A stretch of 64,000 nt of DNA from an uncultured Oscillospiraceae bacterium (GTDB lineage Bacteria > Bacillota > Clostridia > Oscillospirales > Acutalibacteraceae): contig CASDTR010000029.1 in assembly GCA_949283785.1 (NCBI GenBank), positions 20,401-84,400 of the forward strand, read 5' to 3'. Positions 1-64,000 of this stretch are shown here, piece by piece. The translations under genes were made by a program, and so were the position numbers. Every line of letters begins with the position of its first letter. Position 1 is the first letter of the stretch. The notes beneath the pieces were generated by a model. The model saw only the letters and a program-made list of their open reading frames with translations, was not told the origin of the DNA and did not search any database.

Positions 1-2
1 TG

Positions 3-977
3 CTTGCGAAAACGGGAAAGGCGGAGCTTTCCGCTCCCGGAGGCTGCGATATAGGGCTGAGACCTATTGACCTGCACGTTGCTGCCATGGAAAAATTCGG
101 CGCAGTGATCAGGGAGGAACATGGGCGGCTTTATTTTGAGTGTCCCGAGGGTCTCAAGGGTGCAGAGATAGTTTTATCCTTTCCCAGCGTCGGAGCGACG
201 GAAAATATAATGCTTGCCGCAGTTACGGCAAAGGGAAATACATCCATAGTAAACGCCGCCTGCGAGCCGGAAATAAGCGATCTTGCTGATTTTCTCAACC
301 GATGCGGAGCGAAAATCCACGGGGCGGGCAGCAACGCTGTCTATATAGAGGGAGTCAAAAAGCTCAGGGGCTGTGAGCACAGGGTAATCCCCGACCGCAT
401 AGCCGCCGCCACATATATGTGCGCCGCAGCGGTTACAAAGGGTCAGGTTGTGCTCAGGGATATTATTCCCGCCCATATCGGAGCTGTTGTCTCTGTGCTA
501 AGCGAAAGCGGCTGTGACATTTCCATAAGAAATCACAGCGTTTCCGTTTCGGCTCCGCCGGTTTTGCGTAAAATGGGTACCGTGCGCACCATGCCCTATC
601 CGGGTTTTCCTACAGACGCTCAGGCTCCGGTTATGGCGGTGGCCGCTTTGTGTTCGGGAACCACGGTATTTACCGAGAACATTTTTGAAAACAGGTTCAG
701 GCATGTCAGCGAGCTTTGCCGTCTGGGCGCCAATATTAAGGTTGAAGGCAGGGTTGCCGTCACCGAAGGGGTAAAAGCACTGTCGGGGGCGCCGGTTACG
801 GCTCCTGATCTGCGCGGGGGTTCTGCTTTGATAATAGCGGGTCTCAGCGCGGGAGGCATTACAAGAATAGACGGTGTGCGTCATATAGACAGAGGATATG
901 AAAACATAACGGAAAATCTGCGTCAGCTGGGCGCCGATATAAAAAGGATAAGGGATTATGAACAAAGAGAAAGCTAA
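3..977 (+). CDS. murA: UDP-N-acetylglucosamine 1-carboxyvinyltransferase (MurA), 5' truncated by the window edge
   Basis: This enzyme transfers enolpyruvate from PEP to UDP-GlcNAc, the first committed step of peptidoglycan synthesis in the cytoplasm. The frame is open from base 3, and upstream of the first ATG (87) it already reads the MurA signature PGGCDIGLRPIDLH, so the gene begins outside the window. The Cys codon at 45-47 corresponds to the PEP-binding catalytic cysteine (C115 in E. coli). Further conserved blocks include GATENIMLAA, PDRIAAATYM, TMPYPGFPTDAQAP and DLRGGSALIIAG near the C-terminus. About 325 of the roughly 420 residues are present. Its end overlaps ftsQ by 20 nt, which suggests coupled expression in a wall/division cluster. 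The family call is very secure. Confidence 0.96.
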   Translation, partial: LAKTGKAELSAPGGCDIGLRPIDLHVAAMEKFGAVIREEHGRLYFECPEGLKGAEIVLSFPSVGATENIMLAAVTAKGNTSIVNAACEPEISDLADFLNRCGAKIHGAGSNAVYIEGVKKLRGCEHRVIPDRIAAATYMCAAAVTKGQVVLRDIIPAHIGAVVSVLSESGCDISIRNHSVSVSAPPVLRKMGTVRTMPYPGFPTDAQAPVMAVAALCSGTTVFTENIFENRFRHVSELCRLGANIKVEGRVAVTEGVKALSGAPVTAPDLRGGSALIIAGLSAGGITRIDGVRHIDRGYENITENLRQLGADIKRIRDYEQRES

Positions 978-1800
978 AGTCAAAAAAAATGCGCCTCAGG
1001 AACCCAAATCGAGGGACGAAAGACGCCGTGAATATGCTATGGCCAAGCGGAGAAAGAACCGCATAAAGCGCATATTGAGCGGAGTGTTTTTTTTCATTTT
1101 CCTTGCTGCGGCAGCCGTGACTCTTTGCTTTACGGTATTTTTTAAAGTTAATACCATTACCGTTGCAGGTGAAACCCAGTATACATCGGAACAGATAATA
1201 AAGAGCTCCGGTTTAACCTTGGGAGATACCCTTTTCGGATTTTCCGCCGAAACCGTTTCTTCGTCCATAACCAAAGCTCTTCCCTATATTGGTACGGCTG
1301 AAATAAAACGCAGTATACCCGATACCGTGACAATAACCGTTGAAAGCGCGGCGCCGTCCTGCGCACTTCGCACGGATAACGGCTATGTGCTGCTTGACGA
1401 TGACGGTAAGGTTCTTGAAATAACCGATTCTGACAAGGACATTGCCGTACCGATAATAATGATTTCGGGAGTTGAAAAGATTGAGGTCGGAGCCGTGCTT
1501 TCCGTGAAGGATGAAAGCGTTATGAACAGTCTTTCCGTTTTGGTTGACGCAGCTGAGCAAGCGGGACTTGACGTAACTTATTATGATTTAAGTGACAGTG
1601 CAAATGTTTTGATTGTGTGTGAAAACGGAGAGACAACGCTCAAGCTGGGAGTTATTTCCTCCGATACCATAAACCGCAAGCTGCTTCTTGCAGGCGAAGC
1701 CATAAAGAGAGAAAAAGCAAACGGCAATTCCGTGAAAGGAACCTTTGATTTAACATACGACGGGAAGGCCTATTTTTCGCCGAAAACCGAGGACGATTAA
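958..1800 (+). CDS. ftsQ: Cell division protein FtsQ/DivIB
   Basis: This is a bitopic membrane protein of the divisome (FtsQ-FtsB-FtsL complex). The 280-residue product has a basic cytoplasmic head rich in Lys and Arg (residues 1-38), one transmembrane helix (about 40-62, FFFIFLAAAAVTLCFTVFF), and a POTRA domain starting at VNTITVAGETQYTSEQI. A FtsQ-type beta domain follows, with the NGYVLLDDDGKVL segment typical of DivIB. The ATG at 958 lies inside the end of murA, so translation is probably coupled. Location between murA and ftsZ is a common Firmicutes arrangement and supports the call. There is no visible defect. Confidence 0.9.
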   Translation: MNKEKAKVKKNAPQEPKSRDERRREYAMAKRRKNRIKRILSGVFFFIFLAAAAVTLCFTVFFKVNTITVAGETQYTSEQIIKSSGLTLGDTLFGFSAETVSSSITKALPYIGTAEIKRSIPDTVTITVESAAPSCALRTDNGYVLLDDDGKVLEITDSDKDIAVPIIMISGVEKIEVGAVLSVKDESVMNSLSVLVDAAEQAGLDVTYYDLSDSANVLIVCENGETTLKLGVISSDTINRKLLLAGEAIKREKANGNSVKGTFDLTYDGKAYFSPKTEDD

Positions 1801-1964
1801 AAATTATAATCGGATAAAGCACCAAAAAAAAGCTGAAAATTCATAATATTTCTAATTACAGATGATTGTATTTTTATTGTAGGCATGGTAGTATAATATG
1901 GTAACTTTGTATAATTGTTTAGATCAGATAAATTAGTATTTCATCAACGGCGGGAGGAAGTTAA

Positions 1965-3089
1965 ATGTCATTTCAGATTGATAACGATTTTAACAGTGTT
2001 GTTCAGATAAAAGTCATTGGTGTCGGCGGAGGCGGCGGAAACGCCATAAACAGAATGGTAAGAGCTCAGATCCAGGGGGTTGAGTTTATTTCCGTAAATA
2101 CGGATAAGCAGGCCCTTATGCACTCTCAGGCCACACACAAAATACAGATAGGCGAGAAGATCACAAAGGGCCAGGGCGCAGGCGCAAATCCCGAGGTCGG
2201 ACAGCGCTCCGCAGAAGAGAGCAGAGAGGCCATTAGTGACGCCCTTAAAAGCACCGATATGGTCTTTATTACTGCGGGTATGGGCGGCGGAACCGGAACA
2301 GGTGCGGCTCCCGTAATCGCTTCCATTGCAAGAGAAATGGGTATACTTACGGTAGGTATAGTTACTAAGCCCTTTGCTTTTGAGGGCAGACGCCGTATGG
2401 AGCAGGCGGAAGCAGGTATAGCAAATCTTGCCGAGCATGTTGACAGCCTTATAATAATTCCAAATGAACGCCTTAAGTATATTTCTGAGGAAAAAATTAC
2501 CTTTGCCAATGCATTCGAAGCGGCGGATAATGTGCTTCTCCAGGGTGTTCAAAGTGTTTCCGAGCTTATCAAGGTTCCCGGATACATCAACTTGGACTTT
2601 GCAGATGTTTCCGCTATTATGCGAAATGCCGGATGCGCTCACATGGGCGTGGGCAGAGCCAGCGGCAAGGATAAGGCGGAACAGGCCGCGAAGCTGGCTA
2701 TTTCGAGTCCTCTTCTTGAAACTACCATCAAGGGTGCGCAGGGTATAATTATCAGTATCAAATCTTCAGCGGATATCGGTCTTGATGAGGTTGATACCGC
2801 CTGCGGCATCATCAACAATGCCGCCAACAAGGATTTGAATGTCATTTTCGGAGTTGCTTTTGACGAGGCTCTTGACGATGAAATGGTAATCACTGTAATT
2901 GCAACAGGCTTCAGCGACAACAAGGCTGAAAAGAATATAGACATTTCCTCCTCCTCTTCCTCCGTCAGTGAGGAGGGAGCTCCCGCTGCCTCAGAGAAAA
3001 AGCCTGCGGACAGCTTTGACGATTCTCAGGGTCAGAGTGATGATGAAGACTGGTTTTCGTCGGACATCGAAAAATTCTTCAAGAAATAA
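1965..3089 (+). CDS. ftsZ: Cell division protein FtsZ
   Basis: This is the tubulin-like GTPase that forms the cytokinetic ring. The 374-residue product has the N-terminal [13 protein letters not shown] nucleotide loop (residues 19-31), the tubulin signature GGGTGTG (107-113) and the T7 synergy loop NLDFADV. An acidic Ser-rich linker leads to the C-terminal tail [14 protein letters not shown], which would bind FtsA/SepF-type partners. The start is fixed by the ribosome site GGGAGG about 10 nt upstream. The 164-nt gap after ftsQ holds a TATAAT at 1892-1897 without a clear -35, so a separate ftsZ promoter is likely but not proven. A strong terminator follows at 3122. Confidence 0.98.
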
Positions 3090-3121
3090 ATCCATTTGCA
3101 ATTGAATTAAAAATAAAAACA

Positions 3122-3152
3122 GCCGATGCTTTCTGAAAGCATCGGCCTTTTT
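3122..3152. terminator. Bidirectional intrinsic terminator between ftsZ and the convergent small gene
   Basis: An 11-bp perfect stem (GCCGATGCTTT, loop CTG) spans 3122-3146 and is followed by CTTTTT on the plus strand. On the minus strand the same stem is followed by a TGTTTTTATTTTT run. It therefore can end both ftsZ (plus) and the small minus-strand gene that stops at 3154. Confidence 0.9.
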
Positions 3153-3153
3153 A

Positions 3154-3429
3154 TTACAGATCGTCTGCGTCCTGTTCGGGAGTTTCAAAGGGGTTTAAAG
3201 GAACCCCCGTATAGCTGCCGAAGGGATCGGTGGGATCTATGGCCTCGCCGAGTCCGAAAATGGCAGCAGCATTTCAATACTGAGGATTCTTATAATTTTT
3301 GTTTTTTGCCTTGGAGTTTTGGGGATCATTGGTGTTCTGCTTTTCGGGCATGTTGTTTACGTTTTGCATCTCGGGGATATTTTTATTGTTCTGGGGCTGA
3401 TTATTGCGTTTGTTGTTTTTGTTTTTCAT
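3154..3429 (-). pseudogene. Small Asn/Gln/Lys-rich gene interrupted by an in-frame TGA
   Basis: On the minus strand an ATG at 3429, with a GGAGGC ribosome site just upstream, opens a 92-codon frame. Codons 1-51 give a very Asn/Lys-rich peptide (begins MKNKNNKRNNQPQNN). Codon 52 is TGA (plus-strand TCA, 3274-3276). The same frame continues with AAIFGLGEAIDPTDPFGSYTGVP and ends PEQDADDL before TAA at 3154-3156. No ATG, GTG or TTG lies just after the TGA to start the second half separately. I read this as one small gene with a nonsense mutation; stop-codon readthrough or a sequencing error are alternatives. My recollection that DPxGSYTG...QDADDL tails occur in small clostridial hypothetical proteins is not verified. 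Function unknown. Confidence 0.6.
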
Positions 3430-3613
3430 TTTTAACGCCTCCTTCACCCTTATTATTTGTTGAGCTAGCTGTGATATTCAAAAAAGTGAATGAGGAAATA
3501 ATTCGGCAAAAGTGAATTTAAGTCATATATTTTTATGCTATTTTTCAAAAACAATGATATAATTGTCATTGATGAATGTTTAATTTTTTTAAAAATCGAA
3601 AGGTCAGTTTGAT

Positions 3614-4999
3614 ATGATGATTGAAAAATCGGGTACGGAGCCCTTATACATTCAGCTTTATGAATATTATAAACGCAGAATCATAAACGGTGAAATCAAG
3701 AGCGGAACAAGGCTTCCGTCCATAAGGAAATGCGCTGCGGAGCTGGAGCTGAGCAAAACCACGGTGGAGACGGCTTATTTTCAGCTTGCCGCCGAAGGAT
3801 ACGTTACACCGAAGGCCAACAGCGGATTTTACATTTCCGACCTGAGCAGCTTTGCGGACAGTCTCGGCCTTTCAAATCCCGAAAGGCCGATTTTAAGCAG
3901 AGCCGCCGGGGGAGCCGATGCGGCAGGAGAAATAAAATACGATTTTGCTTCGACAAGCGTTGACAGGGAAAGCTTTGATTTTGCCCTTTGGCGCAGGTAT
4001 ATGAAAAGCGCTCTGCGGGACGACGAAAGGCTGCTGTCCTACGGAGAGCCACAGGGGGAGTATGACCTTAGAGAGGCAATATGCGAATACGCGGCGAAAA
4101 GCCGTGATACCCTCTGCACTCCCGAGCAGGTGGTCATAGGCTCAGGCGTACAGATACTCTTGTATATCCTGTGCGCAGCCATGGGCGAGAAGGGAAGGAA
4201 CGCCGCTTTCTCGGGCTCACACTTTGAAAAAGGCGAGACGGTTTTTCGCGATATGGGCTACAATGTCTTTTCTTATCCCGGCAGAGCCGATGTTGCGGAG
4301 TTTGCGCGGGATGAAATTTCCTTGGTCTATGTGTCTCCGTCGGGCTTTAATGAGCGAGGCGAGGTGCTTCCCGTCAACGACAGGCTGAAGCTCATAGAAT
4401 ATGCGAGAGAACGGGGCGCCTTTATAATCGAGGATGATTACGACAGCGAATTCAGACATTACGGGCGGCCCGTGCCGTCTCTCCAGGGCCTTGACGCAGG
4501 CAGAAACGTTGTGTATCTCGGCACCTTTTCGAAGCTGCTCATACCGTCGCTCAGGGTCAGCTTTATGATACTGCCTTCCTCAATAATGCCAAAGTACGAA
4601 AAGATAAAAAACAGCTATTCCCAGACAGCTTCAAAGGCGGAGCAGATAGCTCTCGGTCGGTTCATAAGGGACGGCCACCTGAGCAGTCAGATAAGGAAGG
4701 TGAGAAAGCTCTACATGAATAAAAGCCGCAAGCTGTGCGGCGACGCGGAGCAGATATTCGGGGAAAAGGCAAAGTGCGAGGTAAGCGAAGGCGGCTTTCT
4801 CATAAGGCTTGACGTTAAAAGCGATAAAGGCTGCGATGAGCTGAAGGAGTCGGCGCGAAAGGCGGGGATAGCCGTGAGAGCGGTGACGGAAAGCGAAGAA
4901 GAGGGGATAAAAAGCGCGGTCCTCTCCTGTTCTTCAATGCCGTCGGAGAACTTTATGGAGGCTCTCGGCGTGCTTTATGAAGCCTGGTTCGGCAAATGA
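3614..4999 (+). CDS. MocR/PdxR-type transcriptional regulator (GntR HTH fused to an aminotransferase fold)
   Basis: This is a DNA-binding regulator that senses pyridoxal 5'-phosphate or an amino compound. The 461-residue product begins with a GntR winged helix (residues 1-75: EPLYIQLYEYYKRRI, GTRLPSIRKCAAELELSKTTVETAY, GYVTPKANSGFYI). A class-I aminotransferase-like domain follows, with EDDYDSEFR and the PLP-lysine motif TFSKLLIPSLR (Lys307). Two ATGs occur in tandem at 3614/3617 behind AAAGG; the choice does not matter for function. The upstream region has TATAAT at 3558-3563 inside an imperfect dyad (CAATGA/TCATTG), a possible autoregulatory site. It is divergent from the broken small gene and precedes the GH2 gene. 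Target genes cannot be deduced. Confidence 0.88.
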   Translation: MMIEKSGTEPLYIQLYEYYKRRIINGEIKSGTRLPSIRKCAAELELSKTTVETAYFQLAAEGYVTPKANSGFYISDLSSFADSLGLSNPERPILSRAAGGADAAGEIKYDFASTSVDRESFDFALWRRYMKSALRDDERLLSYGEPQGEYDLREAICEYAAKSRDTLCTPEQVVIGSGVQILLYILCAAMGEKGRNAAFSGSHFEKGETVFRDMGYNVFSYPGRADVAEFARDEISLVYVSPSGFNERGEVLPVNDRLKLIEYARERGAFIIEDDYDSEFRHYGRPVPSLQGLDAGRNVVYLGTFSKLLIPSLRVSFMILPSSIMPKYEKIKNSYSQTASKAEQIALGRFIRDGHLSSQIRKVRKLYMNKSRKLCGDAEQIFGEKAKCEVSEGGFLIRLDVKSDKGCDELKESARKAGIAVRAVTESEEEGIKSAVLSCSSMPSENFMEALGVLYEAWFGK

Positions 5000-5035
5000 T
5001 ACGGAAAGAGGCCGCATAATTCGGCGTATTGTTAA

Positions 5036-5064
5036 TTGACTTAATATTTACCGCTGTATTATAC
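5036..5064 (+). promoter_or_regulatory. Sigma-A-type promoter for the GH2 gene
   Basis: TTGACT (5036-5041) and TTATAC (5059-5064) are separated by exactly 17 nt, about 50 nt upstream of the start codon at 5115. It lies just after the MocR gene, so the glycosidase is probably transcribed on its own. Confidence 0.65.
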
Positions 5065-5114
5065 TTAATAGTTGCAGAAATGTATCATATGATATTACGG
5101 AAAAGAGGCGGCTT

Positions 5115-7658
5115 ATGAAGAGAATAGAGATGAATCAGAATTGGCAGTTCTGTCAGCGAGGCGGAGAAAAATTCCCCGCTCAGGTTCCCGGCTGTAACTA
5201 CTGCGACCTTCTGCGTCTGGGACAGATAGAGGACCCCTTTGTGGGCGAAAACGAAGGGAAAACCCTGTGGATCGGTGAAACCGACTGGGATTATTTCGGA
5301 ACGGTCACTCTTACGAAGGAGGATTTGGAAAGCGACAGGCTGTTTTTGTGCTGTAAGCAGCTTGATACCCTTTGCACCGTATATTTTAACGACAGCCTTA
5401 TTGCGAAAACCGAGAACGTGCATATATCCTATGAATTTGACATAAAGGAATTTGCTCGTGAGGGAGAAAACACCCTGCGCTTTGAGTTTGACGCTCCCGT
5501 AAAATACATAAAAAAAGCCATAGAAGAGGACAAGACCCCCAGGAACAATCAGGGACTTACGGGTCTTACTCACATCAGAAAGGCCCAGTGCCATTTCGGC
5601 TGGGACTGGGGTCCCGTCATACCCATAAGCGGAATTACGGGGGATATATGCGTAAAGGCCTATAACGGAGCGAAGGTCAAATCCTTTGAGACGGAGCAGC
5701 ACCATGCCGACGGAAAGGCGGAGATTTACACCACGGTGACCGCCGAGCATTTCAGCGGGAAAACGGAAATAGAGATAACCGTCAAAGATCCTGACGGGAA
5801 TATAATCGATTCAAAGCGATGTGAAAACGGCGCCTTTAAAATGTACTGCACTGTGGAAAATCCGAGACTCTGGTGGACAAACGACCTTTCCGAAGAGAAG
5901 GAACAGCCTCTTTATACCGTGGAGACAAGGGTGTTCTCCGACGGAACGGAGTGCGATTTTGCTTCAAAGAAAATAGGTCTGAGAACCCTTACTCTTGACC
6001 GCTCAGAGGATCAGTGGGGCAGCAATTTCTGCTTTGTTCTCAACGGAGTAAAGATTTTCGCCAAGGGCGGAAATTATATTCCCATGGATTCCCTTATTAC
6101 GAGGGTCACCGATAAGGATAAGCTGAAGCTTATAGAAAACTGCGTCAACGCAAACCTCAACATGATAAGAGTGTGGGGCGGCGGATATTATGAAAGCGAC
6201 GAGTTTTATTATATGTGCGACCGCTTAGGCGTGCTTGTGTGGCAGGACTTCATGTTTGCCTGCGCGCCATATCCCTTCTATAACGAAAAATTTCTTGCAA
6301 ACGTCAAAAAGGAGATTGAGTTTACCGTCAAGAGGCTGCGCCACCATGCGAGCCTTGCAATCTGGTGCGGCAACAATGAAATCGAAGCCATGGCTTTGGC
6401 GTGGAAAGCGTATACTAAGCTCACAAAGTGGACTCAAAAGTTTTTCTACGAGATACTGCCGCCATGGGTAAAGAGCTTTGACGACAAGACCCCGTTTATA
6501 AACACTTCGCCCATAGGCAGCGAATACATGAAGGGAATGGGCAGCGACGACACGGGCGACACCCACCTCTGGCAGGTGTGGCACGGACTTATGCCTCTTA
6601 CCTTCTACCGCAAGCGAATGACGCGTTTTTGCAGCGAGTTCGGACTCGAGTCCATGCCCTCAATGAAGGCGGTGCGCTATTTTGCCAAGCCCGAGGACTA
6701 TTCCCTTACGGGCAGGGTTTTCAACGCCCACCAGAAGAGCCCCAGCGGAAACCAGAAGATGTATTATTATATAGCATCCCGCTATCTCATCCCCAAGGGC
6801 TTTTCGGATACCCTTTACCTCTCCCAGCTTATACAGCAGGAGGGAGTCCGCGACGCTACGGAGCATTGGCGCAGAAACAGGGGCAGATGCAACGGCTCCA
6901 TTTACTGGCAGCTCAACGACTGCTGGCCCGTATGCTCATGGGCAGGCATAGATTATCTGGGTATGAACAAGGCAGTCCAGTTTGCCTCAAAAAAATTCAA
7001 CGCTCCCGTAACCGTATCCGTTGAGGACAGCAAAGAGGAGTTTAAAATTTTTGTGATAAACGATACCCTCAAGGCTTTTGAGGGAGAGCTCAGATATACC
7101 CTTATGAGCTTTGACGGAGAAATAATCAGGGAATTTTCTTCTCCCGTAAAGGCGGAGCACGTAAAGTCAACCCTTGCGGAAACTCTCAGGACTTCGGAGC
7201 TGACGCAGGGAAGGGATGCTTCAAAGCTTGTGTTTGTGGTGCGTCTTGTTAAGGATTCCAAAGCAGTTTCCGAGAGGATACTCCTTTTCGGCGCTGAAAA
7301 GGATATAGGGCTTCCCAAGTGTACCATTGACGCGCAGGTTCGTATTGACGGTGATGAATCCGAAATCACCCTTTCAAGCGATAAATTTGCCCGCAACGTC
7401 CTTGTGGAAAGCGACCTTACCAAGGGCAATTTCAGCGATAACTTTATGGATATCCTTCCCGGTGAAGAGGTTAAGCTCACTGTGAAAGTCACGGACGGCG
7501 TGACGTCTCAGGCTCTCAGGGAAAGCCTTACATACACCACCGTCGGAAATATCGAGGATAACCATTCGAAGCTTTACGGAAAGTGGACTCAATTCAGGAT
7601 AAAGACGATACCCATTAATTTTATAACCTGGATAGGCCGCGCCTTAGGCATAGATTAA
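5115..7658 (+). CDS. Glycoside hydrolase family 2 beta-mannosidase
   Basis: A retaining exo-glycosidase, most like beta-mannosidases that remove terminal beta-mannose from manno-oligosaccharides or N-glycan cores. The 847-residue product has the GH2 order: N-terminal jelly-roll domain (MNQNWQFCQRGGEKFPAQVPG), Ig-like domain, a TIM barrel entered by KIFAKGGNYIPMDS and VNANLNMIRVWGGGYYESD, and C-terminal beta domains. The acid/base is Glu422 in WCGNNE and the nucleophile Glu508 in CSEFG. There is no signal peptide, so it acts in the cytoplasm on imported oligosaccharides. The ribosome site is AAGAGGCGG. It is flanked by a promoter and a terminator and appears monocistronic. Precise substrate is inferred from family only. 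Confidence 0.88.
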   Translation: MKRIEMNQNWQFCQRGGEKFPAQVPGCNYCDLLRLGQIEDPFVGENEGKTLWIGETDWDYFGTVTLTKEDLESDRLFLCCKQLDTLCTVYFNDSLIAKTENVHISYEFDIKEFAREGENTLRFEFDAPVKYIKKAIEEDKTPRNNQGLTGLTHIRKAQCHFGWDWGPVIPISGITGDICVKAYNGAKVKSFETEQHHADGKAEIYTTVTAEHFSGKTEIEITVKDPDGNIIDSKRCENGAFKMYCTVENPRLWWTNDLSEEKEQPLYTVETRVFSDGTECDFASKKIGLRTLTLDRSEDQWGSNFCFVLNGVKIFAKGGNYIPMDSLITRVTDKDKLKLIENCVNANLNMIRVWGGGYYESDEFYYMCDRLGVLVWQDFMFACAPYPFYNEKFLANVKKEIEFTVKRLRHHASLAIWCGNNEIEAMALAWKAYTKLTKWTQKFFYEILPPWVKSFDDKTPFINTSPIGSEYMKGMGSDDTGDTHLWQVWHGLMPLTFYRKRMTRFCSEFGLESMPSMKAVRYFAKPEDYSLTGRVFNAHQKSPSGNQKMYYYIASRYLIPKGFSDTLYLSQLIQQEGVRDATEHWRRNRGRCNGSIYWQLNDCWPVCSWAGIDYLGMNKAVQFASKKFNAPVTVSVEDSKEEFKIFVINDTLKAFEGELRYTLMSFDGEIIREFSSPVKAEHVKSTLAETLRTSELTQGRDASKLVFVVRLVKDSKAVSERILLFGAEKDIGLPKCTIDAQVRIDGDESEITLSSDKFARNVLVESDLTKGNFSDNFMDILPGEEVKLTVKVTDGVTSQALRESLTYTTVGNIEDNHSKLYGKWTQFRIKTIPINFITWIGRALGID

Positions 7659-7663
7659 ATCAC

Positions 7664-7692
7664 AGCCCGAAGAAATTCGGGCTTTTCTTTTT
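7664..7692 (+). terminator. Intrinsic terminator of the GH2 gene
   Basis: An 8-bp perfect stem, AGCCCGAA / TTCGGGCT with a GAAA tetraloop (7664-7683), is followed by TTTCTTTTT. It starts 6 nt after the stop codon. Confidence 0.93.
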
Positions 7693-7790
7693 AACGGTTA
7701 ACGTCAGATCAAAGATATCCGAAGGTATTGAAATGAAGCGCCGTTCACTGTAAAAATTAATGATAATCAAAATCTTTTTCGGGAGTAATT

Positions 7791-8513
7791 ATGCGTTACG
7801 ATAATATTGTAAAAGGTGAATTTATTTCGAGGCCCAACCGCTTTATAGCCAATGTGAAAATTGACGGACGGGTGCATAAATGCCATGTCAAGAATACTGG
7901 CAGATGCCGAGAGCTACTTGTGCCCGGGTGCGAAGTGTGGCTGGAGCACGTTAAAAGCGAAAAGAGAAAGACGGAGTATTCACTCATCACCGTAAATAAA
8001 GGCGGAAGGCTCATAAATATGGATTCTCAGGCGCCCAATAAAGCTGCGGAGGAGTGGCTCGAAAGGGGCGGATTGGTGCCGTGCATAAAGCTTTTGAAGC
8101 GCGAGCGGAAATGGGGAGATTCGAGGTTCGATTTCTACTTTGAAACGGAGACGGAGAAAGCCTTTGCCGAGGTCAAGGGAGTGACCCTTGAGGAAAACGG
8201 AGTTGTAATGTTTCCCGATGCTCCCACCGAAAGGGGAGTAAAGCATGTAAAAGAGCTTTGCCGATTAAAGCAAGAGGGCTTCGGAGCCTATATAATATTT
8301 GTAATCCAGATGAAGGACGTAGACTATTTTACTCCCAATGTCAAAACCCACAGGGAGTTTGCCGAGGCTCTTTGTCAGGCGGAAAGGGCAGGGGTTAAAA
8401 TAGTGGCGGCGGATTGTCTCGTCACACCCGATACAATGGAGATAAAGGACAGGGTGAAGGTATTTCTCAGCGGAGAAAACGCTTCTCAAGAGGGAGAGCC
8501 GTCATATGAATGA
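7791..8513 (+). CDS. sfsA: SfsA family protein (sugar fermentation stimulation protein homologue)
   Basis: The 240-residue product matches the SfsA family along its full length: FISRPNRFIANVKIDG at the N-terminus (OB-like part), NTGRCRELLVPG, then a nuclease-like core with RFDFYFE and AFAEVKGVTLEENGVVMFPDAPTERG, and HVKELCRL. SfsA was described in E. coli as affecting maltose metabolism; the conserved core resembles a restriction-endonuclease-like fold. The exact activity here is not known. The last 8 nt overlap the next gene, an ATPase, implying translational coupling. No clear promoter was seen in the 130 nt after the previous terminator. Confidence 0.92.
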   Translation: MRYDNIVKGEFISRPNRFIANVKIDGRVHKCHVKNTGRCRELLVPGCEVWLEHVKSEKRKTEYSLITVNKGGRLINMDSQAPNKAAEEWLERGGLVPCIKLLKRERKWGDSRFDFYFETETEKAFAEVKGVTLEENGVVMFPDAPTERGVKHVKELCRLKQEGFGAYIIFVIQMKDVDYFTPNVKTHREFAEALCQAERAGVKIVAADCLVTPDTMEIKDRVKVFLSGENASQEGEPSYE

Positions 8514-9237
8514 GCTTTTTTTAAAGAGCATAGAAATAGATCACAGCCGCATCTGCAAAGACAGCTATATAAATGATATTCCCGCCCTGGCGGGAACGGA
8601 AAGATTGATTTTCAAAAGTCCCGTAACCTTTTTCGCGGGAGAAAACGGCACGGGGAAATCCACACTTCTCGAAGCTGTGGCCGTAGCCTGCGGTTTCAGC
8701 GCCGAAGGAGGTACCCTCAATTACAGCTTTTCGACCTACGATTCCCACTCCGAGCTTTATAAGGCGATAAAAACTGAAAGAGGCATAAAAAGGCCTTCTT
8801 TCAGCTATTTTCTCAGAGCAGAGAGCTTTTATAATGTTGCTACAATGGCCGAAGAATACCGAGATAAGCCTGAGAGCGTTTATTACAGGCAATACGGCGG
8901 AAAATCCTTTCACGCTCAGTCCCACGGGGAGAGCTTCTTTTCCCTTATGGGCGCTTTCTCTCCCAACGGCCTTTATATTATGGATGAGCCCGAAGCCGCT
9001 CTTTCGCCTCAGAAGCAGCTTGCGGTGCTGGGGGAGATATATGACCTTTCCGTGCAGGGAGCCCAGTTCGTTATAGCCAGTCATTCGCCTATACTTTTGG
9101 GTATTCCGAACGCTCAGATACTTTCCTTTGACGGTGTGGGGATAAAGGAGTGCGAGTATGAGGAGACGGAAAGCTATCGTGTTACGCAGATGTTTATTAA
9201 TAATCGCGAGAGGCTTTTAAGATATTTGCTGAAATAA
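8506..9237 (+). CDS. AAA-family ATPase (ABC/SMC-like ATP-binding protein)
   Basis: A soluble 243-residue ATPase. Walker A is AGENGTGKST (near residue 50), an SQ-rich region (HGESFFSLMGAF) occupies the signature position, Walker B is LYIMDEPEAALSP, and the switch His is in QFVIASHSPILL. This architecture is that of stand-alone AAA proteins related to SMC/OLD-type ATPases, often annotated only as an ATP-binding protein. It has no transmembrane segments and no partner nuclease beside it, so a defence role is not supported. It overlaps sfsA by 8 nt. Function and partner are unknown. Confidence 0.8.
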   Translation: MNELFLKSIEIDHSRICKDSYINDIPALAGTERLIFKSPVTFFAGENGTGKSTLLEAVAVACGFSAEGGTLNYSFSTYDSHSELYKAIKTERGIKRPSFSYFLRAESFYNVATMAEEYRDKPESVYYRQYGGKSFHAQSHGESFFSLMGAFSPNGLYIMDEPEAALSPQKQLAVLGEIYDLSVQGAQFVIASHSPILLGIPNAQILSFDGVGIKECEYEETESYRVTQMFINNRERLLRYLLK

Positions 9238-9258
9238 CAGGCGCAGCAGACGCGCGGC

Positions 9259-9297
9259 AAAAAGGAACGTATTGAAAAATGCGTTCCTTTTTGTTTT
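9259..9297 (+). terminator. Intrinsic terminator after the AAA ATPase
   Basis: AAAAAGGAACG (9259-9269) pairs with CGTTCCTTTTT (9282-9292) across a 12-nt loop, followed by GTTTTG. It closes the sfsA-ATPase pair. Confidence 0.85.
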
Positions 9298-9416
9298 GAC
9301 TGAACGCCTGATTTCGGATTTCATCTTTTTTGCCTGCTTAAACAGGCCGATACAGGGCATTGTGCATTGAAAAATGAATATTATTTTAATAATTTGTAAA
9401 AGTTCAAGCCAAAATA

Positions 9417-9475
9417 TTGACTGTCAGTCATTTTGTGATAGAATAGTGACAGCTCAAAAAATGACTGACAGTCAT
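9417..9475 (+). promoter_or_regulatory. Promoter with two TetR-type operators
   Basis: The -35 TTGACT (9417-9422) and -10 TAGAAT (9439-9444) are 16 nt apart. Operator 1 (9417-9431, TTGACTGTCAGTCAT) covers the -35. Operator 2 (9461-9475, ATGACTGACAGTCAT) lies just after the expected start of transcription. Each is a 7-bp half-site dyad around one central base, and the two sites together form an exact 17-bp inverted repeat. Their centres are 44 bp apart, about four helical turns, so bound dimers would face the same side. This is a textbook autoregulation layout for the TetR gene at 9503. Confidence 0.85.
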
Positions 9476-9502
9476 TTCCGCTTAAGGCAAAAGAGGTGCA
9501 AA

Positions 9503-10129
9503 ATGGATAAGGTTACTCAAAAGAAAAATGAAAAGTATGCGAAGCTGATCTCCGCGGCATACGAATTATTTGAGAAGGAGGGGGTAGGCGGGGTTTCAAT
9601 TGATGATATCGTAAAAAAAGCAGGCGTAGCCAAAGGGACCTTTTACCTGTATTTTAAAGATAAGGTGGATCTGGTTTCCAAACTTATTTTAAAAAAAGCT
9701 GCCGACTATATGAATTTTGAAATTGAAATTCCCGAAATCAACAGTGATGAGGATTTGTCCAGATGCGTCAGGGGATATACCGATCTGCTTGTGGACTTTC
9801 TCGAGGGCAACAAAACTCTCACTCTGCTTATTGACAAAAACGTCCACGTTTGCGTCAACGCAATGATTGAGAACCGAGAGGGTCCCGTCAAGGAGCTTTA
9901 CGACAAGATCCTGCATTACTTTGAAAGTCAGGGCTACTGTGTAAATGATATCTCGGTGAAAATGTATTTGTATATAAACCTGATTGTTTCCTCCTGCTGC
10001 AACGCTATACTCAGAGGTAAGCCATACAGTCTCGAGGAGGTAAAGCCTCATCTTTACGACATTGTAACAATGAGCATATACGGCGTGGAGCAGTATCGAA
10101 TGAACAACGGCGAAATGCCGAAAAATTAA
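9503..10129 (+). CDS. TetR/AcrR family transcriptional repressor
   Basis: A 208-residue regulator. The N-terminal HTH reads AAYELFEKEGVGGVSIDDIVKKAGVAKGTFYLYFKDK (residues about 18-55), the classic TetR signature; the C-terminal ligand domain is variable. I start it at the ATG at 9503, which has AGAGGTG at the right distance. A longer reading from 9374 would translate the promoter and both operators, so it is rejected. The MMPL transporter gene starts 36 nt downstream and the lipoprotein gene overlaps that one, so this repressor probably controls its own three-gene efflux or lipid-export operon. The inducer is unknown. Confidence 0.92.
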   Translation: MDKVTQKKNEKYAKLISAAYELFEKEGVGGVSIDDIVKKAGVAKGTFYLYFKDKVDLVSKLILKKAADYMNFEIEIPEINSDEDLSRCVRGYTDLLVDFLEGNKTLTLLIDKNVHVCVNAMIENREGPVKELYDKILHYFESQGYCVNDISVKMYLYINLIVSSCCNAILRGKPYSLEEVKPHLYDIVTMSIYGVEQYRMNNGEMPKN

Positions 10130-10165
10130 GAAAGGAACGGTATCAGGCTACCGTATGCAGAGGAT

Positions 10166-12298
10166 ATGATACAGAAAATAGCTAAATGGGAAACATATCA
10201 CGCAAAAACGGTGTTTATAATAGCCCTTGTGCTTTTGATTCCCGCAATACTGGGCTTTATATTTACCGGAGTCAATTACGATATACTCTCATATCTGCCG
10301 GGGGATCTTGAATCCGTGCAGGGAGAGCAGGTACTTGACGAAACCTTCAACAGCGCCGGCATGGCTATAGTGGTCGTGGAGGATATGCCGGCAAAATACA
10401 CCTCCGCCCTTAAAGAGGAGATAGCTAAGGTGGAGGGAGTGAGCTCCGCTGTCTGGATAGACGACCTTGCGGGAACGCAGGTCCCGGCGGAAATTCTGCC
10501 TGATGAAATAAAGGAAATCTTCTATTCCGCAGATGAGAGCACAACCATGATGCTCGTTCAATTCAGCAGTTCCGGCTCATCAAACGAGACTATGCAGGCT
10601 ATAAAGGATATTAAAAAGCTAACTAACGAAAAGGTGCTCATCAGCGGAATGTCCGCCATAACGGAGGATACAAAGGAGCTTACGGACAGTCAGGCACCCA
10701 TTTATATCGCCGTTGCCATAGTTCTCGCCCTTGTGGTGATGTCTCTGATGATGGAATCATGGATATTGCCTCTTGTAATACTTGTGGCTCTCGGTATGGC
10801 CATACTCTACAACATGGGTACCAATATATTTTTGGGTGAGATTTCCTTTATCACCCAGGCTATAGCAGCTATTCTTCAGCTTGGCGTTACAATGGACTAT
10901 TCCATTTTCCTCATGGACCGCTACATAGAAGAAAGGCTAATTTATGAGGACAGGCGCGATGCTATGGCCAGCGCCGTCGTGAAATCCTTCACGGCCCTTG
11001 CGGGAAGCTCTCTGACGACGATTTTCGGCTTCGTGGCCCTTTGCTTCATGCAGCTCAGTTTGGGCTTCGATATAGGATTTGTTATGGCCAAGGGCGTTGT
11101 GTTCGGAATACTTATGGTTATACTTGTCCTGCCCGCAATGATTTTGCTCTTCGAAAAGTATATAAACAAATATAAGCACCGCAATTTTATACCTAAATTT
11201 GATAAGCTCAACGGCTTTGTATTTAGGCATAAAAAGGTCTTTGTTCTGATTTTCGTGGTGCTGCTTATTCCGGCCTATTTTGTCCAGAAAAATGCGGACG
11301 TTTATTACAATATGGATAAGGCGCTGCCGCAGGACCTTGTTTCCATTGCAGGATTAAATAAACTTAAAAGCGATTTCAATATGGCTTCGACCCAGTTCCT
11401 GATTGTGGATGATACCATTCCCGCAGGAGAGCTGATGCAGATGGAAAGTGAAATTGAGGACCTTGACGGTATAGCCTCGGTGCTGGCATATAATACGATA
11501 GTGGGTCCCGCCATTCCGGATGATATTATTCCCGAGGACATTCTCAGTATCTGCAAAAAGGACGGAAAGCAGATGATAATGGTAAACTCGGAATACGGGG
11601 CGGCGTCGAATGAACTGAATGCGCAGATAGAGCAGATGAGCGCCATTGTAAAAAGCCATGATCCAAACGCCCTTATAACGGGTGAGGGAGCCTTAACTAA
11701 GGACCTTATCACTACTACGGATACGGATTTTCTTGTGACGAGCATCCTTTCGGTTGCAGCTATATTTGTGCTGATCGCCATTTGCTTCAAGTCCTTCTCG
11801 CTGCCGATACTTCTTGTACTGTCCATAGAGTTTGCCATCTGGATAAATCTTGCCTGCGCAACCATAATGGGCACAGAGATTTCTTTCGTTTCGCCTACGG
11901 TCATCAACTGCGTGCAGCTGGGAGCGACCGTTGACTACGCCATTTTGATGACCACCCGCTTCCGGGAGGAGCTGCAGCTTGGCAGATCTAAGAAAGACGC
12001 CATACTCAACGCCGCCAACGCCGCGGAACGCTCCATACTTCAAAGCGCCTCTGTTTTCTTTGTGGCGACCTTCGGAGTATATCTTATTTGCGACATCTCA
12101 CTTATAAAGGGAATATGCGTGCTTCTTGCAAGGGGCTCGGTTGTAAGTATGCTGGTAATAGTATTCTTCCTTACTCCCATGCTGTATCTGTGCGAGGGCT
12201 TTATCAATAAAACCACCTTTGGCTGGCGGTCAAACGGCACGCAAAAGGCAAACAAACGTAAGCTTATGAAGAAAGGCAAGGTACAAAAGGATGCGTAA
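10166..12298 (+). CDS. MMPL/RND-superfamily membrane transporter
   Basis: A 710-residue polytopic membrane protein with the internal duplication of the RND/MMPL fold. There is an N-terminal helix (TVFIIALVLLIPAILGFIF), an extracytoplasmic domain, then a block of transmembrane helices; the pattern repeats after about residue 355 (KKVFVLIFVVLLIPAYFV). Proton-relay-like motifs GVTMDYSIFLMDRYIEE and GATVDYAILMTTRFREE are present in the two halves. Such pumps export drugs, lipids or cell-envelope precursors by proton motive force. It lies between a TetR repressor and an overlapping lipoprotein gene (8 nt overlap), suggesting an inducible envelope-stress or efflux system. Substrate unknown. Confidence 0.9.
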   Translation: MIQKIAKWETYHAKTVFIIALVLLIPAILGFIFTGVNYDILSYLPGDLESVQGEQVLDETFNSAGMAIVVVEDMPAKYTSALKEEIAKVEGVSSAVWIDDLAGTQVPAEILPDEIKEIFYSADESTTMMLVQFSSSGSSNETMQAIKDIKKLTNEKVLISGMSAITEDTKELTDSQAPIYIAVAIVLALVVMSLMMESWILPLVILVALGMAILYNMGTNIFLGEISFITQAIAAILQLGVTMDYSIFLMDRYIEERLIYEDRRDAMASAVVKSFTALAGSSLTTIFGFVALCFMQLSLGFDIGFVMAKGVVFGILMVILVLPAMILLFEKYINKYKHRNFIPKFDKLNGFVFRHKKVFVLIFVVLLIPAYFVQKNADVYYNMDKALPQDLVSIAGLNKLKSDFNMASTQFLIVDDTIPAGELMQMESEIEDLDGIASVLAYNTIVGPAIPDDIIPEDILSICKKDGKQMIMVNSEYGAASNELNAQIEQMSAIVKSHDPNALITGEGALTKDLITTTDTDFLVTSILSVAAIFVLIAICFKSFSLPILLVLSIEFAIWINLACATIMGTEISFVSPTVINCVQLGATVDYAILMTTRFREELQLGRSKKDAILNAANAAERSILQSASVFFVATFGVYLICDISLIKGICVLLARGSVVSMLVIVFFLTPMLYLCEGFINKTTFGWRSNGTQKANKRKLMKKGKVQKDA

Positions 12299-13976
12299 GA
12301 ACACAATTATAAAAGCAGTAAGCGGCGTGCTTGCCGTAGTTCTTGTGGGAACGGCTGCGGCCGGCTGTCAAAGCGAGCCGGCAACGGATAATGAGATTTT
12401 AAATCAGGCTCAGAGCGGGGAAGAGTACGTTCATCAGACATACACCGCCGCAGCTGAAAACGTCAAAAAGGACGAGACCGTTTATGTAAACACAAAAGCC
12501 GACGGCACAGTTTACAAGGTCAATGTTACCGACTGGATCCATACGGATACGCCTCAGGTGCGGATTACCGACATCAGCAATCTTTCGGACATAAAAAACG
12601 TAAAAACACTCACCTTGCCCATAGAGGAAAACGGAAAGCTCTATTGGGATATGGATACTACGGACCTTTATTACAGCGGTGTCACCGAGGAGGAGCCGCC
12701 CGTAAAATTTACCATTAAATATTTCCTTGAGGGCGAGGAAATGACCCCTGAGGAAATAGCAGGCAAAAAGGGAAACGTTAAAATTCAGATAAAGGTGGAA
12801 AACACTCTCACAAAGGTAGTAACCATAGACGATAAAAAATATGATATAACCTGTCCTATGCTTGTGGCAGGAGGAACGATAATGACAGAGGACACCTTCA
12901 GCAATATTGCCATAGACCATGGCAGCGCCATAAGCGACGGAGCAAAGCAGGTAGTGTTTTTCGCGGGTATTCCCGGCATGGATGACAGCCTCGGCCTGTC
13001 CGACCTTGATATAAGCCTCATAGACGAGTCGATGTATTCCGATACATATACAATTACAGCCTATACGGAAAAATTTGAGCTGAGCAATCTCATGTTTGCA
13101 GTTATGCCGTTTTCTTCCGTGGGAACTTTGGGCAACGGCGGCCTTACGGAAACCATTGACGACGTTAAGGATGTGCTTACGGACATCGAAAAGATCGAAA
13201 CAGCCATGAACGGTCTCGACGTGAATAAAATGATCGACCTGCTGTACGGCGACTCCAATAAAATCGAAAGCATCATGAACGCCGTAAGCGAGGCCACTGC
13301 TCTTTGCAATGATAACGAGAAGCTTCTCAAGACTTTGGGCAGCTATATGACAGATGAAAATATCGCGAAAATCGATAAGCTCATAACCGATTTGAACAAT
13401 ACAGACCTTGATTCCCTTGCGAGCACTTTAAACGACCCGGCTCTTCAGACGCTCCTTTCGATGCTGCCTCAGCTTTCCGAAAGCATTGCGAGCGTCACCG
13501 ATTTGGCTCAGGATATGGAGGATGTAATGCCTATATTTGAAAGCCTTGCTGCGGAAATGGATGACCCCGAGATAAAGAAGTCCGTTGAAAACCTGCCTGA
13601 GACTCTCGAAAAGCTCAATGAAATTCTAAGCGTTATGAACAGCAATAAAGAGCTTCTCGAAACCTTCGGCAAGCTTGCCAGCGGTGACAGTGTCGAGCAG
13701 ATAGAGGCGATTTTGGATACTGCCGATAAATATGCAGGCAGCGGAAACATGTCGGAAGAGCAGTCGGAATCTCTGGCAGGCAAAATGGAGGAGTGGCTGG
13801 TTTTCGGCAGCGAATATGATATTTTCACCGAGCGCACCGAGAATATGGAGTCTACGGTAGTCTTTACCTATAAGACTGACGCTGTTTCGGCTCCCTCTGA
13901 GGAAACAGCGACTGCTCAGGCTGAGGAAACCGAGGAAGGCGGAATCGTTGCCTGGTTCAAAAATCTTTTCAGTTAA
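12291..13976 (+). CDS. Putative lipoprotein partner of the MMPL transporter
   Basis: A 561-residue exported protein. Residues 1-26 (MRKNTIIKAVSGVLAVVLVGTAAAGC) form a lipoprotein signal with lipidation at Cys26. A beta-rich domain follows (about 50-280), then a long stretch of regular amphipathic helices rich in LPxxL and small repeats (about 285-500, with segments such as LSMLPQLSESIASVTDLAQDMEDV). The end is hydrophobic (GIVAWFKNLFS). The helical part resembles the extracellular regions of YhgE/Pip-type or MMPL-associated proteins. Overlap with the transporter gene points to a periplasm-side or surface adaptor. No enzyme motif was seen; function is inferred from context. Confidence 0.7.
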   Translation: MRKNTIIKAVSGVLAVVLVGTAAAGCQSEPATDNEILNQAQSGEEYVHQTYTAAAENVKKDETVYVNTKADGTVYKVNVTDWIHTDTPQVRITDISNLSDIKNVKTLTLPIEENGKLYWDMDTTDLYYSGVTEEEPPVKFTIKYFLEGEEMTPEEIAGKKGNVKIQIKVENTLTKVVTIDDKKYDITCPMLVAGGTIMTEDTFSNIAIDHGSAISDGAKQVVFFAGIPGMDDSLGLSDLDISLIDESMYSDTYTITAYTEKFELSNLMFAVMPFSSVGTLGNGGLTETIDDVKDVLTDIEKIETAMNGLDVNKMIDLLYGDSNKIESIMNAVSEATALCNDNEKLLKTLGSYMTDENIAKIDKLITDLNNTDLDSLASTLNDPALQTLLSMLPQLSESIASVTDLAQDMEDVMPIFESLAAEMDDPEIKKSVENLPETLEKLNEILSVMNSNKELLETFGKLASGDSVEQIEAILDTADKYAGSGNMSEEQSESLAGKMEEWLVFGSEYDIFTERTENMESTVVFTYKTDAVSAPSEETATAQAEETEEGGIVAWFKNLFS

Positions 13977-14006
13977 ATAATATTAAAGACAAAACAGACA
14001 AAAGCC

Positions 14007-14213
14007 GTGGCTGTCGGAAAACCGAAATTCAGCACTTACACCCGTCTCCCTTGTGTAAAGGGAGACGTCACGGCGTAAGACGTGACAGAGGGATTGTATT
14101 CAAAAAAACTTGATGCTGCGCTGTTTTCTGCGCCGCATTGGGTTTCCTCTGGTTACGCAAAACAGCAACTCAAAAACTGTTTAAATATTAAAAATAAATT
14201 TATCGACAAGCTG
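14007..14213 (+). repeat. Dispersed palindromic repeat element, copy A (short form, 207 bp)
   Basis: Begins GTGGCTGTCGG and ends TTTATCGACAAGCTG, imperfect terminal inverted repeats. Inside are the family hallmarks: AACCGAAATTCAGCAC, a hairpin GTCTCCCTT/AAGGGAGAC (from 14044), a second hairpin GTCACG/CGTGAC, AGAGGGATTG, and a tail with GATGCTGCGCTGTTTT. It fills most of the gap between the lipoprotein gene and fucO and encodes no convincing protein. Three more copies lie at 31917, 45261 and 63698. Confidence 0.9.
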
Positions 14214-14215
14214 AG

Positions 14216-14245
14216 CCGTAAAGGGTAATCCCTTTACGGTTTTTT
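14216..14245 (+). terminator. Intrinsic terminator just 3' of repeat copy A
   Basis: CCGTAAAGGG (14216-14225), loop TAAT, CCCTTTACGG (14230-14239), then TTTTTT. It is the likely end of the MMPL-lipoprotein transcript, displaced from the stop codon by the repeat insertion. Confidence 0.9.
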
Positions 14246-14341
14246 CGAATTGCCGCGGAAAGACATTTAAAACACTCAGTTATTTGCCTAATTGCTGTAA
14301 AAACGAACCTTATCTTTGGCAGTAATTACCTTGTTAATTTA

Positions 14342-14370
14342 TAGACAAAGTCGGCGGAAAGTTATATAAT
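14342..14370 (+). promoter_or_regulatory. Promoter of fucO
   Basis: TAGACA (14342-14347) and TATAAT (14365-14370) with a 17-nt spacer, about 87 nt upstream of the fucO start. No clear operator or catabolite-control site was recognised. Confidence 0.65.
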
Positions 14371-14456
14371 TACTTTAAAGCGCAGAAATTTTTATGATTT
14401 TAATATCAAAAATTGCGCTCATTCTGAAAAAATTATTTTGAAGGAGAGAATATACT

Positions 14457-15605
14457 ATGGCAAATCGTATTGTTCTTAACACCATTTCCTATCACGGCAA
14501 GGGAGCTATCGAAAACATCGTTCCCGAGCTTACAGCAAGAGAAATGAAAAAAGCTTTTGTCTGCTCAGACCCCGATCTCATCAAGTTCGGCGTTACAAAA
14601 AAGGTCACGGACCTTTTGGACGCAGCCGGCTTTGCCTATGAGATTTACAGCGATATAAAGGCAAATCCCACAATAGAGAACGTTCAGACAGGCGTTGCTG
14701 CTTTCAAGGACAGCGGTGCAGACTGCATCGTCGCAATCGGCGGCGGCTCCTCAATGGATACAGCCAAGGCAATCGGCATCATTATCGAGAATCCCGAGTT
14801 TGCCGATGTCCGCAGCCTTGAGGGCGTAGCTCCCACAAAGAATCACGCGGTTTTCACTATTGCAGTACCCACCACGGCGGGAACAGCCGCTGAGGTTACA
14901 ATTAACTACGTTATTACGGACGTTGAAAAGAAGCGCAAGTTTGTCTGCGTCGATACCCACGATATTCCCGAGGTAGCCGTTGTTGACCCCGATATGATGT
15001 CAACCATGCCCAAGGGACTTACCGCCGCAACAGGTATGGATGCCCTTACCCATGCCATCGAGGGATACATAACAAAGGCCGCATGGGAAATGACGGATAT
15101 GTTCCACCTCAAGGCTATCGAGCTCATTTCAAAGTATCTCCGCGCTGCAGTTGACAATACTCCCGAGGGACGCGAGGGAATGGCTCTTGCCCAGTATATA
15201 GCAGGTCAGGGCTTCTCAAACGTAGGTCTCGGCATTGTTCATTCAATGGCGCACAGCCTCGGCGCTGTTTATGATACACCCCACGGCGTTGCAAACGCGA
15301 TCCTTCTTCCAACGATCATGGAGTATAACGCTCCCTGCACAGGCGAGAAGTACAGAGATATCGCAAAGGCTATGGGCGTTGAAGGCGTTGACGAGATGAC
15401 TCTCGACGAGGCAAGAAAGGCTGCATGTGCCGCTGTTAAACAGCTTTCAACGGATGTGGGTATCCCCGCAGACCTTAAAGAGATTGTTAAGGAAGAGGAT
15501 GTACAGTTCCTGAGCGAGTCTGCTTATGCAGATGCCTGCCGTCCCGGAAATCCCCGTGACACCAGTGTCGAGGAGATAGCGGAGCTTTACAGAAGCCTTA
15601 TGTAA
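14457..15605 (+). CDS. fucO: Lactaldehyde reductase / 1,2-propanediol oxidoreductase (FucO)
   Basis: An iron-dependent group III alcohol dehydrogenase that reduces L-lactaldehyde to (S)-1,2-propanediol with NADH, the anaerobic outlet of fucose and rhamnose breakdown. The 382-residue product is collinear with E. coli FucO from memory: NAD motif AIGGGSSMDTAKAIG (near residue 95), NPEFADVRSLEG, PTTAGTAAEVTINYVITD, iron ligands in GMDALTHAIEGY and VHSMAHSLGA plus DTPHGVANA, and TGEKYRDIA. The ribosome site is AAGGAG. It is transcribed alone, 30 kb away from fucI/fucA, which supply its substrate. Confidence 0.92.
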   Translation: MANRIVLNTISYHGKGAIENIVPELTAREMKKAFVCSDPDLIKFGVTKKVTDLLDAAGFAYEIYSDIKANPTIENVQTGVAAFKDSGADCIVAIGGGSSMDTAKAIGIIIENPEFADVRSLEGVAPTKNHAVFTIAVPTTAGTAAEVTINYVITDVEKKRKFVCVDTHDIPEVAVVDPDMMSTMPKGLTAATGMDALTHAIEGYITKAAWEMTDMFHLKAIELISKYLRAAVDNTPEGREGMALAQYIAGQGFSNVGLGIVHSMAHSLGAVYDTPHGVANAILLPTIMEYNAPCTGEKYRDIAKAMGVEGVDEMTLDEARKAACAAVKQLSTDVGIPADLKEIVKEEDVQFLSESAYADACRPGNPRDTSVEEIAELYRSLM

Positions 15606-15637
15606 TTTCTTTTCATAACTTAATGTAAAGCGAGTAG

Positions 15638-15663
15638 GCCCGGACTTTTCAGTCCGGGCTTTT
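15638..15663. terminator. Terminator between convergent fucO and feoB
   Basis: GCCCGGACT (15638-15646), loop TTTC, AGTCCGGGC (15651-15659), then TTTTG. It sits between the fucO stop and the convergent end of feoB. Confidence 0.9.
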
Positions 15664-15677
15664 GCATTATCCTTGTT

Positions 15678-16640
15678 TTACATAAAAATCCGCGCCGTAT
15701 TGGCAAATATGAAACAGATTATGAATCCTGCGGCGGTGGGAATTATTGCAGAAAGGAGCGTCCATTTAAGAGTGCCCGTCTCCTTTTTTACTGTCAGCAG
15801 GGTGGTGGAGCAGGGCCAGTGCATAAGTGAAAACAGAAGAAATGATATTGCCGTTATATCGGTCCAGCCGTTTGCCGTGAGCAGGGTGTGAATGGAGGTC
15901 AAATCTCCCATTTCCGTTATGGTTCCCGAACAGGTGTATGCCATGAGGATTATGGGCACCACTATTTCATTGGCGGGAAAGCCTAAAATAAAAGCTATCA
16001 ATATAACTCCGTCGAGGCCGAAAAGGGATGCGAAGGGGTCAAGGAAATCTGCGCAGAGGTTTAAAAGGCTCACACCGTCAACCTGAATATTGGCCGCAAG
16101 CCATATGATAACGCCTGCGGGAGCCGCAACAGCCGCCGCCCTTGCAAGGACGAAAAGGGTGCGGTCAAATACGGAGCGGACTATGACCTTTCCTATCTGG
16201 GGCTTTCGGTAGGGCGGCATTTCGAGGCTGAAAAAGGACGGTACGCCTTTGAGCAAAGTTTTTGAGAGAATGTAGGAAACCAAAAAGGTCATAAACACTC
16301 CGAGGAGGATGACCCCTGTGAGCATTGCCGCCGAGGAAAAAGCGGAAGCTCCCGCAAAGAACATGGTGATTATGGCGATTAGAGCGGGAAAACGGCCGTT
16401 GCAGGGGACGAAAGCGTTGGTGACGGTGGCAATTATACGCTCGCGAGGGGAGGAGATAATGCGGCATCCCGTGACGCCTGCGGCGTTGCAGCCGAAGCCC
16501 ATGCACATGGTAAGAGCTTGTTTACCGCAGGTCCCAGCCTTTTTAAAGGGTTTATCGAGATTGAATGCAATTCTCGGCAAATATCCCGAATCCTCGAGGA
16601 GAGTAAACAGGGGAAAGAAAATTGCCATGGCTGGGTTCAA
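15678..16640 (-). pseudogene. feoB: FeoB ferrous iron transporter, 3' fragment separated by a mobile element
   Basis: This is the C-terminal membrane half of FeoB, the GTP-dependent Fe2+ permease. It reads AIFFPLFTLLEDSGYLPRIAF, then MCMGFGCNAAGVTGCRI (the conserved CGxGC-like segment), NAFVPCNGRFPALIAII and later Gate-type transmembrane helices. The apparent TTG start at 16640 lies in the attachment arm of the inserted element. Host-derived coding resumes at the GCCATGG core (16624-16630). If the 13,660-bp element is removed, this fragment joins the 5' fragment (30259-31446) in frame after Met387-Ala388 to give 702 residues. In the current arrangement it has no upstream promoter or good ribosome site, so FeoB is probably inactive unless excision occurs. 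Confidence 0.93.
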
Positions 16641-16649
16641 GAAAAACCT
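16624..16649 (+). other. Left attachment site (attL) of the feoB element
   Basis: Host core GCCATGG (16624-16630) is followed by the element arm CTGGGTTCAAGAAAAACCT (16631-16649). The arm is the exact reverse complement of the arm at the other end (30266-30284). The core GCCATGG occurs in direct orientation at both junctions. Confidence 0.9.
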
Positions 16650-16762
16650 CTAAGTCTTAAAATCCTTATAAACAAAGGGTTTTAAAGCTTAGGGGTTCTT
16701 CTTTTATCATATTTTGCCCGATGATTAATATAATTAAACAGATTTGATTATTGGGGTGAATT

Positions 16763-16894
16763 ATGACGAATGAAAATGAGAATAAGAAAATAACGTTACC
16801 AAAAGAATTACAAATAAAAATGCTTAAGTTCTTTATGAAAACCTCTATTCCAAGAAAAAAGCAAAGCAAAGATAAATCCTCTATCGAAAAATAA
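16763..16894 (+). CDS. Small 43-residue basic protein upstream of the serine recombinase
   Basis: ATG at 16763 is preceded by the ribosome site GGGGTGAA. The product starts MTNENENKKITLPKELQIKM, continues LKFFMKTSIPRKKQSKDKSS and ends IEK. It is highly charged, with one predicted helix (LPKELQIKMLKFFMKTSIPR). It ends 19 nt before the recombinase start, so the two are very likely co-transcribed. Its position would suit a small recombination accessory factor (directionality factor) or simply a leader-type gene; there is no direct evidence for either. The antisense frame here has no ribosome site and is ignored. Confidence 0.65.
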   Translation: MTNENENKKITLPKELQIKMLKFFMKTSIPRKKQSKDKSSIEK

Positions 16895-16913
16895 AAGATA
16901 GGAGCGATTTATT

Positions 16914-18395
16914 ATGATGGAAACAGGAATTTATGTAAGAGTTTCAACCGAGGAACAGGCGCAGGAAGGATATTCAATAAGAGCGCAGGAGCAGAAACTA
17001 AAAGACTTTTCAAGAATTAAAGAATGGGGCGTTTACGATGTTTATATAGATGACGGTATCAGCGGAAAAAACATTGCAGACCGTCCGGCAATTAACAGGA
17101 TGATTGAAGATATAAAAAACGGCAAGGTTAATAATGTACTTGTGTTTAAAATCGACCGTTTAACCCGTAATACAGCGGACTTAATATATCTTGTCAATTT
17201 ATTTAATACATATAACTGCGCTTTTAATTCTTTAAGCGAAAGTATAGACACTCAAACAGCGAGCGGACGTATGTTTATTAAAATCATTGGAATTTTTGCG
17301 GAATTTGAAAGAGAAAACATTATTGAAAGAACTAAAATCGGCTTCGAAAGAAAAGTAAGAGAAGGTTATACATTGGCAACAAGAACACCAAGTTATGGTT
17401 ACGATAGAAAAATCGGAGAAAAAATACAGACTGTTAATGAATATGAAGCAAGTATAGTACGAGAAGTTTTTGACATGTTCGTAAACAAGCATATGTCTTG
17501 TCTTGAAATTTCAAAAAACTTAAACAGCAGAAATATTCCTACTAAAGAAAATGCGCAATGGCATACAAGAACAATTAAAAATATGCTTACAAACTGCAAT
17601 TATGTCGGAATGGTACGCTATGCCACAAAAGACCCCAACAGACATTTTGAAACTGACGGAGCACATGAACCTATTATTTCAAAAGAACTTTATGAAGAAA
17701 CGCAAAATCTTATACAAAAAATTTCCGTAAAATGCTATACAAAGCGACCTAAAGAAGATAGCTATTTTATTGGATTGCTATATTGTGCAAAATGCGGCGG
17801 AAAAATGGTAACACATGGGAACTATATAAAACATATTGATGGGCGTACTGTTGTAAAGGTAGATTATCGTTGCAGAAATTACATAAAAAAGACTTGTGAT
17901 GCATGCAATGTAAGCCATAAAAAGGTTGAGCAGGCTTTCCGAGATTATATAAATAATATTGCGGATTTAAATGCGCTTGATGCAATACCTATGTCAGAAC
18001 AGCAGACACAGGAAAAACAAAATAAAAATTTATTGGACGGTCTATACAGACAAAAAAAGAATTTAGAGCATAAAGAAAAAGAAATTGTAAGCACTTATAT
18101 TTCAGGCACTATCGGACTTGACGACTATATGAATATAAAGAAATCCATAGAAAAGGAAAAAAATAATATTTCAGAAAAAATTCAGGAACTGGAAAATAAA
18201 AAGGAGCAGGAAGTTGAGACGATAAAAAAAGAAGATATTATTAAAAATATAAGAGAAAACTGGGATTTACTTACTAACCTTGAAAAAAGGCAGTTTTTAA
18301 TAAATTTTGTGGATAAAATTATTGTATCAAGCCAAAAAGTAAATGGTAGAAATAATATAGTTAAAGTGGAGGATATTCAGTTTAGTAAATTGTAA
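16914..18395 (+). CDS. Large serine recombinase (integrase of the feoB element)
   Basis: Catalyses site-specific integration and excision through a 5'-phosphoserine intermediate. The 493-residue product has the N-terminal resolvase domain: GIYVRVSTEEQ (catalytic Ser11), DDGISGKNIADRPAINRM, VFKIDRLTRNTADL, SGRMFIKIIGIFAEFERENI. Then come the recombinase domain (GYDRK... NMLTNCNYVGMVRY), a zinc ribbon (LYCAKCGGKM...YRCRNY...CDAC) and a coiled coil (about 365-440). Only about 265 bp separate it from attL, the usual place for such an integrase. The start is the ATG pair at 16914/16917 behind TAGGAG. It is intact and predicted active. Confidence 0.96.
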   Translation: MMETGIYVRVSTEEQAQEGYSIRAQEQKLKDFSRIKEWGVYDVYIDDGISGKNIADRPAINRMIEDIKNGKVNNVLVFKIDRLTRNTADLIYLVNLFNTYNCAFNSLSESIDTQTASGRMFIKIIGIFAEFERENIIERTKIGFERKVREGYTLATRTPSYGYDRKIGEKIQTVNEYEASIVREVFDMFVNKHMSCLEISKNLNSRNIPTKENAQWHTRTIKNMLTNCNYVGMVRYATKDPNRHFETDGAHEPIISKELYEETQNLIQKISVKCYTKRPKEDSYFIGLLYCAKCGGKMVTHGNYIKHIDGRTVVKVDYRCRNYIKKTCDACNVSHKKVEQAFRDYINNIADLNALDAIPMSEQQTQEKQNKNLLDGLYRQKKNLEHKEKEIVSTYISGTIGLDDYMNIKKSIEKEKNNISEKIQELENKKEQEVETIKKEDIIKNIRENWDLLTNLEKRQFLINFVDKIIVSSQKVNGRNNIVKVEDIQFSKL

Positions 18396-18411
18396 TTATA
18401 AATCACAGAAA

Positions 18412-18436
18412 GCCGGCATGAGTAATTCATGCCGGC
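18412..18436. terminator. Stem-loop between convergent recombinase and ATPase genes
   Basis: A 10-bp perfect stem GCCGGCATGA / TCATGCCGGC with loop GTAAT. The T-tract is weak on both sides (CTTTCTG on the minus strand), so termination is likely but not certain. It lies between two convergent genes. Confidence 0.6.
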
Positions 18437-18448
18437 AAACCTATGCAT

Positions 18449-19741
18449 TTATGCTTTATTAAATTTGAATAAAAATGGAGGTGTACCCGGAAAACCTATA
18501 ATAGCCTCACCGAGTTGCAGTCTTGATATATCCCAATCTTCTACAACATTGGCGTCTCTGATTTGTTCAACAATGCCTCTTCCCTGAACAGAAGCCATGT
18601 ATATTTCTTTTTTGCGATTTGTACCGTGTAAAGCCTTGATAAATGTCCTGGAAGATTCATCATTAACACGAAAAACAAGCGTTGTCAGGAAACCTGACAG
18701 CAGACTTTTTGCTCTGTATTCACCGTAATTGTCATAAATCTGATTGACATTTTGAATACCTATCATAAATTTAACTCCCAAACTTCTGCCAAAGTTGACT
18801 GCATCATCTACATGCTGCAAATTTGGAATGAGACTAAATTCATCCGTAATAAAATATACATTGCCCTCACTTTTTTGACGGCACAATGCTTCTTTAATTG
18901 CCAAATCAAACAGCAGACTGTAAATAGGCGAAAGCATATTACCAACGCCTAAGTCGTATTCAATAAATACAAGTTTACCGCCCTTGTTTCGGACAATATT
19001 GCGCATAGACAAAGTGCCTTCTTTTTTAAAATTACCGAGGAAAATTTCACGTGATAATTGCTGCAACTCGGAAATAACACCTTGTGTCTGCGGTGAGCGG
19101 TCATCAAAAATATAGCTTATCATCGCTTTTAGATCATCGTGCTGCTGTAACATTTCTCGGATTTCAGAAGTAGGAGACCCATCCAAAAATTCACGTAATG
19201 ATTTATTATTTGCCGTCAAGTCTTTATTTCTGGTGAAATGGGTTAAAATTGCCGAAAATAAATCTTTCGCCGCATTCGGGAAAAATGGCTGATTGGTATT
19301 TTCCAACTTTTGATGAAACAATGATTTTGAAATTTCAACAATGTTTTCTTCCATATGTTCATCGTGTTCAATCTCATTAAAAACATTCCAATAATCAGGA
19401 CCATCAGCACCTGTTGCAGTTTCATCATTGCTGATAACAATGTCACCCGGACGATAAAATTCGTGATAAAAATCGCCTTTTGTATCAAAAATTATCATAA
19501 TATCGTCAGATGTCATTGAGCTGCGCAGCTGCTTAATAATTTGATTAAACGTATTTGTTTTACCGGTGCCTATTCCGCCGAGCAGCATCATATGACGACT
19601 TAAAATCTCAGAATCTATCGGAACACGAAGTTCACGCCCGTTTTGATCTGTTCCTATAAAAAAGCATTTTGGGTCTGTGACATTAAGTCTAATCGGATTA
19701 ACTTCAAGTTGGTTTCCGTCAAAAACTTCTATTTTTTTCAT
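18449..19741 (-). CDS. HerA/VirD4-like ATPase with DNA-pump architecture
   Basis: A 430-residue P-loop ATPase. N-terminal beta segment, Walker A MLLGGIGTGKTNTF (near residue 55), IIFDTKGDFYHEF, then a helical insertion, QGVISELQQL, Walker B NVYFITDEFSLIP, and a sensor-like GIQNVNQIY. This is the type IV coupling protein/HerA group: hexameric motors that move DNA or protein. Unlike VirD4 it lacks an obvious N-terminal membrane anchor, so it may rely on the membrane proteins of its operon. It is the last gene of a leftward operon behind the acidic protein (14-nt gap). A role in DNA transfer or secretion is inferred; the exact substrate is unknown. Confidence 0.8.
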   Translation of the reverse strand: MKKIEVFDGNQLEVNPIRLNVTDPKCFFIGTDQNGRELRVPIDSEILSRHMMLLGGIGTGKTNTFNQIIKQLRSSMTSDDIMIIFDTKGDFYHEFYRPGDIVISNDETATGADGPDYWNVFNEIEHDEHMEENIVEISKSLFHQKLENTNQPFFPNAAKDLFSAILTHFTRNKDLTANNKSLREFLDGSPTSEIREMLQQHDDLKAMISYIFDDRSPQTQGVISELQQLSREIFLGNFKKEGTLSMRNIVRNKGGKLVFIEYDLGVGNMLSPIYSLLFDLAIKEALCRQKSEGNVYFITDEFSLIPNLQHVDDAVNFGRSLGVKFMIGIQNVNQIYDNYGEYRAKSLLSGFLTTLVFRVNDESSRTFIKALHGTNRKKEIYMASVQGRGIVEQIRDANVVEDWDISRLQLGEAIIGFPGTPPFLFKFNKA

Positions 19742-19755
19742 ATATTCCTCCCTGA

Positions 19756-20394
19756 TTACATCATATAGCTATTATAATAGTCATAACCGTCATCGTTGCT
19801 TTTGCCGTTATCTGCGCTTTCGTTCTTGATGTTGCCTTCATCTTCAATGTTGGTATTATTTTGGTTTTCAGATTGTTTTTTACTTTCAGTATTATTTTTA
19901 TCATTGGTATCGTCTTCGCCTTTGATATTGTCTTCAACTTGGATATCTTTTTTGTTTTCGTCATTATCTTGACCTTTTTCCATACTGCCAAGTTGCCCTC
20001 TATCTATCGCATTTTCCCTTGGTACATTTTTAGCTTCAAGGTCGCTGTACCCGCCCGGGAGTTTTCCGTCACCGGTACATTGACCATTATCGTTTATGCC
20101 GCCTTTTTCAGTATTCCGAATTTCTCCGTCCGTTTCAAAATCGACCCGATGAGAGTTTTCATCAAGTGTTCCTTTTGGTAATCCAAGGTCTTCGTTTAAT
20201 CCATCATAATCAATACTGCCATCTTCATTTGTATGGTCGGCAATGGCTTTATCTGCATCCTCTTTTGTCATACAGCATTTCCAACAATCACCGTTAGAAT
20301 CTTCTCTCCCTAAATAGTCATCATTGCCATCAGTATGTTCAGGAGAATCGAATCTATCATATTTATCATCAGCGATAAAATAGGAGTATTTCAT
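19756..20394 (-). CDS. Acidic low-complexity protein of unknown function
   Basis: 212 residues with no recognised family. The N-terminal third is ordered-looking, with DDKYDRFDSPEHTDGNDDYLG, a WKCCM pair of cysteines and DGSIDYDGLNEDLGLP. A middle part holds GDGKLPGGYSDLEAKNVPRE and AIDRGQLGSMEK. The last third (about 150-205) is a low-complexity Asp/Glu/Asn/Lys tail that ends DDGYDYYNSYMM. The net charge is strongly negative. The gene overlaps the preceding one by 4 nt (ATGA type) and is followed by the ATPase. It could be a secreted substrate or effector, or a scaffold; nothing in the sequence decides this. Confidence 0.6.
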   Translation of the reverse strand: MKYSYFIADDKYDRFDSPEHTDGNDDYLGREDSNGDCWKCCMTKEDADKAIADHTNEDGSIDYDGLNEDLGLPKGTLDENSHRVDFETDGEIRNTEKGGINDNGQCTGDGKLPGGYSDLEAKNVPRENAIDRGQLGSMEKGQDNDENKKDIQVEDNIKGEDDTNDKNNTESKKQSENQNNTNIEDEGNIKNESADNGKSNDDGYDYYNSYMM

Positions 20395-20906
20395 AAGAAA
20401 TTCCTCCCATATTTATTGCATAAAAAAGCATTAGACTTTTCAATATCACCCCACAGACCGTTTGTTCTTTTCTTTCCTGCCCAAATAAAACATTTCTCCA
20501 GATTACTTTTGTTGGCAAGTAGAGCATTATGTGTGATTGTTATAAGATCGTTGTCAATTATTGAAAAGAGCGCAGTACCCTTTGCTTCTTTAAGGCATTG
20601 AAACCACAGCATGGTATATGCACACCAAACAGTTTTAGCATCCTTGCTATTAAGCATTTGAATCAGCGCATCTTTGAATTTTTCCGGGATAGCCGGATCT
20701 TTTGATTCCTTGTAATAGCTATAAATGCATACACGCAGAATGTATTCAAAATCTGTTGGAATATCATTTGGAACAGTGACGGAATCGTATTTACTGGTTT
20801 GAATCGCATAGTTCCCTTTACCGGAAATCAAATCAGTTACATGTCCAGTTTCAAATGCCGATTTTGTGAAATTGAATATATCTTCCCATGTTTCAAATTT
20901 AGCCAT
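20391..20906 (-). CDS. Hypothetical 171-residue helical protein
   Basis: Not recognised. The product begins MAKFETWEDIFNFTKSAFE and is predicted mostly alpha-helical, with Trp- and Cys-containing segments (KTVWCAYTMLWFQCLKEAKG, LEKCFIWAGKKRTNGLW) that recall small HEAT-like or immunity-type helical proteins. No signal peptide or membrane segment. Its stop overlaps the start of the acidic protein by 4 nt, so the two are translationally coupled and may act as a pair. A ribosome site (AAGGTGAA) lies upstream. Function unknown; the pairing resembles effector-immunity or chaperone-substrate gene pairs but that is only inference. Confidence 0.6.
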   Translation of the reverse strand: MAKFETWEDIFNFTKSAFETGHVTDLISGKGNYAIQTSKYDSVTVPNDIPTDFEYILRVCIYSYYKESKDPAIPEKFKDALIQMLNSKDAKTVWCAYTMLWFQCLKEAKGTALFSIIDNDLITITHNALLANKSNLEKCFIWAGKKRTNGLWGDIEKSNAFLCNKYGRNFL

Positions 20907-20937
20907 ATTAATTCACCTTAACCTTTCTATAAACAAC

Positions 20938-20984
20938 TCACTCCACAGCAGAGGAGAGGCCGCAAAGCTGTGGAGTGAAAAGAC
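20938..20984 (-). terminator. Stem-loop inside the leftward operon
   Basis: A 12-bp perfect stem (TCACTCCACAGC 20938-20949 with 20967-20978) with a 17-nt loop lies between the 21040 and 20391 genes. On the minus strand it is followed by GTTGTTTATAG, a weak T-tract. It may be a partial terminator that lowers expression of the three downstream genes, or an mRNA-processing hairpin. Confidence 0.5.
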
Positions 20985-21039
20985 TATATTTTATTTATGT
21001 ACTATGCCCCTCAAAAGTATGATTGAATATATTACTTAA

Positions 21040-22014
21040 TTAGTCAACTTTCCATTTCTCAATGCCGAAATCGCCGAATTTTTGAATGTCTGTGATAACG
21101 GCGCCAAGCTCACGAATGGCATCTTCACTGTTCTCTATCGGGATTACCTCTGTATATCCTGTATGTTCTTCAGATTGACGACCCATAAGATTGGCAAATA
21201 TGCTGTTTTTCATTCTCTGAACATCGACCGCAGGACTATAAGATTTTGTTTTAATTACCATTACCAAATTAGGTTTAATGACAAATAAGAATATATTTAC
21301 AATTACTATAATAAAAGCAATCAATACGGGTAATGCTGCAACGTAAATAAGAGAATCGTCCATACGTCCAACTTCCGACATGGAGCCGCCTATTAATGAA
21401 CCAAGTGAAAAGCTTGTACATATAAGTTTTTGCCACCAACGCTTCTTCATAATGAAAAACGGTATCATTCCTGCTACTCCGAAAATCAAAGCGAGAATCA
21501 ATTTAATAAATACTGTTTCTATATTTGCTATTATTCCCATTCCTATACTGCCGCCAAAAGCAATTAAAATAATAGCAATAAGGAAATCCCAAAATGACCA
21601 TGTGAACTCCCTGCGTACTTCCATACCGGCAACATCATCAATTGAAAACTCCTGTTGTAATGTTAAGCGACCAATTAGGCTTCTGCCCAAAGCACGGAAT
21701 ATAACCCTTTTGTTAGTAACTTCCACTCGTCCTTCTGCCTTTGCGATTGGAATACCTAATAAACGAGTTCTTAATTTAGCGACCGTATACTGTTTAACCG
21801 GAATTTCACCCTCACTCGCTCTAACACACTCTGGGATGATTTTCATTCCTCGTTCGTAAGGGGGGGCACCGTTTGTTTCGGGTTCTCCGATTCCCATTCG
21901 ATTCTTCATTACTGTAAGCAAATCTGAACTTTTATCCAAAAACTCAGTTACCTCGTTTTTATTGCATGTGCATTCTTCAATAGGATTACCGCATTTTGTA
22001 CAAAACTTTGCCAT
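21040..22014 (-). CDS. Zinc-ribbon membrane protein with PH-like domain
   Basis: 324 residues. The N-terminus is a zinc ribbon with two cysteine pairs (FCTKCGNPIEECTC). A beta-rich PH/bPH-like stretch follows (TVAKLRTRLLGIPIAKAEGRVEVTNKRVIFRALG), then about four hydrophobic helices (WDFLIAIILIAFGGSIGMGI, LILALIFGVAGMIPFFIM, ICTSFSLGSLIGG, VAALPVLIAFIIVIVNIFLFVI), and a soluble C-terminal segment containing IRELGAVITDIQKFGDFG. Zinc-ribbon plus PH-like plus TM proteins are common but mostly uncharacterised in Firmicutes. It is the third zinc-ribbon membrane protein in a row in this operon, 14 nt from its neighbour. Function unknown. Confidence 0.7.
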   Translation of the reverse strand: MAKFCTKCGNPIEECTCNKNEVTEFLDKSSDLLTVMKNRMGIGEPETNGAPPYERGMKIIPECVRASEGEIPVKQYTVAKLRTRLLGIPIAKAEGRVEVTNKRVIFRALGRSLIGRLTLQQEFSIDDVAGMEVRREFTWSFWDFLIAIILIAFGGSIGMGIIANIETVFIKLILALIFGVAGMIPFFIMKKRWWQKLICTSFSLGSLIGGSMSEVGRMDDSLIYVAALPVLIAFIIVIVNIFLFVIKPNLVMVIKTKSYSPAVDVQRMKNSIFANLMGRQSEEHTGYTEVIPIENSEDAIRELGAVITDIQKFGDFGIEKWKVD

Positions 22015-22028
22015 GTTAAAACCTCCGT

Positions 22029-23399
22029 TTATTTATTATTGCTGTAACGTACAATGGTATCTAAAAAATACGGACAGCTATACGGTTTTAAATTACCGTC
22101 TTGATCAATAGTAAAAATAATTTTAACGGTGCCAGAAGCATTTGTCATAGGTGTTTCTTCTATTTCTGAAGTCCAACTCTGTGATACGTGAGTTCCTGTA
22201 TACGTATAATAAAATGTAGCACGATAAAACATACCAAGACTATCCGTATAAATAGAACCATCCGCCATTTCAAATGATGTTATATTGACATTTTTTTCAC
22301 CAAGTCCATGATCATTAAACATTTGATCCATAATTGCTTTGCAGTCATCCGTGTTAGTTATATTTAAATTTGTAAAGCTATCCAATTTTTTACCGGAAGT
22401 TGAGTTTACATATAAAGCGGTTATTAGCTGATTTCCAATCGTTTTCACTGAATCTATCAACGACTCGTTTACAGAAAGATCACTGACTGAAACACTTATT
22501 GAACTTCCGTCGTATACGGAAATATCTCTACTATAATATTCAATCATCGGGCTGGTAACGCTTAAAATGTAATCGTTCTGAAAAATTCTCCTTATATTTA
22601 TTGTGGTGTATTGAGAATCTTCATCAGTTTCAGCATAGGGTGAAAGGTCAACGCTATTTAGTGTAGCCTTTGTATCTTTAGGAATCTCAATGGTACATGA
22701 AGTAATGTAAGGTTCTGCAGAAACTTTATATTTTTTAAAGAATAAGAAAGAACGCTCTTCTTGCATATATAGTGTAATCGGCATAGTATGTTTACCGGTG
22801 CCATCATCAGACAAATAAGTCACCAAGTATTCTTTTACCAATTTTGAATCGGATGAATCAGAATCTATATCATCCTCGTAAGAATCATTGTATAGACTAT
22901 TACTTCCCCCATATCCAATCGAAAGCGGAGAAATAGATAAAAGCGATGAATCTTTCTGATTCGCTGATAATTCTGTTATTTCATAATTGGTAATTTTCAT
23001 TTGATCCATATCTCTGTTTTTCATCGAATAGACAAACATAGCTTTATTTAAAAATGGATCTTTTTCATCAGCAATCAAATAATCGTATACGCTTTCCCAG
23101 TCCTGAGCTGCGTATGCTTCAAAGTACTGTTTTGCTACTCTTTCAGGACTTGAAAGTGCGGAACCAACTCCCAATAAAACACTGACAGCTACCACTACGC
23201 ATATAACGCATGCACAGATGATTTTAGGAGTTTTTCCCATTTTTTTGGTTTTAGCTTTTAGATTGCCTACCAGCATTGCAGATTGATCTATCAGCTGAGA
23301 AGCAGTATTTCTCGGGCTGTTGTCGATCAATTCTGCATTACAATACTGGCAATGCTGCAATCCTTCCGGATTGCTCTTTCCACATTCTGGACAAAACAT
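22029..23399 (-). CDS. Zinc-ribbon, single-pass membrane protein with extracellular domains (TcaA-like layout)
   Basis: 456 residues from the ATG at 23399, chosen because GAGGAG precedes it; a longer frame to 23462 has no such site and overlaps the previous gene. Cytoplasmic zinc ribbon MFCPECGKSNPEGLQHCQYC, one transmembrane helix (about 75-95, IICACVICVVVAVSVLLGVGSAL), then a long extracellular part. The first extracellular domain looks NTF2-like (QYFEAYAAQDWESVYDYLIADEKDPFLNK), followed by beta domains. The same order (Zn ribbon, TM, NTF2-like) is seen in TcaA/YvbJ-type surface proteins. Within the element it may sense or remodel the cell surface. Family resemblance is from architecture only. 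Confidence 0.7.
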   Translation of the reverse strand: MFCPECGKSNPEGLQHCQYCNAELIDNSPRNTASQLIDQSAMLVGNLKAKTKKMGKTPKIICACVICVVVAVSVLLGVGSALSSPERVAKQYFEAYAAQDWESVYDYLIADEKDPFLNKAMFVYSMKNRDMDQMKITNYEITELSANQKDSSLLSISPLSIGYGGSNSLYNDSYEDDIDSDSSDSKLVKEYLVTYLSDDGTGKHTMPITLYMQEERSFLFFKKYKVSAEPYITSCTIEIPKDTKATLNSVDLSPYAETDEDSQYTTINIRRIFQNDYILSVTSPMIEYYSRDISVYDGSSISVSVSDLSVNESLIDSVKTIGNQLITALYVNSTSGKKLDSFTNLNITNTDDCKAIMDQMFNDHGLGEKNVNITSFEMADGSIYTDSLGMFYRATFYYTYTGTHVSQSWTSEIEETPMTNASGTVKIIFTIDQDGNLKPYSCPYFLDTIVRYSNNK

Positions 23400-23440
23400 G
23401 CTTTTACATCTCCTCGTTAGTTTATATATTAAGAATCTCT

Positions 23441-24547
23441 TTAAGAGTTCCTTAATCCCCATTCATAAAAAGCTTCTGAGTATAGTTTTCCGTCTTGGTA
23501 TGAACGACTTTCAATAAGATTTGCATTTTCGTCATATTTATTTTGTGTCAGCAAAGTATCGTCTGCTTCAAATTGTTCCCACGTGAACGGTTTTCCTCCT
23601 TTGTATGTCAGAACAACATAATTGATTAAATTCCCTTTTGCATCTTTATTTTCATATTTCAAATGACCGTTAGGGTCAGATCTGGTATCTTCTGTTATTA
23701 CTGAAGATGATGATAGTTGACCATCCGTATATTCTGTTCTTTCACACACAATACCAGGGTAACTGCCTATATAACGAATTAAAGATTTATAAGTGTGCTT
23801 TATACCTGCTTCATACGTTATTCTTTCTGATGTTATGCTTCTCTCCGTATCATTATAGTTAAAGAAAATATTGTCACTTTCCGTATAAGTTTCTTTTATT
23901 CGCTGAAATGGCAAATATTTTTCATCAAATTTTGTTCTCGAGGTTTCTTTTAATCCATCAAATTCTACAATCTCTACTAGTTGGTTTTCAGAATTATAAA
24001 TATATTGTGTGGCTAGTGTTCCGTCACTGGAATATACACTTCCTATCTGTTGTCCTTTGCTATTACTTGTATAATTTAGAATATCTTCTCGAGTTTTTCC
24101 TGTATCAAAAAGCCATTTTCTAACTAAAAGTTTTCCATCCTCATCATACAAAAACTCCATATTTACGTTTAAATCATCTGATTTTAATGAATCTTTAACT
24201 ATGTTTCCAAATTGATTGTATTCTGTTTTTTGAATAGATGTAATATTTCCGTCTAAGTCATAATTTTTAAATGTGCTGTTTTTTTGAAAATAAAAATTAT
24301 TATCTGAACCGCTTTCTGTATTGGTGGAAATACTGTTATGTGCAATGAAAAAGCCGCCTCCGCATAAAATTACTAATGTCGAAACCAATAGTGAGTAAAT
24401 TACTGTCTTTTTAACTTTTCTTTTACCACCAAAATTTAATGATTTTTTTCGATTAGGATTAGATATATCGGTTAATAGTTTGCTTCCGCATTGTTCACAA
24501 TAAATTGCATCCTTCTCATTATCAAAGCCACACTTAGGACAATTCAA
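23441..24547 (-). CDS. Zinc-ribbon membrane protein with YD/MORN-like extracellular repeats
   Basis: 368 residues starting at TTG 24547 behind GGAGGAG. N-terminal zinc ribbon (CPKCGFDNEKDAIYCEQCG), a transmembrane helix (about 50-70, VIYSLLVSTLVILCGGGFFI), then an extracellular domain of about 20-residue repeats with YDxDGxL-type motifs (NYDLDGNITSIQKTEYNQFGNI, LYDEDGKLLVRKW, YDENANLIESRSYQDGKLYSE). These resemble the antiparallel strands of Rhs/YD or MORN-variant repeats. It is a small membrane-anchored repeat protein rather than a full Rhs toxin. Its neighbours on both sides share the leftward direction. Role unknown; surface contact or binding is plausible. Confidence 0.68.
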   Translation of the reverse strand: MNCPKCGFDNEKDAIYCEQCGSKLLTDISNPNRKKSLNFGGKRKVKKTVIYSLLVSTLVILCGGGFFIAHNSISTNTESGSDNNFYFQKNSTFKNYDLDGNITSIQKTEYNQFGNIVKDSLKSDDLNVNMEFLYDEDGKLLVRKWLFDTGKTREDILNYTSNSKGQQIGSVYSSDGTLATQYIYNSENQLVEIVEFDGLKETSRTKFDEKYLPFQRIKETYTESDNIFFNYNDTERSITSERITYEAGIKHTYKSLIRYIGSYPGIVCERTEYTDGQLSSSSVITEDTRSDPNGHLKYENKDAKGNLINYVVLTYKGGKPFTWEQFEADDTLLTQNKYDENANLIESRSYQDGKLYSEAFYEWGLRNS

Positions 24548-24574
24548 ATCTATCTCCTCCTATATTTTTCAAAA

Positions 24575-25162
24575 CTATGCCTTATTTTTTTGTGCCAACT
24601 CTTTGCGTACTCTGCTTAGTGATACTTCAGACATACTTAAAAATGATGCTATATATTTGTGGGATACTTTATCAATAAGTCCCGGGTATTCTTTTAAAAA
24701 CCATTCATATCTCTGCGCATTATCAAACCGCATTAAGTTATATTTCATGTCAAAATGCCTTTTGGCTGATTCCTGCAATAAAACATTATAAAGAGCCATC
24801 ATTGCAGGATTGCCGTTAACTAAACTTACTAAATCTGATACAGGAAACAGAAAAATTTCGCTGTCTGCAACCGCCTGCATAGAAAAAAGCGCCGGGGTGT
24901 CAAACGGCAAACTCGGTACAACAGCCTCTCCGAATTTCTGGCAAAAACAGTCTGTAATCTCATTGTTTTTTTCATCTACCAAAAATCCTCTGACAATGCC
25001 TGAACATAAAAACGGAACGTACTTCGGTCGTTCATTTTGATGAATTATTGTTTCACGTTTTTTGAATGTAGCAATTTTACATTTGTTTGCCAAGCTGTTT
25101 ATCAGTTCTTTATCTGTTAATCCGATTTCATTAATTAAAAAGTCGTAAATGCGTGAATCCAT
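24575..25162 (-). CDS. Crp/Fnr-family transcriptional regulator
   Basis: 195 residues. The N-terminal cyclic-nucleotide-binding-like beta-barrel includes ATFKKRETIIHQNERPKYVPFLCSGIVRGFLVDEKNNEITDCF. A dimer helix follows, then a short HTH at the C-terminus (HKYIASFLSMSEVSLSRVRKEL). There are no Fnr-type N-terminal cysteines for an iron-sulfur cluster. It is the first gene of the leftward operon and probably controls it. The upstream 130 nt lead straight to the left inverted repeat (25291-25320) of the tyrosine-recombinase cassette, so its expression may depend on that cassette's orientation. The ribosome site is AGGAGGG. Confidence 0.82.
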   Translation of the reverse strand: MDSRIYDFLINEIGLTDKELINSLANKCKIATFKKRETIIHQNERPKYVPFLCSGIVRGFLVDEKNNEITDCFCQKFGEAVVPSLPFDTPALFSMQAVADSEIFLFPVSDLVSLVNGNPAMMALYNVLLQESAKRHFDMKYNLMRFDNAQRYEWFLKEYPGLIDKVSHKYIASFLSMSEVSLSRVRKELAQKNKA

Positions 25163-25290
25163 TAGAAAAATCCCTCCTTATGTAATATTTTAATTAATTT
25201 TCAAGAAATTTCATTATCACATGTTAACATTTTTATAAAATTTATATTTTTAATTATCATGGGTATAATAAAACAAATAGCTTTTCTATT

Positions 25291-25320
25291 ATTTTCGCAA
25301 AGTTTATAATTTTACGAAAA
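25291..25320. repeat. Left inverted recombination-like site of the tyrosine recombinase cassette
   Basis: Two 10-nt arms, TTTTCGCAAA and TTTACGAAAA (imperfect inverted repeats), flank the 9-nt spacer GTTTATAAT. The whole site matches the reverse complement of 26651-26679 at 26 of 29 positions, including 21 consecutive bases. Arms of about 10 nt around a short spacer are the form of tyrosine-recombinase core sites. Confidence 0.8.
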
Positions 25321-25321
25321 A

Positions 25322-25360
25322 AGCCGCTAAAAGCTTTGTTAATTAGCTTTCAGTGGCTTT
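25322..25360. terminator. Bidirectional terminator at the end of the tyrosine recombinase gene
   Basis: AGCCGCTAAAAGCT and AGCTTTCAGTGGCT form an imperfect stem around a short AT-rich loop. T-runs occur on both sides (TTTTT after it on the plus strand; TTTTTT on the minus strand). It lies between the recombinase stop (25394) and the left inverted repeat. Confidence 0.75.
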
Positions 25361-25361
25361 T

Positions 25362-25381
25362 TGACCATTATTTTGACCCTT
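25362..25381 (+). repeat. TTGACC-type arm repeat, left copy
   Basis: The 20-mer TGACCATTATTTTGACCCTT occurs here and again, in direct orientation, at 26509-26528. With the preceding T it holds TTGACC twice with 11-nt spacing. The pair brackets the tyrosine recombinase gene closely and resembles arm-type binding sites for the N-terminal domain of such integrases. Confidence 0.7.
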
Positions 25382-25393
25382 TATAAAATTGTT

Positions 25394-26491
25394 TTAACTT
25401 GCTATTTTTTCTATGCTCTTTTTCTTGTCTTCCATTGATGGGTGGACATACAGCTGCAAAGTTATTGCTATACTAGAATGACCTAATATTTCACTTAGCG
25501 TTTTTACATCAATGTTTTTTTCTATTGCTCTTGTGGCAAAAGTATGTCTTAATATATGATAATTAATCTTTCGTATATGGGCTTCTTTTAAATATCCGTT
25601 TAAAATATTTTCATACTGTCTTGGCTCTATATAATTTTCTGATTTTCCAGTTAAAATATAGGTATCGTCTTTGTTTATATATTCTTTCAGTATTCTCAGC
25701 AACACTAATGGAATAGGTAAACAGCGTCGTGATTTTAAGCTTTTGGGAGTATCTACAACTATTTTTGTTTTAGACAATCTGACTTCATCAAAACATTTTA
25801 CTCTCTGCAATGTTTTGGAAACGGTGAGCGTTCCGGCTGAAAAATCTATATCAGACCACTTTAAAGCGCAGACCTCGCCAATTCGCAGACCCATAAACAA
25901 GGAAATTAATACCCCTAATTTCTTAACGTCTTTTTTCATCAAAAGCATATCTATAAGTTTTTTCTGTTCTTCTTCGTTTAACACTTCAATTTCTGTCTTT
26001 AAGTATTGCTGTAAATCAACTTCTATATCTGTGTTTTGAATATTGTACTGTCTCTTTGCAAATTTTAAAATCTGTTTAAGTCTTCCGATTATTTCCTGTA
26101 TTCTTTTAATGGACAAGTTCTCTTTAAGTTTCATTTCAGCTAACTGTATTGTCTCTGACTGAAAATCTATCTCATTAATATTCCTGTCTTTCCAAAAGGG
26201 AATAAGATGATTATACACAATCGTATGGTAATTTGAATAAGACGATATTTTTACCTTTAACTTTTTCAAACAAAGCCACTGCTCGCAAACTGACTGGAAG
26301 GTAATTGAATCCTTAATCTGCATTTTAGTGGATGCTAAATTTTCTTCGGTGTTTCTTCTGTTGTTAAGCTTATCTTTTGTTTCTTTATACGATTTTCCAT
26401 ATACAGATTTATATTTGCCCGTTTTATCCTTATAACGTGCTTCCCAGCGACCGTCTTTTCTTTTTCTGATATTTTCTCCTCTCTTTGGCAT
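25394..26491 (-). CDS. Tyrosine recombinase (phage/ICE-type integrase)
   Basis: 365 residues from the ATG at 26491, selected because AAAGGAG lies upstream; a 22-residue longer frame lacks a site and covers one of the repeats. N-terminal arm-binding, AP2-like region (KRKDGRWEARYKDKTGKYKSVYGKSYKETKDKL), SAM-like core-binding domain (about 65-160), catalytic domain with Arg203 (GLRIGE), Lys near 250, His312-x-x-Arg315 (HILRHTFATR), His338 (ILGHSS) and Tyr348 (LQLYVHPS). All catalytic residues are present. It sits in the middle of the element rather than at an end, and is bracketed by inverted core-like sites, so it may act locally as an invertase rather than as the element's integrase. Confidence 0.95.
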   Translation of the reverse strand: MPKRGENIRKRKDGRWEARYKDKTGKYKSVYGKSYKETKDKLNNRRNTEENLASTKMQIKDSITFQSVCEQWLCLKKLKVKISSYSNYHTIVYNHLIPFWKDRNINEIDFQSETIQLAEMKLKENLSIKRIQEIIGRLKQILKFAKRQYNIQNTDIEVDLQQYLKTEIEVLNEEEQKKLIDMLLMKKDVKKLGVLISLFMGLRIGEVCALKWSDIDFSAGTLTVSKTLQRVKCFDEVRLSKTKIVVDTPKSLKSRRCLPIPLVLLRILKEYINKDDTYILTGKSENYIEPRQYENILNGYLKEAHIRKINYHILRHTFATRAIEKNIDVKTLSEILGHSSIAITLQLYVHPSMEDKKKSIEKIAS

Positions 26492-26508
26492 TTTGTACTC
26501 CTTTCGTC

Positions 26509-26528
26509 TGACCATTATTTTGACCCTT
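26509..26528 (+). repeat. TTGACC-type arm repeat, right copy
   Basis: Exact second copy of the 20-mer at 25362-25381, located just upstream of the recombinase start codon. Binding here could also let the recombinase control its own expression. Confidence 0.7.
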
Positions 26529-26597
26529 AATAGGCTGCAATTTTTACAAAAACACAAATAGAAAAGTTAATTGTTCTTTAAATTTGACTTATTATAT

Positions 26598-26626
26598 TTA
26601 CAAAATATAGAAGAATAGTATATAAT
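26598..26626 (+). promoter_or_regulatory. Rightward promoter inside the putative invertible segment
   Basis: TTACAA (26598-26603) and TATAAT (26621-26626) are 17 nt apart; a second -35-like TTGACT lies at 26584-26589. The start of transcription would be near 26633, just inside the right inverted repeat. In the present orientation the transcript meets a strong terminator at 26731 after about 130 nt. Confidence 0.65.
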
Positions 26627-26650
26627 AATGTCGAATTTAAGAAATTTTTC

Positions 26651-26679
26651 ATTTCGCAAAATTATAAACTTTGCGAAAT
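26651..26679. repeat. Right inverted recombination-like site of the tyrosine recombinase cassette
   Basis: Perfect 10-bp inverted arms ATTTCGCAAA / TTTGCGAAAT around the 9-nt spacer ATTATAAAC. It is inverted relative to the site at 25291-25320, so recombination between the two would invert about 1.36 kb holding the recombinase gene and the promoter at 26598. Confidence 0.8.
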
Positions 26680-26730
26680 TTGCAAATAAAACTTTCTATA
26701 AAATACTATGATATTCCTTTACAATATATG

Positions 26731-26763
26731 AAACAGCCGGTCGCAGGACTGGCTGTTTTTTGT
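26731..26763 (+). terminator. Strong intrinsic terminator downstream of the switch promoter
   Basis: AAACAGCCGGTC (26731-26742), loop GCAG, GACTGGCTGTTT (26747-26758): a 12-bp stem with one G-U pair, followed by TTTTG. No gene lies between the promoter at 26598 and this terminator, so it would produce only a short RNA. Confidence 0.9.
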
Positions 26764-26888
26764 ATGGGTTAATCATTAAAGCCCTTGTCCGTTTAAATAT
26801 AGACAAGTGTTTTTTGATGCTCAAAAAGTGTATAAATCACAAATACACCCCTTCTTTTTCCTGTTTCGGTATGTAATTCTCTAAAACC

Positions 26889-27012
26889 ATTGAAATTACT
26901 TATTTTTCTATCGTGATGGCGGGGTCTCGAATCAGAACTGACTCGAGACCCCGCCATCACTTCATGTATATAAAATACATCATCACAATATAATTAAATA
27001 AGTAATTTCAAT
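26889..27012. repeat. Nested palindromes, candidate origin of transfer or replication
   Basis: An outer 17-bp perfect inverted repeat (26889-26905 with 26996-27012) encloses an inner 18-bp perfect inverted repeat (26913-26930 with 26943-26960, GC-rich, loop of 12 nt) and a small ATGTAT/ATACAT hairpin (near 26963-26980). The GC-rich inner stem stands out from the AT-rich surroundings. It lies about 40 nt upstream of the replication-relaxation gene. Such placement is typical of cis sites acted on by Rep or relaxase-type proteins. It is not a terminator in the plus direction since no T-run follows. The rest of the 561-nt gap holds the promoter, inverted repeat and terminator listed above. Confidence 0.6.
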
Positions 27013-27052
27013 ATAAACAAATTAAATATCAGAGCAAGAGGGGTGTGGTTTA

Positions 27053-27730
27053 GTGGGTGAAAATGTGAGTAGTAGTAAGATTAGATTAGTAGAGAGAGAT
27101 TATAGAGTATTAAGAGAGATAGACAGATGGCGAGCTATAACAGGCAGACAGATAGCAGAGCTGGCGGGCTTTTCAAGCGAACAAACCGGCGACAGAAGAT
27201 TAAAAAAGTTAATAGTCGCCGGTTTGGTTGAACGCAAAAGGGTTTTGTATGGTGTGCCCTATCTGTATTCCTTGACTGCAAAAGGAAAAAGCCTGATAGC
27301 AGCGCCGTCATATAAAGAAAAATTCAGAATAGAACAAATCAGACACGATTTAGCCGTTGTCGATACAGCTATCTATTTTCATAATAAGTTATCTGTTCCA
27401 TATGGGAACATACTATCTGAAAAGCAGCTGCACCGTTTAGACGGATTTTCAAACCGTAAGCACAGACCGGACTTAGTCTTTACAGATGCAGAACAGAAAA
27501 GCACTTGTGCAGAAATAGAGCTTTCGCTCAAAGCCAAAGACAGGCTAAAGAAAAATATAAAGGATAACTTTATTAACTATGACCTTCAAATATGGGTTGT
27601 GCCATCGTTGCAGCATCGAATTGCAAATATTTTGCAGTCGGAACAGGCTGCATATAGCGACATCGAAATATTAGAACTAAAGGAGGTAAGTACAAATGGA
27701 ATTTATTTTGAATTTCATCAAACGGAATGA
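27053..27730 (+). CDS. Replication-relaxation family protein (Replic_Relax-like)
   Basis: 225 residues, starting at GTG 27053 behind GAGGGGTG. N-terminal winged helix (ERDYRVLREIDRWRAITGRQIAELAGFSSEQTGDRRLKKLIVAGLVER...YLYSLTAKGKSLI), then a domain with HDLAVVDTAIYF, KHRPDLVFTD and CAEIELSLKAKDRL. The D...E-x-E pattern recalls PD-(D/E)xK nuclease-like folds found in the Replic_Relax family of Gram-positive plasmids and integrative elements. Members are linked to plasmid replication or DNA processing before transfer. Here it lies between the nested palindromes and a VirD4-like ATPase (4-nt overlap), consistent with processing DNA at that site. The family call rests on pattern recognition. Confidence 0.72.
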   Translation: MGENVSSSKIRLVERDYRVLREIDRWRAITGRQIAELAGFSSEQTGDRRLKKLIVAGLVERKRVLYGVPYLYSLTAKGKSLIAAPSYKEKFRIEQIRHDLAVVDTAIYFHNKLSVPYGNILSEKQLHRLDGFSNRKHRPDLVFTDAEQKSTCAEIELSLKAKDRLKKNIKDNFINYDLQIWVVPSLQHRIANILQSEQAAYSDIEILELKEVSTNGIYFEFHQTE

Positions 27731-29118
27731 TAGCTCATCCGTTATTATCTTGCATCGCACTTTGTGCGTTCCCTTTGGTGATTATTATTTCTGAAACTTG
27801 GAAAAGCCATCAAATCAACAAACATTTCAGCTTTTGGAAATTTTTTCGAGGGGTACATATGAAAAAGAAAAATAAAGAATTGCCTAAAGAAGAACAAAAA
27901 CATTCAACTCTAATCGGACATAATCACAGAAAACCAATATACATTCCGGATAACTGCAAGCATGTTTTTGTATGCGGAACAACTGGCAGCGGAAAAACCG
28001 TTACACTTTCAAATTTTGTCTATCATGCAATAAAAGAAAATATACCGTTGCTGATTGTTGACGGTAAAGGAGATACGGGCAACAATTCTTTACTGGAAAT
28101 AAGCCGAACCTTTTGCAGACAATACGACAAAAAGTTATATGTAGTAAATTTGTCAGAACCCAAAGCATCAAACACTTATAATCCATTTAAAAATGCAAGT
28201 CCTACGGCGTGCAAGGATATGCTTGTAAATATGACTGATTGGAGCGAAGAACATTATAAAAGCAACACAGAACGATATCTGCAACGACTTGCAATTTGCT
28301 TAAATCAAGCTGAAATCCCTCTTTCGTTTCACACCTTAATAAAATATTTAAACGGAGAAGAATTTCAGGTTTTAAGTGCAAAGCTGCTTAAAAATGATAT
28401 TATCAGCAAAACAGAGCACTTATTCAATCTTGATATTATCAAAACTTGCGGTAAGATAACAGAAAATGCTGCGGCAAGATTTTTAACCATTGCGGAAAGT
28501 GAAGCCGGAAGTATTTTTTCTGATAAAGGCATTGACATTTATACAGCTATTAAAGAAAACGCTGTTATCCTCTTTGTTTTAAACCCCTTGCTTTATCCTG
28601 AATTAACACCATCTTTCGGAAGATTAATTCTGATAGATGCAAAACAGGCAGTCAGTAAATGTTTTAATACAAATTTAAAACGTGCTTTTTTCGTCTTAGA
28701 CGAAATCAACACCTATGCATCACCTGTATTAACCGACCTTGTCAACAAGAGCAGAAGCGCACATATCACATCGATATTGGCAACACAAAGCCTTTCAGAC
28801 TTAGACTTTGCTGTCAATGAGAATTTCAAAGAACAGATAATAGAAAACTGTAATAACTACATCGTTATGAGACAGAACAGCGCAAAAAATGCGGAGCAAT
28901 GGGCAAGTATCTTAGGCACTAGAGCAACTATTGATGTGACCTATCAATTAGAGCAAGACAACCGTATAACAACTGCAACTGGGTTAGGCTCTGCACGAAG
29001 GGTTAGGGAGTTTTTATATCACCCTGACGATATAAAGAGCTTACCTACCGGAAAGGGGGTATTTTTATCAAGGGACTATAATCAGCACTGCAAAATAGAC
29101 ATACACAAACCATTTTGA
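27727..29118 (+). CDS. VirD4/TraG-like coupling ATPase
   Basis: 463 residues. An N-terminal hydrophobic helix (LLSCIALCAFPLVIIIS) may anchor it in the membrane. A P-loop domain follows: Walker A VFVCGTTGSGKTVTLSNF (near residue 85), LLIVDGKGDTG, SNTYNPFKNASPTACKDML, Walker B RAFFVLDEINTYAS, and ILATQSLSDLDF. These are hallmarks of type IV coupling proteins that feed DNA to a transfer channel. It overlaps the replication-relaxation gene by 4 nt, so both are co-translated. It is distinct from the ATPase at 18449, with a TM helix and different motif spacing. No full set of type IV secretion channel genes is present, so the element may depend on a helper. Confidence 0.85.
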   Translation: MIAHPLLSCIALCAFPLVIIISETWKSHQINKHFSFWKFFRGVHMKKKNKELPKEEQKHSTLIGHNHRKPIYIPDNCKHVFVCGTTGSGKTVTLSNFVYHAIKENIPLLIVDGKGDTGNNSLLEISRTFCRQYDKKLYVVNLSEPKASNTYNPFKNASPTACKDMLVNMTDWSEEHYKSNTERYLQRLAICLNQAEIPLSFHTLIKYLNGEEFQVLSAKLLKNDIISKTEHLFNLDIIKTCGKITENAAARFLTIAESEAGSIFSDKGIDIYTAIKENAVILFVLNPLLYPELTPSFGRLILIDAKQAVSKCFNTNLKRAFFVLDEINTYASPVLTDLVNKSRSAHITSILATQSLSDLDFAVNENFKEQIIENCNNYIVMRQNSAKNAEQWASILGTRATIDVTYQLEQDNRITTATGLGSARRVREFLYHPDDIKSLPTGKGVFLSRDYNQHCKIDIHKPF

Positions 29119-29136
29119 AGAAAAGGAGTTGTTACA

Positions 29137-29994
29137 ATGGAAACAGAAAGGGTTATAGGCTTTTTAAAATCTAACTATCTGTATGTTATCGGTTCGTTTA
29201 TGTATTTTATTCTTTCATGCATGATGTTGGGCGGACGTTGGTATTCCTTTATTATTTGTCTTATCCTTTATGCTGTATCTATTGGAATAGCATTGTCTCC
29301 TGTTGGTGAATGGCTGATACGAACAATTAACCATGTACGACCTATTGAAACAAAAGAAGAAAAAGAACAGTTGATTGGCCTTTTTGCAGATGTGTACAAA
29401 ACAGCCAAAGCAAAACACCCGGATTTACCATACATACAATTATATATTCAAGATACCATGACCGTGAACGCCTGTGCCATTAACAACCACACAATAGCTG
29501 TTACCAAAGGAGCCATGGAAACATTCAACGAAGAAGAATTAAAAAGTATTCTTTTTCACGAAATAGCCCACATTTATTATGGACATACAACTATGAGTTT
29601 ACTTGCAACAATTGGAAACGGTTTTTTCTCTATCTTTGTTTTAGTTGCTCGTGTTTTGATGCTTTTTTTGGACAGCATCAGCGACCCATATCAGGACAGA
29701 GGATTTGGACACTTTCTGTTATCTATTTGCAGATTTATATTAGAAGTAAATATTTTTATTTTCATGTTGTTTTTCAATATTGCTTTTGCAGTTAACAGCA
29801 GGAGCGGTGAATACATGGCAGATGAATTTGCCTATGAAAACGGATACGGGCAAGATTTGGTAAATGCTCTTTATATCCTGCAAAAAATGTCTTTAGGGGA
29901 TAACTCAAACCTGATTGACCAAATGACTGCAAGTCATCCGAGAATATCAAAACGAATTATGATAATTGAAAATCTTTTGGACGGTGAAGCCTAA
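29137..29994 (+). CDS. M48-family (HtpX-like) membrane zinc metalloprotease
   Basis: 285 residues. Two N-terminal transmembrane helices (about 14-30 and 36-53), then the catalytic domain with HEIAHIYYGH (His141, Glu142, His145 for zinc and catalysis), a hydrophobic segment, and the third zinc ligand in SGEYMADEFA (Glu near 232). This is the Ste24/HtpX group that cleaves membrane or membrane-associated proteins. It is preceded by AAGGAG and directly follows the coupling ATPase, so it belongs to the rightward operon. Its presence in a mobile element is unusual; it may process an envelope component during transfer. A strong terminator follows. Confidence 0.9.
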   Translation: METERVIGFLKSNYLYVIGSFMYFILSCMMLGGRWYSFIICLILYAVSIGIALSPVGEWLIRTINHVRPIETKEEKEQLIGLFADVYKTAKAKHPDLPYIQLYIQDTMTVNACAINNHTIAVTKGAMETFNEEELKSILFHEIAHIYYGHTTMSLLATIGNGFFSIFVLVARVLMLFLDSISDPYQDRGFGHFLLSICRFILEVNIFIFMLFFNIAFAVNSRSGEYMADEFAYENGYGQDLVNALYILQKMSLGDNSNLIDQMTASHPRISKRIMIIENLLDGEA

Positions 29995-30042
29995 ACCGTA
30001 CAGTAATTCATCCCTCTTAATAGCTTAAATTTCATCAAAGAC

Positions 30043-30075
30043 AAAAAGGTTACATCAATGCATGTAACCTTTTTT
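30043..30075 (+). terminator. Terminator of the rightward operon
   Basis: AAAAAGGTTACAT (30043-30055), loop CAATGC, ATGTAACCTTTTTT (30062-30075): a 13-bp stem running into the T-tract. It separates the M48 gene from the edge promoter. Confidence 0.93.
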
Positions 30076-30149
30076 CGTGATGAATATATTGATTTTTGAG
30101 GGAAGAATTTTTGTTCAACTGTTCAAAAAATAATTAAATCATGTTTTTG

Positions 30150-30178
30150 TTGCAATAAATTGTTTTGTGTTATATAAT
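30150..30178 (+). promoter_or_regulatory. Outward-facing promoter at the right edge of the element
   Basis: TTGCAA (30150-30155) and TATAAT (30173-30178) are separated by exactly 17 nt. No gene follows within the element. In the integrated form it reads into feoB antisense. In the excised circle it would read across attP and reach the 43-residue ORF and serine recombinase after about 240 nt. Confidence 0.7.
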
Positions 30179-30258
30179 CCGGTTAAAAGATGGACGGGTT
30201 TATTTTTGCGTAAATATTTAAACTTGGTTTGAAGTAAAAACAGCATAACAGGTAATTG

Positions 30259-31446
30259 TTATATTAGGTTTTTCTTGAACCCAGCCATGGGCGGCAGCAT
30301 AACCGACACTACCCACGCCAGTACCCTGTATGCGCCGTCGCAGACTATACTGATGAGCCAATTCGGTGCCTCTGCGAGAGCCATTAATCGGCTGAGCTTT
30401 TCACCTGCGGAGAAAAGGAAGTCGGAAAGAAGGGAAGAGGGATAGTTGGCGGCGGAAATGGTCAGCCAGAAGACGAACAGCAGAAGGAGCACCATGACGG
30501 GGATGCCGGTGAGTTTGCCCGTAAGTATTTTATCTGCTTTTCTGTCAAATTTATCATATTGCTTTCTTTTATATCGGATGCAGCTTTTGGCGGCCCTTTC
30601 GGCAAAGCGTATTGATTCCTCGGCGTTTATTTCGCATATTCTTTCTCCGTCAAAGCCGTTTTTCAGAAGAACCGTTGAGGATTCTTCGGCTTTTTCGATC
30701 AAAGGGGCATCCTTTTCGGTCAGGAGCCTTTCCCTGATTTTTTGCGCTGATACGGAATTTTCAATGAGCTTCAGGGAAATCCACCGAGGACTGAGAAGGG
30801 TGCTTTCCGCAAGAAGTGAGCAGGCCTCGATTTCCTTTTCCGGCTCGTGGGGATATTTAAGCTTTAAAGGGGGATAGAGCTTTTCCGAATGGGTCATATC
30901 TTCAACTGCCTTCATAAGCTCATCTATGCCTTTTCCCGTTCTGGCACATATTGGAATGACTTTAATTCCCAAAATGTACTCTAATTTTGTGTAGTTGATT
31001 TCGATTCCCTTTTTGTCCGCTTCGTCAGTAAGGTTTATGCAGATGATTACCTTTCCCGTGATTTCCGCCGCCTGTATGGCGGGGTTAAGGCTTCTTTCAA
31101 GGCTTGTGGCGTCGCAGACCATGACTGTAGCGTCGGAGTTACCGAAGCATATGAAATCCGCTGCCGCTTCCTCCTCGGGGGAGGCGGGGATAAGGGAATA
31201 GGAACCGGGGAGATCAACAAAAATGTAGTCTTTTCCGTTAAAATGGCGAGTCCCGAAAGCGGTGGCTACGGTTTTTCCGGGCCAGTTTCCCGTGTGCTGG
31301 CGCATACCGGTGAGGTTGTTGAAGAGGGTGCTTTTGCCGACGTTGGGATTTCCGCCAAGGGCTATCACTTTTTCACGTCCCGTAAGGCGAATGGAAAGCT
31401 CTCTCGGTATACAGCTTTTTCCCACCGACGCGTTAGTGAGCCCCAT
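30259..31446 (-). pseudogene. feoB: FeoB ferrous iron transporter, 5' fragment (G domain plus first membrane helices)
   Basis: 395 residues in the present arrangement. The GTPase domain is intact: G1 GNPNVGKST (32-40), G3 DLPGSYSL, G4 NLTD, then the helical GDI-like spacer and the first membrane segments up to VSVMLPPMA (Ala388). The last seven residues (GFKKNLI) and the stop codon are encoded by the mobile element's arm. The remainder of the transporter lies 13.7 kb away (15678-16640). ATG at 31446 overlaps feoA by 14 nt. A residual product could bind GTP but lacks most of the iron permease domain, so ferrous iron uptake through Feo is probably lost while the element is integrated. Confidence 0.95.
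30266..30290 (+). other. Right attachment site (attR) of the feoB element
   Basis: The element arm AGGTTTTTCTTGAACCCAG (30266-30284) is followed by the core CCATGG (30285-30290) and feoB sequence GCGGCAGC. The base before the core is G on both sides, so the shared direct core is GCCATGG. Confidence 0.9.
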
Positions 31447-31687
31447 ATCCCTCGCCTCCGCCGAAAAGCTCTATTTTAGCGGCGTCTTCCTGTCTGAGGG
31501 CTATGACTGTGCCTCTGATAAAATAGGCGTGAGGGTCTCCGCCGGGGCTTTTTCTCAAAGCCTTGACAAGTGTGCCGTTTATGAAGCCGAGATCGAAAAG
31601 CCTGCGTTTCAGGGTTCCCGCGGCGTTTATGTTTTTTACATGGGCTGAATCTCCCGGGCAGAGTTTATCTAAAGTGAAAATATCCAT
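31433..31687 (-). CDS. feoA: FeoA, small SH3-like partner of the ferrous iron transporter
   Basis: 84 residues: LDKLCPGDSAHVKNINAAGTLKRRLFDLGFINGTLVKALRKSPGGDPHAYFIRGTVIALRQEDAAKIEL. The pattern RRLxDLGFxxGT...A..ALR.EDA matches FeoA. It acts in the cytoplasm with FeoB and is needed for efficient Fe2+ uptake. AAGGAG lies upstream of the ATG. On the minus strand an AAATATAATG (-10-like, about 31727-31735) lies upstream, without a convincing -35 or iron-regulator box. It overlaps feoB by 14 nt. Confidence 0.93.
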   Translation of the reverse strand: MDIFTLDKLCPGDSAHVKNINAAGTLKRRLFDLGFINGTLVKALRKSPGGDPHAYFIRGTVIALRQEDAAKIELFGGGEGYGAH

Positions 31688-31889
31688 AGGGATTCTCCTT
31701 TCTCTTTGCGTAAGGTTCCTGTTAGCATTATATTTGACTTTGACATTTTAGTGAGAAAAGAGAACTTGCAAATAAAAAGAGCAGCCTGTATCGGCTGCTT
31801 TCAGCTTAATTGCGGATTTGATTATTCCGTTATTTTCACTTTTCGATTGCCGATAATATGCCTTTCTGCGATGCAAGTTTTCAGTAAAA

Positions 31890-31916
31890 AATCAGCGATT
31901 TTTTAAATCGCTGATT
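31890..31916 (-). repeat. Left bracketing hairpin of repeat copy B
   Basis: AATCAGCGATT / AATCGCTGATT with loop TTTTA. On the minus strand it is followed by a T-run (TTTTTAC), so it can act as a terminator for leftward transcription. It is repeated with one mismatch at 32219-32245, on the other side of repeat copy B. Confidence 0.85.
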
Positions 31917-32218
31917 GAGGCTGTCGAAAAACCGAAATTCAGCACACACCCCTGTCTCCCTTGTGTAAAGGGAGATGTCACGGCGTAAGACGTGACAGAG
32001 GGATTGGCAGGCTGAGCCTGCACCCAATTCGCGTACTCGGTGACGGTAAAAACAACTATAAGTAAGTGCCCGCGAGACAGCTTCATATTGACTGAGGTAT
32101 TGCATCGAAAAAGGCCGGATGCTGCGCTGTTTTATGTGCTGTATCGTTTTTCCTCTGATCGTGCCAAACGGCAGCTCTAAAACCGTTTAAGCATAAAAAC
32201 AACTTTATCGACAAGCTG
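31917..32218 (+). repeat. Dispersed palindromic repeat element, copy B (long form, 302 bp)
   Basis: Begins GAGGCTGTCGAAAAACCG and ends TTTATCGACAAGCTG (imperfect terminal inverted repeats). Contains the family core with the GTCTCCC.../...GGGAGA and GTCACG/CGTGAC hairpins, AGAGGGATTG, then a module absent from the short copies that starts with hairpin GCAGGCTGAGCCTGC and includes CGCGAGACAGCTT. It continues with GATGCTGCGCTGTTTT and the common tail. It lies between feoA and the GH36 gene; the remaining bases of this 589-nt gap hold the feoA upstream region and the two hairpins. Confidence 0.92.
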
Positions 32219-32245
32219 AATCAGCGATTTTTTAAACCGCTGATT
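32219..32245. repeat. Right bracketing hairpin of repeat copy B
   Basis: Same 27 nt as 31890-31916 except one T-to-C change, in direct orientation. Taken together they look like a long target-site duplication around the 302-bp repeat. Confidence 0.85.
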
Positions 32246-32276
32246 TAATGTGCTTTATATGATTGACCTGAGCGCT

Positions 32277-33926
32277 TCAGATCTTGCCTGACAGGATTTT
32301 TCCGTTGTCGGAGTTAAAGCGGAAATGATGCGTTTCGCCGTTTTGCTCGTATTTTATCTCTATGATTTTCGGCAGTACATATTCCGCTTTGATTATTTTG
32401 ATTTCGTCTTTGGTGATAGTCTCTTTAAAATCTGCCAGCTGCTCCGCCGAATATTTATCTGTGTTATCGGAAATGAACAGCAGTCCGCCGAAGAGCTTGT
32501 TTATTTTGGCCACAAGCCTTCTCTGCTCTTCCTTCATGGAAATGTTATAGTCTCGCAGGAGGAAAACGTCGGGGTCGTTAAGGAATGCTCTGCCGTTAAG
32601 TTCTCGTCTGAAAACAGTGCAGTTAATTGTATTTTTTGTTGAAACGTCCTCGCGGTGCTTCATTTTTTCGTAGAGATTTGTTTTCCAGCTGAGACCTACG
32701 TCTGCGCCGATGCGGCAGAAATCCACTTTTCCGAAAGCAGGGGCAAGGGGAACGCCGCAGCCGAGAATGAGCTTATCTCCCACGCATTGGCGTATAAAGC
32801 TCATGGCCTCACACATAAGCTGACCTCTCGATTTTCCCTTGTTAGGCACTACGCAGGCGGCGTAGAGGAAATCGAGTTTTACCATGTCGTAGCCCCAGTG
32901 ATTAAGTATAACGTCGAAAAAGTTTTTGATGTATGCCGCGGCTTCGGGCACGGATATGTCGAGGGCATAGAAGCCGCCCCAGTTGCCGCCGCAGTTTACG
33001 GGATTTCCGTCGGAATCTTTTATGAGCCAGTCGGGATGCTCCTTTGCAACGACTGAATCAAGCTGACATCCGAAGGGAGCCAGCCACAGTCCCGCAAGCA
33101 TATTCTTTGAATGGATTTTATCGGCTATGGTCTTCATGCCGTTCGGGAATTTGGTTTCGTCAACGCTCAGCCAGTCGCCCACTGCGGTCTGGTAACCGTC
33201 GTCGATCTGGAAAATATCTATTTTCTCTCCCGTGGCGGCGAGAGCCTCTAGGTCGTCGGTGACAATCTGCTCGTTGATATTGGGATAATAATTATACCAT
33301 GTGGTGTACCCGCATTTGGGCGTCACGCGGGGACGCGGTATATTCATGGCGCGGAAATATCCGTCGAACACCTCGTCCATGGTTCCCTTCATGCGGAAAA
33401 GCTGGATGACCTTGTAGCCTTCATTTACGGTCACGCCCTCAAGGTCTTTTTCGATAATGACCTTTTTGTTTACCGTATCGAAGGTAACGGACGTAAAGCC
33501 GCATTTTTCCGTAAGTGAGCCGAAAATTTCAACGTTATCGCCCAGGCGCACATAGCCGTAGGACCAGCCGTAGAATATGCCGTTCCTTGCGGGATATTTT
33601 TTAAAGGAATAATCTCCCGCGTTGTGCATGGGATTTTTCATTATAACTTTTTTGCTCAGGGGATGAAGGCGGGTCATGGTTTCGGTTTTGAAATATTCGC
33701 GGCTGTCGGTCCAGGACTGATAGCCGTTTACGAATATGCGGCAGTTATCGTCGTATTCGTAATTGAAAATCACCTGGAATTTCTTGAATTTTATATCTCT
33801 GTTGGGCAGTATTTTAAGTGTAAGACAGTTGTCCTTTTCTTTTTTAATAACGGAAAAGTGTTTTGTTTCGGCTCCCGAGGCCTTGTATTCTATATCCGCG
33901 CAGGTGTATTCGGTTCTGATAATCAT
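32277..33926 (-). CDS. Alpha-galactosidase, glycoside hydrolase family 36-like
   Basis: 549 residues from the ATG at 33926 (AAAGGAG upstream; a 16-residue longer frame has none). An N-terminal beta-sandwich domain is followed by a TIM barrel with the GH36 series: TTWYNYYPNINEQIV, EKIDIFQIDDGYQ, GLWLAPFGCQLDS, nucleophile Asp in MVKLDFLYA, acid/base Asp in FCRIGADVG. A C-terminal beta domain completes the fold. It would remove terminal alpha-galactose from raffinose-type or host oligosaccharides in the cytoplasm, as there is no signal peptide. It is shorter than the typical 700-residue GH36 enzymes, like the compact subgroup. It is transcribed alone, toward repeat copy B. Confidence 0.82.
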   Translation of the reverse strand: MIIRTEYTCADIEYKASGAETKHFSVIKKEKDNCLTLKILPNRDIKFKKFQVIFNYEYDDNCRIFVNGYQSWTDSREYFKTETMTRLHPLSKKVIMKNPMHNAGDYSFKKYPARNGIFYGWSYGYVRLGDNVEIFGSLTEKCGFTSVTFDTVNKKVIIEKDLEGVTVNEGYKVIQLFRMKGTMDEVFDGYFRAMNIPRPRVTPKCGYTTWYNYYPNINEQIVTDDLEALAATGEKIDIFQIDDGYQTAVGDWLSVDETKFPNGMKTIADKIHSKNMLAGLWLAPFGCQLDSVVAKEHPDWLIKDSDGNPVNCGGNWGGFYALDISVPEAAAYIKNFFDVILNHWGYDMVKLDFLYAACVVPNKGKSRGQLMCEAMSFIRQCVGDKLILGCGVPLAPAFGKVDFCRIGADVGLSWKTNLYEKMKHREDVSTKNTINCTVFRRELNGRAFLNDPDVFLLRDYNISMKEEQRRLVAKINKLFGGLLFISDNTDKYSAEQLADFKETITKDEIKIIKAEYVLPKIIEIKYEQNGETHHFRFNSDNGKILSGKI

Positions 33927-34108
33927 ATTAAAGCTCCTTTCAAAAGGGAAATTGGTAAATTTTAACGTATACAAATAATTATAGGAAAAAAAGTATGACG
34001 TGTAAACAAAATTGCGGTCAAAAATACAAAATTATGGTTTTTTTGATAAATGTACAATTTTTGGTCTATTTTTTTTACGTCATAAAACGGTATTGATAAC
34101 TGTTTCAA

Positions 34109-34125
34109 TTGTGAATTATTCACAA
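34109..34125. promoter_or_regulatory. 17-nt perfect palindrome in the GH36-oadG intergenic region
   Basis: TTGTGAATTATTCACAA is a perfect 8+1+8 palindrome between divergent genes. It resembles Rex (TTGTGAA-N4-TTCACAA) and Crp/Fnr-type boxes (TGTGA-N6-TCACA) but the spacing is one base short for both. It may bind a dimeric regulator. The remaining bases of the 455-nt gap are AT-rich and hold the oadG promoter. Confidence 0.45.
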
Positions 34126-34298
34126 AACACTCTGCTGAATCCGCAAATAAAGAATATATGATAATTGCATTTGCGGCTTTAACGGGAGAAAAAGTCTAAA
34201 AGCTGTTAAAAAATTGTCAAATTTTCCCTTAATAGAACGGGCATCGTACGGTTATATTTATATAAATCGTCAAAAATAAAATTAATAGGCTGCTTCAA

Positions 34299-34327
34299 TT
34301 GAAAAAGCGACCGGATTATTATATAAT
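34299..34327 (+). promoter_or_regulatory. Promoter of the oadG-oadB operon
   Basis: TTGAAA (34299-34304) and TATAAT (34322-34327) with a 17-nt spacer. A small GGGC/GCCC hairpin follows in the leader before the ribosome site AGGAGG. Confidence 0.7.
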
Positions 34328-34381
34328 TGTAACCGATATTGCGGGCGTTAGCCCAACTGGATTACAGGAGGATGTATTTAT

Positions 34382-34780
34382 ATGGATTTGAACCTTTTCA
34401 CTGCCCTCTCGGCCCAGGCGACCCCCGATATGGGATTTGCGGGTCTGGTAACGGTTACGGGTATGTCTATTGTTTTCATTGTGCTTATTGTGCTGGTGCT
34501 CATATTTGACGTATTCGGCAGGATAATGGCAAGAGGAACAAAGGAAAAGAAGGAAAAGCCCGTTAAGGCCGCCCCGAAGGCTGCCGCTTCTCCCGCCGTC
34601 ACTGCCGCTCCCGCTCCCGCGGCGAACGGAGTTTCACCTGAAATCGTGGCGGTTATAGCCGCAGCTTTGGCACAGTACGGTGAAAAAGGCGTTATACGCA
34701 GTGTGCGTCCGGCCGTAAGACGCGGCGGAAGAAATCCGTGGGCCGTGGCCGGCATTATGGAAAATACAAGACAGTTTTAA
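34382..34780 (+). CDS. oadG: Na+-pumping decarboxylase gamma subunit (OadG-like)
   Basis: 132 residues. One N-terminal transmembrane helix (about 18-42, LVTVTGMSIVFIVLIVLVLIF), a Lys-rich stretch, an Ala/Pro linker (APKAAASPAVTAAPAPAANG), then a small helical end (SPEIVAVIAAALAQYG) and the tail RNPWAVAGIMENTRQF typical of OadG/MmdD-type subunits. It holds the alpha and beta subunits together in oxaloacetate or methylmalonyl-CoA decarboxylase complexes. It is directly followed by the beta subunit (34-nt gap). No alpha (carboxyltransferase/biotin) subunit is present in the window. Confidence 0.82.
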   Translation: MDLNLFTALSAQATPDMGFAGLVTVTGMSIVFIVLIVLVLIFDVFGRIMARGTKEKKEKPVKAAPKAAASPAVTAAPAPAANGVSPEIVAVIAAALAQYGEKGVIRSVRPAVRRGGRNPWAVAGIMENTRQF

Positions 34781-34814
34781 TGAGCGATTTAATTTTTAAA
34801 GGGGGCGCACTGCT

Positions 34815-36011
34815 TTGATAGCTGACTTTTTTCAGACCGTTGTTGATATTTTAAAGGGTTCCGGCTACGCCGCTTTGTTCACCGGCGACGGATACCTCAA
34901 TATAATTATGATATGCGTTGCATTCCTGCTGCTTTATCTCGGAATCAAGCGCGGCTTCGAGCCTTTGCTCATGGTTCCCATCGCATTCGGAATGCTCCTT
35001 GCAAACCTTCCTCTTGCTAACCTTGACGTCTCTTACCATTCGCTCAGTGAATTTGCGCAGCTTTTGCTGGCGGACGGCGCTGATGCCGAAAAGGCGGGAC
35101 TGCTGGATATACTGTATTTCGGCGTAAAAGCCGGAATTTATCCGCCCCTCATATTCATGGGTATCGGAGCCATGACCGACTTTGCTCCCCTTATCGCCAA
35201 CCCCAAGAGCTTCCTTCTGGGCGCAGCCGCTCAGGGCGGTATCTTCGTAACCTTCATAGCTGCCACAATGCTCGGCTTTGACCCTGCTCAGGCGGGCTCC
35301 ATTGCAATCATCGGCGGCGCCGACGGTCCTACCGCCATTTATGTAACCTCGATTCTTGCTCCTACGCTTCTCGGCTCAATCGCCGTGGCGGCATATTCCT
35401 ACATGGCCCTTGTGCCCGTTATCCAGCCGCCCATTATGAAGCTTCTCACTACTAAGAAGGAGCGTTCGGTGGTTATGGGAACACTCCGTCCCGTTTCAAA
35501 GACGGAGAAGATTCTTTTCCCCATTCTCGTAACCGTCGTCGTAACTCTTCTCCTTCCCGACGCGGGCTCCCTCGTGGGCATGCTCATGTTCGGCAACCTT
35601 CTTCGTGAAAGCGGAGTTACCGAGAGACTTTCAAAGACGGCTCAGAATGAGCTTATGAATATCGTCACAATATTCCTCGGACTTTCAGTAGGCGCTACTA
35701 CGAACGCCCAGAACTTCCTCACCTGGGAGACAATCCGCATAATCTTCCTCGGACTTGTGGCCTTTGCCTTTGCTACGGCATGCGGCGTCCTTCTCGGAAA
35801 GGTCATGTATCTTGTAACCGGCGGAAAGATTAATCCTCTTATCGGTTCCGCGGGCGTTTCGGCCGTTCCCATGGCCGCCCGTGTTTCTCAGAAGGTAGGT
35901 CAGAAGGAGAATCCCTCAAACTTCCTTCTCATGCACGCTATGGGTCCCAACGTTGCCGGTGTTATCGGTTCAGCTGTTGCGGCAGGCGTACTTCTCGCCC
36001 TTTGCAAGTAA
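34815..36011 (+). CDS. oadB: Na+-translocating decarboxylase beta subunit (OadB-like)
   Basis: 398 residues with about nine transmembrane helices. It couples decarboxylation of carboxybiotin to Na+ export. Conserved blocks: [69 protein letters not shown] (Na+/decarboxylation Asp), and [18 protein letters not shown] near the C-terminus. The start is TTG at 34815, preceded by AAAGGGGG. The substrate (oxaloacetate, methylmalonyl-CoA or glutaconyl-CoA) depends on the alpha subunit, which is elsewhere. It would add to the Na+ gradient used by the SSS symporter and NhaC in this window. Confidence 0.93.
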
Positions 36012-36022
36012 GTTAAGCGATA

Positions 36023-36055
36023 AAACCGCAGTCTTCAAGGCTGCGGTTTATTTTT
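36023..36055 (+). terminator. Terminator of the oadG-oadB operon
   Basis: AAACCGCAG (36023-36031) pairs with CTGCGGTTT (36041-36049) across a 9-nt loop, followed by ATTTTTG. It lies 11 nt after the oadB stop. Confidence 0.9.
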
Positions 36056-36093
36056 GTTATCGTCAGCTTCTTAATGACGGAAAAAGAAAATTG

Positions 36094-36102
36094 TGGTATA
36101 AT
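36094..36102 (+). promoter_or_regulatory. Extended -10 promoter upstream of recD2
   Basis: TGGTATAAT is a perfect extended -10 element (TG-N-TATAAT) about 57 nt upstream of the recD2 start. No good -35 is visible, as expected for this promoter type. Confidence 0.55.
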
Positions 36103-36158
36103 ATTAAAATAATGTATAGATTCTCAGGCGTTTATTTTAATGAAGGGGAGGGAAAGAG

Positions 36159-38363
36159 TTGGAGCAGGAGATCGTAAAGCTCAGCGGAGTGGTTGAGGAT
36201 ATCACCTTTCGCCGCCCCGAAAACGGCTTTACCGTATTCGATATGGGCAGCGAAGGGGAGCTCATCACCGTTGTGGGAGTTATGCCGGAGCTTTCGCCGG
36301 GAGAAGAGATAAAAGTTTCGGGTCACTGGGATTTTCACCCCTCCTTCGGCAGACAGTTCCGCGCGGAGCTGTGTGAGCGCAGTATGCCCGCAACCTCTTC
36401 GGCAATGCTCAAATATCTTTCCTCGGGTGTCATAAAGGGAGTAAGAAGCGCGACGGCGGAAAAAATAGTTTCCGCTTTCGGCGACAAAACCTTTGAGGTC
36501 CTCGAAAATTCCCCGGAAGAGCTGGCAAAGCTTCCCGGTATAAGCCGTGACAAGGCAAAGAGCATAGGTGAGGAATTCCGCAAGCAGTTCGCCGTAAGGC
36601 AGGTCATGATATACCTTGAGCGGTACGGCATGACCGCAGGCGAATGTCTGAAGGTGTTCAGCGCCTTGGGCGTATGTGCCATTGAAAAAATAAACGAAAA
36701 TCCATATATACTGTGCAGGGAAGACATAAAAATCAGCTTTGACAGAGCCGACTCCATCGCCCAAAAGCTTGAAAATCCCGTCGATTCCTCCTTCCGTACC
36801 GACGCGGGAGTGCTGTACGTTGTAAAGCACAACCTTGATAACGGCCACACCTGCATTCCTCGAGATAAGCTCATTGAGCCCTCATCAATGCTTTTGGAGG
36901 CTGACCCCGACAGCATACAGAGGGCCATTGACCGCCTTGTGGCGTCGAAGGATCTGGTGTGCTGCAAATTGGGAGAGCGGGAGTTCCTTTTCCTGCCCTC
37001 GGCATATCGTGCGGAAATGAATATTTCCAGAAGGCTTGACGTGCTTTTAAAATTCCCGCCTGCGGGAAAGACGGGTGTTCAGAAGGATATTACAAAAGTG
37101 GAAATAGAGAGCGGCATAACCTTTGCCGACAAACAGCGTCTGGCCATATCAACGGCCGTTGAGAGAGGCGTGCTCGTGCTTACGGGAGGACCCGGTACGG
37201 GTAAAACTACCACCCTCAACGGAATACTGAGCCTTTACGAAAAGGACGGCCTGAACGTTGTTCTGGCGGCCCCCACGGGCAGGGCGGCAAAGCGCATGTC
37301 CGAGGTCACGGGACGGGAGGCGAAGACCATACATAGGCTCCTTGAGGTAAAATGGGAAGAGGGAGACCGCAAGACCTTTGCGAGAAATATCACGAATCCC
37401 ATTGAGGCCGACGCCCTTATTGTGGATGAGCTTTCCATGGTTGACATTTATCTTTTTTCTGCTCTTTTGGAGGCTCTGCCTCTGGGATGCCGCCTTGTGC
37501 TGGTAGGGGATTCCGACCAGCTGCCCCCCGTAGGCGCGGGAAATGTGCTTCACGATATTATAAAATCGGGACTGCTTCCTGTAGTTGAGCTGAAGGAGGT
37601 TTTCCGTCAGGCAATGGAAAGCCTCATAGTCACAAACGCCCACAGGATAGTCAGCGGCGAGATGCCTGTTCTCAACAGCATTGACAGCGACTTTTTCTAT
37701 ATGGAGCGGCGAAATCCCGTTTCTGCGGCTCAGACCGTGGCGCAGCTTTGCGCTGAAAGGCTGCCCAAGGCTTACGGCTATCGCCCCTTTGAGGATATAC
37801 AGATACTGTGCCCCTCAAAAATGGGGGAGCTCGGCACAAATAATCTCAACCGAATGCTTCAGGAAAGGCTCAATCCCCCCGAAAAGTTCAAAGAGGAATT
37901 GCAGTCGGGAGGCCGTGTTCTCCGTGAGGGAGACAAGGTCATGCAGACAAAGAACAATTACGACATTCCCTGGGAAAAGGCAGGGGAGAGCGGCATGGGC
38001 ATATTTAACGGCGACATAGGTGTTATCAGGACTATCAATATGGCGGGAGGCTATATCGAAATAGATTTTGACGACAGGAAGGCCGTTTATTCCGTTGAAA
38101 ACGCCACGGAGCTGGAGCACGCTTACGCTATCACGGTACATAAAAGCCAGGGCAGTGAATTTGAAGCGGTGATAATGCCCGTTTACGGTGCTCCGCCTAG
38201 GCTCAGCTACCGAAATCTGCTGTATACCGCCGTGACGAGGGCGAAGAAGATCATCGTCCTTGTAGGTCTTGCCTCACAGGTGGAGGCCATGGTAAACAAC
38301 GATAAAAAGACAAAGAGGTTTTCGGCGCTGGATCATTTTCTTACAGGTGATTACGAGGTATGA
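36159..38363 (+). CDS. recD2: RecD2 superfamily 1B DNA helicase
   Basis: 734 residues. The N-terminal OB-type domain (VVEDITFRRPENGFTVF) is followed by helix-hairpin-helix repeats (LPGISRDKAKSIGEEF), then the motor: Walker A TGGPGTGKTTT (near residue 345), APTGRAAKRMSEVTGREAKTIH (motif Ia), Walker B IVDELSMVD, LVGDSDQLPPVGAGNVL (motif III), and the C-terminal motifs YAITVHKSQGSEF and YTAVTRAKK. RecD2 is a 5'-3' helicase acting in repair outside RecBCD. The start is TTG at 36159, behind AAGGGGAGGG. Its stop overlaps comF by 4 nt. Confidence 0.94.
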   Translation: MEQEIVKLSGVVEDITFRRPENGFTVFDMGSEGELITVVGVMPELSPGEEIKVSGHWDFHPSFGRQFRAELCERSMPATSSAMLKYLSSGVIKGVRSATAEKIVSAFGDKTFEVLENSPEELAKLPGISRDKAKSIGEEFRKQFAVRQVMIYLERYGMTAGECLKVFSALGVCAIEKINENPYILCREDIKISFDRADSIAQKLENPVDSSFRTDAGVLYVVKHNLDNGHTCIPRDKLIEPSSMLLEADPDSIQRAIDRLVASKDLVCCKLGEREFLFLPSAYRAEMNISRRLDVLLKFPPAGKTGVQKDITKVEIESGITFADKQRLAISTAVERGVLVLTGGPGTGKTTTLNGILSLYEKDGLNVVLAAPTGRAAKRMSEVTGREAKTIHRLLEVKWEEGDRKTFARNITNPIEADALIVDELSMVDIYLFSALLEALPLGCRLVLVGDSDQLPPVGAGNVLHDIIKSGLLPVVELKEVFRQAMESLIVTNAHRIVSGEMPVLNSIDSDFFYMERRNPVSAAQTVAQLCAERLPKAYGYRPFEDIQILCPSKMGELGTNNLNRMLQERLNPPEKFKEELQSGGRVLREGDKVMQTKNNYDIPWEKAGESGMGIFNGDIGVIRTINMAGGYIEIDFDDRKAVYSVENATELEHAYAITVHKSQGSEFEAVIMPVYGAPPRLSYRNLLYTAVTRAKKIIVLVGLASQVEAMVNNDKKTKRFSALDHFLTGDYEV

Positions 38364-39070
38364 AAGAGCTTATCGCCAATATTATTTTTACAAAGAGATG
38401 TCCGTTCTGCGATCAGGTGATACTGCCTCGAAACGACTGCTGTAAAAGCTGTTTTGATAATCTGCCGTTTATTGAGGGAACAGCGTGCAAAAAATGCAGC
38501 ATGCCCTCCGATAAATGCCGCTGCGGCTCAGAAAAGCGGGAGTATGACGGAATGTGCGCACCTTTTTATTACCGCGATGAGGTCACTGAAGCTATTCACA
38601 GATATAAGTTCCGCGGAGAAAAAGCGATTGGGGCCTTTTTCGCCGAATATATGGCGGAGAGAATAAGAACCTGTTTTCCGGACAAAACTTTCCATATGAT
38701 CGTGCCCGTCCCTCTTTACGGGAAAAAGCTCAGGGAGCGCGGGTATAACCAGAGTATGATTCTCGCCCGCAAAATCGGCGCCATACTGAAAATACCTGTC
38801 AGCGACGTTATTTCAAAGGATTTTGATACGGCGCCTCAGCATTTGACGGCTGCTTCAAAAAGAGAGGGCAACGTTGCGGGTGTATTCAGCGTAAAGAAGC
38901 GTGAAATTGTAAGGGGTAAAACTATCCTTTTGTGCGACGATATAAAAACTACGGGCTTTACTCTCAGCGAATGCGCGAAGGTTCTTAAAATGTACGGCGC
39001 CGAAAAAGTTTACTGCGTGTGCGCCGCCGCAACGGCTCCCGGTATTGACAAAGACAGCGTGTTAAAGTAA
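38360..39070 (+). CDS. comF: ComF family phosphoribosyltransferase-like protein
   Basis: 236 residues. An N-terminal zinc finger with cysteine pairs (CPFCDQVI...CCKSCFDNLPFI...CKKCSMP...CRC) precedes a type I PRTase domain with VPVPLYGKKLRERGYNQS and the PRPP loop TILLCDDIKTTGFT. ComF proteins in naturally competent bacteria help move single-stranded DNA into the cytoplasm; many non-competent species also carry them. The ATGA overlap with recD2 links it to a DNA-repair helicase, which fits a shared role in processing DNA. It is followed closely by mreB. Confidence 0.92.
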   Translation: MKELIANIIFTKRCPFCDQVILPRNDCCKSCFDNLPFIEGTACKKCSMPSDKCRCGSEKREYDGMCAPFYYRDEVTEAIHRYKFRGEKAIGAFFAEYMAERIRTCFPDKTFHMIVPVPLYGKKLRERGYNQSMILARKIGAILKIPVSDVISKDFDTAPQHLTAASKREGNVAGVFSVKKREIVRGKTILLCDDIKTTGFTLSECAKVLKMYGAEKVYCVCAAATAPGIDKDSVLK

Positions 39071-39113
39071 CATATTCCTTTAGGGCAACGTGTTAGTGAA
39101 TGAAGGTGAATCA

Positions 39114-40157
39114 ATGGTAGGCAAGGGAATAGGCATTGACCTGGGTACGACCACCGTAATCATATATGTTTCCGGCAAGGGAATAGTGCTTTCGGAGCCG
39201 TCTGTGGTCGCAAAGAGCGGCGACGACGGAAGAATCATAGCCATAGGCTGCGAAGCGGGAAAAATGGTGGGTAAAAATCCCCGTTCCGTCAGAGTGATAA
39301 AGCCCATGGCGGACGGAGTTGTATCGGATTTTGAGGTTACGGAGCAGATGCTGGGATATTTTCTCCAGAAAGTTTGTGGGAACTCTATTTTTAAACCGCA
39401 TGTTATCGTCTGTATGCCCAGCACCGTGACGAATCTTGAAAAGAGAACCATTCTCGATGTTGTGACAAAATCGGGAGCGGGCAGCGCCTGCCTTATTGAG
39501 GAGCCTTTGGCTGCGGCGGTGGGAGCAGGTCTGGACGTGTCCCACCCCTTCGGAACCATGGTTGTGGATATAGGGGGAGGAACCTCCGATATTGCAGTTA
39601 TAACCATGGGCAGCATTGCAGTATCCGGTTCCATTAAAGTCGCTGGTAATAAGTTTGACCGAGCCATAATGAGGTATGTGCGAAATAAGAAAGGCATTCT
39701 GATAGGTGAACAGACGGCGGAGCTCATTAAAAAGACCGTCGGCTGCGCAGTGCCCAGAGAAGTGGAAATAGCCATGACGGCAAAGGGCAAGAACTATCTT
39801 ACGGGTATGCCTCAGAGCTTTGAGATAACGTCGGGAGAGGCCTTCAGGGCGCTCAGGTATCCCGTGCAGAAGATATATGAGGCTGTGCGTTCCGTTTTCG
39901 AGATGACTCCTCCCGAGCTTGCGGCAGATATAAGCAGCCAGGGGATAATCCTCACAGGCGGCGGCGCGATGCTTTACGGTATGGCGGATATAATGCGCAG
40001 AAAAACAGGTATCAACGCCGTAGTTGCCGATGACCCCATAAACTGTGTTGCAAAGGGTATGGGAGAAGCACTGATAAATTCATCGATCCTTACCGATAAC
40101 GGTTATGATTATAAGATCAGAGAGGAAGTTGTCGGCATTCAGGCTGAAGATTTTTAA
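39114..40157 (+). CDS. mreB: Rod-shape determining protein MreB/Mbl
   Basis: 347 residues of the actin/Hsp70 fold. Phosphate-1 loop GIGIDLGTTTVIIYV, GKNPRSVRVIKPMADGVVSDFEVTEQML, the helix IEEPLAAAVGAGLDV, phosphate-2 MVVDIGGGTSDIAVI and adenosine loop GIILTGGGAMLYG. It polymerises under the membrane and directs lateral wall synthesis. I start it at the ATG at 39114 with AAGGTGAA upstream rather than the GTG at 39090. It follows comF by 43 nt and may be co-transcribed with recD2-comF. No mreC/mreD genes follow, so this is likely a stand-alone Mbl-type paralogue. Confidence 0.93.
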   Translation: MVGKGIGIDLGTTTVIIYVSGKGIVLSEPSVVAKSGDDGRIIAIGCEAGKMVGKNPRSVRVIKPMADGVVSDFEVTEQMLGYFLQKVCGNSIFKPHVIVCMPSTVTNLEKRTILDVVTKSGAGSACLIEEPLAAAVGAGLDVSHPFGTMVVDIGGGTSDIAVITMGSIAVSGSIKVAGNKFDRAIMRYVRNKKGILIGEQTAELIKKTVGCAVPREVEIAMTAKGKNYLTGMPQSFEITSGEAFRALRYPVQKIYEAVRSVFEMTPPELAADISSQGIILTGGGAMLYGMADIMRRKTGINAVVADDPINCVAKGMGEALINSSILTDNGYDYKIREEVVGIQAEDF

Positions 40158-40220
40158 CTTGTTTAGTGATTTAAAAATAGAAAATATTACCATGAATGAT
40201 TTAAAATTAACAATTTATTC

Positions 40221-40249
40221 TTTACTTTGTTAAGGAATTATGCTATAAA
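40221..40249 (+). promoter_or_regulatory. Promoter of the PadR gene
   Basis: TTTACT (40221-40226) and TATAAA (40244-40249), 17-nt spacer, with a TG extension before the -10 (TGCTATAAA). Confidence 0.55.
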
Positions 40250-40280
40250 TGTATTGAAGCTTATAGAGAGGTGGTTATAA

Positions 40281-40604
40281 ATGACAATTAGAGACAATCT
40301 GAAAAAAGGCGCAGCGGAAATGGTGATTCTGCATATGCTCCAAAAAGAAGAGATGTACGGTTACCAGATAGCCCATGAGCTTGGTGAACTCAGCGGCGGT
40401 GACTTTACCCTTCAGGAAGGCTCCATGTATCCTACCCTTTACCGCTTGATTGAAGGCAACTATGTAGTTGACAGAAATGAAATTGTCAATAAGCGCCTTC
40501 GTAAATATTATTCGATTACGGATGAGGGACGTGAGCATCTGAAAGTTCTCGTTTCCGAGTTCAGAGCCGTTACAGCGGGAATTGAACGCATACTTGCAGA
40601 GTAA
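40281..40604 (+). CDS. PadR-family transcriptional regulator
   Basis: 107 residues, a winged helix of the short PadR type: MVILHMLQKEEMYGYQIAHELGELSGGDFTLQEGSMYPTLYRLIEGNYV, then the wing and the dimer helix (EHLKVLVSEFRAVTAGIERIL). Ribosome site GAGGTGG. PadR proteins usually repress a neighbouring transporter or membrane gene, but here the gene stands alone between mreB and the convergent patatin gene, so no target is evident. Confidence 0.92.
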   Translation: MTIRDNLKKGAAEMVILHMLQKEEMYGYQIAHELGELSGGDFTLQEGSMYPTLYRLIEGNYVVDRNEIVNKRLRKYYSITDEGREHLKVLVSEFRAVTAGIERILAE

Positions 40605-40611
40605 GAAAATC

Positions 40612-40645
40612 AAAAGCTCGGAGTAAGACCGAGCTTTTATTTTTG
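40612..40645. terminator. Bidirectional terminator between PadR and patatin genes
   Basis: AAAAGCTCGG (40612-40621), loop of 7, CCGAGCTTTT (40629-40638), then ATTTTTG. The A-run on the left gives a T-run on the minus strand, so it can serve both convergent genes. Confidence 0.9.
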
Positions 40646-40671
40646 TTTTGACAGTATTATATTTTACACTT

Positions 40672-42006
40672 TTATTCGCCTCTGATTTTCAGATACGCAT
40701 AGCAGAACATGGAAGCGCAGAATACTTCCGGCATGAGGGTCGCTATTATCCACAGGCGGAGCATGTGGGCGTGGCTGATTTCCGAGTGCATGAGTATCTG
40801 AGCGGCGTATACCATGAGGGCTTTTTTGTCGAGGCCGTAGACAGCCGTCTTCATAAGTTCAAAGCTTACGCCTTTGTCCAGGGTTTTAGCGAGATTTATT
40901 GCCTCCTCTGCGCTTTGATTGTTGACCGCCTCGTAGAAAGATTCCTCGAGGATGTCGCACATGATATCGACAGTGTAGAGAACTCTCGGGTTTACGTCGA
41001 AAATCTCGGCGGCCGCCTCCATGCATGCGAGGGCTCCGCAGTTAATGCCCAGAGGGAATTCCGTGTTGTCTCCGAGATATTTTCGCACGCTCTCCGAAGC
41101 CGCTTCCTCGAGCTTTGAGGAAGCGGGAAGATCGCTGAAAACGGTTCTGTATTTTTTTCGCATTACGGGCTCCAGAAACAGTGCCTTTTCCGCTTCGCCC
41201 TTGTGGAAGGAATAATAAAATCCGTCGATTTTTCCGAATTCCTTCAGTCCGTCCAGATATCCCAGACGGATATTCTGAAGGGAAATATTTTTATCAAACA
41301 TCATAACGCTGCCCTTTTGACCGTTGTTGAAGGGCCGCTTGTTTTTTATATAATGAACTACGGCGCTGCCCGTTTCAACGGGCTGCGCTTTGCCCATGGA
41401 GCCGATATTTACTGCGACGATCTCCGTCGCACCCTTGTCGAGAGCCATTTTTACGGGGATATTGTCGGAATATCCTCCGTCTACAAAAACAGAGTCTCCG
41501 ATTTTGTATGACTTCATCACGGGAAAGCAGGCGGCGCTGGCGATTATGTAATCCGCAGCCATTCCCTCGGGAATATCTTCTATAAAGAGCTCAACGGCTT
41601 TCATAGGCGAAAATTTTGTGGTCACAAGTCCGAACTCGGTTTTTGATGAACGGAGCTTGCTTTCATCCAGCATACTGCGCACAAGATTTTGAAGGGGAGT
41701 GTAGTCGGCTCCGCGTTTGAACAGGGCTTCCTTCAAAACTCTTGAAAAGAGATCGTCGAGTTTTAAATTTTCCGTATTTTCATCGTTGGTGAACTGCTCG
41801 AATACCGTCGCCATGCTCATATTTTCCCACACGGAGAGGGCTTTTTTATATTCGCCCATTGCGAGAAGGGCCCCGTTAAGAGCGCCTACGGAGGTGCCCG
41901 TCACAACGTCGGGAACGAATCCGAGCTCATTGAGGGCTTTCCAAACGCCTATCTGATAACCGCCTTTGGCTCCTCCGCCGCTGAAAATAACGCCGTATTT
42001 TGACAT
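40672..42006 (-). CDS. Patatin-like phospholipase
   Basis: 444 residues from the ATG at 42006 (GGAGGTG upstream). The oxyanion hole GGGAKGGYQIG, the nucleophile elbow GTSVG and the DGG catalytic Asp motif (VDGGYSDNIP) give the Ser-Asp dyad of patatins. Residues beyond about 300 form an extra helical domain that ends near a hydrophobic stretch. Such proteins hydrolyse acyl chains from phospholipids or other lipids; bacterial members may act in membrane turnover or as toxins. No signal peptide, so it is probably cytoplasmic. It is not next to any secretion or defence gene. Confidence 0.88.
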   Translation of the reverse strand: MSKYGVIFSGGGAKGGYQIGVWKALNELGFVPDVVTGTSVGALNGALLAMGEYKKALSVWENMSMATVFEQFTNDENTENLKLDDLFSRVLKEALFKRGADYTPLQNLVRSMLDESKLRSSKTEFGLVTTKFSPMKAVELFIEDIPEGMAADYIIASAACFPVMKSYKIGDSVFVDGGYSDNIPVKMALDKGATEIVAVNIGSMGKAQPVETGSAVVHYIKNKRPFNNGQKGSVMMFDKNISLQNIRLGYLDGLKEFGKIDGFYYSFHKGEAEKALFLEPVMRKKYRTVFSDLPASSKLEEAASESVRKYLGDNTEFPLGINCGALACMEAAAEIFDVNPRVLYTVDIMCDILEESFYEAVNNQSAEEAINLAKTLDKGVSFELMKTAVYGLDKKALMVYAAQILMHSEISHAHMLRLWIIATLMPEVFCASMFCYAYLKIRGE

Positions 42007-42128
42007 TCGATACACCTCCGTTTTTTGAAATTATAGCATGAAATCGTTATTTTGTGAAATTACTTATTTGGCGCGGGGATGCATATAATTATAAAATGAT
42101 GAATTTTAACTTTAACTTATTCTGGCAG

Positions 42129-42157
42129 TTGACCTAAGGTTAAAAGTAGGATAAAAT
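42129..42157 (+). promoter_or_regulatory. Promoter of the VTT-galK operon
   Basis: TTGACC (42129-42134) and TAAAAT (42152-42157), 17-nt spacer, 32 nt upstream of the GTG start at 42189. Confidence 0.6.
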
Positions 42158-42188
42158 TAAATGATAGTAAAACAGAAGGAGCGGCTAA

Positions 42189-42938
42189 GTGAAGAAGAAA
42201 AAGGTAAGCAGGAAGAAAGTCATAAATATTGCCGCCGTCGCCATGCTCATTACGGCCGCCGTGCTGGTGGTCCTGCTGGCGCTGCTGCAGACGGAGCCCC
42301 TCAAAAGCTGGTATGCGGAGATGCAGGAGTGGCTCATTGACTTTGAAAACAGGGTGACGTCGATCGAAAACAAAAATGTGGTTTTCGTCGTTATACTCAC
42401 TTTGTTTTGCATAAAGGGGTTTGTTCCGTTTCTGCCGATAAGTACATTGTGCTTTATGACAGGTATGGTATTCCCCGGATTTTCGGCCTTTCTGATAAAT
42501 ATGCTGGGCGTCGCCTTGCAGATGTCCATAGCCTATTTTAAGGGCAGATTTTTCGGAGGGGGAAATGTACACAAATTCCTCAACAGATATGAAGGAACAA
42601 GGCAGCTGCTTGAAAAGAAAGCCTCTGCCCATACTCTTCTGCTTCTCGCTTTCCGTCTGGTGCCTTTCGTGCCCATGAATACCGTCAGCCGTCTCTTCGG
42701 TTCACTGAACATCACATATTGGGAATACATCTTTATTTCTATCGGGGGCTTTTCTCCGAAAATAGTTTCCTACACCATTATCGGCCGAAACGTATACGAT
42801 CCCCTTTCGCCGTCCTTTATAGTTCCCATAATCGTATTGCTGCTTATATCCGCTGTTTCCGCTCTCGTGCTCAACTTTGCTCTGGATGCGGCGGCCAAAA
42901 ATTCAAAATCAAAGGAAAAAACGGGTGATAAAGCCTGA
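42189..42938 (+). CDS. VTT-domain (TVP38/DedA-like) membrane protein
   Basis: 249 residues, GTG start behind AAGGAG. A first transmembrane helix (about 10-33) is followed by the VTT/SNARE-associated core: GFVPFLPISTLCFMTGMVFPGFSAFLINMLGVALQMSIAYFKGRFFG, then FRLVPFVPMNTVSRLFGSLNITYWEYIFISIGGFSPKIVSYTIIG. TVP38/DedA proteins act in membrane lipid handling (for example flipping of undecaprenyl or phospholipid carriers). The C-terminal tail is Lys-rich. It is followed by galK with a 25-nt gap, so both are likely co-transcribed, although no functional link is obvious. Confidence 0.85.
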   Translation: MKKKKVSRKKVINIAAVAMLITAAVLVVLLALLQTEPLKSWYAEMQEWLIDFENRVTSIENKNVVFVVILTLFCIKGFVPFLPISTLCFMTGMVFPGFSAFLINMLGVALQMSIAYFKGRFFGGGNVHKFLNRYEGTRQLLEKKASAHTLLLLAFRLVPFVPMNTVSRLFGSLNITYWEYIFISIGGFSPKIVSYTIIGRNVYDPLSPSFIVPIIVLLLISAVSALVLNFALDAAAKNSKSKEKTGDKA

Positions 42939-42963
42939 TTAATGATAAACGGAGGATTATAAA

Positions 42964-44250
42964 ATGCCTAAAGCAACTCTTCTTAAAGAAAAATTATTAA
43001 ACGGAGAATATGACAGCTGCCTTAGGACTGTATATGTCACCGAGGCCGACGCAAAGGCGCAGCATGAACGTTACGCCGCTGTTATTGACAGCTTTATCGA
43101 GCTTTACGGTGACAGGGAGGCAGGGCTTTACAGCGCTCCGGGACGCTCAGAGGTAGGCGGAAACCACACCGACCACAACCACGGCAAGGTCCTTGCCGCA
43201 GGCATCAACCTTGACGCTATTGCCGCCGCTTCCAAAAACGACGAGGGCATCGTAAGGGTAAAATCAGCAGGCTATGCAATGGATGTAGTGGATATAAACG
43301 ACCTTACGGTACATAGTGAAGAAACGGGAAAGAGCGTTTCCCTGCTCAGAGGCGTTTGCGCGGGCTTTAAGGAGAGAGGCTACAAAATCGGCGGCTTTGA
43401 CGCAGCTACGGCTTCAAAGGTGCTTTCGGGCTCGGGACTTTCGTCCTCAGCCGCTTTTGAGGTGCTTCTCTGCTCCATGATGAACTACCTTTACAACGAC
43501 GGAAAAATCGACCCCGTCACAATCGCCCAGATTTCCCAGTACGCTGAGAATAAATATTTCGGCAAGCCCTGCGGACTTCTCGATCAGATGGCCTGTTCCG
43601 TCAGCGGATTTGTTACAATAGATTTCAAGGACCTTTCTTCTCCCGTAATCGAGAAGGTTGACTTTGATTTTGGCTCCTGCGGACATTCCCTTTGCATTGT
43701 GGATACGGGCGGAAGCCATTCGGACCTTACGGACGACTATGCGGCCGTGCGCAGTGAAATGGAGTCCGTTGCGAAGTATTTCGGCAAGGACGTGCTCCGC
43801 GAGGTGTGCGAAAAGGAATTTAAGGAAAATATCGGCGAGGTCAGAAAGACCTGCGGCGACAGGGCGGTGCTTCGCGCCATGCATTTCTACGGCGACAATG
43901 AAAGAGTTGACAGAGAGGTTGCGGCCCTCAAGGCAGGCGATTTCGAGGAATTCAAAAAGTGTATAATCGAGAGCGGCCGCTCTTCCTATATGTACAATCA
44001 GAACGTATATACCTGCAAGGCTCCCAAGGACCAGCCCGTTTCACTGGCTCTTGCAATGAGCGAAGAGATACTCAGCGGTAAGGGTGCATGGAGAGTACAC
44101 GGCGGCGGATTCGCAGGAACAATTCAGGCTTTTGTCCCCAATGATCTTCTTTCTGAGTACAAGGAGCGCATGGAAAAGGTATTCGGAGAGGGCAGCTGCT
44201 ATGTTCTTGCAATAAGACCCGTAGGCGGAACACAGATTGCGGCGGAGTAA
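42964..44250 (+). CDS. galK: Galactokinase
   Basis: 428 residues of the GHMP kinase family. It phosphorylates galactose at C1 with ATP, the entry to the Leloir pathway. Motifs: galactose-binding GLYSAPGRSEVGGNHTDHNHGKVLAAGINLD (near residue 58), ATP-binding LSGSGLSSSAAFEV (near 158), and C-terminal WRVHGGGFAGTIQAFVP. It has an N-terminal extension of about 45 residues compared with E. coli GalK, a feature common in clostridial enzymes. Ribosome site GGAGG. No galT or galE is in the window. It could use galactose released by the GH36 enzyme at 32277. Confidence 0.93.
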   Translation: MPKATLLKEKLLNGEYDSCLRTVYVTEADAKAQHERYAAVIDSFIELYGDREAGLYSAPGRSEVGGNHTDHNHGKVLAAGINLDAIAAASKNDEGIVRVKSAGYAMDVVDINDLTVHSEETGKSVSLLRGVCAGFKERGYKIGGFDAATASKVLSGSGLSSSAAFEVLLCSMMNYLYNDGKIDPVTIAQISQYAENKYFGKPCGLLDQMACSVSGFVTIDFKDLSSPVIEKVDFDFGSCGHSLCIVDTGGSHSDLTDDYAAVRSEMESVAKYFGKDVLREVCEKEFKENIGEVRKTCGDRAVLRAMHFYGDNERVDREVAALKAGDFEEFKKCIIESGRSSYMYNQNVYTCKAPKDQPVSLALAMSEEILSGKGAWRVHGGGFAGTIQAFVPNDLLSEYKERMEKVFGEGSCYVLAIRPVGGTQIAAE

Positions 44251-44289
44251 GATTTATTGACACTGTAATCAATATAATCAATAAAAATT

Positions 44290-44335
44290 CAGCGCAGGAG
44301 CCTGTATGCAAGGCTTCTGCGCTGTTTGCTTTTCT
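44290..44335 (+). terminator. Terminator after galK
   Basis: A 14-bp stem with one G-U pair (44290-44303 with 44311-44324, CAGCGCAG...CTGCGCTG) and a 7-nt loop, followed by TTTGCTTTTCTTT. Confidence 0.9.
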
Positions 44336-44390
44336 TTGTAAATTCAAATTGGATTCCGTGCGGCAAAGCTTCAGTCAAAGGATTTTTGCG

Positions 44391-45101
44391 TCATTCCTCA
44401 TAAATCATTTTCTTTGTCATGCCGCCGTCGATAATGAGGTTAGCGCCGTTTATGAAATCATTTTCCTCACGGCATAGAAAAAGGCAGGCGTTTAAAATAT
44501 CCTGCGGCTTGCCTACTCTTCCCGAAGGGTGCTGCTTGTGGTCTGTTTCCGTAAGGCTCTCATAGTCGCCTGTCTCAATCCAGCCGGGGCTGACAGCATT
44601 TACCGTTATGCCCGTATTGCTCAGAGATACACACAGGCTGTTTGTCAAGGATACTATGCCGCCCTTTGAGGCGCCGTAGGCCTCCCAGTCAGCCTCGTTC
44701 TGATGAAATCTTGTGGAGGCTATGTTTATTATCCGTCCGTAGCTGCCCTTTTGCTTTTGAGCTGCAAATTCCTTGCAGCAGATAAATGTGCCTCTGAGGT
44801 TGGTGCTCACCACGTTGTCAAATTCGTCAACGGAGATTTCATAGACGGACTTATTAAATTTGCTCACGGCCCCGTTATTTATCAAAACGCTGATTTCGCC
44901 GTATTCCTCGGCAATTATTTTAAAGGCTTTGTGAATCTGTGTTTCGCTTCGCAGATCCGTTTTATAAAAGCGGATGTTGCTTTCCGAGAATGAGGAGTCG
45001 ATTTTATCGAGGGCGAATACCTCATATCCCTCTTTTGCAAAGCCTTCTGCCAGACAGCGGCCAATGCCCGAAGCAGCACCCGTAATGACAGCTCTTTTCA
45101 T
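44391..45101 (-). CDS. Short-chain dehydrogenase/reductase
   Basis: 236 residues of the classical SDR fold. The cofactor loop TGAASGIGRCLAEGF is at residues 7-21, NNGAVS marks the central strand, catalytic Ser is in IINIAST, and the Tyr/Lys pair in YGASKGG. The C-terminal VSPGWIETG and ANLIIDGGMTKK are typical. The substrate is not predictable; location next to fucose genes allows a sugar or polyol oxidoreductase role but it is separated from fucA by repeat copy C and has its own direction-matched context. Start ATG at 45101 has AAAGGAG upstream. No defect is seen. Confidence 0.88.
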   Translation of the reverse strand: MKRAVITGAASGIGRCLAEGFAKEGYEVFALDKIDSSFSESNIRFYKTDLRSETQIHKAFKIIAEEYGEISVLINNGAVSKFNKSVYEISVDEFDNVVSTNLRGTFICCKEFAAQKQKGSYGRIINIASTRFHQNEADWEAYGASKGGIVSLTNSLCVSLSNTGITVNAVSPGWIETGDYESLTETDHKQHPSGRVGKPQDILNACLFLCREENDFINGANLIIDGGMTKKMIYEE

Positions 45102-45217
45102 ATTTCAAAACTCCTTTCCGCCGAAGGACAGTGTTTTCCTTTTTCATTTTACTTTTTTACGGCGGAAAAAGCAAACGTAAAGAAATATTCCCGCATTAAA
45201 TTTGTAAAAGCAAAAAG

Positions 45218-45259
45218 ATGCCCCGCTCCGAAGCTGATGAAAGCATCGGGACGGGGCAT
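45218..45259. repeat. Left bracketing hairpin of repeat copy C
   Basis: A 42-nt stem-loop, ATGCCCCG...CGGGGCAT, followed on the minus strand by CTTTTTG (a terminator for leftward transcription). It is repeated at 45564-45605 with 40 of 42 bases identical. Confidence 0.88.
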
Positions 45260-45260
45260 A

Positions 45261-45562
45261 AGGCTTGCCGGTAAAGTGATTTTACTGTTAATATCGATGC
45301 CGTAAAAATTTATAAGGCAATAAAGCAAAGCATAAACTAACGTATTCAGTGTATGAATTGGTTGCAGCGTCACGCTGTCAATCCGTGATATCAAAAAGAA
45401 GCTGTCTCGCGGGCGGGTATAGTTAATTTTTACTGCGGTTTGGTACGAGTCTTGGGTGCAGGCTCAGCCTGCCAATCCCTCTGTCAAGGCTCACGCCTTG
45501 ACATCTCCCTTTACACAAGGGAGACAGGGGTGAGAGCTGAATTTAAGTTTTTTGAAAGTCTC
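45261..45562 (-). repeat. Dispersed palindromic repeat element, copy C (long form, 302 bp)
   Basis: Read on the minus strand it begins GAGACTTTCAAAAAAC and ends ACCGGCAAGCC, with AAATTCAGC, the GTCTCCC/GGGAGA hairpin, a second hairpin GTCAAGGC/GCCTTGAC, AGAGGGATTG and the long-form module (GCAGGCTGAGCCTGC, CGCGAGACAGCTT). It is the most diverged copy. The second hairpin has changed on both arms relative to the other copies, keeping the pairing. It lies between the SDR and fucA genes and explains this 532-nt gap together with the two hairpins. Confidence 0.9.
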
Positions 45563-45563
45563 A

Positions 45564-45605
45564 ATGCCCCGCACCGAAGCTGATGAAAGCTTCGGGACGG
45601 GGCAT
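45564..45605. repeat. Right bracketing hairpin of repeat copy C, likely fuc operon terminator
   Basis: Direct repeat of 45218-45259 with two substitutions, immediately beyond repeat copy C. It stands 29 nt after the fucA stop (reading leftward) and is likely the original end of the fuc operon, now followed by the repeat and the second hairpin. Confidence 0.85.
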
Positions 45606-45633
45606 TGTTTGTGATTTGTAACCCTAAATTCAA

Positions 45634-46323
45634 TCAGTTTGAACCGTTGGGATACTTTTTGTATCCGGGATGTCTGCCTGTTACTCCGTAGTTTTTGCGC
45701 ATGTCGATAAGGCGGTCGATGTTTTCTCTCGAAATCTCCTTTGCGCCGCCCAGAAGGTGCGCGTTAAGGCTGATTTTTGCGAAGAGCTCAAGGGTCTCCA
45801 TGCGGTAGTAGGCCGTCAGAAGGTCGGCTCCGACGGAAAGGGCTCCGTGGTTCTGCAAAAGCACTACGTCGTGCTCTCCGAGATAGGGGGCGATGTTGTC
45901 GGGAACCTCATAGGTAGAAGGGGTGCCGTAGGGCGTTACGGGAATTGAACCGATGGCGATGACGGTTTCAATCATTGAATATTCGTCCAGCGCCTTGTTT
46001 GCGACGGCGTATCCCGTTGCCGTCGGGGGATGGGCGTGGAGTACGGCTCCCACGTCGTCGCGCTCCTCATAGCAGCGAAGGTGCATTTTGATTTCCGACG
46101 AAGGGCGATAGCCCTCGAGGGCGTCGATGATGTTTCCGTCCCTGTCGATATGCACCAGCTTGTCGGGGGTGATAAAGCTTTTGCTTATGCCCGTAGGCGT
46201 TGCGAGAAAAGTGCCGTCCTCAAGCTTTACGGAGACGTTTCCGTCGTTGGCGGCAACCCAGCCCAGCTGCCACATTTTGTAGCATACATCGCAGATCTGC
46301 TTGCGAAGCTCATAGTATTTCAT
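45634..46323 (-). CDS. fucA: L-fuculose-1-phosphate aldolase (class II aldolase)
   Basis: 229 residues. Splits fuculose-1-phosphate into dihydroxyacetone phosphate and L-lactaldehyde using Zn2+. Motifs: ANDGNVSVKL, TPTGISKSFITPDKLV, RPSSEIKMHLRCY (catalytic Glu), zinc ligands in VLHAHPPTATGYAV and LLQNHGALSVG. The family also includes rhamnulose and ribulose phosphate enzymes, but the adjacent fucose isomerase fixes the likely substrate. It is the last gene of the leftward fuc operon, 25 nt after the kinase gene. Ribosome site GGAG upstream. Confidence 0.9.
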   Translation of the reverse strand: MKYYELRKQICDVCYKMWQLGWVAANDGNVSVKLEDGTFLATPTGISKSFITPDKLVHIDRDGNIIDALEGYRPSSEIKMHLRCYEERDDVGAVLHAHPPTATGYAVANKALDEYSMIETVIAIGSIPVTPYGTPSTYEVPDNIAPYLGEHDVVLLQNHGALSVGADLLTAYYRMETLELFAKISLNAHLLGGAKEISRENIDRLIDMRKNYGVTGRHPGYKKYPNGSN

Positions 46324-46348
46324 GGTGTGTTCTCCTTAGAATTTGCTT

Positions 46349-47821
46349 TTATTTTTCCGTTACCTTTTTGAATATCTCGTAATACTCTTCCCATTTTTCG
46401 GCGTCGCAGGGGAGATAGGTCTTGATTTCCTCGGACCTGCTTATAATCTCCCTCGCCTCGGCGGCATTTTCGATTTTTCCCAGGGCAATGAGCTGAACGG
46501 CGGCGTTTCCGAGAGCCGTAGCCTCCACGGGACCTGCGTATACCGTGCAGCCGCAGGCGTTTGCGGTAAAGCGGCAAAGCTGTTCGCTCTTTGAGCCGCC
46601 GCCCACTATGTGGACTGCGCTGTACTTTTTGCCCGTGCATTTTTCTATTTCCAGAAGAGCGGTTTTATACTTCATGGCAAGGCTTTCGTTTATGCACCTT
46701 ACGATTTCGCCCACGGTTTCGGGCTTCTTCTGTCCTGTCTTTTCACAGTATTCCCTGATTCTCCTCGGCATGTTGCCTGCCGGAGTGAAAAGGGGATCGT
46801 CGGGGTCTATAAAGCAGGCAAAAGGCTCTGCTTTTTCTCCGAGATTTTCAAGCTCTCCGAAGGAGTACTCCGTTCCCTCTTTCGCCCAGCGACGGCGGCT
46901 TTCCTGAATGAGCCAGAGACCTATAATGTTTTTAAGGAATGAGGTTTTGTTCTCCGCTCCCGTCTCGTTTGTAACATTGCAGGCTTTGGAATTTTCGTCG
47001 ATTACGGGAGTGTCAAGCTCCGTTCCGAAAAGGGACCAGGTGCCGCAGGAGAGGAAAATGAAATCCTTCTCCTCGGCGGGGGCGGCGAGCATTGCGCTCT
47101 GGGTGTCGTGGGAGGGGACGGCGATAACCTTTATCTTATCGACCGAAAGCTCCTCGCAGATGTCGTCTCTGAGAGTGCCGCGCACCGTTCCGCAGGGAAC
47201 AATGGGGGGGAGCTTATCCGCCGAAATTCCCGCCTTTTCGAGTATTTCCTCTGACCACTGTTTTGTTCTTGCGTCCATAAGGGAAGAGGTGGAAGCAATT
47301 GACATTTCACTTTTCTTTTCCCCCGAAAGGAAAAAGCTTAAAAGGTCGGGGATAAACATTATTTTGTCGGCCCTTTCGAGAGACGCGGGACGTGTTTTTT
47401 TAAGGGCGAGAAGCTGGAAAAGGGAGTTTATCTCCATAATCTGATTGCCCGTTATATCGTAGACTTTTTCGAGGCTCAGAAGCTTTTCGGCTTCTTCGAG
47501 TATGCCCTTTGTCCTTTCGTCACGGTAGTGGACGGGGTTTTCAATGAGGTTTCCGTCCTCATCAATAAGGCCGAAATCAACGCCCCAGGTATCAACGGCA
47601 ATGCTCTCGATTTTACCGAGAGCTTTTGCCTTAACAAGACTTTGCTTTATTTCAAAAAACAGTCTCAGAATATCCCAGTACATTGTCCCGTTGATTGTGA
47701 CGGGGTCGTTGGAAAAACGGTGTATTTCTTTAAGAGTTATCTTTTCGCCGTCAAAAGTGGCCGCCATGGCTCTGCCGCTCGACGCGCCGAAATCCATTGC
47801 AAGAACTGTTGTGCTGCTCAT
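46349..47821 (-). CDS. FGGY sugar kinase, rhamnulokinase-like, acting as L-fuculokinase by context
   Basis: 490 residues. Phosphorylates the ketose at C1. N-terminal LAMDFGASSGRAMAATFDGE, then SIAVDTWGVDFGLID (substrate contact), YRDERTKG, SLMDARTKQWSEEILEKAGI, VPSHDTQSAMLAAP and C-terminal HIVGGGSKSEQLCRFTANACG with GPVEATALGNAAVQLIALG. These are closer to rhamnulokinase (RhaB) than to E. coli FucK, yet the gene lies between fucose isomerase and the aldolase. A RhaB-type kinase has probably been recruited to fuculose. The gap to fucI is 9 nt. The exact substrate preference needs an assay. Confidence 0.88.
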   Translation of the reverse strand: MSSTTVLAMDFGASSGRAMAATFDGEKITLKEIHRFSNDPVTINGTMYWDILRLFFEIKQSLVKAKALGKIESIAVDTWGVDFGLIDEDGNLIENPVHYRDERTKGILEEAEKLLSLEKVYDITGNQIMEINSLFQLLALKKTRPASLERADKIMFIPDLLSFFLSGEKKSEMSIASTSSLMDARTKQWSEEILEKAGISADKLPPIVPCGTVRGTLRDDICEELSVDKIKVIAVPSHDTQSAMLAAPAEEKDFIFLSCGTWSLFGTELDTPVIDENSKACNVTNETGAENKTSFLKNIIGLWLIQESRRRWAKEGTEYSFGELENLGEKAEPFACFIDPDDPLFTPAGNMPRRIREYCEKTGQKKPETVGEIVRCINESLAMKYKTALLEIEKCTGKKYSAVHIVGGGSKSEQLCRFTANACGCTVYAGPVEATALGNAAVQLIALGKIENAAEAREIISRSEEIKTYLPCDAEKWEEYYEIFKKVTEK

Positions 47822-47830
47822 ATTCCCACC

Positions 47831-49627
47831 TTATTTTTTGTACATGGGGCCGTAAGCGGCGCAGGCTCTGAAATCCTGTCCCTCTTTGTCCATGCCGAAG
47901 GCGTTCCATGCGGCGGGACGGAAGATCTTCTCTTCGTCAACGTTGTGCATTGAAACGGGAATACGAAGCATTGAGCAAAGGGTAATAAGGTCCGCTCCGA
48001 TGTGGCCGTAGCTGATTGCGCCGTGGTTTGCGCCCCAGTTGTTCATAACGTCATAGGCTGTCTTGAATGCGCCCTTTCCTGTTGTTCTGGGAGCAAACCA
48101 TGTGCAGGGCCATGTGTAGTCGGTGCGCTTCCAGAGCTTATCGGATACCTCGTCGGGAAGCTTGATCGTCCAGCCCTCAGCGATCTGCAAAACGGGGCCG
48201 AGACCCTTAACGAGGTTAAGTCTTATCATTGTGCAGGGCATTTCGGCCTCCGTAAGGAATCTCGAAGAGAATCCGCCGCCTCTGAAATAGCCGAAGTCTG
48301 CGGCGTTCCATGTGGTGGCGTCGAGAATGGCCTTTTGGTCTTCCTGAGTCACGTCGAACCACTGCTTCATTGTGCCGCTGCCGTTTTCATCCTTTGCCTG
48401 TCCGCATGCGTCAAGGCAGGCGGCGCCGGAGTTAATAAGGTGAATGAATCCGCCCGCTTCCTTGGCTACGCCCTCGATGTCATAGCCTGTTGCCTTCTTA
48501 ACGGCTTCGGGGCTCCAGTATGTGCGCACGTCCGCGAAAATCTGAGCTCTGTTTGTAAGGAGCTTCATAAACAGCATTCCGAGGCCGTTGAGTACGTCGT
48601 TTTCCGTTGCGAGGATGTAGGGCTCTCTTGCGCCGTTCCAGTCAAAAGATGTGTTGAGCAGTGCCTCTGCAAAGTCGCAGTTGGGATAGAAGTCGGTCCA
48701 CTGTCTCTGACCCTGGAAGCCCGCCGCAATGGCGTTGTGTCCTACACGCTCTTCCTCACAGCCCTCGGGAAGGTTTTCGTTGCCGTTCATAAGGTCCTTG
48801 ATGATGCACATCATCTTGACAACAAACTCCCAGTCCTTTTCTTTCTCCTCGGGAGTCTTCTGAACCTCGGGAGGATTCTTGTCGAAGCCTTCCTTGCAGT
48901 TTTCCTTTGTCCATTTGATAGCTTTCCGGAACTCTTTTTCGTCATAGATGCCGTTTGCCATTCTTCTGATGATTTCAACCTCGTCAACGGACTCGACTCT
49001 CATGCCGAGATAGTCCTCGATGAAAGCGGGGTCGATGATCGAACCGCCGATGCCCATGCAGATAGAGCCTATCTGGAGATAGGATTTGCCTCTCATGGTA
49101 GCCGCCGCAACGGCGCATCTGCCGAAACGCAGAAGTTTCTCTTTAACATCTTCGGGGATTGAAGTGTCGTCGGCTTCGCATACGTCGTGGCCGTAGATGC
49201 CGAAAGCGGGGAGTCCCTTCTGGGCGTGGGTGGCGAGAACCGACGCAAGGTAAACTGCGCCGGGACGCTCCGTTCCGTTAAAGCCCCATACGCCCTTGAT
49301 TGTGGAGGGCTCCATATCCATTGTCTCTGCGCCGTAGCACCAGCAGGGGGTTACGGTAAGGGTGATGTCAACGCCCGCCTTCTTGAACTTGTCGGCGCAG
49401 GCGGCCGCCTCAGCAACACGGCCGATAGTTGTGTCCGCAATAATCACCTTTACGGGCTCGCCGTTTGAGTATTTGATGTTTTCCTCAAAAAGCTTTGCGG
49501 CAGCCTTAGCCATGTTCATGGTCTGTTCCTCGAGGGATTCACGAACTTTCAGATAGCCTCTTCTGCCGTCGATTGTGGGTCTGATTCCGATTACGGGGTA
49601 ATCGCCTATGAGTCTGCTTTTTGCCAA
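47831..49627 (-). CDS. fucI: L-fucose isomerase
   Basis: 598 residues, the length of E. coli FucI (591). Converts L-fucose to L-fuculose using Mn2+. Family blocks: [119 protein letters not shown], and C-terminal [25 protein letters not shown]. First gene of the fuc operon, with AAGGAGG upstream. An unrelated 386-codon plus-strand frame inside it is an antisense shadow. Confidence 0.96.
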
Positions 49628-49748
49628 TTTAAAAACCTCCTTGAATTTTTCACGGTTTACTGATAATTGAATTATATCAGCTCGTATGGTAAAATACTTG
49701 TGCTATTTGACTCTAAAAGTATAACAATTTTCTCTTTCGGAGGCTGAA

Positions 49749-50606
49749 ATGAACTATATAGACTATTACGAAAAGAAAACTCATGGCTCCTCGTCCTTTC
49801 CCCTTCAGTATTATTTTGTAAATCACTCACATCCCCAGTACCTGATGCCCGCCCACTGGCACCGTGAATTTGAAATTATCCGCGTTCTGGAGGGGGAGCT
49901 CAGGCTCCTGATAGACACTGTCGAATACACACTTAAAAAGGGAGATATTGTGTTTGTAAACTGCGGCTGCCTTCACAGCGGAAATCCCAGAAACAGCGTG
50001 TATGAATGCGTGGTTTTTGATATGGCGATGCTGGCAAAGAGCAGGAGCGGCGCCTCGGCAAAATATCTTCTTCCCTTTGCGGGTCAGACCCTCGCCTCCG
50101 AAGCCTTTTTCCCCGAGGGGAGGGACGGGGAGATTTCAGACAAAGTAAATCTGCTTTTTGATGACGTGAAGGGAGAGGAGCCTTTTTATGAGCTTTCGGT
50201 ATACGGTATCCTTTACGGTCTGTTTTACCTTATTTTAAAGAAAAACTATACGGTATCTCAAGGAATATCCGCCAAAAACCGTGAGGAGCTGGAGGCGGTG
50301 CGCAATATAATCGAATGGATAGAAAATAACTATTCGGGCGAAATAACCCTTCATAAGCTTTCGGCAATTTCGGGGCTGAGCGAAAAGCGGCTCTGCGGCG
50401 TCTTCAAGCTCTATACCTCCCGAACCCCCATAGATTATGTGAATTTTTACCGCGTTGAATGTGCCTGCCAGTGTATGCTGGGCGGAAATATGGGGGTTAC
50501 TCAGACGGCTTTCAGCTGCGGCTTCAATGATTTGAGCTATTTTATAAAGACCTTCAAAAAGTATAAGGGTGTGAGCCCGAAGCGGTACGTTCTGGGCTCA
50601 CAGTGA
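49749..50606 (+). CDS. AraC-family regulator, divergent from the fuc operon
   Basis: 285 residues. N-terminal cupin-type sensor domain (HWHREFEIIRVLEGELRLLIDTVEYTLKKGDIVFVN, residues about 37-75), then two C-terminal HTH motifs (ITLHKLSAISGLSEKRLCGVFKLYTSRTPIDYVNFYRVECA and MGVTQTAFSCGFNDLSYFIKTFKKYKGVSPKRY). It reads away from fucI with a 121-nt shared promoter region. Such a layout suggests that it controls the fuc operon in response to fucose, fuculose or fuculose-1-phosphate. Ribosome site CGGAGG. A -35/-10 pair TTGTGC-16-TATAAC in the shared region may serve this gene. Confidence 0.9.
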   Translation: MNYIDYYEKKTHGSSSFPLQYYFVNHSHPQYLMPAHWHREFEIIRVLEGELRLLIDTVEYTLKKGDIVFVNCGCLHSGNPRNSVYECVVFDMAMLAKSRSGASAKYLLPFAGQTLASEAFFPEGRDGEISDKVNLLFDDVKGEEPFYELSVYGILYGLFYLILKKNYTVSQGISAKNREELEAVRNIIEWIENNYSGEITLHKLSAISGLSEKRLCGVFKLYTSRTPIDYVNFYRVECACQCMLGGNMGVTQTAFSCGFNDLSYFIKTFKKYKGVSPKRYVLGSQ

Positions 50607-50732
50607 GAACAGTATACAAAAACCAAAGTTTTTTCTTGTGGATAAAAATAATTGACATGGCATTTCTCTTTGTTAAACTGTTTATACAAATCGCTTTATT
50701 CAGCGCCTGAATAAAGTTTGGGAGGAGAGCTT

Positions 50733-52823
50733 ATGTCTGAAAAGCTTGCAGCCGTTATTGTCGGGGCAGCCGTTGTAATTGCCGCTGCTGCGGCAGGTCT
50801 GTTTTTCTTTTTCCGTACCGGAGGACCTTACAGCGGCAAGGTGACGGAATCCGCCGGGGGAAATCCCGTTTCGGGAGTTATGGTCACCGACGGAAGGAAT
50901 GTAGTAAAGACCGATGAAAACGGATGCTTTACTCTTAAGGGGTACAGAAAGACCCGTTTCATAACAATTACCACGCCCTCGGGATATACCTGCGAAAACT
51001 TCTATATCCCAGCGTCGAAGGATACGGAGGAATATAATTTTGTCCTTACGAAAGACGAGAGGACAGCGGCCGAGGACCATTCCTTTATTCAGATTTCAGA
51101 TACTGAAATCGGAGAAAACGGAGCGGGACAGTGGCTTGAATATTTAAAGGAGGCCGTCGAAGAGGAGGAGCCTGCCTTCCTCATACATACGGGCGACATC
51201 TGTTATGAGGCCGGGCTCAAGCGCCATAAGACCGATATGAATACCGAGACCATGGGCGTGCCCGTGTATTACGTTATAGGCAATCACGACTATGTGGATG
51301 GCGAATACGGCGAAGAGCTTTACGAAAGCATTTACGGTCCCGTGTGGTATTCCTTCAATGTGGGCAATGTACATTATGTGGTGACGCCCTTCCAGACGGG
51401 AGCCGACCGCAGGTCAGGGTACAATAAAAACGACAGGTGGAAGTGGCTCGAAAACGACCTTGCAAATATCGACCCAGATATGAAGGTAGTCATTTTTAAT
51501 CACACAAAATCCCCGTCGGAGGACTATGTCATCAGCTTCGGCGGAAGGAAACTTGAACTTAAAAGCCATAGCCTTATTGCATGGGTTTACGGACATTACC
51601 ACAATAACCACGTGGAGATGCAAAACGGCGTGCTGTCGGTAAGCACCGCCCGTCCCGACTGCGGCGGAATAGACCAGTCCGTAAGCGGAGCGAGGCTCAT
51701 AAACGTAAACGGCGAAGGCGAAGTCTCCACTCGTATGCTCTATTATGATTACGATACCTCCGAAACTCCCGAGGCGGAAAATGCTTTATGGATTCTTCAG
51801 ATGAGCGGGAACGTGGTATTTTCCGACCCTGTATACTGTGACGGCAAAATTTATGCCGCCACGGCCTATGACGATTATCCCGCGAAATGCGGAATATACT
51901 GCGCCGACGAAAAGACAGGTGAGCTTATTTGGTTTACCGAAACCCAAAACTCCGTAAAGAGCAAATTGGTAATCGAAAACGGAAAGCTCTATACCCAGTC
52001 GTCTGAGGGGTATGTATACTGCCTTAATCCCGAAAACGGCGGAATTATCTGGCAGAAGCAGGTCCCTGCCGGAAACGGACTCAACACCTGCTCGGGAATC
52101 TGCATAGATAACGGGGTAATATACGCGGGAAACGCTTCTTATATCACCGCCCTGAAATGTGAGACAGGGGAAATCCTCTGGGAAAACAACAGGGGAAAGG
52201 GGGAGACCTCTCCCGCCGAGTTTGCGGTCGCGGGGGATAAGCTTATTGTAAGCTCCCACTGGGACGCCCTCGTCGCCCTCGATAAAAACACGGGTAAAAA
52301 GCTCTGGGAAAATAAGGATGAGGACATACGTTTCAGAAGCTCCACTCCCGCAGTCGTAAACGAAAATACCCTTATCGTTTCGGACGACGACGCGATAATG
52401 CTTGTGGATCTTGAAACGGGAAACATCACGAATAAAACGGTAATGGAAGGGTATAATTTCTCTTCGAGCGCGAAGCCTCTTGTTTCGGGAGATACGGCTT
52501 ATATCCCCACCGCCGCAAAGGGAGTGATCGCCTACTCCCTTACGGAAAAGCAGGTCCTTTGGGAGCTTCCCGTGGGCAGGGCCCTTGTTTATACCGCACC
52601 CTACACCTCGGGGGACGCTCAGACCGTTGAGAGCGACATAATCGAAAAGGACGGAAAGCTGATTTTCGCCTCTTCCGACGGATACATATATGCAGCCGAC
52701 AAGTCGGGAAATATTTCAGAGAAAATAAATATCGGCTCTCCCGTTCTCTCAACGCCCATTGTATTAGGGGATAAGATAATTGTCGCCGACTTTTCGGGAC
52801 GGCTCGTAAAGGTGGAGCTGTAA
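50733..52823 (+). CDS. Membrane-anchored metallophosphoesterase fused to a PQQ-like beta-propeller
   Basis: 696 residues from the ATG at 50733 (GGGAGGAG upstream). An N-terminal membrane anchor (about 5-27) is followed by a CNA-B/regulatory-like beta domain (SGKVTESAGGNPVSGVMVTDGRNVVKTDENGCFTLKG), a calcineurin-type phosphoesterase (HTGDICYEAG, VIGNHDYVDG, FNHTKSPS, VYGHYHNNHVE: the metal-binding GDI, GNHD and GHxH sets), and a C-terminal propeller of repeats such as GKIYAATAYDDYP...DEKTGELIW, CLNPENGGIIWQK, ALKCETGEILWEN, ALDKNTGKKLWEN. Both domains would be outside the cell. It might cleave phosphate esters or teichoic-acid-type polymers while the propeller binds the wall or a protein. TTGACA lies upstream at 50652. 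Confidence 0.85.
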   Translation: MSEKLAAVIVGAAVVIAAAAAGLFFFFRTGGPYSGKVTESAGGNPVSGVMVTDGRNVVKTDENGCFTLKGYRKTRFITITTPSGYTCENFYIPASKDTEEYNFVLTKDERTAAEDHSFIQISDTEIGENGAGQWLEYLKEAVEEEEPAFLIHTGDICYEAGLKRHKTDMNTETMGVPVYYVIGNHDYVDGEYGEELYESIYGPVWYSFNVGNVHYVVTPFQTGADRRSGYNKNDRWKWLENDLANIDPDMKVVIFNHTKSPSEDYVISFGGRKLELKSHSLIAWVYGHYHNNHVEMQNGVLSVSTARPDCGGIDQSVSGARLINVNGEGEVSTRMLYYDYDTSETPEAENALWILQMSGNVVFSDPVYCDGKIYAATAYDDYPAKCGIYCADEKTGELIWFTETQNSVKSKLVIENGKLYTQSSEGYVYCLNPENGGIIWQKQVPAGNGLNTCSGICIDNGVIYAGNASYITALKCETGEILWENNRGKGETSPAEFAVAGDKLIVSSHWDALVALDKNTGKKLWENKDEDIRFRSSTPAVVNENTLIVSDDDAIMLVDLETGNITNKTVMEGYNFSSSAKPLVSGDTAYIPTAAKGVIAYSLTEKQVLWELPVGRALVYTAPYTSGDAQTVESDIIEKDGKLIFASSDGYIYAADKSGNISEKINIGSPVLSTPIVLGDKIIVADFSGRLVKVEL

Positions 52824-52887
52824 TGAATTTTATCAGTATTCCGAAAACGCAAATCCCGTACTGTATCAAATAGCATAACAGAAGCCG

Positions 52888-52920
52888 AAATCCGCAGAAA
52901 AGCTCTGCGGATTTTTTAAA
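52888..52920 (+). terminator. Terminator after the metallophosphoesterase gene
   Basis: AAATCCGCAGA (52888-52898), loop AAAGC, TCTGCGGATTT (52904-52914), then TTTAAA. Confidence 0.9.
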
Positions 52921-53003
52921 GTAAAATATGGGTTCTTGTTTTTTGACCGCCGTTGTAATATTATGTAAGTGTATTTACTTTTCATAGTATAGAGGTGGTC
53001 AAT

Positions 53004-54434
53004 GTGCTCAAAGCGGCGTCTTTAACAGGGCTTCTTATTTACTTTGCCGTGCTGCTTGCTGCGGTCACGAAGGAAAAGAAAAATCACACTGTTGAGGATT
53101 ACTTTTTCGCAGGCAGGACCCTGCCCTTCTGGGCCCTTTCGATTACGTTTATCGCCTCCTGGTGGGGAGCGGGCTCGGCCATATCAACGGCTGACCTTGC
53201 CTTTACCGACGGACTGGGCGCTTTCTGGTATTACGGAGTCCCTGTGCTCCTTTCGACCTTTTTGATGATTCTCGGCGCAAAAGGCATACGCCGCGTAGGC
53301 TATCTCACTCAGGGAGAGATGATGAAGGCGAGGTATTCTCCTCTTGCGGCAAAGCTGCTGTCGGTTATGATACTTGTGTTTATGACCATGAACGCCGCAT
53401 CCCAGATGGTGGGAATAGGCAGCTTTTTCGGAACGTATCTCGGAATGAACTATGAGCTGGCCGTGACAGTCGGAACGGGCATAGTGCTTATTTACTCAAT
53501 GTTCGGCGGATTTCGCGGAGTGGTGCTCACCGATATAATCCAGTTTGTGCTCCTTGCAATTTCGGCTTTCATAGTGTTCGTCGCGGCCACGGTGAACTCG
53601 GGAGGAATCGAAAACATAGCCCTTGCCGCCGAGGAAGCAGGCAGGACGGGATACATGAGCTTTTCCTACGGAGCTCAGAAATACATGGTTTATGTGATAA
53701 CCTTCGGCGGCGCCTGGGTAATTCAGGCTAACGTCTGGCAGAGGATTTCCGCCTCCAGAAACGATAAAGACGCAAGGAAAATGACGGTGATGAGCTTTTT
53801 CGCCTACATTCCCCTTTACCTCATGGTGGTGTTTACGGGCATGGCGGGAATAACTCTCTTTGACGAAATCCCCAAAGGAGGAATAGTCACCGCCGTCGTC
53901 ACAAAATACATGAACCCGTTTCTCGGAGCGCTGGTGTTTGTGGGGATTTCGGCGGCAATCATGTCCACCATGGATTCCCTTATAAATACGGGAGCCATGA
54001 CCCTTTCAATAGACCTTTTCGGAAAAGAGAAGAGAGAAGAGGAGAAGCTTAAATTTTCGAGGCTGTCTACGCTTCTTGTAACGGCCGTCGCCCTTGTTAT
54101 CTCCCTGCGCATAAGGTCAATTCTCGATATTTCATGGATGGCCTCCGACATAATCACCACGGGCGTTCTCGTTCCCCTCGTAATGGGATTTTTATGGAAA
54201 AGGGGAAACAGCAAAGGGGCGGTTTCGTCAATGGCCGCAGGACTTATATACTGCTTTTACAACCTGTTCATAGGTTTCGGCGTAAAGCTTCCGTCCTTCT
54301 GGGAGCAGCAGTCGGCCCTTCAGGTTGTGCTGGGAGTTATATTGTCGCTGGCGGTTTACGTCTCTGTAAGCTTGTTAACGCCTGCCGAAAAGGAAAAGGC
54401 AGAGGACTTTATTAAGAAGGCAAGGGGAAAATAA
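53004..54434 (+). CDS. Sodium:solute symporter (SSS family)
   Basis: 476 residues, about 13 transmembrane helices. Na+-coupled uptake of an organic solute. Typical blocks: VEDYFFAGRTLPFWALSITFIASWWGAGS, RYSPLAAKLLSVMILVFMTMNAASQM, YSMFGGFRGVVLTDIIQFVLL and the Na+-site helix GISAAIMSTMDSLINTGAMTLSIDLF. I choose GTG 53004 with GAGGTGG just upstream; a GTG at 52995 would lie in the ribosome site. The substrate is not readable; sugar acids, proline-like compounds or sialic acid are all known for the family. A histidine kinase gene begins 1 nt after the stop, suggesting the transporter also serves the sensor. Confidence 0.88.
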   Translation: MLKAASLTGLLIYFAVLLAAVTKEKKNHTVEDYFFAGRTLPFWALSITFIASWWGAGSAISTADLAFTDGLGAFWYYGVPVLLSTFLMILGAKGIRRVGYLTQGEMMKARYSPLAAKLLSVMILVFMTMNAASQMVGIGSFFGTYLGMNYELAVTVGTGIVLIYSMFGGFRGVVLTDIIQFVLLAISAFIVFVAATVNSGGIENIALAAEEAGRTGYMSFSYGAQKYMVYVITFGGAWVIQANVWQRISASRNDKDARKMTVMSFFAYIPLYLMVVFTGMAGITLFDEIPKGGIVTAVVTKYMNPFLGALVFVGISAAIMSTMDSLINTGAMTLSIDLFGKEKREEEKLKFSRLSTLLVTAVALVISLRIRSILDISWMASDIITTGVLVPLVMGFLWKRGNSKGAVSSMAAGLIYCFYNLFIGFGVKLPSFWEQQSALQVVLGVILSLAVYVSVSLLTPAEKEKAEDFIKKARGK

Positions 54435-54435
54435 A

Positions 54436-56454
54436 ATGTCTGACGGGAATCGAAAAAGCGGAGCAAATCAAGTTACCAAAAGAAAAATAGTCTTCGGAGC
54501 TTCTGTTATATTTGTTTTGATTTTTACAATATTTTCGCTTGTATTTTCGGTAGATACAAAGAAAAGTGTTTCAATCGAGAGCAAGAGCGAAGCGGAAAGC
54601 TTTGATTTCAGCAAAGAGATAGGATATGTAGTTGCCGATGTTTTTGAGGCATATCCCGGAAAGCTTTATACTCCCGATGATTTTTCAGAGGGAGATGTTA
54701 AAAAAGTGTCATTGACGCCTGATTCTGAAATGCAGCTGAGCAAAATCTGCACATATAGGCTGCTGATACGTCTGCCGAAAGGCGCAATGCTTTCAATATA
54801 TGAAAACAGTACTTCAAATTTTCAGAAAATATGGATAGACGGCGAGCTTGTAATTCAAAGCGGATCGGCTGATACGGACAGTGAACTGAAAAGTTCCGGA
54901 ACAAATTTTGCGGGTTTTTATGTTCGGAATGATTTTACGGAAATAATTGTTCAGCGAAACGATGTAATCTCCACGTCAAAGGAAGCTTTTTCCGGCCTAT
55001 ATATCGGAAGTACGAATATGCTCAGCAGGCTGGTAAACCTGATGTTCTTTTCGAACACCTTGCCTCTCGGCGCAGTTTTGGCCATGATGCTCATCTTTTT
55101 AACCACCTACATATTTTTCACAAAGTACAGAAGGTTTCTGTGGTTTGCCTGCACCTGCGGCGCCCTTACGGCGGGGGAAATATTTACCCCGCCTCAGATA
55201 TTTGAGATGCTGTATCCTGCCACAGGCTGGCAGTTCAGAATGAGATTTGACGGTGCGGCGGATTTCCTTTTTTTGTTCTTTATTTTGCTTTATCTTAACA
55301 ATATGTATAAAAACGCAATCAATAAAATATCAAAGATATTGATATTTATGGCCTCTGGTCTGTGCGCATTTTTGTGTGCCGTATTGCCCTTTGATGATTT
55401 CGTAAAGCTTCTTGAGCTGTCTCCGTACATTTTGAGCTGTGCGGGAACGCTTTTGATGTTTTCTATTCTCATAAGTGTTACCCGATGGTATTTTGCAGAA
55501 AAGCATCTGCTTAAAAGCGAACAGGTTCTTATACTTATAGGAGGGGTTCTCTTCGGAGCGCTTGCCTTTATCGACAGTATGGTTTATATCAATTACGGAG
55601 AGACAAACATTCTAGAGGCGGGTGTGCTTATTTTCGTTTCCGCCAACGCCATTGCTCTTACGGTAAACTTTATGCGTACTGAAAACGACCTTAACGAGAG
55701 CCGAAAGAGGGAAATGGAAGTAATACGGGAGAAAAACAATCTGACCGAGCTGGCGAAAATGAGGACGGATTTTATGGTCAGTGTAGGCCATGAGCTTAAA
55801 ACGCCGCTGACGGTTATGGGCAGTTATGCAGGACTTACAAAAAAGCAGATTGAAAAAAATGCCGTAACTCTTGAAACCGTAAAAAATCTTGATGTAATAC
55901 AGCAGGAGGCGGTACGATTGGGACTGCTTGTTGAACAGCTTAGCGCTTCGGCGACATGCGACAAGCCCGGGGAGATAACGACGGGAATTGTCGATGTAAA
56001 GGAGCTTTTCGCCAGGGCCGAAAAGTTCTGCGCTCCCGTGTGCAGCAAAAATCACAACAGCATCGTCGTAAAGTATCCTCAGGAGGATCTCAAGGTACAA
56101 GGAAACGATGACGCACTGTTTCAGGTTTTGTATAATCTTATTACCAATTCAAACCGTCATACCCAGAACGGAGAGATAATCCTGAGCGCGGAGAGGGTGT
56201 ATAAATCCGTACGCATATTCCTTATTGATAACGGTGAGGGGATTTCCGCGAAGAAACTGCCTTATGTCTTTGAAAGAGGATACAGCGGAGATAACAGCAG
56301 CGGCATAGGTTTGTCTTTGTGCCGCGATATAATAGAAAGTTTCGCAGGCAGCATAAAAATAGATAACCTTTCGTCGGGCGGGGCCATTGTCACGATACTT
56401 TTACCTTGTGAAGGAGGCGGTACAAATGAGTCAAAACCTGATATTACTTATTGA
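54436..56454 (+). CDS. Sensor histidine kinase with 7TM-type sensor module
   Basis: 672 residues. First transmembrane helix (about 16-35), extracellular beta-rich domain (about 40-190, with LLIRLPKGAMLSIYENSTSNFQKIWIDGELV), then seven hydrophobic helices (about 200-415), i.e. the 7TMR-DISM layout. The cytoplasmic part has a short coiled coil (NESRKREMEVIREKNNLTELAKM), HisKA with MVSVGHELKTPLTVMGS (phosphorylated His452), and HATPase with LVEQLSA, NLITNSNRHT, DNGEGISA and SSGIGLSL. The C-terminus overlaps the response regulator gene by 29 nt. The signal may be the solute imported by the SSS protein or a carbohydrate bound outside. Confidence 0.92.
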   Translation: MSDGNRKSGANQVTKRKIVFGASVIFVLIFTIFSLVFSVDTKKSVSIESKSEAESFDFSKEIGYVVADVFEAYPGKLYTPDDFSEGDVKKVSLTPDSEMQLSKICTYRLLIRLPKGAMLSIYENSTSNFQKIWIDGELVIQSGSADTDSELKSSGTNFAGFYVRNDFTEIIVQRNDVISTSKEAFSGLYIGSTNMLSRLVNLMFFSNTLPLGAVLAMMLIFLTTYIFFTKYRRFLWFACTCGALTAGEIFTPPQIFEMLYPATGWQFRMRFDGAADFLFLFFILLYLNNMYKNAINKISKILIFMASGLCAFLCAVLPFDDFVKLLELSPYILSCAGTLLMFSILISVTRWYFAEKHLLKSEQVLILIGGVLFGALAFIDSMVYINYGETNILEAGVLIFVSANAIALTVNFMRTENDLNESRKREMEVIREKNNLTELAKMRTDFMVSVGHELKTPLTVMGSYAGLTKKQIEKNAVTLETVKNLDVIQQEAVRLGLLVEQLSASATCDKPGEITTGIVDVKELFARAEKFCAPVCSKNHNSIVVKYPQEDLKVQGNDDALFQVLYNLITNSNRHTQNGEIILSAERVYKSVRIFLIDNGEGISAKKLPYVFERGYSGDNSSGIGLSLCRDIIESFAGSIKIDNLSSGGAIVTILLPCEGGGTNESKPDITY

Positions 56455-57094
56455 GGATGATCCCGATATCGCCTCGGCCAATAAGATAATGCTTGAGCTT
56501 GAGGGTTACAGCGTTATAGAGGCAAGGACCCTTAAAAAGGGCAAGGAGCTGGTGGAGAGCGCTTCGCCTGACCTTGTGGTAATGGATATCATGCTCCCCG
56601 ACGGAAACAGCCTAGACTATTGCCGTGAGCTCAGAGGCAAAAGCGGAGTACGCATTTTGTTTCTCAGTGCTCTGGGTACGAAGGAAGATATAGTAAAGGG
56701 ACTCCGAGCGGGCGGCGACGATTATCTTGCCAAGCCCTATATTATGGACGAGCTGATTCTGCGTATTCAGTCCCTGATGCGCAGGGGGAATATGAATCTG
56801 GGCGACTCAAATAAAGGAAGGCTTACCTTTAACAGCCTTTCCCATCAGGCTTTCTGCGACGGCAAAGACCTTATGCTTAAGCCCAAGGAATACGCCGTTT
56901 TGGAGCTGCTGGAGCGTAACCTTGACAGCTATCTCTCAGCGGAGGAAATTTATTCGGCCGTTTGGAATGCGGACAGCGGAGATGATTTGAGCACGGTGCA
57001 TAACCATATATACAGCTTGAGAAAGAAGCTTTCCGCTGTGGGATTTGTGATAGAGCTCAAGCGCGGAAGAGGCTATAAGCTCAAAGAGACCTGA
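56426..57094 (+). CDS. OmpR-family response regulator
   Basis: 222 residues from the ATG at 56426, with AAGGAGGCGG upstream. Receiver domain: LIEDDPD (acidic pocket, Asp11/12), VVMDIMLPDG (phosphorylated Asp54), FLSALGTKEDIVKGLRAGGDDYLAKPY (Thr/Lys switch). C-terminal winged helix: LMLKPKEYAVLELLERNLDSYLSAEEIYSAVWN...TVHNHIYSLRKKL...GRGYKLKE. It starts inside the kinase gene, so the pair is translationally coupled. Targets may include the SSS gene upstream, but no repeat operators were identified. Confidence 0.94.
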   Translation: MSQNLILLIEDDPDIASANKIMLELEGYSVIEARTLKKGKELVESASPDLVVMDIMLPDGNSLDYCRELRGKSGVRILFLSALGTKEDIVKGLRAGGDDYLAKPYIMDELILRIQSLMRRGNMNLGDSNKGRLTFNSLSHQAFCDGKDLMLKPKEYAVLELLERNLDSYLSAEEIYSAVWNADSGDDLSTVHNHIYSLRKKLSAVGFVIELKRGRGYKLKET

Positions 57095-57110
57095 AAAAAT
57101 TTAAGATAAT

Positions 57111-57150
57111 ATCCCAATCTCATCAAAAAAAGAGATTGGGATGTTTTTTT
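57111..57150 (+). terminator. Terminator after the two-component system
   Basis: ATCCCAATCTC (57111-57121) pairs with GAGATTGGGAT (57132-57142); the next bases are GTTTTTTT. Confidence 0.93.
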
Positions 57151-57191
57151 ATAGGAAAAAATGTTGTAAACTTAAATCACAAATTAAAAAA

Positions 57192-57460
57192 GCGGTTTAA
57201 GTCAGAAATCCACAGATAGAGCCTACTTCAGCATATCAAAGGAGGCGGCAGCCCGCACAGGGAAGCGGTGTGTTTTTATGAGACATGTCGGTGCCGGGTG
57301 CTGAATGTTGATGCTTTAAGAGCAGCGTGTACCGGATGAGAATCCAAGGTTTCTCCCGAAGTATTATTTCAGTCGGCGGTTGTGGTTTCAGCTTTTCCTG
57401 TTAAAGGCAGGAGCCGCATAAGTCGGCAGGATCTTAGGGGTCACTGCCTTTTTTTATTTA
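57192..57460 (+). ncRNA. Candidate structured RNA of unknown class
   Basis: The stretch between two terminators has unusually high GC for an intergenic region and many self-complementary segments, for example GCCGGGTGCTG with CAGCGTGTACCGG (57293-57340 region), TTCCTGTTAAAGGCAGG and GGCAG...CTGCC followed by TTTTTTT at its end (57436-57455). No reading frame with a ribosome site is present. A separate promoter for the next gene lies downstream (57538), so this is probably an independent RNA or a terminated leader, not simply part of that mRNA. It did not match the cobalamin, lysine, SAM, TPP, FMN, glycine, M-box, 6S or RNase P patterns I know. The ends are approximate. The other bases of the 545-nt gap hold the terminator above and the dehydrogenase promoter. 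Confidence 0.45.
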
Positions 57461-57537
57461 CTCTTTGTTAAGTTAAATATACGGCAAGTTAACTCGCTTT
57501 AAAATGTTAAAAAATTAACGAAATTTCCTTAATCGTA

Positions 57538-57566
57538 TTGATTTAACGGTAAAAGTGTATTACAAT
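57538..57566 (+). promoter_or_regulatory. Promoter of the iron-containing alcohol dehydrogenase gene
   Basis: TTGATT (57538-57543) and TACAAT (57561-57566), 17-nt spacer. A GCAGTGATAA/TTATTGCTGC imperfect hairpin lies in the leader. Confidence 0.65.
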
Positions 57567-57639
57567 GTTAGCGAAGCAGTGATAAAACTGTTATTGCTGC
57601 ACAACAATTTTATGTTTTATGATATGGGAGGTTATTCCA

Positions 57640-58803
57640 ATGGCTCGTTTTACATTACCCAGAGATATCTATTTCGGAAAAGGTACAATTGACGAACTCA
57701 AAAATCTTAAAGGCAAGAAGGCAATAGTAGTTGTCGGCGGCGGCTCAATGAAACGCTTCGGTTTTTTGGACAAGGTAGTAGAAAATCTTCATGCCGCTGG
57801 AATAGAAACCACACTTTTTGAAGGCGTAGAGCCGGATCCCTCTGTTGAGACAGTAATGAAGGGCGCAGCTGCAATGAGAGAGTTTGAGCCCGATTGGATC
57901 GTTGCTATCGGCGGCGGTTCACCTATCGATGCCGCAAAGGCTATGTGGGCTTTTTATGAATATCCCGACGTGAAATTCGAGGATTTGTGTGTTCCCTTTG
58001 GTTTCCCCACTCTCAGACAGAAGGCGCGCTTCCTTGCAATACCCTCAACCTCAGGTACAGCAACAGAGGTAACGGCGTTCTCCGTTATTACCGACTATCA
58101 GAAGGGTATAAAATATCCTCTTGCCGACTTTAACATTACTCCCGACGTGGCAATCGTAGATCCCGACCTTGCAGAGACAATGCCTGCAAAGCTTGTTGCT
58201 CACACAGGTATGGATGCTCTTACCCACGCGATTGAGGCTTATGTTTCAACAGTTCATTCGCCTTTCACCGATCCTCTTGCAATCAAGGCAATCCAGATGG
58301 TTATGCAGTATCTCCCCGCATCATTCGACGGATGCATGGCCGCGAGAGAGCAGATGCACTATGCACAGTGTCTTGCAGGAATGGCATTTTCAAATGCTCT
58401 TCTCGGCATAGTTCATTCAATGGCTCACAAGACAGGCGCCGCTTTCAGCACAGGTCATATTCCTCACGGATGCGCAAACGCGATTTATCTTCCCTATGTT
58501 ATCAAATATAATGCTAAAGTTATGGATGCCGCAAAGCGTTATGAGGACATTGCAAACGCACTCGGCCTTGACGGCGTAGATGCTCTTTGCCGCAGAATCG
58601 ACGAGTACAACGTCAAACTCGGAATTCCGAAGACACTTAAAGAATTCGGTATTCTTGAGGATGAGTTTAAAGAGAAGCTTTCCGCTATTGCAGAAAATGC
58701 AATCGGCGATGCATGCACCGGCTCTAACCCCAGAGTTCCCACTCAGGAAGAGATGGAGAAGCTTTTCACAGCTATCTATTACGGCGAAGAGGTAGATTTC
58801 TAA
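57640..58803 (+). CDS. Iron-containing alcohol dehydrogenase (butanol dehydrogenase-like)
   Basis: 387 residues from ATG 57640 with GGGAGG upstream (a 7-residue longer frame has no site). Group III dehydrogenase: N-terminal TLPRDIYFGKGTIDEL, cofactor motif AIGGGSPIDAAKAMW (near residue 93), ISTSGTATEVT-like IPSTSGTATEVTAFSVIT, VDPDLAETMP, iron ligands in GMDALTHAIEAY and GIVHSMAHKTGAAF...IPHGCANA. It reduces short aldehydes to alcohols with NAD(P)H during fermentation. It is related to but distinct from FucO at 14457. Codon use is strongly biased, suggesting high expression. Exact substrate not predictable. Confidence 0.9.
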   Translation: MARFTLPRDIYFGKGTIDELKNLKGKKAIVVVGGGSMKRFGFLDKVVENLHAAGIETTLFEGVEPDPSVETVMKGAAAMREFEPDWIVAIGGGSPIDAAKAMWAFYEYPDVKFEDLCVPFGFPTLRQKARFLAIPSTSGTATEVTAFSVITDYQKGIKYPLADFNITPDVAIVDPDLAETMPAKLVAHTGMDALTHAIEAYVSTVHSPFTDPLAIKAIQMVMQYLPASFDGCMAAREQMHYAQCLAGMAFSNALLGIVHSMAHKTGAAFSTGHIPHGCANAIYLPYVIKYNAKVMDAAKRYEDIANALGLDGVDALCRRIDEYNVKLGIPKTLKEFGILEDEFKEKLSAIAENAIGDACTGSNPRVPTQEEMEKLFTAIYYGEEVDF

Positions 58804-58817
58804 GGGTACAACTCATG

Positions 58818-58850
58818 AGGGACACCCCGAAAAGGGTGTCCCTTTTCCTG
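58818..58850 (+). terminator. Terminator after the alcohol dehydrogenase gene
   Basis: AGGGACACCC (58818-58827), 6-nt loop, GGGTGTCCCT (58834-58843), then TTTCCTG. Confidence 0.88.
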
Positions 58851-58950
58851 TTTATTGATGCGGCGAGGGAACTCACCGCTTCGGCGCGATAATGCAAAAG
58901 CAGATTTCGGAAACAAATTTCAGATACATATTTTTCTCAGGGAGGCAACA

Positions 58951-59553
58951 ATGGTTAAAAGCGTCAGGGATTCCTACAATAAAATATGCGATAAATGGAG
59001 CGATTTTTGTGAGGGACGGAAAGTTAATAAATGTATTGCTGATTTTGTTGGGCTGCTGGAGCCCCGCTGTAAGATTTTAGATGCGGGATGCGGAACGGGA
59101 TATCCAATTGCGGCATTTCTTGCGGAAAAGGGCTTTCGCGTTACGGGGATTGATATTTCGGAGGAAATGATAAAACGGGCGGAAAGTCTGAATCTTACCG
59201 ATGCGTGCTTTTTCGTTGAGGATATTTCCGAATTTCACTCCGATGAAAAATACGGCGCAGTAATTGCCTTTGATTCCTTGTGGCACATCGAGTACGGGAA
59301 ACAGGAGGAAATTTATAAAGTGATAGCCTCTGTTTTGGAACAAGGCGGGAAATTTATATTTACTCACGGCAGGACGGACGGCGAAGTTACAGGGACTATG
59401 TACGGGGAGAAATTCTATAACAGCGCTCTCGACGGAGAGAAAGTGCGGAGACTGCTGACAGAAAACGGCTTTGAGATTTTATCCTTTACAGAGGACTATA
59501 AAGAGGAGACGACAGGAAACAGAGATTTGCTGGTTATAGCCGAAAAAAAATAA
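58951..59553 (+). CDS. Class I SAM-dependent methyltransferase
   Basis: 200 residues from the ATG at 58951 (AGGGAGG upstream; the frame extends 96 nt further without a site). SAM-binding motif I LDAGCGTGYPIAAFLAEKG (near residue 45), motif II VTGIDISEEMIKRAESL, motif III region EKYGAVIAFDSLWHIEY. A Methyltransf_25/11-type fold. The target (small molecule or other) is not predictable and neighbours give no clue. The 167 bp that follow contain TTGACA at 59648 upstream of the flavodoxin gene and no other gene. Confidence 0.88.
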   Translation: MVKSVRDSYNKICDKWSDFCEGRKVNKCIADFVGLLEPRCKILDAGCGTGYPIAAFLAEKGFRVTGIDISEEMIKRAESLNLTDACFFVEDISEFHSDEKYGAVIAFDSLWHIEYGKQEEIYKVIASVLEQGGKFIFTHGRTDGEVTGTMYGEKFYNSALDGEKVRRLLTENGFEILSFTEDYKEETTGNRDLLVIAEKK

Positions 59554-59720
59554 AAAGCAAGGAGCTGATATATTTTTTAGCTTCCGATAGTTTGACCTGC
59601 GGATTTTTTCGCCTGCCTTGATCATGAAAAAGCAATATTCACTTCCCTTGACAAAAGAAAGTAAATAATTCATTATATTATAGGATTTTGAATTTTAATT
59701 TATAAATTAGGGGTGATTTT

Positions 59721-60464
59721 TTGAATTACATAGTATCTTTCAGCCCAACGGGCAAGAGCCTCGGCGCCGTGAGAAAGCTGGGGGAACTGCTCGGAGGAGA
59801 GTTTGAGGAAATAGACCTTTGCTCCGCCGAAAAGCGGAAAGAAAAATTTAGCTTTAAAAGCGATGATTTTGTAATAATCGGCTCTCCCGTATACGGCGGC
59901 AGGATTCCGCCCGTTGAGGGACTTTTTTTAAACCTTTCGGGAGAAAACACGCCGTGTGTTGTGTGCTCATGCTTCGGCAACCGTGACTACGACGACGCTT
60001 TGCTGGAACTTAAGGATAAAGCTCAGTCTCAGGACTTTAAATGCATCGGCGCATGCGCTCTCGTAATACCCCATGTATATTCTCAGGTTTTGGGAAAGGG
60101 ACGTCCCGACCAAAGGGATATCGAAGAGATGAAAGAGTTTGCCGAAAAAGTTTCCGAAAAGCTCAGAAGCGGCGATCTTGGTGAAACAGCCATAAAGGGA
60201 AATCATCCTTATAAGGAATGGAAGCCGGGAGGGAATGTTCCTATCCCATGCGACAGATGCGTAAGGTGCGGGAGATGCGCCGCCGAATGTCCCGTGGGCG
60301 CCATAAACAGCGTGGATTTCGGTACAGATGAAAACGTCTGCATCAGATGCACGAGATGTCTCAATGTGTGTCCCGTGTCCTGCCGTGAAATGGATTTTTC
60401 CGCTGTGACAAAGCGTCTTGAGGAAAATTTCTCAAGGCGCAAAGATAACGAATATTATATTTAA
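59721..60464 (+). CDS. EFR1-type flavodoxin/ferredoxin fusion protein
   Basis: 247 residues. N-terminal flavodoxin-like domain with FMN loop SFSPTGKSLGAV and IGSPVYGGRIPP, and C-terminal two [4Fe-4S] clusters: CDRCVRCGRCAAECP and CIRCTRCLNVCP. This arrangement is the EFR1 family of soluble electron carriers in anaerobes. TTG start at 59721 behind AGGGGTGA; an upstream TTGACA at 59648 may be its -35. The sialidase gene begins 13 nt downstream with its own strong ribosome site, so the two are co-transcribed. The redox partner is unknown. Confidence 0.88.
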   Translation: MNYIVSFSPTGKSLGAVRKLGELLGGEFEEIDLCSAEKRKEKFSFKSDDFVIIGSPVYGGRIPPVEGLFLNLSGENTPCVVCSCFGNRDYDDALLELKDKAQSQDFKCIGACALVIPHVYSQVLGKGRPDQRDIEEMKEFAEKVSEKLRSGDLGETAIKGNHPYKEWKPGGNVPIPCDRCVRCGRCAAECPVGAINSVDFGTDENVCIRCTRCLNVCPVSCREMDFSAVTKRLEENFSRRKDNEYYI

Positions 60465-60477
60465 TCAGGAGGAAAAA

Positions 60478-61794
60478 ATGAGCATTTCAAAGCCTTTTAC
60501 CGTGTTCGGTCCGGGTCAGGGCGGCCCTTCGGAAAATTACCGTATCCCGTCAATGGTGGTCACTGAAAGCGGCACGGTCGTTGCATGCTCCGATGCACGC
60601 TATTTTACGGGTTCCGACAATCCAAACAGAATCGACAAGGTGATACGCCGCAGCTTTGACAGCGGCGAGACGTGGCAGGAGTACATTCTTGCCGTTGAGG
60701 AGCACGGTGAGTCGAAAAACGCCTCCTCCGCCGCCATTGACCCGTGTATGGTATATGTTCGGGAGCTCAACAGGATTTATATGATTTACTGCTCGACTCC
60801 GTCGGGGGTGGGGATTCTCAACTGCGAGCGCTCGACGGGAGAGGACGACGAGGGAAATCCCGTTGTCTTAGGTGAAAACGGCAAAGATAAATACGTTTTA
60901 AAGGACGGTTTTCTCTTTAAGGACGGCGGTGAAAAGACGGGATACGCCGTTGACGAAAAAGGAAATATTTCCCAAAACGGTGAATTTATCTGCAACATAC
61001 ATATCGGCGGCGAATTTAAAATAGTAAATACCGCGACTTTGATGCTCTGTTACAGCGATGACGAGGGACTTACATGGTCTAAGCCCGTATCCCTTAACAG
61101 GAGCATAAAGAAAAGCTATATGAGCTTTATAGGCCCCGGCCCCGGCGTGGGTATCGTTATAAAGAACGGAAAATACAAGGGCAGAATAGTTTTCCCGATT
61201 TATTACGGAACCCATAAAAAGCTGCTCACCCTTTCCTGCACCTGTATTTACAGCGACGATATGGGCAAAACCTGGAAAATGGGTAAATCACCCAATACTA
61301 CGAGAAAAATCGGGCCCTTCAAAGCTAACCATAAGTTCACTTTTGAGCCTTTCATGCTTACCGAGTCACAGCTTATTGAGCAAAAGAACGGAGTTTTGAA
61401 ATACTTCATGAGAAACCACAGCTCAAAAAAGAGTGTAGCGGTGGCGTACAGCTATGACGGTGGCGAGAGCTGGGAGGATTTTCACCACGATGAAACCTTG
61501 CCCCAGTGCATCTGCCAGATGTCGGTCATAGCTCTCGAAAACATGGATAAGCCCTATGTGGTATTCTTAAATCCAGCCAGCAGGAAGGCCAGAGAAAACG
61601 GAGTAGTGCGCCTGTCCGAGGACGGTGGAGAGTCCTTCCCTTATTCGAGGCAGATTAAAGAGGGACCTTTTGTCTACAGCACTCTCGCGCACCTTCCCGA
61701 TGGCACAATCGGAGCCATGTATGAACCTGATTTGGAGTGCCGCAAGATAGATTTTGTAAAATTTACCCTTGACTGGATAAGGGGAAAGGAATAA
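60478..61794 (+). CDS. Exo-alpha-sialidase (GH33-like, BNR/Asp-box protein)
   Basis: 438 residues from the ATG at 60478, preceded by AGGAGG. Six-bladed sialidase fold: YRIP motif (arginine-triad residue, about position 22), then Asp boxes SFDSGETW, SDDEGLTW, SDDMGKTW, SYDGGESW and SEDGGESF. A catalytic Glu/Tyr pair is expected in the central and last blades. It lacks an N-terminal signal peptide, so either it acts inside the cell on imported sialosides or is released by an unusual route. No sialic-acid catabolic genes (nanA, nanE, nanK) lie beside it. The neighbouring NhaC and EFR1 genes give no specific link. Confidence 0.85.
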   Translation: MSISKPFTVFGPGQGGPSENYRIPSMVVTESGTVVACSDARYFTGSDNPNRIDKVIRRSFDSGETWQEYILAVEEHGESKNASSAAIDPCMVYVRELNRIYMIYCSTPSGVGILNCERSTGEDDEGNPVVLGENGKDKYVLKDGFLFKDGGEKTGYAVDEKGNISQNGEFICNIHIGGEFKIVNTATLMLCYSDDEGLTWSKPVSLNRSIKKSYMSFIGPGPGVGIVIKNGKYKGRIVFPIYYGTHKKLLTLSCTCIYSDDMGKTWKMGKSPNTTRKIGPFKANHKFTFEPFMLTESQLIEQKNGVLKYFMRNHSSKKSVAVAYSYDGGESWEDFHHDETLPQCICQMSVIALENMDKPYVVFLNPASRKARENGVVRLSEDGGESFPYSRQIKEGPFVYSTLAHLPDGTIGAMYEPDLECRKIDFVKFTLDWIRGKE

Positions 61795-61813
61795 AAATTT
61801 TTGAAAATGCAGC

Positions 61814-61850
61814 AGACGGCTTTTGCAGACGTAAAAGCCGTCTTTTTTAG
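61814..61850 (+). terminator. Terminator after the sialidase gene
   Basis: AGACGGCTTTT (61814-61824), 8-nt loop, AAAAGCCGTCT (61833-61843), then TTTTTAG. Confidence 0.92.
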
Positions 61851-62040
61851 GTAAATGCAAAGTTTTTCGGTTATTAAAAAATAATGAGCTTCTGCACATA
61901 GGAATGAGAAGAGGATGTCTGTGCTGACGGAGGAGGCTTGCAGATGCAGGGGAGCTTCGAGTATATATTCGGTAAAATACGGCAAGGATCCCTGATACAG
62001 ACACTTTCAGACACATTTGCATTAAATTCAACAAAAAACA

Positions 62041-62069
62041 TTGACATATCCCTTTCAAAACAATACAAT
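62041..62069 (+). promoter_or_regulatory. Strong promoter of nhaC
   Basis: Perfect -35 TTGACA (62041-62046), 17-nt spacer and TACAAT (62064-62069), 31 nt before the start codon at 62101. A longer nhaC reading from 62041 would have to be translated from promoter DNA. Confidence 0.82.
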
Positions 62070-62100
62070 AGGACTAACATTATTTTGGAGGGATAAACAA

Positions 62101-63615
62101 ATGGTAGATACCTTTTGGTCGCTTATTCCGCCTATTGTTGCTATCGCTTTGGCTCTTATAACGAAGGAAGTGTATTTTTCTCTGCTTATAGGAATCATTT
62201 CCGGCGCACTGTTTTACACAGGCTTCAATCCCGTTAAGACAGTTGAGACAACATTCGGCATTATGGGCGAAAAAATCGGCTCAAACGCAAACATAATAAT
62301 CTTTTTAGTTCTTTTGGGCATACTCGTGGCTCTTATGGCTAAATCCGGCGCTTCAAGGGCATACGGAAACTGGGCGTCCAAGGCCATTAAGACCAAGAGA
62401 GGCGCTCTTGCGGCTACTTCCGGATTGGGCGTACTCATTTTCGTTGACGACTATTTTAACTGCCTTACGGTCGGTACCGTAATGTCTCCCGTTACCGACA
62501 GACATAAGATTTCAAGGGCAAAGCTCGCTTACATAATCGACGCGACGGCAGCCCCCGTGTGCATTATAGCTCCAATTTCCAGCTGGGCAGCAGCGGTCGG
62601 CTCGTCCCTTCCCGAGGACAGCACGATTGACGGCTTCAACCTTTTCCTGAGAACTATTCCCTTTAACCTTTACGCCCTTCTCACAATCGTAATGGTTGTT
62701 TTCCTCATAGCTTTCAATTTTGATTTCGGACCCATGAAAAAATATGAGGTGCTCCACCGTGAGAAGGAAAGCACCAACGAAAACTCAGAGAGAGAGACAA
62801 TCAAGGTTACGGGCAAAGGCACCGTTATAGATTTGATAATCCCCATAGTTTCCCTCATAGTTTTCTGCATTATGGCCATGCTCTATACGGGCGGAATACT
62901 CGAGGGCGAAAGCGTCGTCACAGCTTTCGGCAACTGCGACTCATCCCTTTCCCTTGTGCTCGGCTCCTTCTTTGCCCTGGTCGTAACGTTCATTCTCTAT
63001 ATGTCCCGCAGAGTTATCACATATAAAGAGTTTACCGACAGCGTTATCGAAGGCTTCAGAGCCATGGTTCCCGCCATCGCAATTCTTTCCCTCGCATGGA
63101 CGCTCAGCGGCGTCTGCAGCGCCGATTACCTTGACGCAGGCGGATATGTAAGACATGTTGTCGAGACTTACAGTATTCCCATGACCATAATGCCCGGCGT
63201 ATTCTTCCTTGTCGCTCTGGGACTTGCCTTTGCTACGGGAACCTCATGGGGAACCTTCGGTATCCTCATTCCCATTACAATGGCGGTATTCGGCGGAGTT
63301 GACAGCCAGTTAATGGTTCTTACAATCGCTTCCATTCTTGCGGGCGCAGTCTGCGGAGACCATGTTTCTCCCATTTCAGATACAACGATCCTCTCTTCAA
63401 CGGGAGCCAACTGCAACCATCTGGAGCATGTCTCAACCCAGATGCCCTACGCCCTAATTGTGGCAGGATGCAGCTTTGTAGGCTATCTCGTAGCGGGCTT
63501 TACAAACGCATGGGTCGGACTTCCGGTAGGCCTTGTACTCCTCATTGCCGCCCTTGCGGTAGCAAAGAAGAAGTTTTCCTCCGAGGAGCAGGTGCTTGCC
63601 AAAAAGTCAAAGTAA
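62101..63615 (+). CDS. nhaC: NhaC-family Na+/H+ antiporter
   Basis: 504 residues, about 11-12 transmembrane helices. ATG 62101 has GGAGGG upstream. Features of the NhaC group: MVDTFWSLIPPIVAIALALITKEVYFSLLIGIISGAL, LVLLGILVALMAKSGASRAY, VLIFVDDYFNCLTVGTVMSPVTDRHKISRAKLAYIIDATAAPVCIIAPISSWAA (acidic pair in a membrane helix) and AVCGDHVSPISDTTILSSTGANCNHLEHVSTQMPYAL. It exchanges Na+ for H+ (or an organic ion pair, as in malate-lactate exchangers) across the cell membrane, and would balance Na+ brought in by the SSS symporter and pumped by OadB. Confidence 0.92.
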   Translation: MVDTFWSLIPPIVAIALALITKEVYFSLLIGIISGALFYTGFNPVKTVETTFGIMGEKIGSNANIIIFLVLLGILVALMAKSGASRAYGNWASKAIKTKRGALAATSGLGVLIFVDDYFNCLTVGTVMSPVTDRHKISRAKLAYIIDATAAPVCIIAPISSWAAAVGSSLPEDSTIDGFNLFLRTIPFNLYALLTIVMVVFLIAFNFDFGPMKKYEVLHREKESTNENSERETIKVTGKGTVIDLIIPIVSLIVFCIMAMLYTGGILEGESVVTAFGNCDSSLSLVLGSFFALVVTFILYMSRRVITYKEFTDSVIEGFRAMVPAIAILSLAWTLSGVCSADYLDAGGYVRHVVETYSIPMTIMPGVFFLVALGLAFATGTSWGTFGILIPITMAVFGGVDSQLMVLTIASILAGAVCGDHVSPISDTTILSSTGANCNHLEHVSTQMPYALIVAGCSFVGYLVAGFTNAWVGLPVGLVLLIAALAVAKKKFSSEEQVLAKKSK

Positions 63616-63671
63616 AGTTTGGATTTATTAAAAGTCAGATACCGATATAAATATAATAGTTAGCGGTATAT

Positions 63672-63705
63672 TGAAGGCTCCGATTTTTCGGAGCCTTCAG
63701 TTTTG
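63672..63705 (+). terminator. Left bracketing hairpin of repeat copy D; nhaC terminator
   Basis: TGAAGGCTCCGA (63672-63683), loop TTTT, TCGGAGCCTTCA (63688-63699), then GTTTTG. The central 23 nt (63675-63697) recur exactly at 63908-63930 on the other side of the repeat. Confidence 0.9.
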
Positions 63706-63905
63706 TCAATAAAGTTATTTTTATGCTTAAACAGTTTTTGAGTTGCTGTTTTGCACGGTTAAAGGGAACTCGATGCGGCGCAGAAAACAGCGCATTGTCA
63801 AGAGTTCTCCGTGTACAATCCCTCTGTCACGTCTTACGCCGTGACATCTCCAATTACACAAGGGAGACAGGGGTGTGTGCTGAATTTCGGTTTTTCGACA
63901 GCCTC
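63698..63905 (-). repeat. Dispersed palindromic repeat element, copy D (short form, 208 bp)
   Basis: On the minus strand it begins GAGGCTGTCGAAAAACCG and ends TTTATTGACAAAACTG. It has AAATTCAGCAC, GTCTCCCTTGTGTAA, GTCACG/CGTGAC, AGAGGGATTG and the short-form middle (GCGCTGTTTTCTGCGCC). It shares the short layout of copy A (no GCAGGCTGAGCCTGC module). In this copy the first hairpin has lost some pairing (AATTGGAGA). Confidence 0.92.
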
Positions 63906-63907
63906 TG

Positions 63908-63936
63908 AGGCTCCGATTTTTCGGAGCCTTGTTTTT
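63908..63936 (+). terminator. Right bracketing hairpin of repeat copy D
   Basis: The exact 23-nt stem-loop of the left side (AGGCTCCGA, loop, TCGGAGCCT) followed by TGTTTTTG. It is a second functional-looking terminator. The last 60 bases of the window hold no further gene that I can support. Confidence 0.88.
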
Positions 63937-64000
63937 GTATGCATTTTGCGTTTTCAGATTAGATTTTATCTTTCGGTTTTTTCCGCCGAAAATAAAAAAG

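Follow-up and report, generated by a model that had tools for sequence, protein, structure and literature searches.

We propose that a short non-coding element repeated in this genome is, very probably, a MITE with terminal inverted repeats (TIRs) of the IS1182 family, moved in trans by a DDE transposase of the IS1182 type and joined to its target at the feet of a palindrome. Mobilization by an IS1182 transposase is the reading of this MITE that the data best support. In most scored copies a whole hairpin is duplicated around the element, most empty sites in a related species carry a single hairpin, and the duplication is about as long as the hairpin. The element also has its ends and its behavior in common with autonomous IS1182 elements, and it is located behind genes.

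Four copies are present in the window, i.e., the whole 64-kb stretch of DNA that was analyzed. Copy B (31917–32218, plus strand) is a long form of 302 bp with the ends GAGGCTGTCGAAAA and TTATCGACAAGCTG, and lies between a left target-duplication hairpin of 27 nt (31890–31916) and a right one (32219–32245) that is identical to it at 26 of 27 positions. Copy C (about 45261–45562, minus strand) is a long form with a second type of 3′ half; its hairpins on the low-coordinate side (45218–45259, 42 nt) and the high-coordinate side (45564–45605) agree at 40 of 42 positions. Copy D (63698–63905, minus strand) is a short form of 208 bp, with a hairpin of 23 nt on its low-coordinate flank (63675–63697) and a second, fully identical one (23 of 23) at 63908–63930. 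Copy A (14007–14213, plus strand) is a short form of 207 bp followed on the right by a single terminator hairpin (14214–14241), while its left flank holds a short remnant, AGCCGT (14003–14008), which equals the start of the right hairpin. Because of this match, copy A is read as an insertion whose left hairpin was probably deleted later. The TIRs of the element are imperfect (GAGACTGTCGAAAAACT versus CAGCTTGTCGATAAAGT, 12 of 17 bases). An earlier note on this DNA had reported four related elements, near-identical flanks at each of the loci B, C, and D, imperfect inverted repeats at the element ends and a copy A beside a terminator on one side only, and each of these points was borne out. The ORF list of the window contains no ORF of at least 80 amino acids inside any of the four copies; a single ORF of 81 amino acids (45149–45394) overlaps copy C.

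The window's own genome (G000) is a 2.4-Mb draft of 71 contigs that is 97% complete. With copy B as query, 66 matching pieces were retrieved from it, and a search with a left-end pattern added places beyond these matches. Altogether, the element occurs at about 46 places (45 chained by hand, one of which is probably a chance match, and two later additions); the place that looks like a chance match, C69:71520, was rejected as a copy. Both ends were placed at 34 of the 45 places, and one of these proved spurious (C15:13642, left out of the flank table because a single short stretch accounted for both end matches), leaving 33 scored copies. The 11 of 45 places lacking a recognizable end fall outside the flank scoring. 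The 33 two-ended copies are mostly 200–300 bp long (range 171–465 bp); an element of a few hundred base pairs, in many copies and with no transposase gene inside, has the format of a MITE. Two copies elsewhere in the genome (C25:7865 and C19:18286) and the one at 45261–45562 in the window combine the common 5′ half and similar last bases with a different 3′ half, and the second internal palindrome exists in three palindromic versions among the copies. Copy B also matches 12 of 39 relatives, many of them over the palindromic core (about positions 37–90 of copy B) alone.

To score the flanks, the left flank of each copy was aligned to its own right flank, with 1056 mismatched left/right pairs as control. 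The own-flank alignment score averaged 20.7 over the 33 copies, versus 7.9 for the mismatched pairs (sd 1.7, maximum 16); 24 of the 33 copies lay above the 99.9th percentile of this control, and 23 lay even above its maximum. The nine copies below this percentile comprise four with scores of 14–15 (C69:85159, C65:13755, C26:68330, and C12:67238) and five with scores of 7–12 (copy A, C1:57150, C40:30632, C1:51950, and C1:68880). With a duplication called at a flank score of at least 14, a flanking direct repeat of 18–42 nt (mean 26.9) is present in 28 of the 33 two-ended copies. The length of this repeat correlates with that of the palindrome (r = 0.92 on the left and 0.89 on the right, 28 copies), and in 27 of the 28 it comes within 3 nt of the hairpin length on one side or both. 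Since repeat length tracks palindrome length, the flanking repeat is generally the hairpin itself. In a few of the 28 copies (C65:13755, C26:68330), only one side has a clear hairpin.

A convincing duplication is absent in five of the 33 scored copies. Besides copy A, these include C1:57150 and C40:30632, where a clear left hairpin is absent, and C1:51950, where the hairpins have diverged. The fifth, C1:68880, forms a longer composite together with C1:69359, the outer hairpins of which resemble each other by eye. At two extra places outside the scoring, also judged by eye, similar hairpins flank both sides (C27:16047) or the flanking hairpins are alike only in part (C21:38697).

Empty sites were examined in a congener (G001), which is another species of the genus and not another strain. 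Five blocks of about 20 kb with 12 copies were compared, and nine of the 12 sites were informative; the uninformative ones are those of copy A (upstream synteny absent), copy C (G001 has other genes there), and C1:57150 (synteny breaks). Exactly one scored hairpin stands at seven of the nine empty sites (copies B and D, C1:43600, C1:53529, C1:16149, C1:30602, and C12:27515). The clearest case is C1:53529, where G001 has a single hairpin with exactly the sequence of the duplicated one, and where the alignments of the two flanks share an overlap of 24 bases. At the other single-hairpin sites the G001 hairpin has diverged from that in G000, in line with the distance between the species. At copy D only one side has a syntenic match, as the window ends there, and C1:30602 is a 5′-truncated copy in G000 with a hairpin on one side only. 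The empty site of C1:51772 has no hairpin above the threshold, with an imperfect one visible by eye, and that of C1:23786 has two hairpins which differ from each other. The earlier note had held that the element recognizes terminator hairpins and duplicates them on insertion, and had named as contrary outcomes that most other copies lack duplicated flanks or that empty sites already carry two hairpins. Neither is what we found: 28 of 33 two-ended copies have the duplication, and the nine informative empty sites carry one hairpin in seven cases, none above the threshold in one and two differing ones in one, so that its claim is supported on both counts. G001 also has a copy of its own, at C4:92936, which by eye lies between two near-identical hairpins.

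The gene context of 28 copies was derived with a crude ORF caller, which called an ORF across two of them, and yields as raw counts 18 convergent, 8 tandem, 0 divergent, and 2 uncalled positions. Of the 28 copies, 21 have a T-rich stretch after the right hairpin and 23 an A-rich one before the left hairpin (raw counts). Judged from these sequence features, the flanking hairpins are taken as putative terminators, often acting in both directions.

The ends of the MITE are shared with autonomous insertion sequences (ISs). At its left end, 16 of 17 bases agree with those at the left ends of two ISs, L147 and L148, whereas among 200,000 background 17-mers from the same loci, IS ends included, two scored 16 and ten scored 14. 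The right end gives 14 matches to L166, L168, L177, and L178 when shifts of up to 3 are allowed. L147 is the same locus as L079, the transposase of which scores above the cut-off of the IS1182 transposase profile NF033551; L148 is 93% identical to L147, and both have DDE_Tnp_1_6 and DUF772 domains (three IS proteins were examined). IS1182 elements from the order and beyond carry ends such as CAGACTGTCGAAAAACT, which match the MITE left end at 16 of 17 bases; the TIRs of the MITE are thus like those of an autonomous IS1182 element.

To compare targets, we surveyed 87 IS1182 loci, consisting of the best 80 of 485 relatives and seven others (L075–L078, L080, L082, and L083), with L147 standing for L079; L081 and L084–L104 lie outside the survey and L121 outside the comparison. 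Since several of these loci come from the same genomes, they are to be read as separate insertions rather than as different species; among the 85 loci with placed ends, there is no pair in which both flanks are the same. A candidate end pair was found in 85 of the 87 loci and family-like ends in 67. A hairpin-length duplication of 16–40 nt (mean 26.9) is present in 48 of these 67, and in 40 of the 48 its length differs from that of the longer palindrome by no more than 2 nt. Of the 67 loci, 52 reached a palindrome score of 8 or more on one or the other side, versus 2.3% of 1500 random places at which one side was tested. Because the choice of ends in this first survey was partly weighted by the repeat, the survey was redone with ends picked from the inverted repeats alone. 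This repeat-blind version gave CAG..TGT ends in 48 of the 87 loci and a duplication in 33 of those 48, versus 1 of 2115 mismatched flank pairs in its control. The loci lacking a duplication (19 of 67 in the first survey, 15 of 48 in the repeat-blind one) have in some cases two different hairpins and in some none, and some are probable false ends. In target and duplication, the MITE behaves as autonomous elements with similar ends do: similar TIRs, hairpins at gene ends and hairpin-length duplications are common to both, whereas the MITE lacks a transposase gene and carries its own short interior.

A MITE usually, though not necessarily, has an autonomous partner within its genome; none was found in this draft of 71 contigs. 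A search of G000 with the NF033551 profile gave no match at E ≤ 0.001, the control having matched in 6 of 14 genomes, and the L079 transposase as query gave none at E ≤ 10 in a search run without a positive control. Two congeners likewise had no NF033551 match at E ≤ 0.001. Among 148 relatives, NF033551 matched in 33, seven of which exceeded the cut-off.

In transposition by a DDE enzyme, the two 3′ ends of the element are joined to opposite strands of the target, and the stretch between these joins is what ends up duplicated; normally, this target duplication is short and has a fixed length, which the geometry of the transposase dictates. In the mechanism that we propose, the MITE would insert into the palindrome of an intrinsic terminator, with one strand transfer at each foot of this palindrome, in the simplest case at the 5′ feet of an extruded cruciform. 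Because the join distance becomes the duplication and would here equal the hairpin, the duplication would span the whole hairpin: repair of the stagger would copy it to both sides. Each outer side would keep a hairpin with its T-tract, by which termination towards both neighbors would survive, and this preserved termination may let copies accumulate. We infer that the transposase acts in trans and attacks a cruciform and, from the anatomy of the insertions, that termination is preserved.

The form of the target DNA is the point at which another reading comes closest. With the same MITE and the same transposase family, the target might be a hairpin in single-stranded DNA, as could form on the lagging strand or in the wake of RNA polymerase, or a palindrome in B-form to which a dimer binds. 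We regard this as possible but somewhat doubtful. The sequence data fix the join positions at the palindrome feet and not the form of the DNA, yet opposite-strand joins 16–42 nt apart at variable spacing would be hard to make on straight B-form DNA, whereas a cruciform would allow joining at both feet whatever the stem length. A mode of insertion like that of IS1272/TnSha1, in which part of the target stem-loop is replaced and no duplication is left, would involve the same IS family and the same kind of target (PMC4923244, PMC5678879). It is nevertheless most improbable here, given that hairpin-length duplications flank 28 of the 33 MITE copies and 48 of the 67 IS loci: such stem-loop replacement is contradicted for most scored copies, in which a deletion with no duplication was not what we observed.

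We give hardly any credence to an origin with no transposition at all, in which the paired hairpins would stem from separate events of duplication or recombination that took place around a structural RNA or a terminator element. The core palindromes do match 12 of 39 relatives, many of them over the core only, and parts of the element may thus have other origins. However, the copies occupy many unrelated loci, with similar ends and locus-specific repeats, empty sites exist, and autonomous IS1182 elements resemble the copies in their ends and are flanked in the same way. A group IIC intron, a type of element with a habit of lying behind terminators, was also considered and rejected; no intron RNA was found, an Rfam search of the 64-kb window at the gathering threshold returning 0 matches.

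Long direct repeats are reportedly listed for the IS1182 family in ISfinder. In the case of ISCbo5, a member of this family, all insertion sites but one are hairpins, located at gene ends (PMC3098183), and the passages on ISCbo5 in that paper do not state a duplication length. IS1272/TnSha1, which shares with the MITE the IS1182 family and the hairpin targets, inserts into terminator hairpins with a deletion and no duplication (PMC4923244); its hairpin targets are used irrespective of sequence, and several of them are confirmed terminators (PMC4923244, PMC5678879). All or part of the stem-loop is lost on insertion of IS1272, whereas around the MITE it is duplicated. The 2017 paper on IS1272 does describe, as a possibility termed "pathway b", that a whole stem-loop would be duplicated if a cruciform were attacked at its 5′ feet (PMC5678879), and many of the elements analyzed here agree with that pathway. 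For ISCaa15, an IS1182-family element from Amoebophilus, direct repeats of 4 bp are tabulated (PMC3196728). Since ISCaa15 has 4-bp repeats and IS1272 none, hairpin-length duplication is not a trait of the whole family. Similar to RUP, BOX, SPRITE, and other bacterial MITEs, the element is short and non-coding, has TIRs and is present in many intergenic copies (PMC10969869); IS1182 is absent from the main text of that review, and its passages on bacterial MITEs do not mention hairpin-length duplication. In a literature search covering sources other than subscription papers and ISfinder, we found neither an IS1182-type MITE with hairpin-length duplications nor a report of duplication length tracking hairpin length. 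Within this search, the suggestion of the earlier note that the behavior is undescribed holds for such a MITE, but goes too far otherwise: terminator targeting by IS1182 members is in print (PMC4923244, PMC3098183), and duplication of the whole stem-loop had already been drawn as a possible pathway (PMC5678879).

With reasonable but far from full confidence, we extend the proposal to a clade of IS1182 transposases that occurs in many Firmicutes, and to its MITEs. These would choose their targets by secondary structure and join at the feet of an extruded terminator palindrome, with a duplication that equals the hairpin and has no fixed length, each insertion rebuilding a complete terminator on both sides. 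If true, this would be a structure-measured and phenotypically silent form of transposition. A duplication of 16–42 nt follows the hairpin and therefore points to an enzyme that reads DNA shape, and the MITE and IS1182 data together provide evidence from nature for a pathway that the IS1272 work had drawn as no more than a possibility. Because a terminator would remain on both sides, each insertion would come at little cost, which would explain how dozens of copies have been reached. Recognition of DNA secondary structure in living cells would also become testable by a simple assay.

Some further observations concern the flanks and the arrangement of individual copies. Three of 26 MITE hairpin pairs (C69:85159, C69:4909, and C12:67238) and two of 45 IS1182 pairs (L147 and L155) match better when one hairpin is reverse-complemented, i.e., with the loop flipped. 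Such flipped hairpins are unexplained by simple gap repair and may stem from later events. One contig of G000 (C55) stops two bases past the left end of a MITE copy, which is likely an assembly break at a repeat. In G001, two MITE-like copies lie in tandem with a small hairpin between them (L069, G001:C22). At the IS1182 loci L159 and L162 (AP018533.1), one copy has as its right hairpin the same sequence that another copy of that genome has as its left hairpin, suggesting that recombination between copies may have exchanged their flanks.
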